A stretch of DNA of 24,525 nt, from positions 1 through 24,525 of the IMG/VR virus record IMGVR_UViG_3300032282_006088; one strand, 5' to 3'. The notes beneath the pieces are model-generated. The model ran no database searches. It was not told where the DNA came from and was given only the letters and a program-made list of their open reading frames with translations. The DNA comes from a virus. Made by a program: the position numbers and the translations under genes. Shown here one piece after another: positions 1 to 24,525 of this stretch (positions within the stretch are counted from its first letter, which is position 1; each line of letters starts with the position of its first letter).

Positions 1-1854
1 TGAAGATCCGCTTGAGCCTGTACTTCCAGAGGATCCCGAACTACCACTAGAACCAGAAGTACCTGGTGTACCGCTTGTGCCTGAAGATCCCGAACTACCG
101 TTTGATCCATTAGATCCTGAGATTCCACTTGTTCCAGATGTTCCTGAAGAAGATCCTATTACTCCAACTGATGTTATAACGAATGAATAGTATGAAGTTC
201 CTTCAGTATACCATTTTATATTATGATTAGTATTATCTAAATTATTTACGTAAATTCTTACTCGCATACGATCTGTTGCAAGAATAGTAGTTGTTGGTAA
301 TACTAAGTCAATTAATGTTTCTACTGGTGTAACTGAATCAACCCATCCAATAAGAGCAGTATTTGTATTTGCAATAAATGTCCCATAGCTAGTTCCAGCA
401 GAATTTGCTAAGTCTATTTGTACGTATGTTTCTATATTGTCATTTGATGCAGGTTTTAGAAAGTGTAAATGGAATCTTTGAGTTCCTCCAGGTATTACGG
501 CAAATCCTAATTCATCAGTAATAAATTCAGACAATAATACATTACTTGATGGACCTAGTAATAGTGCCGAGACCATCTGTTGAGGACTTGCAATAGGTGA
601 TACTGATAATTCTTTATATGATAATGGAGTCTGAGTAACCGATTGATTAAAATAATACACTTGTCCACTTGAGATTCCATCTACTCCATTTATTCCTGAT
701 GTACCAGAACTTCCACTGCTTCCAGATGTCCCACTAGAGCCTGAAGTTCCTGAACTACCGTTTGTACCAGTTGATCCGCTAGACCCTGAACTACCGGCTA
801 AGCCAGAACTTCCACTGCTTCCAGATGAACCATTCAAACCAGAAGTACCACTAGTACCCGAAGATCCAGTCGATCCTGAGCTACCTGAAGAACCGTCAGT
901 ACCTGATGTCCCACTAGAACCTGAGCTTCCATTTATACCAGACGTTCCGCTAGACCCTGAACTACCGGCAGATCCTGCTGATCCACTAGTTCCAGAAGAT
1001 CCACTAGAACCGCTTGATCCTGCTGACCCACTTGAACCTGAGCTTCCGTTAATTCCTGAAGATCCTGATGTACCTGATGTTCCAGTTGTACCACTAGATC
1101 CAGAAGACCCAGTTGATCCACTGGACCCTGAACTACCTGTATTACCGCTTGATCCAGCTGACCCTGATGTACCAGATGAACCACCTATTCCCGACGATCC
1201 TGAAGATCCTGAACTACCGCTTGATCCAGACGTACCCGCTGTGCCAGAAGACCCAGTTGTTCCGCTTGAACCCGAGCTTCCTGTATTACCGCTTGATCCT
1301 GAACTACCATTTATACCAGAAGTACCGCTTGTCCCAGTTGTACCTGAGCTGCCTGAACTTCCATTAGATCCTGAAGATCCTGAGCTACCACTTGATCCTC
1401 GAGTACCGCTTGATCCAGAAGTACCGCCGGTTCCGCTAGAGCCGCTTGATCCATCTGTTCCGGAAGTACCGCTAGAACCATCAGTTCCTGAATCTCCACT
1501 AGAACCAGATGATCCGCTGCTTCCTCTAGTACCTGAACTTCCTGATGTTCCACTTGTGCCTGATCCTCCAGGAACAGTTACAGTTACTGCAGAGCCAACA
1601 TTTGTTGCAGTTACTCCTGGACCTACAAAATTTAGTGATGCTAAGCTGGTAGTCAGCGTAATTCCTTGATCCTTTACAGTGATTGGACTTCCTCCACCTC
1701 CTCCTTCAATTACAGTTATTACCCCATAATGATCAATCTTACATAATTTTCCTGCATTACTCGTATCGAAACCAATTAAATAGGCTCCAATAGGAATTTT
1801 AACATAGTCAATTGTAGTAAAATCTATTATAGGATAAACGTGGCTAACCCCCAT
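1..1854 (-). CDS. Collagen-like phage fibre protein, C-terminus beyond window edge
   Basis: The frame is open from the ATG at 1854 to the left edge (618 codons, no stop), so the gene is partial. Residues 1-94 form a non-repeat head that reads like the N-terminal domain of many phage fibre proteins (GAYLIGFDTSNAGKLCKID, then ITVIEGGGGS). Residues about 94-393 are Gly-X-Y triplets, mostly GSS, GTS and GSSGTDG types, as in collagen-like phage fibres. Residues about 394-568 are an ordinary globular domain, and triplets resume to the window edge. Collagen-like phage proteins usually form trimeric fibres, so a tail fibre or other surface fibre is the likely role, with the globular domain as a receptor-binding or spacer module (inference). 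It is expressed from a late-type box just upstream. Which T4 fibre it corresponds to cannot be told from here. Confidence 0.85.
   Translation of the reverse strand, partial: MGVSHVYPIIDFTTIDYVKIPIGAYLIGFDTSNAGKLCKIDHYGVITVIEGGGGGSPITVKDQGITLTTSLASLNFVGPGVTATNVGSAVTVTVPGGSGTSGTSGSSGTRGSSGSSGSSGDSGTDGSSGTSGTDGSSGSSGTGGTSGSSGTRGSSGSSGSSGSNGSSGSSGTTGTSGTSGINGSSGSSGNTGSSGSSGTTGSSGTAGTSGSSGSSGSSGSSGIGGSSGTSGSAGSSGNTGSSGSSGSTGSSGSSGTTGTSGTSGSSGINGSSGSSGSAGSSGSSGSSGTSGSAGSAGSSGSSGTSGINGSSGSSGTSGTDGSSGSSGSTGSSGTSGTSGLNGSSGSSGSSGLAGSSGSSGSTGTNGSSGTSGSSGTSGSSGSSGTSGINGVDGISSGQVYYFNQSVTQTPLSYKELSVSPIASPQQMVSALLLGPSSNVLLSEFITDELGFAVIPGGTQRFHLHFLKPASNDNIETYVQIDLANSAGTSYGTFIANTNTALIGWVDSVTPVETLIDLVLPTTTILATDRMRVRIYVNNLDNTNHNIKWYTEGTSYYSFVITSVGVIGSSSGTSGTSGISGSNGSNGSSGSSGTSGTPGTSGSSGSSGSSGSTGSSGSS
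676..1573 (-). repeat. Collagen-like Gly-X-Y coding repeat tract
   Basis: This tract encodes about 100 consecutive Gly-X-Y triplets in which X and Y are mostly Ser and Thr, with some Asp, Arg, Leu and Val. At the DNA level it is a degenerate 9-base periodicity with many near-identical GGATCC, CCTGAAC and CCACTAG units. It generates spurious open frames on both strands. A second tract of the same kind occupies 1-150. Such repeats can change length by slippage or recombination and are prone to assembly collapse. Confidence 0.9.
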
Positions 1855-1866
1855 TTACTTAAGTGT

Positions 1867-1883
1867 CTTTATTATATTTATTC
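1867..1883 (-). promoter_or_regulatory. Putative late promoter of the fibre gene
   Basis: On the minus strand the box reads GAATAAATATAATAAAG. It is the most divergent member of the late-box set found upstream of minus-strand genes in this window. It keeps the ATAAATA core and lies about 24 bases before the fibre ATG. T4 late promoters have TATAAATA at -10. The assignment rests on motif and position only. Confidence 0.55.
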
Positions 1884-1933
1884 AAAAATCGAAACTTTTT
1901 CAAAGTAACATGTATAAAATTAGAAACTAAGTT

Positions 1934-2803
1934 ATGGTAATATATCAAGCAAATACATTCGCTGGAGTCTATGAAGAGCTCTTACATGACCTAATGACTG
2001 AACCTGAGTATGTAACTCAGCCTAGGGACATGAAGATTAATGAAATGTGTGATGTCTCTCTAGTTATTGAGAACCCACTATCTTGTCTCTATACTAATCC
2101 ATTTAGATCTTCACAATCTAAATATATTGCAGCAGAATTCCTATGGTATTTTATGGGTCGAAATGATGTAGAATATATCTCAAAATTCGCAAAGTTTTGG
2201 GAATCTATTAAGAATGACGATGATACTGTAAACTCATCATATGGATACCTTCTCTTTAATAACAAGAATGAGCATGGGATAACTCAATATCGCTGGGCAT
2301 TAGAATCATTAGCTAAAGATAAAGATTCACGACAGGCTGTCCTGCACTTTAACCTACCTACCCATCAAAGAGCAGATAATAAAGATTTTGTCTGTACTAT
2401 GTATGGAATATTTCAAATTAGAAATAACAGACTTAACTTTACAGTAAGCATGCGAAGTAATGACGTTATCTTAGGATTACCGACTGATGTAGCCTTCTTT
2501 GTAACTTTACAATCTCAAATGTTATCTCATCTTAAATCCCATGCAAGTTATCCTGAATTAGAACTGGGTACATATACTCATATTGCAAACTCTTCTCATA
2601 TTTATGAGAGACATTTTGAAGTAGCCAAAAAAATGATTACCCGAAAATTTGAACCAGTTGAGATTCCAGCAGTTCATCTAAACTTAATTAAAATTGATGG
2701 CTCACCAACAGGTCAATTTTCATCACTATTTGATGGTCAAGAAGAACCAACGCAATTAACTGATCCTCTATATGATTGGATCCTAAAAAATATAAACTCA
2801 TGA
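1934..2803 (+). CDS. Thymidylate synthase superfamily enzyme, probable dCMP hydroxymethylase
   Basis: The 289-aa protein has the full thymidylate synthase fold signature: an EFLWYFMGRND helix with Glu68, catalytic Cys154, the phosphate-binding Arg174 in MRSND, and a C-terminal SSHIYERH segment. Two positions depart from true thymidylate synthase. The catalytic Cys is followed by Thr (DFVCT) rather than His. The position equal to E. coli ThyA Asn177 is Asp185 (GLPTD, 11 residues after the Arg as in ThyA). T4 dCMP hydroxymethylase gp42 has the same features (DFMCT, MRSNDV, then NDYAW), and that Asp selects cytosine over uracil. The likely reaction is dCMP plus methylene-THF to 5-hydroxymethyl-dCMP. 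The neighbouring dCMP deaminase fits a phage deoxypyrimidine pathway. A thymidylate synthase with altered specificity remains possible. Confidence 0.75.
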   Translation: MVIYQANTFAGVYEELLHDLMTEPEYVTQPRDMKINEMCDVSLVIENPLSCLYTNPFRSSQSKYIAAEFLWYFMGRNDVEYISKFAKFWESIKNDDDTVNSSYGYLLFNNKNEHGITQYRWALESLAKDKDSRQAVLHFNLPTHQRADNKDFVCTMYGIFQIRNNRLNFTVSMRSNDVILGLPTDVAFFVTLQSQMLSHLKSHASYPELELGTYTHIANSSHIYERHFEVAKKMITRKFEPVEIPAVHLNLIKIDGSPTGQFSSLFDGQEEPTQLTDPLYDWILKNINS

Positions 2804-3006
2804 AAAAAGCAATTATCTCAATCATCACACAGGTCATTAAGCTCCTATTACTTTCGCTAATTTGCGACCTAGTATATGAATGGAACGATTTATCTAAAGT
2901 ATTTGGACCTGCAATATCTTATTCACAATGGGTAGGGATAGTCGTAATTATTAATGCAATTGTGCCAAACGGTATTGTTAATCCTAAATCAACTGATGAC
3001 AAATAA
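2800..3006 (+). CDS. Small two-helix membrane protein
   Basis: The start is the ATG in the ATGA overlap with the stop of the preceding gene. An earlier ATG at 2776 in the same frame would overlap more and adds only eight residues. The 68-aa product has two hydrophobic segments: about residues 3-24 (rich in I and L, with KLLLLSLICDLVY) and about residues 39-60 (SQWVGIVVIINAIV). They are separated by a short polar loop, and the tail is polar. I recognise no family. Translational coupling with the enzymes either side suggests co-expression, but the role is unknown. It could be an inner-membrane or superinfection-related protein. Confidence 0.65.
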   Translation: MKKAIISIITQVIKLLLLSLICDLVYEWNDLSKVFGPAISYSQWVGIVVIINAIVPNGIVNPKSTDDK

Positions 3007-3415
3007 AGATCTTAAATACCATTTGACATACCTAAAGATGGCTACTGAGTGGTCTAATCTTTCATGTTGTAAACGTAAGAAGGTTGGTGCACTAATCGTT
3101 AAGGACGGAACGATTATTTCAGACGGATTTAATGGTACGCCTAAAGGTTTTCCTAATGATTGCGAAGATGCTAATGATAATACTCACTGGTATGTCCTGC
3201 ACGCAGAAGCCAATGCAATGATGAAAGTTGCTCGATCAACTCAAAGTACAGATGGAGCAACCCTATATGTGACCTATTCACCTTGCAAAGAGTGTTCAAA
3301 ATTGATTATCCAGGCAGGTATCAAACTAGTTATCTATCGAGAAGAATATAGAGATACTTCTGGCATTAAGATCCTAAAAGCGGCTGGTGTAGATATTGTA
3401 AAATTAGAAGTATAA
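2996..3415 (+). CDS. cd: dCMP deaminase (deoxycytidylate deaminase)
   Basis: This 139-aa zinc-dependent deaminase converts dCMP to dUMP for thymidylate synthesis. The N-terminal helix is followed by SCCKRKKVGA and the FNGTPKGFPNDC segment typical of the family. The zinc site is HAE (His69, Glu71) plus PCKEC (Cys97, Cys100), with Glu71 as proton shuttle. The start at 2996 (MTNKDLKYHL) is preferred over the upstream in-frame ATG at 2954, because it limits the overlap with the preceding gene to 11 bases and matches the usual family N-terminus. It sits two genes after a dCMP hydroxymethylase-like enzyme, the pairing also found in T4. Confidence 0.93.
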   Translation: MTNKDLKYHLTYLKMATEWSNLSCCKRKKVGALIVKDGTIISDGFNGTPKGFPNDCEDANDNTHWYVLHAEANAMMKVARSTQSTDGATLYVTYSPCKECSKLIIQAGIKLVIYREEYRDTSGIKILKAAGVDIVKLEV

Positions 3416-3416
3416 A

Positions 3417-3815
3417 ATGGAAAAAAGAAAAATATCACTAGTCTTTGTAAAAGATTATAAAAGCTTTATCCTAACTTTTAATAAGAAAGATAAAAGTGAC
3501 TATATCCTAAATGTAAGTAAATTAATAAAGGACAAGTTCAGTACAAAATTTATTATTCCAAATAAAGTACAATCCTTTCTCTTAAATTATGAAATTAAAA
3601 AACTATTAGATAAGGCAATTACAGTTAAGAATGAAAAATACGATCAAATAATCTATTTAAACTCAAACTTATCTACTGTAAGTATTTTGAATACAATTGA
3701 TTTTATATCTGAAGAGTATCCAGATTTTGATTTTGAATATCAATTAATTGCTCCAACCTCTGACCCAGAGCCACTCGACATTTCAGATACCCTAATTAAA
3801 AAAATAGTCATTTAA
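3417..3815 (+). CDS. Hypothetical protein, 132 aa
   Basis: The ATG lies one base after the dCMP deaminase stop, so the gene is the last member of that unit, and a strong hairpin follows its stop. The protein is Lys/Ile-rich in its first half. Its second half reads like alternating beta strand and helix (KYDQIIYLNSN, then ISEEYPDFDFEYQLIAP). I recognise no motif or family. The lack of a signal peptide or membrane segment suggests a cytoplasmic protein. Position suggests an early gene linked to nucleotide metabolism, but no function can be assigned. Confidence 0.75.
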   Translation: MEKRKISLVFVKDYKSFILTFNKKDKSDYILNVSKLIKDKFSTKFIIPNKVQSFLLNYEIKKLLDKAITVKNEKYDQIIYLNSNLSTVSILNTIDFISEEYPDFDFEYQLIAPTSDPEPLDISDTLIKKIVI

Positions 3816-3819
3816 GACA

Positions 3820-3850
3820 AAAAAACCTCATATTGTATATGAGGTTTTTT
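3820..3850. terminator. Bidirectional intrinsic terminator
   Basis: A perfect hairpin has arms AAAAAACCTCATAT and ATATGAGGTTTTTT and a 3-base TGT loop. It has a T-run on either strand and sits between two convergent genes (stops at 3815 and 3854). Confidence 0.9.
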
Positions 3851-3853
3851 ATT

Positions 3854-4534
3854 TTAATATTCTTCGCCTACTGGATCTTCTGGGGCTTGGTTTAATTTTA
3901 TTACCCAATCTGGAATTTCTCCAAATGGTGTATCCGATGGATTTGCACCAAATTCTGCTTCTTCTGCATCAAAATCTCCACCTTGTTCAAAACTTCTTAA
4001 TTTATCTTCAATTTGTCTTAGATCAGACATTGTAGCATTTGACGCAGTTGCACTTGCTCTTAATTCATCGTCATCTTCATTTCCTAAGTCAGGATACTGA
4101 TATTCTTCGTCTTCTATTTCATCATCTTCCGATTCCTTTGGAGTTTCTAAATAGTCTTCGATCTCATCTTCGTCAGATTCATTAATAAATCTTTGAAAAG
4201 AAGAGTAAGCTTTTCCTTCTTTAAGTGGATCCATTTGAACTACTGGAATTCCTGTTCTTTGATCATCATAAGTAAAAGGTTTTTTACCCTCTTGCTTATA
4301 TACAAGATCACCAGTCATTGCTTTATAGGTAGGATCGTATACTGGATGAGAAAATGCAGGATCACGTTCAACAGTTCTTTGGAATCCAGCTAATTTAGGT
4401 TTATCATTAACTATCTTACCTTTTCCATCTCTTAGTGGCATAGCTGAAGCCGGTCCACCAAATCCTGGTTTTTTAAGGTCCATGTAATTATCGAAATTTA
4501 AGATATCTCGACGATGTGTATCAAACATTTCCAT
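3854..4534 (-). CDS. Acidic virion or prohead-core candidate protein, 226 aa
   Basis: The gene lies 16 bases after the tail tube gene and is probably co-transcribed with it. The N-terminal half is mixed and basic. Residues about 118-155 are very acidic (runs of E and D), and the C-terminus is acidic too. Two segments resemble the capsid-targeting peptide of T4 internal proteins: DILNFDNYMDL near the start (residues 10-20) and SSFQRFINES (111-120). The second contains I-N-E-S, a match to the gp21 cleavage rule (L/I-x-E before a small residue). Strong acidity plus these motifs suggests a prohead core or internal protein, by analogy with T4 gp67 and gp68. No homologue is recognised by sequence, so the role is inferred. 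Confidence 0.6.
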   Translation of the reverse strand: MEMFDTHRRDILNFDNYMDLKKPGFGGPASAMPLRDGKGKIVNDKPKLAGFQRTVERDPAFSHPVYDPTYKAMTGDLVYKQEGKKPFTYDDQRTGIPVVQMDPLKEGKAYSSFQRFINESDEDEIEDYLETPKESEDDEIEDEEYQYPDLGNEDDDELRASATASNATMSDLRQIEDKLRSFEQGGDFDAEEAEFGANPSDTPFGEIPDWVIKLNQAPEDPVGEEY

Positions 4535-4550
4535 TTTTATCTTAAATTTT

Positions 4551-5126
4551 TTATACGTTAATCTGACCGATTCTAGTTTCAGTCCAGTGATCTGCTCTAT
4601 ATTTCATAGTCACCTCATAAACATCATTTGATGTATAGTCAAGTTCAATTGCTGTTAATTTATCGGCTGGGATAATTGAAGGGAATGACCACTCTCTAAA
4701 GATCTCACCAGTTTTATTTGAAACGTGTACTGACATTGAACCTACATAGTCTCTTTTTAGACCCTGACTACCAGTCAATGGATTATATAAGATATCGTTC
4801 CATGCTCTTAAGATGTTATAGATATATGCATTGTTTTCCTCGTTTAAGTTGACTGTAAAAGTTAATGATAAGTCAGCAGTAGTCGTGTCTGGAACTGCAC
4901 CAGCATAAGATCTAGTAGCAAACTTGTATTTTTGTTCAACTAAATCACCTGCTGAATTAATTTCAGGTAGACCCGAAAGTTTAGTTACGTGTTCTACTAG
5001 AAGAGCAACTTCTGATCCAGTGATTACTGGAGGAGGAGTTAAGATTACTTCAAACTGATTTGTATATATCGGTTCGTAGTATTCTCTAGAAGCTAATGAA
5101 TTGGTCCAATATGGTAAACCTGCCAT
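4551..5126 (-). CDS. 19: Tail tube protein (gp19-like)
   Basis: The 191-aa product builds the inner tail tube of a contractile-tailed phage. The second half carries the conserved gp19 pattern: NILRAWNDILYNPLTG, GLKRDYVG, REWSFPSIIP, then LDYTSNDVYEVT and YRADHW near the end. T4 gp19 is 163 aa, so this one is modestly longer. It has its own late-type box overlapping the stop codon of the upstream gene. A tube paralogue is possible but less likely. Confidence 0.88.
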   Translation of the reverse strand: MAGLPYWTNSLASREYYEPIYTNQFEVILTPPPVITGSEVALLVEHVTKLSGLPEINSAGDLVEQKYKFATRSYAGAVPDTTTADLSLTFTVNLNEENNAYIYNILRAWNDILYNPLTGSQGLKRDYVGSMSVHVSNKTGEIFREWSFPSIIPADKLTAIELDYTSNDVYEVTMKYRADHWTETRIGQINV

Positions 5127-5139
5127 TGTGTATCGATTA

Positions 5140-5157
5140 TTTTAGTTATTTATTTGT
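5140..5157 (-). promoter_or_regulatory. Putative late promoter of the tail tube gene
   Basis: On the minus strand it reads ACAAATAAATAACTAAAA, a good match to the ATAAATAA(C/T) box shared by the late genes here. It overlaps the TAA stop codon of the upstream 389-aa gene and lies about 20 bases before the tube ATG. Confidence 0.65.
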
Positions 5158-6315
5158 CTTTGATTCAATATTTTGTTTGGGCAATACTGGTTTCGGTTCT
5201 TCTTCAGCACCTCCATCATTTTCAGTATCTTCTCCCTCTTCAGTGTCAATTATTTCAGACTGTGGAGCCTCTTCAATATTAAATAAATTATCAAAATCAA
5301 TGTTTGATCTAATCGAAACTTGTGAAGATCGATTAGAATAATTATCAATCTGTACCCTATCTCCTTTAAATTCTAGAACCAACGAAGGCAATATTGTTCT
5401 AAAGATTAATTCATTTATGTTTTCAATCGGATCATACACTAGGATCTCAGAGATCTTAGGATCTGTCTGATTATCAATAGTCAAGGATTGATCGTTAAAA
5501 AGAGTATTTTTACCAGTCACCTTAACTTTAAATCCATCCCAGCTATTAATTGCCTTTCCGTCAAGAGTATCTACCATTCCAGTAGAAAGTTTAAGAGTTA
5601 CATTTGGTGAACCTGTATCAAGTCCACTTGTTGAAACTTCACGTAATACCATTCGATCTACTGTAAATCTAACTTCATATCGAGTATTCTTAAAATACTT
5701 ATCATTAATTGCTTTGATTTGAGCTGAGGTCAGTTTAGTAGTAAAGAGAACTTCGTCTAGTCTTGATTCAGAAGTAGCTGGAGGTAACTGTTTTTGTGGT
5801 GCAGGTAGCATTGCTTGTCCTTGACCTAACATCTTTTGTCCTGCTCCAAGTTGTTTTTGACCTTGGCCTAACTGTTTTTGTGGTGATGGTAAACCTAATG
5901 GTGCGTCTGGCCCCGATGGTAGTAAATTATTCCAATCATCATCAGTTAGGTCAGTCTCTACAGGTTTTGGTAATTCTTCTTCAGGAGCCTGTTCTCCAGG
6001 AAGACCATCCATTTCCTTAGCATAGTCAGGATTAAGAAGTCTCTTAATTGCTTCACTTGCAAGTTCAAACTTTCTTTTAAGTAGGTTTACTTCACTTAGT
6101 ATAATATAAGTGAGGGTCGCATGACCCTCATCAAATTTCATATCAGGAAAAGCATCAACCTGCTTTAGCCAACCTTGGATATTTTTTTGATCAAGAGCAG
6201 TTTCGCCATCTATTATTGACCATGTTAAGTCATAATTTAAGATAGCTTGAAAGATGAAACCTCCGTCCTTTGAACTAATTTCATCAGAATACGCTTTTTC
6301 AAATACTTTATTCAT
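5146..6315 (-). CDS. Probable virion structural protein with Q/G repeat linker, 389 aa
   Basis: Three regions are visible. Residues 1-100 are helical (SEVNLLKRKFELASEAIKRLL). Residues about 100-185 are an acidic then Pro/Gln/Gly-rich linker with short tandem heptads (QKQLGQG, QKQLGAG, QKMLGQG, QAMLPAP). Residues about 185-345 look like a beta-rich domain, followed by a Glu-rich tail. No family is recognised. Its start overlaps the preceding 85-aa gene by one base (TAATG coupling) and it precedes the tail tube gene, so it belongs to the late structural unit. A tail, neck or core role cannot be separated from sequence alone. Confidence 0.7.
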   Translation of the reverse strand: MNKVFEKAYSDEISSKDGGFIFQAILNYDLTWSIIDGETALDQKNIQGWLKQVDAFPDMKFDEGHATLTYIILSEVNLLKRKFELASEAIKRLLNPDYAKEMDGLPGEQAPEEELPKPVETDLTDDDWNNLLPSGPDAPLGLPSPQKQLGQGQKQLGAGQKMLGQGQAMLPAPQKQLPPATSESRLDEVLFTTKLTSAQIKAINDKYFKNTRYEVRFTVDRMVLREVSTSGLDTGSPNVTLKLSTGMVDTLDGKAINSWDGFKVKVTGKNTLFNDQSLTIDNQTDPKISEILVYDPIENINELIFRTILPSLVLEFKGDRVQIDNYSNRSSQVSIRSNIDFDNLFNIEEAPQSEIIDTEEGEDTENDGGAEEEPKPVLPKQNIESKTNK

Positions 6316-6572
6316 TAGTCTCGTTTACGGTCTCTTGTACGTTTATAGTTCTTCCAAAGTTCGTTATAGATGTTACACGAAGCTCCTAAAAAGTTAATAA
6401 TTCCGACATACTTTTTCTTGTCTTCACCTTCCATATTAGCAACTTTAACGCCAATTTTCTTAGCATCATTTACTGTAAGTTCTTCGTCTTCATCTTTTCC
6501 GACTAGCTTCTTAAGGTCGCCCTTCTTTTCAAGTAGAGCATATTGCTCAAAGCTCGTGATTGCTCTATTCAT
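6315..6572 (-). CDS. Small charged protein with targeting-like N-terminus, 85 aa
   Basis: This short, Lys-rich protein has no hydrophobic segment. The N-terminus (AITSFEQYALLEKKG) matches the pattern hydrophobic-(N/S/T)-(F/Y)-x-x-aromatic shared by several late proteins in this window. That pattern resembles the capsid-targeting peptide of T4 internal proteins. The gene is coupled by a one-base TAATG overlap to the 389-aa gene downstream and follows a 76-aa gene by 20 bases. A small core or internal head protein is a reasonable guess, with no homology to prove it. Confidence 0.65.
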   Translation of the reverse strand: MNRAITSFEQYALLEKKGDLKKLVGKDEDEELTVNDAKKIGVKVANMEGEDKKKYVGIINFLGASCNIYNELWKNYKRTRDRKRD

Positions 6573-6592
6573 TAGTCTTGGATTTTTGTTAA

Positions 6593-6823
6593 TTACTTCT
6601 TACCTACGACGTTCTTATTCTTCGCAGTAGTCATGTATTGTTTAGTGTACTTGTCAATTTGAGGAGTACCTTTTCCTTTAACTGGACCTTCAACCAAACC
6701 TTGGTTAATTTTCATAGAACCCGATTTATCATTAGCTCCAACATTAGCTTTTCCACGGTATCCCGCTTCAGCTTTTTTGAATGCTGCCATAAACTGGTTG
6801 TAGTTCATAACTGGATTTGCCAT
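6593..6823 (-). CDS. Small basic Gly/Lys-rich protein with targeting-like N-terminus, 76 aa
   Basis: The protein is rich in Lys, Gly and Asn, is probably disordered after residue 25, and is strongly basic, as T4 internal head proteins are. The N-terminus PVMNYNQFMAAFKKAEAG is close in style to T4 internal-protein capsid-targeting peptides (KTYQEFIAEA type). It is the first gene of a late unit and has a near-consensus late box ten bases before its ATG. No catalytic motif is visible. An internal DNA-associated head protein is a plausible but unproven role. Confidence 0.65.
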   Translation of the reverse strand: MANPVMNYNQFMAAFKKAEAGYRGKANVGANDKSGSMKINQGLVEGPVKGKGTPQIDKYTKQYMTTAKNKNVVGKK

Positions 6824-6833
6824 TACAATTGAA

Positions 6834-6850
6834 TTTTTTATTATTTATCT
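6834..6850 (-). promoter_or_regulatory. Putative late promoter
   Basis: On the minus strand it reads AGATAAATAATAAAAAA, identical over all 17 bases to the boxes at 10289 and 19284. It lies 10 bases before the ATG of the 76-aa gene and heads the 6823-to-3854 late unit. Confidence 0.7.
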
Positions 6851-6908
6851 TTTTAAAATTCGAGAATTTGTTGTATTATAGCTATATAAACAAATTAAAA
6901 GTTTTATC

Positions 6909-7460
6909 ATGAAAACAATAGCAATAGCATTCTTTGCATTACTTTCATTCTCTTCAATCTCTCAAGTTGAAAGAATTGAATCCACTAAATTAGATTCTCT
7001 TATTTGGAAAAAAATCAATGAATATCGAATCACTAAAGGATTAAAATCTTTTGCTGTATTTGAAGACTCATTAATGAGAGATTTCTCTACTCGAGTAGCA
7101 TACAAAAATATTGTTAAACCGTGGCCATCCCATTCAGATAGTGTAGGTTACTGGAGCAATGCCGAATGTTTATATACTTTCATTACTTCTGGAACAAGCG
7201 CAGTGTCTGTAATCAATGAAGTTCATAACTTAGATTATGAGACCCTTGCTGAGAAGACTGTTCAAGGCTGGATTCACTCTCCTACTCATGAAAGAGCAAT
7301 ATCTCGACCTAACTATAATATTGCAACAATTGTTTCAATTATTGTAATCAATCCTAAGACTAACGAAATTAGATTAGATGCAACTTTTCATGCACTAGAT
7401 AAAGGACACACTACATATAATGGCTACATATGTCAAGTAACAAAAAAAGGGAATCATTAA
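6909..7460 (+). CDS. Secreted CAP-superfamily (SCP/PR1) protein
   Basis: A clear signal peptide (KTIAIAFFALLSFSSISQ, residues 2-19) directs the 183-aa product out of the cytoplasm. The rest matches the CAP/SCP fold. It has a first helix with LIWKKINEYRITKGL, a PSHSD segment with His75, SNAE with Glu86, and the diagnostic WIHSPTHERAISRPNYN motif (residues 121-137), where the second site His127 lies. CAP domains are known as extracellular proteins, some binding lipids or acting as proteases, and their biochemical role in bacteria is poorly defined. This is a lone plus-strand gene between minus-strand late genes, with its own upstream AT-rich promoter region and a hairpin at its end. It may modify the host envelope or be secreted from infected cells. 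Confidence 0.8.
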   Translation: MKTIAIAFFALLSFSSISQVERIESTKLDSLIWKKINEYRITKGLKSFAVFEDSLMRDFSTRVAYKNIVKPWPSHSDSVGYWSNAECLYTFITSGTSAVSVINEVHNLDYETLAEKTVQGWIHSPTHERAISRPNYNIATIVSIIVINPKTNEIRLDATFHALDKGHTTYNGYICQVTKKGNH

Positions 7461-7470
7461 GATTCCCTTT
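7446..7470. terminator. Bidirectional terminator hairpin enclosing a stop codon
   Basis: The arms AAAGGGAATC and GATTCCCTTT pair perfectly around a 5-base loop. The loop contains the TAA stop of the CAP gene. The longer T-run is on the minus strand, so it also fits termination of transcription leaving the 520-aa gene (stop at 7491). Confidence 0.8.
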
Positions 7471-7490
7471 CAATATTTAAAATAAAGTAA

Positions 7491-9053
7491 TTAGATTTCA
7501 GGTCCAGCCTTTTCTGCTTTTCCAACCTGCTTAACATATCTGTCTTTCGGTATCATTTTTTCTTCACCTTCTTTGTACTTAACGTATAATTTATTATCCT
7601 CTATTTTAGTTACAATAACATCTCCGTCCTTTCCTACTTGAGTCTTCATATCTGTCGCAAGAATAACAACCTTTTGTCCAGCCTTCAAGTTTTCGTATGC
7701 TACCGTTTCTCCTTTAAAGATATTACCTGCTTTATTTTTAGCAACTGATGCCGCATTATATTTAACTTTGTATACATAAATTGCATTATCTGCCATTTCA
7801 ACATTAACTTTTGCTCCTTGATAAGTAGTTTTGGTAATCGGTTGAGGTGCTTCACTCTTAGTTGTAATTGAGTAAGAAACATTCTTTCCTCCATTTGGCT
7901 CAGCCGTTGAGATTTTCCAAGAAACTGCAATACTGTTCGCTTTTAAATGTCCTCCTAAATATGCAGTTAATGCATTTCTAAAAGTAACTCCTCGGTCATA
8001 AGATAATTTCATATTTTTACCAGCATCGTCTGCTCCTGCACCAGGATCAGAAGTACCAGTTGTTCCTTTTGGATAAGATTTTTCCCAGCCTGCAGCATTT
8101 TTAATAGTTCCATAATCTGGACTTGCGGATGATATAAGTGTCATAGTATCAGCTACTCCACTATCTCCTAAGTAACTAATAATTTTATCACCCATTTCTT
8201 TTACACTAGGGTGATTTGCATCAACTTTTGTTCCTTTATCATCGATATCTGCTCTACCTGTAGTAAATGCAATTGCAACCGCTCCAGTTTGTGCCTCTTC
8301 TCCTTGAGCTAATTCAGTCGTAGTTCCTCTATCTCCTCCAGTAACTGTTGCTTTTGCTGGACTAACTAGAATAACGTAACCAGATTCTTTTCTAACTGCT
8401 CCAGGATTTGAACCAGTTAAGTCGACTATTCTATTATCATTTAATATTTTAGTTGGATCGTATTGAGTAAAGTCTCCAACCGCCCAGTTTGTAAGATTAA
8501 ATGCGTTAATATATCCGCATATTGCTGCAATCCCACTTGTCTTAACCATTTGAGTAGCTGCAATAGTTAATCCGCCAGTAGTTCCTTGAGTATCAATTAC
8601 GCCGGCTGCCTTTCCATATAGCTGCACTTGGTCACCTCGCTCTAAAGTTAATCCAAGATTTGGTACAAGTTGAGCAACTTTATCAACGTCTGCAATTGGA
8701 TCAAATGATCCTGCATTTTGACCAATTCCTGCAATTATTGCTCCAAATACTTTTTCAACATAGCTCTCTGCAGAAGCACCAGTATTTCCTATTCTAAGTG
8801 ATGGTATAGCCTCTTTCCCAATCACTTTATTCATTATTGCCATAGCTGCACTGTGCTCCTTTTTATCAAAGTCTAACCATACATCTCCACCAGTGCTAGA
8901 TGAATCAAATGCGTTTATTCCTATGACTTTATTCCCAATTTGAACTGCCTCAATATTTGGTAGATATGGAAGATCACCAGGTTGTAACGCTTCATTAAGA
9001 GCAATTGATTCATGCAAAGCTCTCCAGTTTTTGTAATTTAATAAGTATGACAT
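7491..9053 (-). CDS. Large late protein with capsid-targeting-like N-terminus and OmpA-like region, 520 aa
   Basis: The first 22 residues (MSYLLNYKNWRALHES, then IALNEA) match position by position the starts of the 126-aa protein and the nucleotidyl cyclase in this window. They include two gp21-type cleavage candidates, LHE before S (13-16) and LNE before A (19-22). Residues about 258-385 resemble an OmpA-like fold: a strand with AIAFTTGRADID, a long helix, then NMKLSYDRGVTFRNAL (347-362), which fits the N-x-x-LS-x-x-R-A pattern. The last 120 residues are beta-rich and Lys-rich (SH3-like feel). It is expressed alone from a late box. An internal head protein injected with DNA, perhaps acting at the cell wall, is inferred. 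The OmpA assignment is tentative. Confidence 0.65.
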   Translation of the reverse strand: MSYLLNYKNWRALHESIALNEALQPGDLPYLPNIEAVQIGNKVIGINAFDSSSTGGDVWLDFDKKEHSAAMAIMNKVIGKEAIPSLRIGNTGASAESYVEKVFGAIIAGIGQNAGSFDPIADVDKVAQLVPNLGLTLERGDQVQLYGKAAGVIDTQGTTGGLTIAATQMVKTSGIAAICGYINAFNLTNWAVGDFTQYDPTKILNDNRIVDLTGSNPGAVRKESGYVILVSPAKATVTGGDRGTTTELAQGEEAQTGAVAIAFTTGRADIDDKGTKVDANHPSVKEMGDKIISYLGDSGVADTMTLISSASPDYGTIKNAAGWEKSYPKGTTGTSDPGAGADDAGKNMKLSYDRGVTFRNALTAYLGGHLKANSIAVSWKISTAEPNGGKNVSYSITTKSEAPQPITKTTYQGAKVNVEMADNAIYVYKVKYNAASVAKNKAGNIFKGETVAYENLKAGQKVVILATDMKTQVGKDGDVIVTKIEDNKLYVKYKEGEEKMIPKDRYVKQVGKAEKAGPEI

Positions 9054-9066
9054 AATAAAAAATACT

Positions 9067-9083
9067 TTTTTAGTTATTTATTT
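9067..9083 (-). promoter_or_regulatory. Putative late promoter of the 520-aa gene
   Basis: On the minus strand it reads AAATAAATAACTAAAAA, nearly identical to the tail tube gene box, and lies about 13 bases before the ATG at 9053. Confidence 0.7.
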
Positions 9084-9098
9084 TTCAAAATAGCAAAT

Positions 9099-9112
9099 TT
9101 TTTAGTATTTTA
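9099..9112 (+). promoter_or_regulatory. Possible non-late promoter element of the rhomboid gene
   Basis: The plus-strand sequence TTTTTAGTATTTTA upstream of the rhomboid gene recurs almost unchanged before the glycosylase gene (10322-10334). A relative, TTGTATTATA (6871-6880), lies before the CAP gene. It loosely resembles the Bacteroidota -7 box (TAnnTTTG). In such AT-rich DNA this is weak evidence. Confidence 0.3.
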
Positions 9113-9129
9113 GAATTAAAATAAAGAGC

Positions 9130-9864
9130 ATGAAAGCAATTAAAAAATACGTATCTTCTCTTCCAATCGGAGTAAAATACTTGGTTTCAATAAACTTACT
9201 AGTTTATGTATTAACACTAGTTACTTACTACTGTGCTAGTATTAATTTGACAAATTACTTTGGAGCTTATCCTACTTATTCTGAGTATTTTAATCCTCTT
9301 GCGATAATTACTAGTGGATTCACTCACTCTATCAATTTTACTCATATCCTATTCAATCTTTTACTATTTTTAATCTTTGCTCCATCAATCGAAGTAAAAT
9401 TTGGAACCAGAAATATCATTTTAATCTATGTATTATGTGGAATCGTTGGATACACCACTACTAATTATGCATACCACCAAAACAAACAAAAGATCGAGCA
9501 GTCTCTTTCTGCACTACATATTAAACCATCTACTATTGAGATAAAAGATCACAGAGTATCGCAAGAGTACTTATCTACTCTTGATGAAAGTGACATAGCA
9601 ATTGTTAAAAAGTACAATCTAGTGATCTCTAAGACATATGGCGCATCTTCTGCTCTTTATGGAATTATTGCAATCTATTTGCTATTGAACTTTGCTAACT
9701 TAAAAAAGGTAGGCTTTACTTTACTTGCTGCATACTGTATAGGAGTTACATTATTTAGCATATTTACGAATACGAATATTCTTGATGGTAGTGATTATGC
9801 TCATATTGGAGGATTCACAACTGGCTTAATTTTCATACTAATCAAAAAAGCATCACACAAGTGA
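9130..9864 (+). CDS. Rhomboid-family intramembrane serine protease
   Basis: The 244-aa polytopic membrane protein carries the rhomboid signature. There is a His-rich segment with Asn at the start of the second core helix (FTHSINFTHILFN, His66, His72, Asn76), the catalytic Ser in GASSALYG (Ser173), and the catalytic His in AHIGGF (His225). These residues form the Ser-His dyad that cleaves substrate transmembrane helices. A soluble insertion of about 55 residues (about 115-168) separates the third helix from the catalytic Ser helix. The gene stands alone on the plus strand between late minus-strand genes, with its own hairpin terminator. Rhomboids are widespread in cells but unusual in phages. 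Targets could be host inner-membrane proteins (inference). Confidence 0.9.
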   Translation: MKAIKKYVSSLPIGVKYLVSINLLVYVLTLVTYYCASINLTNYFGAYPTYSEYFNPLAIITSGFTHSINFTHILFNLLLFLIFAPSIEVKFGTRNIILIYVLCGIVGYTTTNYAYHQNKQKIEQSLSALHIKPSTIEIKDHRVSQEYLSTLDESDIAIVKKYNLVISKTYGASSALYGIIAIYLLLNFANLKKVGFTLLAAYCIGVTLFSIFTNTNILDGSDYAHIGGFTTGLIFILIKKASHK

Positions 9865-9871
9865 TGCTTTT
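9846..9871. terminator. Bidirectional terminator overlapping a stop codon
   Basis: The arms AAAAGCATCAC and GTGATGCTTTT pair perfectly around an ACAA loop, and both strands have T-runs. The rhomboid TGA stop (9862-9864) lies in the right arm. It separates the rhomboid gene from the convergent 126-aa gene. Confidence 0.88.
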
Positions 9872-9898
9872 AATAGTTTAAAAATAATCAAGTTTAAA

Positions 9899-10279
9899 TT
9901 ATTTTACGATATTTTCGCTCTTACTAAATTGTTGCAAGTGTTTGTAAAATGATGACAAATAAGGGTTATTATCTAATTGTCCCCAGTTTTTAATAGGTGC
10001 AGCTTGCTCCTCATCATATGAATCTCCCCAACTCATATCAGTAGCAATATATGCCATAATAGTATTATATCCTTCAGCTTTTACTAATTTCAAACATGCA
10101 GTATAATCTGCAATATTTTTAATCATAAAGACTCCTTTTTTAACACCTTCTTCGTCTGTTCCATCCCACACGCTCATTGCCTTTGTAATTTGATTAAAGG
10201 CAGCAGCACCATTGTTTCCACCAGCCATTGCTTCTTCGTTTACTCTAGCCCAGTTTTTAAAATTAAGTACAAAACTCAT
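9899..10279 (-). CDS. Small late protein with capsid-targeting-like N-terminus, 126 aa
   Basis: The start chosen is the ATG at 10279. An upstream in-frame ATG at 10312 would place the late promoter inside the coding region. With this start the N-terminus (MSFVLNFKNWARVNEEA) aligns without gaps with the 520-aa protein (MSYLLNYKNWRALHES). Both have Asn-aromatic-Lys-Asn-Trp at residues 6-10, followed by an acidic candidate cleavage site. The rest (NQITKAMSVWDGTDEEGVKKG, KNIADYTACLKLVKAEGY) looks like a small mixed helical domain with no recognised family. A single-gene late unit with this N-terminus points to an internal head protein. Confidence 0.7.
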   Translation of the reverse strand: MSFVLNFKNWARVNEEAMAGGNNGAAAFNQITKAMSVWDGTDEEGVKKGVFMIKNIADYTACLKLVKAEGYNTIMAYIATDMSWGDSYDEEQAAPIKNWGQLDNNPYLSSFYKHLQQFSKSENIVK

Positions 10280-10288
10280 ATTGTAATA

Positions 10289-10305
10289 TTTTTTATTATT
10301 TATCT
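10289..10305 (-). promoter_or_regulatory. Putative late promoter of the 126-aa gene
   Basis: On the minus strand it reads AGATAAATAATAAAAAA, identical to the boxes at 6834 and 19284, and lies 9 bases before the ATG at 10279. Confidence 0.7.
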
Positions 10306-10339
10306 TAATCATGTTGATTTTTTTTAGTATTTTATTAAT

Positions 10340-11134
10340 ATGCCAGAACTAGCAGAAATAAAAATAATGGCGGATTTTATAAATTCAGCCTGTGAGAAAA
10401 AAGATTTTACCTCAATTGCTTTTTCAGAAAGCGCAATGAGTCGTAAACTAGGAATTGTCCAACCTACTGATCTTCAGATATTCAGTATCCGTGCTGAGTC
10501 TAGAGGTAAAGAGTTATTGCTCTCGTTAATTCAAGGAGGTAGAGTCTTTGTAAAGATTAGTTGTTCAATGGGCATGTCTGGTCATTGGGCTCTATGTCAC
10601 CGTGACCATATGCCAAAGCATACTCACATGAAATTTAGTAGTATTGATCACTATAGTTTATGTTTAGTTGACACTCGTCGATTTGCTAGATGGCGAGTAG
10701 TTGAGGAGTGGTCTACTAATCGCGGACCGTGTCCAGTAATGGAACCTAATCAATTTCGAGAAAATATCCTACTTAATCTACATAAGAAAGAATTTGATAA
10801 ACCTATTCATCTTGTGCTCATGAATCAACTATATTTCAATGGAATAGGCAACTATCTCAGAGCTGAGATCCTCTTTCATGCAGCACAAGATCCTTTTATT
10901 GAAGCTCGTACTGCAATTACTATAAATCCTGCAATACTTGAGTTATGCGAACAGCTACCGAGGGAAGCTTATGTGCTAGGTGGAGGCCAACTAAAAGATT
11001 GGAAAAATCCATTTGAGGCTCCAGCCGGAGGCTTTGATGAATGGATGCAGTGTTATGGAAAAGGCAAATGGTTTACTGACAAGAATGGTCGACGAATGTG
11101 GTATCATGAGAGTCAACTTGAAACCTCTCACTAA
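10340..11134 (+). CDS. Fpg/Nei-family DNA glycosylase, zincless type
   Basis: This 264-aa base-excision repair enzyme keeps the processed N-terminus MPEL with catalytic Pro2 and Glu3, a following Glu6, and the helix-two-turn-helix motif GIGNYLRAEILF. It lacks the Cys4 zinc finger of bacterial Fpg. The C-terminus (MQCYGKGKWFTDKNGRRMWY) has a single Cys and an Arg-containing hairpin like the zincless finger of NEIL1, plant Fpg and mimivirus Nei. It probably removes oxidised bases and cleaves the abasic site. It opens the plus-strand run that continues with helicase and topoisomerase genes. Whether its substrate relates to the modified cytosine suggested at 1934 is unknown. Confidence 0.88.
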   Translation: MPELAEIKIMADFINSACEKKDFTSIAFSESAMSRKLGIVQPTDLQIFSIRAESRGKELLLSLIQGGRVFVKISCSMGMSGHWALCHRDHMPKHTHMKFSSIDHYSLCLVDTRRFARWRVVEEWSTNRGPCPVMEPNQFRENILLNLHKKEFDKPIHLVLMNQLYFNGIGNYLRAEILFHAAQDPFIEARTAITINPAILELCEQLPREAYVLGGGQLKDWKNPFEAPAGGFDEWMQCYGKGKWFTDKNGRRMWYHESQLETSH

Positions 11135-11172
11135 TTTTGAGTTTTATTACTGTAACTTATAAATAATCAATA

Positions 11173-11355
11173 ATGTTTGGAAAAATACTAAAACCTAATT
11201 TTTCAAAAAGAGAACGTGCGATAATCAACGAATGTTGTCGGCAGGTTTTTGAATCAATGAATAAGGAAGAATTAAAAAATTCGCTTGATCCCAAAATAAA
11301 AGAGATCAAAGATGACATTAAAATAATAATGCAAAAACTTGAACCAACCATATGA
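11173..11355 (+). CDS. Small hypothetical protein, 60 aa
   Basis: The reading frame ends in an ATGA overlap with the helicase gene, a typical coupled pair, which supports coding. The product is highly charged and probably alpha-helical throughout (FSKRERAIINECCRQVFESM, then KIKEIKDDIKIIMQKLE). No family is recognised. It could be a small partner of the helicase. Confidence 0.6.
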   Translation: MFGKILKPNFSKRERAIINECCRQVFESMNKEELKNSLDPKIKEIKDDIKIIMQKLEPTI

Positions 11356-12944
11356 GCGATATTCCTCTTGAGTTTTCACCAAGACCCCAACAAGTCCAAA
11401 TACTGGATTTTGTAAAGTCATCTATCCAAGATGGCAAAAAATTTATTATGGTGGATGCTCCGACTGGTGTAGGAAAATCTTATGCTGCAATCATGGTTGC
11501 AGAGTGGTATCGCGGAGAACACTCTAAAAAAGCTAAAACTGATATTATCACAAACACTAAGATCCTTCAAGATCAGTATGTAAAAGATTTTAAGTTTGCA
11601 GCTAATCTAAAGGGTAAAAATAATTATTGGTGTCGCACTCAAGGTATGGGTTGCGGTGATGCACAAGTAATCAATAAAGCAAATGACAAGCGATGTAATA
11701 TATGCCCGCATAAAATTGCACAATCTAAGTTTTTAAAGAGTCCAATCAGTCTAGCTAACTTTCACCTAGTGACTGCATATTCAATGTATTCACCAGATAT
11801 GATGGTTGAGCGAGGTTCTAGACTCTTAATAATTGATGAAGCCCATGCATTTGAAGAGACGTTTTGTGATTTTATTATGTCTACATATTCCGAGCGAAGT
11901 ATAAAAATGCTTGATGTTTGGCAAGATTGGATGGAACGTGATCTAGATGGTGTGTCTTCACTAAGTGAACTTTCTGAGTGGACTAAAAATATCCTAGTTC
12001 CTCTTCTAGAGCAAAAAGCAGGCGAATTATTAGACGACGCCAAAGAGACTCGACAAAAGAAGAAAAAGATTGAACTAATTAAGAAAGCTGATCATGTTGA
12101 TAAATCAATGTGTAAATACAATCGTTTTGTAAATGATCGTGAAAACTACAAGACCAACTGGACATTTGAAAAAGATCTAGATCAGTATGGCAAAACCCGA
12201 ATCACAGTTGAACCTATTTGGGGAAATCTTTATCTTAAAGAGCTATTTTGGGATCAATATGACCATGTAATCCTAATGTCAGGTACTCTATTAGATAGAG
12301 AATTATTTTCATTTATTATGGGTGTAGAAGATCATGAGTCTACTTACTTAGCTCTTCCTTGTCCATTTGATGCAGCACAACGTCCAGTAATCTACTTACG
12401 ATTTGGTAAAATGTCATACTATAATAAGAAGGAGACTTTTGCCAGGGCAGTCCCAATAATAGCTAAGATCCTAGAAAAGAATTGTGAACATAAAGGAATA
12501 ATCCACACTGCAAATTATGAATTTAGTAAATGGATTCAAAACTCTATTCAAGATAAGCGTTTAATATTCCATGATTATATGACTAGAGAAAAGTCTCTAG
12601 AGGATCACCTTACTTCAAGTTTAGAAACAGTCCTAGTCTCTCCATCCATGATTAATGGTGTCGACTTAAAGGATGAACTCTCCAGGTTTCAAGTAATCTT
12701 AAAAGTACCTTTTCCGAATCTTGTTAGTACAAAGATAAAGAAGAGACTAGATACTCGTCCAGAGTGGTACAATTGGAAGACTCTGGTGGACCTTCTTCAG
12801 GCATATGGTAGATCAATCAGAAATGATGATGACTGGGCAGAGACCTATATCCTAGATGAGTGTTTTGACCAAATTCTCGAAAATAAAAATGTGCCTCAAT
12901 ATTTTTTAGATGCACTAAAAATAAAAAAATTAGCAAAAAAATAA
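11352..12944 (+). CDS. XPD/DinG-like superfamily 2 DNA helicase
   Basis: The 530-aa protein has Walker A APTGVGKS (36-43), Walker B/DEAH at 162-165 (IIDEAHAFE) and a motif VI segment QAYGRSIRND near residue 480. Between motif I and DEAH lie four spaced cysteines (94, 101, 115, 118; WC, GCGD, RCNIC). This is the arrangement of the iron-sulphur cluster domain in XPD, Rad3 and DinG helicases, which move 5' to 3' on single-stranded DNA. Immediately downstream, overlapping by one base, is the topoisomerase large subunit, so a replication, recombination or repair role is likely. It is shorter than DinG (about 715 aa). Confidence 0.9.
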   Translation: MSDIPLEFSPRPQQVQILDFVKSSIQDGKKFIMVDAPTGVGKSYAAIMVAEWYRGEHSKKAKTDIITNTKILQDQYVKDFKFAANLKGKNNYWCRTQGMGCGDAQVINKANDKRCNICPHKIAQSKFLKSPISLANFHLVTAYSMYSPDMMVERGSRLLIIDEAHAFEETFCDFIMSTYSERSIKMLDVWQDWMERDLDGVSSLSELSEWTKNILVPLLEQKAGELLDDAKETRQKKKKIELIKKADHVDKSMCKYNRFVNDRENYKTNWTFEKDLDQYGKTRITVEPIWGNLYLKELFWDQYDHVILMSGTLLDRELFSFIMGVEDHESTYLALPCPFDAAQRPVIYLRFGKMSYYNKKETFARAVPIIAKILEKNCEHKGIIHTANYEFSKWIQNSIQDKRLIFHDYMTREKSLEDHLTSSLETVLVSPSMINGVDLKDELSRFQVILKVPFPNLVSTKIKKRLDTRPEWYNWKTLVDLLQAYGRSIRNDDDWAETYILDECFDQILENKNVPQYFLDALKIKKLAKK

Positions 12945-14812
12945 TGGCTAAGAAATCAATAGAAACCCAGTATCAAAAATTAACTGATGTTGAACATGTT
13001 CTACTTCGACCATCAATGTATGTTGGCTCAATCGTTACCCATACTGGAGATCAATATCTCTATGATGGAGAAAAGGTAACAATTGAAGAAGTTAATTATA
13101 ATCCAGGATTTATCAAACTATTTGATGAAATTGTTTCCAATTCAGTCGATGAACATCGTCGAAATCCTAAATTAAATGAGATCAGAGTGACTCTTAATTT
13201 AGATACTACTGAGATTTCAATATGGGATAATGGTGGAATTCCAGTAGAGAAGCATCCAGTCCATAAAGAGTGGATTCCTGAAATGATTTTCTCAAATCTA
13301 AAAGCTGGATCTAATTTTGACGACACTGAACAGCGAACGGTTGCTGGTACAAATGGTGTAGGTTCAACCCTAACTAATATCTTCAGTAAAAAATTCTCAA
13401 TATCTACCTGTGATGGTAAAAATAGGTTCGACCAAACCTTTACTGATAATATGGGTAAGCGAACTACTGCAAAGATAACTCCAGCTAAGAGAGGATTTAC
13501 TGAAATATCCTTTTTTCCAGATCTTGAGAGATTTAAAATGCGATTAATCGATGAAAAGTCCTTTCAAATCCTATTTAAAAGATGTCTGGATCTAGTTGCA
13601 TGTAATAATAAGCTTACACTAAAGCTAACTAAAGTCAAGAATGGTAAAAAAGAGGATTTTGTGCTTAAATTTAAGAGTTTTGAGGAATACATTCAGTTAT
13701 ATTCCAATGAATACTTTTTTGAAGAGACAAAGGATTGGAAAGTAGGTTTTGCTAAGTCAGAAAACGGCTTCCAAAACGTAAGTTTCGTTAATTCAGTACA
13801 CACAAAAGACGGCGGAACTCACGTTGAATATATCACTAATCAGTTAATTGCACAATTGCGAGAAATGATTAAGAAAAAGCACAGAGTTGACGTTAAACCA
13901 AGCGATATTCGTAATCATCTCTATGTCTTTATTGATTCAACTATTGTAAACTCATTCTTTAGCTCACAAACTAAGGAAAAACTCATCACTGAAGTCAAAG
14001 ATTTCGGTACTAAGCATGAGGTAACCGATAAATTAGCAAAACTAGTCTTTAAATCTGAGATAATACAGTCAGTTCTAGATTGGATTGAGAAAAAAGCCCT
14101 TGCTCAAGAGCGAGCAGAGCTTAGAAAGCTAAATAAAGACCTAGATAAGACTAAAATACCTAAATTGATCGATGCACAACGTAAAGGTGATCGTGGAGTA
14201 TGTATCTTAGGCATATATGAAGGTCTTTCAGCAGTTTCAGCAGTTCGTAAGTTTAGAGATACTCAAATAATTGGTGCTTTTCCTCTAAAAGGTAAATTTA
14301 TCAACGTAAGTGAGATGAAACCCTCTGAAATTGCTAAAAATGATGAAGCTGTACAGTTAATGGCCTCACTTGGACTAAAACTAGGCGAAGAACCTAAAGG
14401 ATTACGATACGGTCGCATCTATATCTATACTGATGCTGATCCAGATGGTAGCCACATCGCTGCAACCTTAATTAATTTCTTTAATCGCTTTTGGCCCGAA
14501 CTTTTTGATCAAGGTCGAGTATATAAAGTAATGACTCCACTAGTAGTCGCTAAAAAAGGCAAAGAATCGCTTAATTTTTACACAAATGATGAATTTGATG
14601 AGTGGTCAAAGAAAAATAAGGCTGCCTCTTGGGATATTGAGTATAAAAAGGGACTTGGTGCTCTAGAAGACGCTGAATATGAAGAAATAATCAAAAATCC
14701 CTACCTTGTTCAAATAAAGAACGATAAAGACTATAAAGAATCACTTGAATCGTGGTTTGGAAAGGATTCTCAACCTAGAAAAGATAGAATTCTTGGAAAT
14801 AATCAAAATTAA
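12944..14812 (+). CDS. 39: Type II DNA topoisomerase large subunit (gp39-like)
   Basis: This 622-aa GyrB-type subunit has a GHKL ATPase domain (DEIVSNSVDE with Glu62, WDNGGIP with Asp95, GTNGVGS at 135-141) and a TOPRIM domain at the C-terminal side (Glu426 in YEGLSA, and YTDADPDGSH with Asp497, 499 and 501). ATPase and TOPRIM are in one polypeptide here. In T4 they are split between genes 39 and 60. The TOPRIM glutamate motif reads EGLSA where gyrase has EGDSA. Together with the medium subunit it relaxes or decatenates DNA during phage replication. It overlaps its neighbours by one base on each side (TAATG). Confidence 0.95.
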   Translation: MAKKSIETQYQKLTDVEHVLLRPSMYVGSIVTHTGDQYLYDGEKVTIEEVNYNPGFIKLFDEIVSNSVDEHRRNPKLNEIRVTLNLDTTEISIWDNGGIPVEKHPVHKEWIPEMIFSNLKAGSNFDDTEQRTVAGTNGVGSTLTNIFSKKFSISTCDGKNRFDQTFTDNMGKRTTAKITPAKRGFTEISFFPDLERFKMRLIDEKSFQILFKRCLDLVACNNKLTLKLTKVKNGKKEDFVLKFKSFEEYIQLYSNEYFFEETKDWKVGFAKSENGFQNVSFVNSVHTKDGGTHVEYITNQLIAQLREMIKKKHRVDVKPSDIRNHLYVFIDSTIVNSFFSSQTKEKLITEVKDFGTKHEVTDKLAKLVFKSEIIQSVLDWIEKKALAQERAELRKLNKDLDKTKIPKLIDAQRKGDRGVCILGIYEGLSAVSAVRKFRDTQIIGAFPLKGKFINVSEMKPSEIAKNDEAVQLMASLGLKLGEEPKGLRYGRIYIYTDADPDGSHIAATLINFFNRFWPELFDQGRVYKVMTPLVVAKKGKESLNFYTNDEFDEWSKKNKAASWDIEYKKGLGALEDAEYEEIIKNPYLVQIKNDKDYKESLESWFGKDSQPRKDRILGNNQN

Positions 14813-14928
14813 TGAAATACTACAATGAATTTGAAAGAAGACCTAAATTCATCTTTATATGGATGATTATTTGCGGTTCAACAATTGGCCTAATTTCATG
14901 GTTAATCAAAACTTTAGGATTGGTCTAA
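14812..14928 (+). CDS. Single-helix small membrane protein, 38 aa
   Basis: A 38-aa frame starts in a TAATG overlap with the topoisomerase large subunit stop. The product has a basic N-terminal segment (YYNEFERRPK), one hydrophobic helix (FIFIWMIICGSTIGLISWLI), then a short tail. Translational coupling and membrane topology argue that it is real. The function is unknown. Confidence 0.55.
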   Translation: MKYYNEFERRPKFIFIWMIICGSTIGLISWLIKTLGLV

Positions 14929-14953
14929 GTAAAAGATAGAAAAATCTCATAAA

Positions 14954-15292
14954 ATGACATTTGAAAAGTTTAAACACATAGTTGATCTAATGGTTCAAAA
15001 TTCGGCTAAATTAGATGGTTCGTATGAACTAGGTATTGATTTAATCGAATTCTCAGAGGGTTACAATATTGTAATCAACTATCTTTGGGGACAATTACTA
15101 ACAACTGAGGGTTTAGACTGGTTTGACTGGTTTATGTATGAGAAAAACTATTTACAGGACGGCATCGGTAATCCTGAAATGCAGGCATATTCTACTGATA
15201 GTGGTGAACAGGTCGAAATAATCAAGGATCTTGAAGGTCTTTATGAGTATCTTACAGAAAACAACTATTTTAAATGCGAAAGCCAGAAATAA
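14954..15292 (+). CDS. Hypothetical acidic protein, 112 aa
   Basis: This small acidic protein is rich in Tyr, Trp and Glu (LWGQLLTTEGLDWFDWFMYE). Its 3' end overlaps the topoisomerase medium subunit by 19 bases, so the two are translationally linked. It has no signal peptide or membrane helix. I do not recognise the family. Confidence 0.75.
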   Translation: MTFEKFKHIVDLMVQNSAKLDGSYELGIDLIEFSEGYNIVINYLWGQLLTTEGLDWFDWFMYEKNYLQDGIGNPEMQAYSTDSGEQVEIIKDLEGLYEYLTENNYFKCESQK

Positions 15293-16641
15293 AAACAGTA
15301 ACTAATTATTTAGACAATGATTATCGGGAATATGCCGTATATGTTGTTGAAGAAAGAGCAATCCCATCAGTAATTGACGGATTTAAACCAACCCAACGTA
15401 AAGTAATCTTTGTTGCAAATAAAGTTTGGAAAAATGGTTCAGAAAAACCAATGAAGATCTTCCAATTGGCTGGTAGAGTAGCAGCAGATGCTTTTTATCA
15501 TCATGGAGATGGATCCCTAAATTCTGCAATTGTTGGGATGGCTCAAAAATTTAAGAATTCAATGCCAGTATTAGAAGATATTGGCCAATTCGGATCCTTA
15601 CGTTCTCCAGAAGCAGCTGCTCCTCGATATATTGCAACTAAACTACATAAGAACTTTAGACTACTATATAAGGATTTTGAGTTATTGGAATCAAGATATG
15701 AAGAGGGTAATGAGATTGAACCTAAATATTTCCTACCAATTATTCCAACTGTCCTCTTGAATGGAGGTAGCGGGATTGCTGTAGGTTTCGCAACAAATAT
15801 ATTAAATCGCAATCCGATTAGCCTAATCGATGCCTGTTTAAAATCTCTAGAAGGAAAGAAATATGCAGAACCAACTCCATGGAATAGAGAATTTATTGGA
15901 GACTGTGACCTAGTTGATCCTGAAAAGTTTTCTTGGGTATTTAGTGGAAAGTATGAAGTAAAAAACACAACAACTGTAGCCATTACAGAGCTTCCGCCAT
16001 CTATCACATATGAGAAATTTGATCAACACCTAATAGATCTTGAGGATTCTAGAAGAATTGCAAGTTATGAAAATAACTGTAAATCTAATATTAGTTATGT
16101 TCTTAAGTTTAGAAGAGAAGATCTTAAGACCCTAAACGATTCAGTTAGATTAAAGAGACTTTTAAAGATGGAAGAGCGCCAAACTGAGAACTTTACTGTT
16201 CTTGATGAGTTTGGTCGACTTAAGATATTCAGCTCAGCGAGTGAAATTATTGAGTATTTTGTAAAATTTAGACTCTCTTTTTATGCTAAGAGGAAACAGT
16301 TTATAATCGATACTCTTAATCAAGAGTTAACTATTATCTCAAATAAAGCCAGATTTATAAAGCTTATTATTGAAGGTAAATTAAAAATTAATAATGTGCC
16401 TCGAAAAGAGATTATTCTCTATCTAGAAACTGCTGACTTTGATGAAATAAACGGATCCTACCAATACCTACTAGGGATGCCTATTCATTCACTTACTAAG
16501 GAAACATATGAGGATCTACTTAGCGCAGAATTTCAAAAAGAGAAAGAATTAGAAGAAATTAAAAAGAAAGAGCCTATTCAAATGTATAAAGAAGATTTAC
16601 AAGAATTGAAAAAGGCACTTCAAAAAGAGTATAATAATTAA
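15274..16641 (+). CDS. 52: Type II DNA topoisomerase medium subunit (gp52-like)
   Basis: This GyrA/ParC-type breakage-reunion subunit of 455 aa is close to T4 gp52 in length and lacks the beta-pinwheel C-terminal domain of GyrA. The active-site Tyr119 is in APRYIA, preceded by Arg118. Also present are RAIPSVIDGFKPTQRKV (QRK, winged helix) and the HHGDGSLNSAIVGMAQ segment that lines the DNA gate, plus GSGIAVGFATN. It pairs with the 622-aa large subunit, separated only by two small genes. The C-terminal 50 residues are a Lys/Glu-rich helix. Confidence 0.95.
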   Translation: MRKPEIKTVTNYLDNDYREYAVYVVEERAIPSVIDGFKPTQRKVIFVANKVWKNGSEKPMKIFQLAGRVAADAFYHHGDGSLNSAIVGMAQKFKNSMPVLEDIGQFGSLRSPEAAAPRYIATKLHKNFRLLYKDFELLESRYEEGNEIEPKYFLPIIPTVLLNGGSGIAVGFATNILNRNPISLIDACLKSLEGKKYAEPTPWNREFIGDCDLVDPEKFSWVFSGKYEVKNTTTVAITELPPSITYEKFDQHLIDLEDSRRIASYENNCKSNISYVLKFRREDLKTLNDSVRLKRLLKMEERQTENFTVLDEFGRLKIFSSASEIIEYFVKFRLSFYAKRKQFIIDTLNQELTIISNKARFIKLIIEGKLKINNVPRKEIILYLETADFDEINGSYQYLLGMPIHSLTKETYEDLLSAEFQKEKELEEIKKKEPIQMYKEDLQELKKALQKEYNN

Positions 16642-16653
16642 AAATCAACGTAA

Positions 16654-16929
16654 ATGAAAAAACTATCGATTGTCGTTTTATCTTCTCTAGCACTATTTTC
16701 GTGTACTGAAAACTCTAGAGTTAAGAATTGGGGAGGCGACGGAACTATTAATCTTCCCGAAAACACAAAACTAGTAAATATTACTTGGAAGGAGACCGAA
16801 GTATGGTACTTAACCCGTCCAATGGATTCGACAGACGTCGCTCAAACATATAAGTTTCATGAAGAATCAAGCTTTGGCGTGATGGAAGGAACATATACTG
16901 TAATTGAGACTAAAACAGAGAAAAAATGA
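16654..16929 (+). CDS. Predicted lipoprotein, 91 aa
   Basis: A short signal peptide ends in a lipobox (SLALFSC, Cys17), so the protein should be lipid-anchored after signal peptidase II cleavage. The mature part of about 75 residues is small and polar (NITWKETEVWYLTRPMD, then a beta-like GVMEGTYTVIE ending). It overlaps the downstream RlpA-like gene by four bases (ATGA), pairing two exported proteins in one unit. No family is recognised. Phage lipoproteins sometimes block superinfection, but that is only an analogy here. Confidence 0.8.
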   Translation: MKKLSIVVLSSLALFSCTENSRVKNWGGDGTINLPENTKLVNITWKETEVWYLTRPMDSTDVAQTYKFHEESSFGVMEGTYTVIETKTEKK

Positions 16930-17243
16930 TTCTTTTATTTCATTTTTTATTCTCTTTATTTTTAACGAGTAGCTCGACTACCACTACTTGTACTGCAACT
17001 TGGTACGATACATCAAAGCATCCAAAGGTGCATAGAGAATATTCGACTGCTGCGTATTGTGATTGGAAGTATCGAAATAAAAAGTTTATCGTAACCAATA
17101 TTGTGACGAATAAGTCAGATACTGTTGTAATAACCGATAAACACAATAACGGATCCAAACATATAGACTTGAGTAAGACTTCATTTGGAAAAATAGCAAA
17201 TCATTCTCAAGGAAGAATAACAGTAAAAATACGACTTTTATAA
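16926..17243 (+). CDS. Exported RlpA-like double-psi beta-barrel protein, 105 aa
   Basis: A signal peptide (ILLFHFLFSLFLTSSS) precedes a compact domain of about 85 residues. The domain follows the RlpA/DPBB plan: CTATWYDT at the start, a central FIVTNIVTNKSDTVVITDKH with the Asp-containing turn, and HIDLSKTSFGKIA toward the end, which matches the family's IDLS pattern. RlpA proteins act on or bind peptidoglycan glycan strands. The protein is short and has only the DPBB, with no SPOR domain. It could help in lysis or wall remodelling. It starts within the lipoprotein gene's ATGA overlap, so the two are probably made together. Confidence 0.75.
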   Translation: MILLFHFLFSLFLTSSSTTTTCTATWYDTSKHPKVHREYSTAAYCDWKYRNKKFIVTNIVTNKSDTVVITDKHNNGSKHIDLSKTSFGKIANHSQGRITVKIRLL

Positions 17244-17476
17244 TGGCAGAGTTTTCAAAACAATATTGCGAACATGATGATCGTGATTTTTCATGGGATT
17301 TTGATATATTAGAAGTAGCTGAACCTATTCCAAACGGTCACTGTCTTATGTATATTTGTGAAGGATATGGATTTATCGCAATAGGAAAAGATGAGTCTGG
17401 TGAGATAACATTAGCGTATAGAGGACAAAACGATGAGATTACTTGGAAACCTTACCATGAAGTAGTAGTACAATAA
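17243..17476 (+). CDS. Hypothetical protein, 77 aa
   Basis: The start overlaps the preceding stop by one base (TAATG). The product is small and acidic with many aromatic residues (HDDRDFSWDFDILE, then CLMYICEGYGFIAIG and ITLAYRG), suggesting a small beta domain. No signal peptide, membrane segment or known motif is seen. Confidence 0.7.
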   Translation: MAEFSKQYCEHDDRDFSWDFDILEVAEPIPNGHCLMYICEGYGFIAIGKDESGEITLAYRGQNDEITWKPYHEVVVQ

Positions 17477-17493
17477 ATAAAAAACATAGCAAT

Positions 17494-17922
17494 ATGACAA
17501 TCGCACAAGCATTAAAAGAAAAGAACAAAAAAGTAGCAAGTATCCAAAAACTTTGGGACCGAATTAATCGATACAATTCAGTTCAAGAAGGAGCAGAAAG
17601 ACCCTACAATATTGAGGATCTTTTTACTCAAGTTGAGACTGAGACTGTTGCATTAGTAAAGCTTAAAGCTAGAATTCACGAAGTTTCTCAACCGATTAGA
17701 GAAAGCATCTTTGAATTGTCTGAGTTGAAAAACTTGGTACAGAGAGTAAAATCAGTAACAACTACTAAAGGAGTATACCGTGATCGATACGATTCCACAA
17801 GCTCAGTAATGACTGCTGTCCTAGATATTATGTGGCAAGATAAAAAGGTTGAGGAGTTAGAAGCTCAAATTGAAAAGATTCAAGAGAGATTAGATAATTT
17901 CAATCACACTAGAGAGATCTAA
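17494..17922 (+). CDS. DIP1984-like coiled-coil protein, 142 aa
   Basis: The N-terminal pattern (IAQALKEKNKKVASIQKLWD, NRYNSVQEG, then a long helix and an R-x-R-Y turn) fits the DIP1984 family of helical, coiled-coil bacterial proteins of unknown function. Heptad-like Leu/Ile spacing is visible at both ends (VEELEAQIEKIQERL). It is the last gene of the plus-strand run, followed by about 200 bases without a clear gene and then a terminator. Confidence 0.75.
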   Translation: MTIAQALKEKNKKVASIQKLWDRINRYNSVQEGAERPYNIEDLFTQVETETVALVKLKARIHEVSQPIRESIFELSELKNLVQRVKSVTTTKGVYRDRYDSTSSVMTAVLDIMWQDKKVEELEAQIEKIQERLDNFNHTREI

Positions 17923-18122
17923 GAAATATGGGCGACCCTAGCTGGAGTTAAGTTTATATTTGCTTATTCAGAGACAGCAAAGTCTATACTTGGAACTAGG
18001 ATGATCTGATTGTGATATTGTACTCAAAATTCAAGATGCACGAGTTCAAAAACGGTAAAACTTATTCAATCAAAATTCCTTTAGCTTTATTTACTTTCTC
18101 CTCTAGGAGAGCCCACCATACC
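17923..18122 (+). other. Unassigned stretch before the terminator
   Basis: No gene is confidently seen here. The frame of the DIP1984-like gene reads on after its TAA for 28 codons (ending in GVKFIFAYSETAKSILGTRM and one more residue) but has no start codon. A second frame begins with ATG at 18036 (MHEFKNGKTYSIKIPLALF) and runs through the terminator hairpin. A small RNA or a decayed gene is possible. I found no tRNA cloverleaf. Confidence 0.3.
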
Positions 18123-18151
18123 AAAAAAGGATCCTATATGGATCCTTTTTC
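18123..18151. terminator. Bidirectional intrinsic terminator
   Basis: The arms AAAAAGGATCC and GGATCCTTTTT pair perfectly around a TATAT loop, with T-runs on both strands. It separates the plus-strand run from the convergent cyclase gene. Confidence 0.9.
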
Positions 18152-18170
18152 TATTTTATCGAGAATTAAG

Positions 18171-18872
18171 TTAAATTTTTATTTTATATGCAGTTGTCTT
18201 AGCGACTCCTTTTAACGCCTTTAGTGGTTCACATGAGTGTAACTGTAATTCTGAAAGTAGTCGACCGCTTCGTTTACGTTTACCTTCCCAACATCGTTGC
18301 TGATAATCAATAATTTCGAGTGTACGACTCTTTTTAGAAACAAGTTCTTCAATCTTATTTTCCTCATCTTTAGGTAAAGTATCAGTAAAACTAAAAGACA
18401 CGTATCCAGGTTCAGAGACAGTTGACTCCATTCTAGATGCAGTGTTTACCGTATTTCCAAAATAGTCCCATAACTTCTTACCTTGAATATCAGTCTGCTT
18501 TTTATATAGTGGACCCCAACAGATTCCTAATCGAATCGTCATACTCGTATCCTTAATCTTAATTGGATCGTCTTTAAGGTTTTCTTGTATCTCCATACCT
18601 GCCTCTACTGCTCTAAGTAGAGAGTCCTTTCCTTCGAAACTTACCATATAACTATCACCAATTGTCTTTACTATCATTCCATTGAATTTTGAGACAATCT
18701 TTGTCATTCTTTTACCATGGTCTTCTAGTGCATCAAACATGCCAGAGTGGTGTAGCTTCCACAATTTAGAACTAGACTTAACATCCGTAAAAAGTATTGC
18801 CTGTTCTTTTTCTTCAAGCTTTTTTAGAGAGTCTATACTTTCCCAAATTGGATATGAAACTAAATATTTCAT
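18171..18872 (-). CDS. Class III nucleotidyl (adenylate) cyclase with capsid-targeting-like N-terminus
   Basis: The 233-aa protein has one class III cyclase homology domain (about 24-165). All catalytic residues are visible: metal-binding Asp30 (FTDVKSSS) and Asp73 (KTIGDSYM), adenine-selecting Lys69 and Asp136 (LWDYFGN), and transition-state Asn143 and Arg147 (TVNTASRMES). The Lys/Asp pair predicts ATP to cAMP. The start at 18872 is preferred over in-frame starts at 18890 and 18896 because MKYLVSYPIW then aligns residue by residue with the starts of the 520-aa and 126-aa late proteins. The C-terminal 45 residues are basic and end in LKALKGVAKTTAYKI, vaguely helix-hairpin-helix-like. It shares a late unit with the DUF5856 gene. 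Packaging in the head is inferred. Class III cyclases normally work as dimers. Confidence 0.85.
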   Translation of the reverse strand: MKYLVSYPIWESIDSLKKLEEKEQAILFTDVKSSSKLWKLHHSGMFDALEDHGKRMTKIVSKFNGMIVKTIGDSYMVSFEGKDSLLRAVEAGMEIQENLKDDPIKIKDTSMTIRLGICWGPLYKKQTDIQGKKLWDYFGNTVNTASRMESTVSEPGYVSFSFTDTLPKDEENKIEELVSKKSRTLEIIDYQQRCWEGKRKRSGRLLSELQLHSCEPLKALKGVAKTTAYKIKI

Positions 18873-18902
18873 TGATCGATGATCTTGCATATTCAATTCT
18901 AA

Positions 18903-19271
18903 TTATTTTAGAGTTAGTAAATATTTAAGCTTATTAATTGCAGCTAACATCTCATCTCTAAGGTTTAATAGATCACTGTCCTTGTTACCATCTAGCTTAT
19001 GATTAAAAGATAATAAGAATTCTACAATAGTGTCCAGGAATTCCTCTATATTAACTTCTCCAATATTTCCTAGGAGAATAGCATCTGTTTCTCCTTCTAG
19101 AGCAACTCTACCATATTTACCCATATAGATTTCCATAAAATCGTCAGATAACGCACCAATCGTATCATATATTCCGCCATATGCTATATGTTTAGAATAA
19201 GATTGTGTTTGCCAGTGAAATACTTTAAATTGAGATTGAATCCCTAAGAAGGTAGACATTAAACTTGTCAT
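18903..19271 (-). CDS. DUF5856-like, Dps/ferritin-like helical protein
   Basis: The product is 122 aa from the ATG at 19271. A longer frame from a TTG at 19310 would run through the late promoter and is rejected. The sequence FKVFHWQTQSYSKHIAYGG, followed by IYDTIGALSDDFMEIYMG, has the helix-loop-helix layout and His/Asp/Glu spacing of Dps-like ferritin folds. It corresponds to the phage family DUF5856. Iron binding or DNA protection is possible but not shown. It is the promoter-proximal gene of the unit that contains the cyclase, 30 bases upstream of the chosen cyclase ATG. Confidence 0.75.
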   Translation of the reverse strand: MTSLMSTFLGIQSQFKVFHWQTQSYSKHIAYGGIYDTIGALSDDFMEIYMGKYGRVALEGETDAILLGNIGEVNIEEFLDTIVEFLLSFNHKLDGNKDSDLLNLRDEMLAAINKLKYLLTLK

Positions 19272-19283
19272 AATTTCTATAAG

Positions 19284-19300
19284 TTTTTTATTATTTATCT
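19284..19300 (-). promoter_or_regulatory. Putative late promoter of the DUF5856-cyclase unit
   Basis: On the minus strand it reads AGATAAATAATAAAAAA, identical to the boxes at 6834 and 10289, and lies 12 bases before the ATG at 19271. Confidence 0.7.
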
Positions 19301-19311
19301 CTATAAACAAA

Positions 19312-19338
19312 AAAAGAGGACTCTTTCGAATCCTCTTT
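19312..19338 (-). terminator. Terminator downstream of the major capsid gene
   Basis: On the minus strand the arms AAAGAGGA and TCCTCTTT form a hairpin with a partly paired loop, followed by a T-run. It lies 23 bases after the capsid gene stop and just before the next late promoter. Confidence 0.75.
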
Positions 19339-19360
19339 AATTTATCTAAAGATGTTTAGA

Positions 19361-21016
19361 TTATGCTACAAATGATGCAGAACCTGTAAGGGTTGCAATA
19401 GCCGCTGCAGAAACATCAATATTGATATATTGAGTTTCAGGATGCCATCCTGCTTCAGTAATCGCGTATCTTGATTTCATACCGATTTTTGGAGAGAGTG
19501 TACCTTCAGAGATAGTCTGAAGAGATTCAGCCATGATGTATGGCATGAATTTAACACCTGGCTCTTCGTCAGCACCTTTACGTCCGATACAAATTCTTGA
19601 GTCTCCCCAAGACATGTTAGGATCAACGTAAACTTGTACTCCATAAACTTTACCAGCTGGGTAAAGGTTACCTGCAACTCCACCCATATCAGTTGGAACT
19701 TGTGCAATTGAGTAACCAGCAACATCAGCCATTGCAGAAGCAACACGTCCGTTAGTTACTAAGAAAGTACCAGCTCCGAAACGTCCTCTGTGGTAAATCA
19801 AGTTTGCCATTTCAAGAACTTTTGTAACTAATCTTCTTTGTAATGTAGAAGTGTTATCAAATCCACCAGCAGTTAAGTCAAGTGCATTGATGTTTGCACC
19901 TTCAACTAAGTTAACTTCTGCAGAGTGAACATCAGCAAGTTGTAATACTCTGTCAACTAATCTTTTGTTGATTGATTGAGCTAAGTCATTAACTGCTACG
20001 TTTTCCAACATAGAGATAACATCATAATTCCAAACTCTGTTCAAGTCTTGGATTTGCTCAACAGTTGCAGAAATTGATACTTGATCAGTTTCAGCTTCAA
20101 CAAATTTAGTGAACATTCTTAATCCCATTTGACGGAATTTAGAGTTTTCACCAGCTTCTCTCTTCATTGATCCTGGTACAGAACCTGTAGAAGGTAAGTA
20201 AGAACCATTGAATGGAGTTGGAGTAGCACCTTCGTAATCAGCATCAGAAATTGATGTGAATCCAGAGATATGGTTTTCCAATGCAGAAACTAGTGATACT
20301 GCCGTACATGCTGCTGCACCTACAAGAGCATTACCATCAATAGTAATAGCTGCACCTACATACTCACCAGCAGCAGTAGCACCACCACCAGCTGATCCAT
20401 CATTAAGGATTCTGATGATAATTGTACCGTCTACACGTGAATAACCAACGAAATCTGCTGTGAAATCACCACCTGCGACAGCAACTGCGTCACCAGGAGT
20501 AAGAGCAGGTCCGTAGCTATCCGCTGTTAAACCTTCTAACTTAACCATATAAGGATCGAAGTTACCTGTGTTAGTTCTACCACCAGCATATAAGTAATCC
20601 AAATATGGAAGGAATCCAACTGGAGAATCCATAGGGATAACTGGAACTAGGTCAAAACCAATAGTTTTTGCTGCTACTTGAATAGCAACTGGTAAAAGTG
20701 ATGGAAATTTATCACCTGAACCATTAGCATCTGCTCCGAAAGAATTTTTAGCACCTGCAGTGAACGGAGTCATTGCTGATGTTGGAGCTGATGGATTTCC
20801 CATAAAACCACCAAGAGAACCTGGAGTTTGGAAAAATACACCGGGAGCAGTGTTTTCAAAGATTGGTGTAGTGTTATCAAAGATAGCGTGGTTGTGAGCG
20901 TACTCAGCTAACCATGGAGTCTTAGCAACATCAGCACCGTAACCTTCTAAAATCGGCTGCCATGTGTTCGTTAAACGAGAATCGCTTGAACGCTTGAAAA
21001 TTTTAGTACGTGCCAT
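19361..21016 (-). CDS. 23: Major capsid protein (gp23-like)
   Basis: The 551-aa product matches T4 gp23. LLPVAIQVAAKTIGFDLV and VIPMDSPVG correspond to the start of the HK97-fold core. MGLRMFTKFVEAETDQ, IQDLNRVW and ISMLENVAVNDLAQSINKR correspond to the spine region. PKIGMKSRYAI lies near the C-terminus. A Gly/Ala-rich beta segment (about residues 165-260) occupies the position of the gp23 insertion domain. A gp21-type cleavage candidate, I-L-E before G, lies at residues 22-25. The base composition is less AT-rich than its neighbours, as expected for a very highly expressed gene. It has no late box of its own and is probably transcribed with the protease-scaffold gene upstream. Confidence 0.95.
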   Translation of the reverse strand: MARTKIFKRSSDSRLTNTWQPILEGYGADVAKTPWLAEYAHNHAIFDNTTPIFENTAPGVFFQTPGSLGGFMGNPSAPTSAMTPFTAGAKNSFGADANGSGDKFPSLLPVAIQVAAKTIGFDLVPVIPMDSPVGFLPYLDYLYAGGRTNTGNFDPYMVKLEGLTADSYGPALTPGDAVAVAGGDFTADFVGYSRVDGTIIIRILNDGSAGGGATAAGEYVGAAITIDGNALVGAAACTAVSLVSALENHISGFTSISDADYEGATPTPFNGSYLPSTGSVPGSMKREAGENSKFRQMGLRMFTKFVEAETDQVSISATVEQIQDLNRVWNYDVISMLENVAVNDLAQSINKRLVDRVLQLADVHSAEVNLVEGANINALDLTAGGFDNTSTLQRRLVTKVLEMANLIYHRGRFGAGTFLVTNGRVASAMADVAGYSIAQVPTDMGGVAGNLYPAGKVYGVQVYVDPNMSWGDSRICIGRKGADEEPGVKFMPYIMAESLQTISEGTLSPKIGMKSRYAITEAGWHPETQYINIDVSAAAIATLTGSASFVA

Positions 21017-21042
21017 TTGTTAAAATGTTTTTTTAGTTTTTG

Positions 21043-23016
21043 TTACAATCTAGAGTTTGCGCTTCTTAGCATAGTCTCTAAGTAACCTTGAGAGTAACCT
21101 CTCTGCATCTCAACAACCTGATCTACAGGTATTAGGCCTTCTGTACTTTGGCTTTCGTTGAGTTGTTGCATTTTTTTAGTATTATGTTTTTGAATTTCAA
21201 TTCTTTCATTGATACCTCTCATATCAATATCATCCCAAAATGCTTTAACTTGGTATGGAGTGTTTACATTATAAAGTTGTGCTTTAGCGTGAACTTTACT
21301 TTTTTCATTCTCATTCATTTCATTCCAAGTAGGTTTGTATTCTGCTGGCATGAATCTAATATAAGTAGGGATATTTTGCTCTTTGTGATTTACTACTGCT
21401 TCCATAATTCCAACGATATCATTTTCGTTAAACCATACTGAACCATTAAGTGCTTCAACAATTGCTTGTTTAGTATTTGATTCTAATCCAAAGAAACTTT
21501 TCTTGTTAGCTTCGCTCATAACCTTTAAGAAAGGATATTTACTTTCAAGAACTGCTTTAGAAGATTTGTCATTTACTTCAGTAATTACTTGATCAACTTT
21601 AGAAATCAGGTTATCGATAGAGTTAGACTCGTCTAATTTAGAAACTCCTCCTAGAACGTTTCTTTTACCTAAGATAGCTCCTTCTCCTAAAGATTCAGCA
21701 AGATATTCAGCATAACCAATTGTTTTACCAACAGTTTCAGCTAAATACTGAGAATAATCACGATTTAAGTTAATGTTTTCTGAAAGATATTCTCCGAATT
21801 CAATTGAACGATTAGTTCCTTCAGCAACGTATTCAACGTATTGTAATCCTTTATCAAGCTCTTCAGCCAAATAATTTTGGTATTTAATAGAGTTGTTTAC
21901 GTTTTCTTTGATATATTCAGCGTAATTAATTGACTCATTTACTTTTTCAGAAATATAGTCTTGATAATTAACTGACTGATTTAATTTTTCTCCTAAGTAA
22001 GAAGAATATTCAATTGAATTGTTAACTGTCTCAGATACATGTTCAGTATACCTAACTGACTCATTCAATTTATGAGAAAGATAATCAGTAAAATTAATAA
22101 CTCCTTCTAATGATTCTGCTAAATAATTAACGAATCCAACTAGCTCAGAGCTACTAGATCCAGTTGATTGAGCAGACTCTAGAATAGACTTGTGATTCTT
22201 AAGTTCTTTTTTAATCCCATTGAATTGTGTTTTAAGAACTTCTGAGTATTTATCCATTTGTTCTTTTGTTACAAACTCGGCCATCGTGTTATTATTTTTT
22301 TGTTCTTGTAGAGTCCCTTGGAATTGTATTCCTGAACTATTTTCTAATTTATTTATCTTATAAACTTTAAAATTATCTGCGAAGTTTAAACTTTCTGAAA
22401 TATCCATTAATCCAGATTTTTGAATAAACGAATTTTCCTTCATTGAATTATAACTTTCAGTAATCATTGAAAAGTCACTCTTTAAAGACTCACTAACCGT
22501 CTTTCGTAAAACCGCTTCCGTAAATCCAGGTTCACCTACTAAATCATAAGTAAAGATTCTCTGTAATTTTACGTTACCGCTCTCACTAACTTGACCAGCT
22601 GCTCTTGAAGAAACTGATAATTGAACTCCTCCATCAAGTAATGCTTTCGCTAATTTACCGTGAGGAGTATTTTCTAATAATCTAACTTTAATGTATACTT
22701 TATCACCACCGTCATAGTTAAGAGCTTCAATAATATGTGAAGCTTCACTTAATTTTGGTTCAAAATGTTGAGGGTGATCAACCGTTCCAACTAATTGTCT
22801 TTTTGAGATCTTATCTTGAAGATAAGTAAGGTGTGGAAGGTATTCTGATTTTTCATAGACTCTTCGGTTATTATTCATTTGACCGAATACTGCGCATACT
22901 CCTTCAAGTACTGCACCAGATGCAGATGATTCACTTACTTGAAGTTTTTCACCAACATTTTCAACGACTAGTACCCAGTCGCCGTAGTTAATTTGTGCTG
23001 AATTTAGATTTGACAA
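21043..23016 (-). CDS. 21: Prohead protease-scaffold fusion (gp21/gp22-like)
   Basis: The 657-aa protein joins a T4-type prohead protease (about residues 30-190; GTVDHP with His81 and VSSRAAG with Ser136/Ser137) to a long scaffold part (about 245-657). In T4 these are separate genes 21 and 22. The scaffold holds eleven 14-residue repeats and a helical C-terminus with a Q-L-N-E-S cleavage-like site. The start is TTG at 23016, 11 bases after the late box, the same spacing as the ATGs of sister genes. The first in-frame ATG downstream (residue 47) would remove the start of the protease domain. The N-terminus contains QINYGDW, similar to the targeting motif of other late proteins. An internal ATG at residue 245 may produce free scaffold. 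Confidence 0.88.
   Translation of the reverse strand: MSNLNSAQINYGDWVLVVENVGEKLQVSESSASGAVLEGVCAVFGQMNNNRRVYEKSEYLPHLTYLQDKISKRQLVGTVDHPQHFEPKLSEASHIIEALNYDGGDKVYIKVRLLENTPHGKLAKALLDGGVQLSVSSRAAGQVSESGNVKLQRIFTYDLVGEPGFTEAVLRKTVSESLKSDFSMITESYNSMKENSFIQKSGLMDISESLNFADNFKVYKINKLENSSGIQFQGTLQEQKNNNTMAEFVTKEQMDKYSEVLKTQFNGIKKELKNHKSILESAQSTGSSSSELVGFVNYLAESLEGVINFTDYLSHKLNESVRYTEHVSETVNNSIEYSSYLGEKLNQSVNYQDYISEKVNESINYAEYIKENVNNSIKYQNYLAEELDKGLQYVEYVAEGTNRSIEFGEYLSENINLNRDYSQYLAETVGKTIGYAEYLAESLGEGAILGKRNVLGGVSKLDESNSIDNLISKVDQVITEVNDKSSKAVLESKYPFLKVMSEANKKSFFGLESNTKQAIVEALNGSVWFNENDIVGIMEAVVNHKEQNIPTYIRFMPAEYKPTWNEMNENEKSKVHAKAQLYNVNTPYQVKAFWDDIDMRGINERIEIQKHNTKKMQQLNESQSTEGLIPVDQVVEMQRGYSQGYLETMLRSANSRL
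21679..22140 (-). repeat. Eleven tandem 14-residue (42-bp) repeats in the scaffold
   Basis: Residues 293-446 of the protease-scaffold protein break exactly into eleven 14-residue units of the type (I/V)-x-Y-x-x-Y-(L/I)-x-E-x-(L/V)-N-x-S, for example VNYQDYISEKVNES and INYAEYIKENVNNS. Fourteen residues equal two heptads, so a long helical or coiled-coil rod is likely. DNA identity between units is moderate, so the array is old or under protein-level selection. Confidence 0.9.
22344..22360 (-). promoter_or_regulatory. Possible internal late promoter before the scaffold part
   Basis: On the minus strand it reads TAAGATAAATAAATTAG, sharing GATAAATAA with the other late boxes. It lies inside the protease-scaffold gene, 60 bases before the internal ATG at 22284 (MAEFVTKEQMDKY). 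It may be chance in AT-rich coding DNA. Confidence 0.35.
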
Positions 23017-23027
23017 AGCCCAAAATA

Positions 23028-23046
23028 TTTTTTATTATTTATTAAG
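23028..23046 (-). promoter_or_regulatory. Putative late promoter of the protease-scaffold and capsid genes
   Basis: On the minus strand it reads CTTAATAAATAATAAAAAA, sharing the 15-base core ATAAATAATAAAAAA with three other late boxes. It lies 11 bases before the TTG start at 23016. Confidence 0.7.
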
Positions 23047-23062
23047 AGCTATTTAAAACTTT

Positions 23063-24073
23063 TTAAGTTTTATTTTCGTAATCAGATAATATCGATTTTA
23101 ATTTTAATAAATCTTCTTCTGTTATATCATCCATTTGAGGTAACTTGACATTAAACTTAACTAAGTATTCTCCGATCTTTCCTTGATCATTAATAATCCC
23201 TTCACTAGGTATTGAGAATTTTAAATTAGATGCGGATCTTGGATTATTAAAATCAACTTCATACTTCTTACCAACTAGTGTCTCAATCTTAGTTTTTTCT
23301 TCACTAAATATTACTCCACTCAATGGGATATCAACTATTTGAACTATTCGATTATCTTCAATTGTTACATTTTCTGGAATAATTAATTCTACCGTAACAT
23401 GCAGGTCTCCTATTAATGGAACCTGCTCAACGTCACCCCACATATTTAATTGACTAATTACGTCCTCATTACCGAGCTTAGCTACTCTTGCTGCTACTAC
23501 ATATGCATCTCCGTCCTTTTTAATAATAACATATTTTTTTCTAAGATCAATAGTTATCATTATTCCTTTCTCCTCTTCTACCTTATCAAAAGTCAGAGTA
23601 GTACCTGCCTTTCCAGTATAATTAATCTTTTCTCTAGTAAATAGTAATTCGATCTTTTTACCTAGCATTGCCTCCTTTAACTCAATCTTATCATGAACAT
23701 ATATGTTTAGATGATCTGTGCTTGGAGGAGTAGGATGAGTTCGACCTTGCGTTTTTCTAGCTCGATCGGAGGATCTTCTTCTAAATTCTGAATCTGAAAA
23801 GTTTCTAACAAACTCATCAAAACCAAAACCACTTGAGGTTTCGCCAAATCCGCTTGAACTCCAAGGATTAGATGTCTTCTTATCGTATTCAGCTCTTTTT
23901 GTCTCATCACCCAATATAGTATATGAATCTGAGATCTTTTTAAACAATTCTTCTAAATCTTTATCACCATTTGTTTTATCTGGATGATATTTTACCGCAA
24001 GCTTACGATATGCCTTTTTAATTTCTTCTTGAGTAGCAGTTTTGGAAACTCCTAGAATTGTATAGTGATCCAT
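23063..24073 (-). CDS. dnaJ: DnaJ-like co-chaperone without zinc finger (type II Hsp40)
   Basis: The 336-aa protein begins with a complete J-domain ([23 protein letters not shown] at 30-32, then [21 protein letters not shown]). A Gly/Phe/Ser linker ([20 protein letters not shown]) follows, then a DnaJ-type C-terminal substrate domain ([20 protein letters not shown]). The CxxCxGxG zinc domain is absent, as in CbpA-type Hsp40s. The HPD motif should stimulate host DnaK. Its place directly upstream of the prohead genes suggests help in head protein folding, a job in which T4 relies on host GroEL with gp31 (analogy only). Confidence 0.92.
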
Positions 24074-24097
24074 CGATTGGGATTTTTTCTAAACTTA

Positions 24098-24113
24098 GTC
24101 TAATTTATATTGT
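24098..24113 (-). promoter_or_regulatory. Possible promoter of the dnaJ gene
   Basis: The minus-strand sequence CAATATAAATTAGAC resembles the late box (TATAAATA) with one mismatch, about 28 bases before the dnaJ ATG. The same AT-rich 63-base divergent region must also serve the plus-strand gene at 24137. The assignment is weak. Confidence 0.35.
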
Positions 24114-24136
24114 ATAAGAAAAAAAGAAAAGGTTCT

Positions 24137-24525
24137 ATGGAAAAAGCTAAGTTATGCGTATCGATTGATTGGAAGGCAACTGATGATCTAAATAATTTAA
24201 AAATAGTACAAAATTTAATCCAGTCATTTGATGGTACTCAAGTAGATTATATCTCCCTTGATCTCTATAAGTGTGCGATGATTAACGTTAATATGTGCGA
24301 TGAACTTGATAATTTTTGTAGAGAGCGGAATATCTCATGGTTTCCAACCGTGACCTCAATCCGAGCAATTAATCTTACTAGACCTTACTATTCTAAGCTT
24401 CCAAATGGTAAAATTGGCTATATGGTAGGGATTCCCTCAGAATGTATTAAAGATACTAATCTTCTTAAACATGCCAGAGAAAGTTCAGATTATCTTGTCC
24501 TCTATACTGGTTCGAGCACACAAAA
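24137..24525 (+). CDS. Partial gene, possible NeuB-like TIM-barrel protein
   Basis: The frame is open from the ATG at 24137 to the window edge (129 codons plus two bases), so it is 5'-complete and truncated by the window. Two segments recall N-acetylneuraminate synthase (NeuB): CDELDNFCRERNISWFPTV, like the family's pattern of helix then strand ending in a substrate loop, and TNLLKHARESSDYLVLYTG, like its strand ending in STG. The similarity is by eye and modest, and many TIM-barrel enzymes look alike here. Sialic-acid-type sugar synthesis would be unusual for a phage. It is divergently oriented from dnaJ. Confidence 0.45.
   Translation, partial: MEKAKLCVSIDWKATDDLNNLKIVQNLIQSFDGTQVDYISLDLYKCAMINVNMCDELDNFCRERNISWFPTVTSIRAINLTRPYYSKLPNGKIGYMVGIPSECIKDTNLLKHARESSDYLVLYTGSSTQ

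Follow-up and report, generated by a model that had tools for sequence, protein, structure and literature searches.

A predicted dCMP 5-hydroxymethylase of the T4 gp42 kind heads an overlapping gene cassette in uncultured T4-like phages

The stretch of DNA analysed in this study (24,525 nt; hereafter, the window) is one whole virus record, IMGVR_UViG_3300032282_006088. It carries T4-type genes for topoisomerase II subunits, the major head protein, the head protease, a tail-tube-like protein and a tail fibre with collagen repeats, and no tRNA was found in the window. An open reading frame that starts with ATG at 1934 and ends with a stop codon at 2801-2803 was confirmed to be real and in frame, and its product matched the Pfam Thymidylat_synt family (E 3.5e-25). 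This gene, predicted to encode a dCMP 5-hydroxymethylase, heads an overlapping cassette that is new here and continues with genes for a small hydrophobic protein, a dCMP deaminase and a 132-aa protein (Table 1). The site directly upstream of the cassette is often occupied by opposite-strand genes, which in the window is the collagen-like fibre gene. The window also encodes a rhomboid-type membrane protease and, in what is predicted to be a phage with modified cytosine, a homologue of Fpg/Nei-type DNA glycosylases. A class III adenylate/guanylate cyclase domain, which to our knowledge is unusual in a phage, was found next to a DUF5856 protein.

Table 1. Genes and key codons of the window.
Feature	Position	Strand	Basis or remark
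Collagen-repeat tail fibre	1-1854	-	Relatives carry other opposite-strand genes or none there
TS-superfamily protein, predicted dCMP 5-hydroxymethylase, 289 aa	1934-2803	+	Homology, alignment, model
Glu68 codon (T4 Glu60, E. coli Glu58), catalytic	2135-2137	+	Alignment
Ser101-x-Tyr103 codons (T4 Ser94, Tyr96)	2234-2242	+	Alignment
Asp151-Phe-Val-Cys154-Thr155 codons: predicted water-activating Asp at Cys-3, nucleophile Cys, Thr next	2384-2398	+	Aligned to T4 Asp145, Cys148, Thr149
Ser175-Asn-Asp177 codons of RSND motif (T4 Ser169, Asp171)	2456-2464	+	Alignment
Asp185 codon (E. coli Asn177, T4 Asp179), predicted cytosine-selecting residue	2486-2488	+	Alignment
Hydrophobic 68-aa ORF, predicted membrane protein	2800-3006	+	ATGA overlap with hydroxymethylase stop
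dCMP deaminase, zinc motifs HAE and PCxxC, 139 aa	2996-3415	+	Longest frame from 2954
132-aa conserved protein, last cassette gene	3417-3815	+	Next after deaminase in most relatives
Rhomboid-type membrane protease	9130-9864	+	PF01694, E 2.3e-15
Fpg/Nei-type DNA glycosylase homologue	10340-11134	+	PF01149, E 1.5e-13
Class III adenylate/guanylate cyclase domain	18171-18896	-	PF00211, E 3.7e-21
DUF5856 protein (PHROG starvation-inducible regulator)	18903-19310	-	Between cyclase and head protein

Relatives of the thymidylate synthase (TS)-superfamily protein are encoded in 278 IMG/VR stretches, from which 80 loci (54-100% identical) were taken, and the nearest named phage record was LR756500.1, an unannotated 462-kb uncultured phage whose protein is 52% identical. 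The family set consisted of 82 sequences, that is, the window and 81 loci that are 52-100% identical to the window protein and include some near-copies. Gene content was searched in 22 relatives, namely LR756500.1 and 21 IMG/VR records that were picked by length out of 80 IMG/VR loci and are nearly all fragments, with T4 and Xp15 as controls. These 24 records were scanned with profiles for ThyA (PF00303), ThyX (PF02511), beta-glucosyltransferase (PF09198), gp1-like kinase (phrog_139), gp56-like dCTPase (phrog_173), carbamoyltransferase (PF02543), dUTPase (phrog_135), glycosyltransferase families 2 and 1 (PF00535 and PF00534) and AGT (PF11440). One relative's contig was binned with Bacteroidetes and others with Aenigmatarchaeota and Gammaproteobacteria; since these bins disagree, binning does not settle the host. 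A literature search covering titles and the starts of abstracts returned nothing recognised as describing this phage lineage, and a passage of PMC7824862 in general terms credits jumbo phages that have special TS enzymes with the ability to make hydroxymethylcytosine.

The small hydrophobic ORF, which also overlaps the probable start of the dCMP deaminase gene (2996), is found at the same place in 79 of the 81 informative family members (the 82 less one that ends too soon), and the best 19-residue Kyte-Doolittle mean was at least 1.6 in all 79. It is missing in the other two (L078 and LR756500.1) and in a 254-kb contig, where the deaminase is coupled directly to the hydroxymethylase. Its best PHROG match was phrog_2169, 'membrane protein', with an E-value of only 0.0019. 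In T4, imm adjoins the hydroxymethylase gene as the small ORF does in the window; a profile of 51 distinct copies of the ORF scored T4 Imm at -2.5 bits, and homology is not claimed. The start of the deaminase was set at the ATG at 2996 on the basis of its length in relatives (139 aa in G001). The deaminase gene is the downstream neighbour in 76 of the 77 loci with at least 1.2 kb of sequence, the exception being LR756500.1, in which it does not lie beside the TS gene, and the 132-aa protein matched no known family. In G001, the hydroxymethylase gene closes a replication operon after gp56-like, polymerase, UvsX-like, gp41-like helicase, SbcD-like and SbcC-like genes, and the other relatives displayed have the same order over the extent of their loci. 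The placement of a deaminase beside the predicted hydroxymethylase would fit a need to split dCMP between hydroxymethyl-dCMP and dUMP.

The initial annotation had placed Asp185 at the position of E. coli ThyA Asn177 and had noted that the catalytic Cys154 is followed by Thr, exactly as in T4 gp42. Both assignments were borne out by an alignment with record sequences of E. coli ThyA, T4 gp42, T4 td and other references, in which Cys154 aligned to E. coli Cys146 and Thr155 to His147; the match to T4 gp42 covers both the Cys-Thr pair and the Asp. These three residues, and Asp151 at Cys-3, which had gone unmentioned, are identical in 82 of 82 family sequences (some of them near-copies); such identity of the Cys, Thr and Asp shows that they have been kept by selection and not by chance. 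The statement that the Asp switches the preference to cytosine also agrees with mutational work cited in passages of PMC8670742 and PMC6400193, where Asp at 177 selects cytosine and marks TS genes on cytosine-modified contigs; according to the former, positions 177 and 147 best separate such genes from others. As proof of hydroxymethylation the two residues are insufficient, because a dCMP 5-hydroxylase shares both and because Asn-to-Asp mutants of ordinary TS are dCMP methylases (cited in a passage of PMC8670742). The hydroxymethylase reading of the initial annotation nonetheless stands, since it is supported by further signature residues and by genome context.

According to passages of a crystal and mutant study of T4 dCMP hydroxymethylase (T4 dCH), the signature of hydroxymethylation is Asp at Cys-3 together with Ser-x-Tyr; activity was lost in D145N, no product was formed by Y96F or S94N, and S94A retained about a quarter (PMC6400193). 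The T4 dCH letter is present in the window protein at Glu60, Ser94, Tyr96, Arg123, Asp145, Cys148, Thr149, Ser169, Asp171, Asp179, His216 and Tyr218, the last two being matched by its HIY, and its Ser175 fits deoxyribose. Folate and phosphate contacts of the T4 enzyme are changed at Arg124 (Gln134 in the window), Arg177 (Pro183), Arg59 (Ala), Asn53 (Gln), Ile81 (Phe) and Phe174 (Leu); since Arg124, Arg177, Arg59 and Asn53 vary in the other tabulated Asp-type phage homologues as well, they were not treated as defining. The window protein departs from ThyA in having Asp for Asn177, Thr for His147 and Asp for Leu143, and the ThyA-type C-terminal tail is absent, the end of the protein in the window and the relatives printed being unlike those of three ThyA rows. 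It has neither the Asn at 177 nor the Asn after Cys of the SPO1 type, and carries Arg133 and Ser175 in place of Lys133 and Ala176, the ribose-type letters of MilA (a passage of PMC5175136). It also has none of the AfhB-type letters (Glu at Cys-3, Thr-x-Tyr, RSxN and HxF), which were drawn from two Mosigvirus-type sequences and are not proven to define activity.

Comparisons of the whole protein gave a similar picture. Among solved structures, phmmer ranked T4 dCH (1b49, E 1.9e-20) and MilA (2.8e-20) ahead of every ThyA (1.1e-11 or weaker). The family profile, which itself contains T4 gp42, scored T4 dCH at 240 bits, MilA at 157 and ThyA at 100.2 or less. An AlphaFold2 model built from 40 family rows (mean pLDDT 94, pTM 0.92) matched MilA (8e-19) and T4 dCH (6e-15) in a Foldseek search of the PDB, followed by ThyA and AfhB from about 3e-14. 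VIA-align with the same model gave Z scores of 28.9 for MilA, 23.4 for AfhB and at most 21.9 for ThyA; T4 dCH, present in the Foldseek listing, was not among the 50 VIA-align matches listed. The model also matched a viral structure named as a 408-aa deaminase-domain protein, which may be a TS-deaminase fusion. In a tree with long branches, the window clade was grouped with T4 gp42 and Xp15, apart from ThyA and the dUMP hydroxymethylases, with support of 96/93. Taken with the residues, these comparisons indicate that the product of the ORF is very probably a T4 gp42-type dCMP 5-hydroxymethylase, and that it is a new case of a known kind of enzyme is well supported.

If so, catalysis would proceed as follows. 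Cys154 would attack C6 of dCMP while Asp185 holds and protonates the cytosine; methylene-tetrahydrofolate, opened with the help of Glu68, would donate one carbon to C5; and the exocyclic methylene would be attacked not by hydride but by a water bound through Ser101, Tyr103 and Asp151, to give 5-hydroxymethyl-dCMP. The phage would use this product in place of dCMP, and its DNA probably contains hydroxymethylcytosine. A gp56-like dCTPase, encoded upstream in the operon of relatives, would remove dCTP, and the coupled dCMP deaminase would send the remaining dCMP to dUMP and dTMP, the latter coming either from the host or from a separate ThyA or ThyX.

The initial annotation had proposed a search for partner genes, and in the relatives this turned up a separate ThyA or ThyX in 4 of 22, a dCTPase in 12 of 21 and a T4-type glucosyltransferase in 1 of 22, but not the gp1-like kinase. 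The Asp-type gene was present in 22 of 22 relatives. G002 and G020 have a second, canonical ThyA, and G005 and LR756500.1 have ThyX; in the remaining 18, nearly all fragments, neither was seen. The ThyX match in LR756500.1 (about 276524-278152, minus strand) falls in two separated pieces of a single 577-aa frame, which may be split by an intein or another insert. On the 254-kb contig of the Bacteroidetes bin, the Asp-type gene, dCMP deaminase, 132-aa gene, canonical ThyA, gp56-like dCTPase and ribonucleotide reductase genes are all present. The gp56-like dCTPase is absent from the window fragment; the 12 of 21 IMG/VR relatives that have it include the nearest one and every one of the eight members scored in the 99/99 clade of the window, some of them near-copies. 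A trimeric dUTPase was found in 5 of the 21 IMG/VR relatives and in LR756500.1, never together with the gp56-like dCTPase in one relative; the four of 21 that have neither (G006, G014, G020 and G021) lie on contigs that, in this direction, stop no more than about 13 kb from the gene. Repeated replacement between the two was considered; the tree needs four changes, well-supported branches force only one, and the idea is not claimed.

As for enzymes acting after hydroxymethylation, LR756500.1 carries a T4-type beta-glucosyltransferase (BGT) gene 1.4 kb from the TS gene on the same strand (81.7 bits against a Pfam cut-off of 27). None was found in the other 21 of the 22 relatives, AGT and carbamoyltransferase were found in 0 of 22, and gp1-like kinase gave only P-loop-sized matches below 20 bits in 5 of 22 (T4 control, 225 bits), these relatives being mostly fragments. 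No known glucosyltransferase was found in the window's own clade. Five of the 22 relatives gave a match to glycosyltransferase family 2, and two to family 1. The family-2 genes upstream of TS in L042 and L058 most resemble O-antigen GtrB or a beta-1,4-glycosyltransferase, and no family-2 match was found in the window's clade (G001, G003, G009, G010, G012, G013, G015 and G016); they were therefore not counted as DNA glycosyltransferases. A 176-kb relative matched none of four glycosyltransferase families, and the 254-kb contig matched no glycosyltransferase query tried.

Other activities of the superfamily were weighed against dCMP hydroxymethylation. If the enzyme were instead a flavin-dependent 5-hydroxylase of dCMP (5-hydroxy-dCMP synthase), like those of the AfhB/Mosigvirus kind, the DNA would carry 5-hydroxycytosine or its sugar ether. 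AfhB has the same fold, the Cys-Thr pair and Asp at 177, its VIA-align score exceeds that of ThyA, and the Mosigvirus-type synthase belongs to the same superfamily (a passage of PMC13390438; titles of PDB 9iqc and 9iqu). A table of 22 T4 sites, in which two Mosigvirus-type sequences depart from T4 at 11, on balance speaks against this enzyme. Of the 11, the window protein agrees with T4 at five, comprising all the catalytic ones (Ser94, Asp145, Asp171 and Tyr218) and Trp82; it has the Mosigvirus letter, in favour of the 5-hydroxylase, at two (Arg59 and Val85) and neither letter at four (Asn53, Ile81, Phe174 and Arg177), the folate contacts being mixed. In the phmmer search, T4 dCH gave an E-value nine orders lower than AfhB did, and the T4 homologue of the BGT of LR756500.1 glucosylates hydroxymethylcytosine. 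We thus regard a 5-hydroxylase as improbable. A dCMP methylase, giving 5-methyl-dCMP and 5-methylcytosine DNA as in phage XP12, would account for Asp185, given the effect of Asn-to-Asp in ordinary TS mentioned above; it is made very improbable by the Asp in place of Leu at E. coli 143 and by the missing C-terminal tail, which in ThyA closes off the site.

Two further readings involve dUMP. An ordinary phage dTMP synthase that tolerates Asp185 would agree with the name given by Pfam and PHROGs, with the adjoining deaminase as a supplier of dUMP and with the 18 of 22 relatives, mostly fragments, in which no other ThyA or ThyX was seen. Asp185 in all 82 sequences, Thr155 for His and Asp151 argue against it, as do the relatives that have ThyX or a second, canonical ThyA with the Asn, His and Leu letters, and we give it very little weight. 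A dUMP hydroxymethylase of the SPO1 kind, leading to hydroxymethyluracil DNA, shares Asp at Cys-3, and SPO1 gp29 was among the homologues found; since SPO1 gp29 and PaMx11, both at 177 and directly after the Cys, carry Asn where the window protein carries Asp and Thr, and since the two form a separate tree group (99/98), this reading is hardly to be expected. dCMP hydroxymethylation therefore remains the preferred reading.

Which restriction and CRISPR defences a phage can evade depends on base modification, as does the possibility of cutting or sequencing its DNA by ordinary means. If the prediction is true, a phage lineage of many metagenomes has modified DNA hidden by automated 'thymidylate synthase' labels. 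The warning in the initial annotation that a ThyA label would hide the enzyme applies to Pfam and PHROGs, which both say thymidylate synthase, but not to NCBIfam, whose ThyA cut-off the window protein did not reach (best 70.8 against 327 bits). As a practical rule, Asp at Cys-3, Ser-x-Tyr, RSxD and HxY should be checked besides Asp at 177 and Cys-Thr, which dCMP 5-hydroxylases also have. The conserved gene for a small hydrophobic protein that separates the hydroxymethylase and deaminase genes may be an unstudied part of the pathway. Tentatively, and with more doubt than confidence, we propose that hydroxymethylcytosine takes the place of cytosine in a large lineage of uncultured T4-like phages, probably with jumbo members among them, by means of this compact cassette (dCMP hydroxymethylase, coupled small membrane protein, dCMP deaminase and 132-aa protein), which is not seen in T4. 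The small protein may tether a dNTP-making complex to the membrane or serve superinfection exclusion. Since the 176-kb and 254-kb relatives matched none of the glycosyltransferase queries applied to them, the base may stay bare or bear a modification made by an unknown enzyme.

Among known systems, E. coli ThyA shares the superfamily and the catalytic Cys and Glu, but has Asn177, His147, Leu143 and a hydrophobic C-terminal tail. The AfhB/Mosigvirus 5-hydroxy-dCMP synthase (PDB 9iqc and 9iqu) shares the fold, Cys-Thr and Asp at 177, and differs in its own Glu for Asp145, Thr for Ser94, RSQN for RSND, Phe for Tyr218 and Ala for Trp82. MilA, a CMP 5-hydroxymethylase (PDB 5jnh and 5b6d), was the best structural match, with 270 residues aligned, and has Asp at 177, Cys-Thr and Asp at Cys-3; its Lys133 and Ala176 serve ribose, whereas the Arg133 and Ser175 of the window protein are as in deoxyribonucleotide enzymes. 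The TS homologue of Xanthomonas phage Xp15 and the MetaGPA TS genes of cytosine-modified contigs have Asp at 177, Cys-Thr, Ser-x-Tyr and a dCMP deaminase as the next gene; Xp15 has a carbamoyltransferase nearby, unlike the 22 relatives. T4 gp42 (PDB 1b49 and 6a9a) has the same fold and the same catalytic and specificity letters, and the T4 genome likewise holds a dCMP deaminase and a gp56 dCTPase, the latter found on the window side in relatives. The two proteins are 27% identical; that of the window exceeds T4 gp42 by 43 residues, its C-terminal part can be aligned to MilA, and it has Gln134 for T4 Arg124 along with other changed folate contacts. A gp1-like kinase, present in T4, was not found among the 22 relatives, and the hydroxymethylase and deaminase genes, far apart in T4, are neighbours in nearly all the loci of the window family.

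Follow-up and report, generated by a model that had tools for sequence, protein, structure and literature searches.

A cyclase gene among the late genes of a phage raises the question of where, and in which cell, its product would act. The gene lies on a 24.5-kb virus record (24,525 nucleotides; hereafter the window), a fragment of a T4-like phage that encodes a gp23 capsid protein, a gp21 protease fused to a scaffold, DnaJ and DUF5856, with thymidylate synthase, dCMP deaminase, helicase and topoisomerase subunits encoded on the opposite strand (Table 1). A preliminary description of this locus had proposed a catalytically complete class III nucleotidyl cyclase that may be packaged in the phage head. 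The analysis presented here indicates that a family of large T4-like phages probably injects a cAMP-making enzyme together with its DNA, because the enzyme carries an N-terminal tag of the kind that sends T4 proteins into the head. The closest deposited capsid proteins share at most 36% identity with that of the window and come from uncultured huge phages and Prevotella Lak phages, which makes a Bacteroidota host likely, but this is not shown. An open-ended minus-strand ORF at positions 1-1854 of the window encodes at least 618 aa, including long collagen-like Gly-x-x (SSG/TSG) repeats, and its product is probably a fibre protein.

Table 1. Positions of the cyclase gene, its sequence elements and related features in the window.
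Feature	Position	Strand	Evidence or detail
Class III (adenylate-type) cyclase, 233 aa, ending at its own stop codon	18171..18872	-	PF00211 3.4e-21
Predicted capsid-targeting sequence, residues 1-11 (MKYLVSYPIWE), predicted cut before S12	18840..18872	-	aromatic-x-x-aromatic then I-x-E
Catalytic residues (span)	18432..18785	-	D30 18783-18785; K69 18666-18668; D73 18654-18656; D136 18465-18467; N143 18444-18446; R147 18432-18434
RSGRLLSELQ, residues 201-210, within beta7/beta8 insertion	18243..18272	-	cyclase-specific motif
DUF5856 gene, directly upstream of cyclase, first in the cyclase-holding unit	18903..19310, ATG 19271	-	PF19174 1.4e-16
GATAAATAA, T4-late-promoter-like element upstream of the DUF5856-cyclase unit	19291..19299	-	
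gp23-type major capsid protein	19361..21016	-	PF07068 2.8e-34
gp21-type prohead protease fused to scaffold	21043..23016	-	PF03420 4.4e-9, phrog_207 1.6e-34
Late protein with tag MSYLLNYKNWRALHE	7491..9053	-	N-terminus MSYLLNYKNW; upstream late-promoter-like ATAAATAA
Late protein with tag MSFVLNFKNWARVNEE	9899..10279	-	N-terminus MSFVLNFKNW, from internal Met of ORF 9899-10312

The window cyclase scores 76 bits against PF00211, above the cut-off of 21.9, and inspection of its active site reveals the two metal-binding aspartates (D30, D73), the transition-state asparagine and arginine (N143, R147) and the Lys/Asp pair for adenine (K69/D136). Five of these residues are invariant in all 20 family members and N143 is kept in 19, the sole exception being L055, where it is replaced by Gly. 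These results bear out the claim of catalytic completeness, and orthologues at 82-97% identity in six contigs show the ORF to be genuine. As judged from dN/dS values of ~0.03-0.07 for the window-clade orthologues, where computable, the cyclase is under strong purifying selection. An AF2 model of the protein (pLDDT 77, core confident) matches solved cyclase domains, the best PDB match being 5oyh (E 1.6e-12), a rhodopsin guanylyl cyclase (RhGC) engineered to use ATP. K69 and D136 correspond to the E-to-K and C-to-D positions that convert RhGC into an adenylate cyclase, and the enzyme therefore reads as ATP-specific. That is to say, these residues point to ATP as the substrate, while catalysis itself is inferred and enzymatic activity remains unproven; some stand-alone class III domains have no activity.

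The pattern of conservation also bears on whether the protein might be packaged with catalysis only secondary, as an internal protein of cyclase origin that condenses DNA or has a structural task. The Gly of L055 would suit such a role, and many T4 internal proteins are without enzymatic activity (PMC9026906). Conservation within the protein, however, is highest at the catalytic residues, with K69, D73, D136, R147 and D30 each present in 20/20 members, and we find a merely secondary role for catalysis improbable.

The family was sampled from viral-contig scans and one deposited phage genome, giving 20 distinct members that also include a cyclase from LR745206.1, a 635-kb uncultured phage, and the window clade. 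Alignments favouring N-terminal patterns recovered only six known contigs, whereas an alignment restricted to the catalytic core found 21 further phage loci in viral contigs, and a later search added five more. Genes of the gp23 and gp21 families are present in many of the cyclase-bearing contigs. In a phylogenetic tree, the 20 phage cyclases fall on one side of a branch with support of 92/88, opposite seven outgroup cyclases; by this tree, in which the outgroup set is small and has long branches, they form a clade of phage sequences relative to the few outgroups included. Three loci were kept as outgroups only: MT838110 (L009), which resembles a bacterial chromosome fragment, and L076 and L077, which have large sensor-type proteins. 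A genome scan, which finds close relatives only, returned just two distant archaeal proteins.

The cyclase gene moves between genome positions within the family. It follows DUF5856 in the window and an extra MSFINWG-type gene in G001, sits among other late genes in G002 and G003, and lies directly before a CapV-like patatin in G004-G006. The extra gene of G001, located between DUF5856 and the cyclase, is not found in the window; proteins of its family, present in L002, L003, L004, L006 and L007, combine a conserved N-terminal module of ~45 aa (MSFINWGxExPEQ) with unrelated C-terminal bodies.

The patatin neighbour invites the interpretation that the cyclase supplies the signal in a phage-borne Pycsar/CBASS-like exclusion system, in which a cyclic nucleotide would trigger a membrane-damaging effector against competing phages. 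PADLOC PycC models match the cyclase at up to 4e-11, and the patatin starts 1 bp downstream of the cyclase (L005:7217-8173, also G005 and G006), matching the PADLOC phospholipase effector at 9.6e-68 and NCBIfam CBASS_lipase with 180 bits, below the cut-off of 200. The earlier statement that no effector is encoded beside the cyclase thus holds for the window, in which no cNMP-gated effector (PycTM, PycTIR) adjoins the gene, but not for this sister phage. The arrangement is nevertheless confined to one sister lineage; neither the window nor G001-G003 has it, nor do most other records, and the start of the adjacent patatin bears no tag. CapV enzymes, moreover, respond to cGAMP and are not known to respond to cAMP. 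General class III homology accounts for the PycC match: the fold is common to both, whereas the window cyclase lacks a neighbouring effector, has adenylate-type residues, which point to ATP where Pycsar makes cCMP or cUMP, and is carried by the phage with a capsid tag. Similarly, the gene next to the cyclase in G006 matches the CBASS CapV family of patatin phospholipases, but its partner is a class III cyclase and not a CD-NTase. Taken on both sides, an exclusion system appears improbable. Other patatins, in G014 and LR745206.1, lie away from the cyclase; those of Mar_Mega_1 and LR745206 have already been reported (PMC9723777). A search for PF00027 (cNMP-binding) in 28 records found none, although failure to find a receptor or effector carries little weight because the records are fragments. 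With no cNMP-binding protein found in the phages, any cAMP made would act on the host.

The case for head packaging begins with the first residues of the cyclase. In T4, internal protein III bears a ten-residue capsid-targeting sequence, of which residues 4 and 7 direct targeting and residues 8 and 10 processing, and gp21 cleaves after L/I-x-E (PMC9026906). The window cyclase presents an aromatic pair spaced by three (Y7/W10) and a gp21-like site, I-W-E/S, where the slash marks the predicted cut. Start M1 is backed by orthologues with in-frame stops shortly upstream; in the window, another in-frame ATG lies six codons before M1, and a start there would bury the tag by six residues. As first described, the ten-residue N-terminal pattern (MKYLVSYPIW in the cyclase) is common to three proteins of the window (Table 1). 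Across the family, the tag pattern is met by 19 of 20 members in strict form and by 20/20 in relaxed form, compared with 2.4% at internal Met, and a cut site of the form [L/I/V/F]-x-E is found in every cyclase (L/I in 17/20, V or F in three). Examples include MKYLVSYPIWE/S (window), MKHINNFRLFE/A (L062), MKRFTTYINE/S (L055) and MKTFIEFINE/S (L125). The regular expression was set after inspection of the data, and family members are not independent; the binomial P for the strict tag (4e-30) is overstated because the members are related. Four distinct N-termini found after the motif was defined all fit (MKTFIEFINES in L125, MKSFKEFINES in L129/L130, and those of L138 and L140). The linkers differ widely among the cyclases despite the common tag, and the 12 tag codons of the window and L003 are separated by seven synonymous and no nonsynonymous changes.

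The tag is not limited to cyclases. In five longer contigs (66-172 kb; loci L017-L028, L080-L086 and L091-L103), it is present on 13-16% (~14%) of genes, compared with 2-3% in shuffles, an enrichment of ~5-fold. Tagged genes number 22/170 in G006 (3.8 expected), 23/146 in G003 (4.1), 23/154 in G027 (4.6), 33/236 in G011 (6.8) and 15/105 in G014 (2.9); enrichment in short contigs, the window included, is not individually significant. Domains recognised among the tagged proteins include those of cyclases, an RNA ligase, a CCA-adding-type nucleotidyltransferase, a 2H phosphoesterase-exonuclease, a muramidase and a ferritin-like protein, and the RNA ligase, the CCA-adding-type enzyme and the phosphoesterase-exonuclease are possibly counter-defence cargo. 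Acb1 was considered as tagged cargo and set aside; its match to the 568-aa protein at L092:14641-16344 is weak (24.9 bits against 27), and a 2H phosphoesterase joined to an exonuclease is the better description of that protein. Within the protease fusion, residues 294-447 (21676-22137) of the scaffold portion form an array of exact repeats, each of 14 residues with the pattern Y-x-x-Y-[LIV]-x-E, which resemble the tag. Because of this repeat array, we infer that the tags may mimic scaffold repeats.

Timing of expression was addressed through upstream elements. The element GATAAATAA resembles the T4 late promoter, TATAAATA, and lies 14-35 bases ahead of many starts, above all those of tagged genes (G001, G003, G006). 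Within window-type phages, it is found upstream of 24/49 tagged genes versus 52/335 others (Fisher P=6e-7). In L007, L125, L129 and L140 it stands immediately ahead of the cyclase, and cyclases in three lineages are among the tagged genes that follow it; in the window it sits one gene upstream rather than immediately before. A second element, TTTATATATA, occurs upstream of many cyclases and was not used as evidence of late expression because genes at large in those contigs commonly have it upstream. The proposed late unit gains support, with the cyclase placed after DUF5856 and the gp23 gene on the minus strand, but late expression itself is inferred from the promoter-like motif and gene position alone. 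Head packaging gains strong support from the tags of all 20 cyclases, the enrichment in five phages and the link to late-promoter-like elements, which are matters of sequence and not of experiment.

Late expression would also place the cyclase in the cytoplasm ahead of packaging. An active enzyme could then work in the producing cell, raising cAMP while particles are assembled or the cell lyses, and its N-terminal motif would serve localisation of another kind; no virion data exist, and the motif is carried by many proteins of unknown role. This motif nonetheless obeys the rules of T4 capsid targeting, the gp21-like cut site among them, and is similar to the repeats in the scaffold of the same genome, whereas a cytoplasmic enzyme has no reason to keep an L/I-x-E site when the residues that follow it drift. 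We consider action in the producing cell unlikely.

The reading that we favour, with reasonable though incomplete confidence, is that of a late-made, head-packaged and ejected adenylate cyclase. An intact catalytic site, purifying selection, a family-wide tag and cut site, a gp21-type protease/scaffold and late-promoter-like elements can be read from the sequences; packaging, cleavage, ejection and catalysis are inferred in the absence of proteomics or biochemistry. A stand-alone adenylate cyclase would be produced late, and its first ~11 residues, as a T4-type capsid-targeting sequence, would steer it into the prohead core, where the phage gp21-type protease is predicted to trim it after I-W-E. 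Stored beside the DNA, the trimmed enzyme would be ejected when the particle meets its next host, in which a homodimer could convert ATP to cAMP at the very start of infection. This cAMP would then act on host receptors. Reprogramming of the host seems likelier than a decoy role; the earlier suggestion of a decoy for cyclic-nucleotide defence has no direct support.

Comparison with cellular class III cyclases (trypanosome GRESAG 4.1, 1fx2; P. aeruginosa CyaB, 3r5g; engineered RhGC, 5oyh) reveals the same fold, catalytic residues and adenylate-type K/D pair. In contrast to these, the phage enzyme has no sensor or membrane domain and bears an N-terminal tag instead; the nearest plasmid-borne cyclases are only ~30% identical, and the window clade has an insertion of ~30 aa. 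It is this insertion that carries RSGRLLSELQ. The corresponding motif, RSxRLLTxxQ or RS[GDEN]R[LVM]L[STN]xxQ, is present in every family cyclase and in no other protein of 12 translated contigs (12 hits, 258,568 aa), and it is located in the N-terminal linker (~residue 20-32) of one clade but close to residue 200 in the clade of the window. Its identification as a cyclase transducer element is unsupported, the published motif there being FGRY. On an extended model, phages would inject a ready-made cyclase among a large tagged arsenal, seizing or jamming host cyclic-nucleotide signalling before phage expression, with the relocatable RSxRLLTxxQ regulating the cyclase or binding a host partner; our judgement on this model is evenly divided.

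The closest parallels to the predicted delivery are the T4 internal proteins IPI, IPII and IPIII and the ejected ADP-ribosyltransferase Alt, which are alike in their N-terminal aromatic-pair peptide, in an L/I-x-E site cut by gp21, in late expression and in acting as accessory cargo delivered with the DNA (PMC9026906, PMC3012670), features that are predicted for the window phage. The window phage differs in that its cargo would be a second-messenger cyclase, in that packaging is predicted, and in having far more tagged genes per genome. No report of a phage-encoded adenylate or nucleotidyl cyclase was found in the open-licence literature, including work on how jumbo or huge phages target proteins to the capsid. 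The phage proteins known to be delivered by virions inhibit restriction or modify the host polymerase. If the favoured reading is true, a phage that delivers a second-messenger synthase could alter host signalling within seconds of DNA entry, and a simple sequence rule would predict dozens of injected proteins, from genes otherwise unannotated, in huge Bacteroidota-type phages. Phage takeover in these uncultured viruses would thereby become testable.
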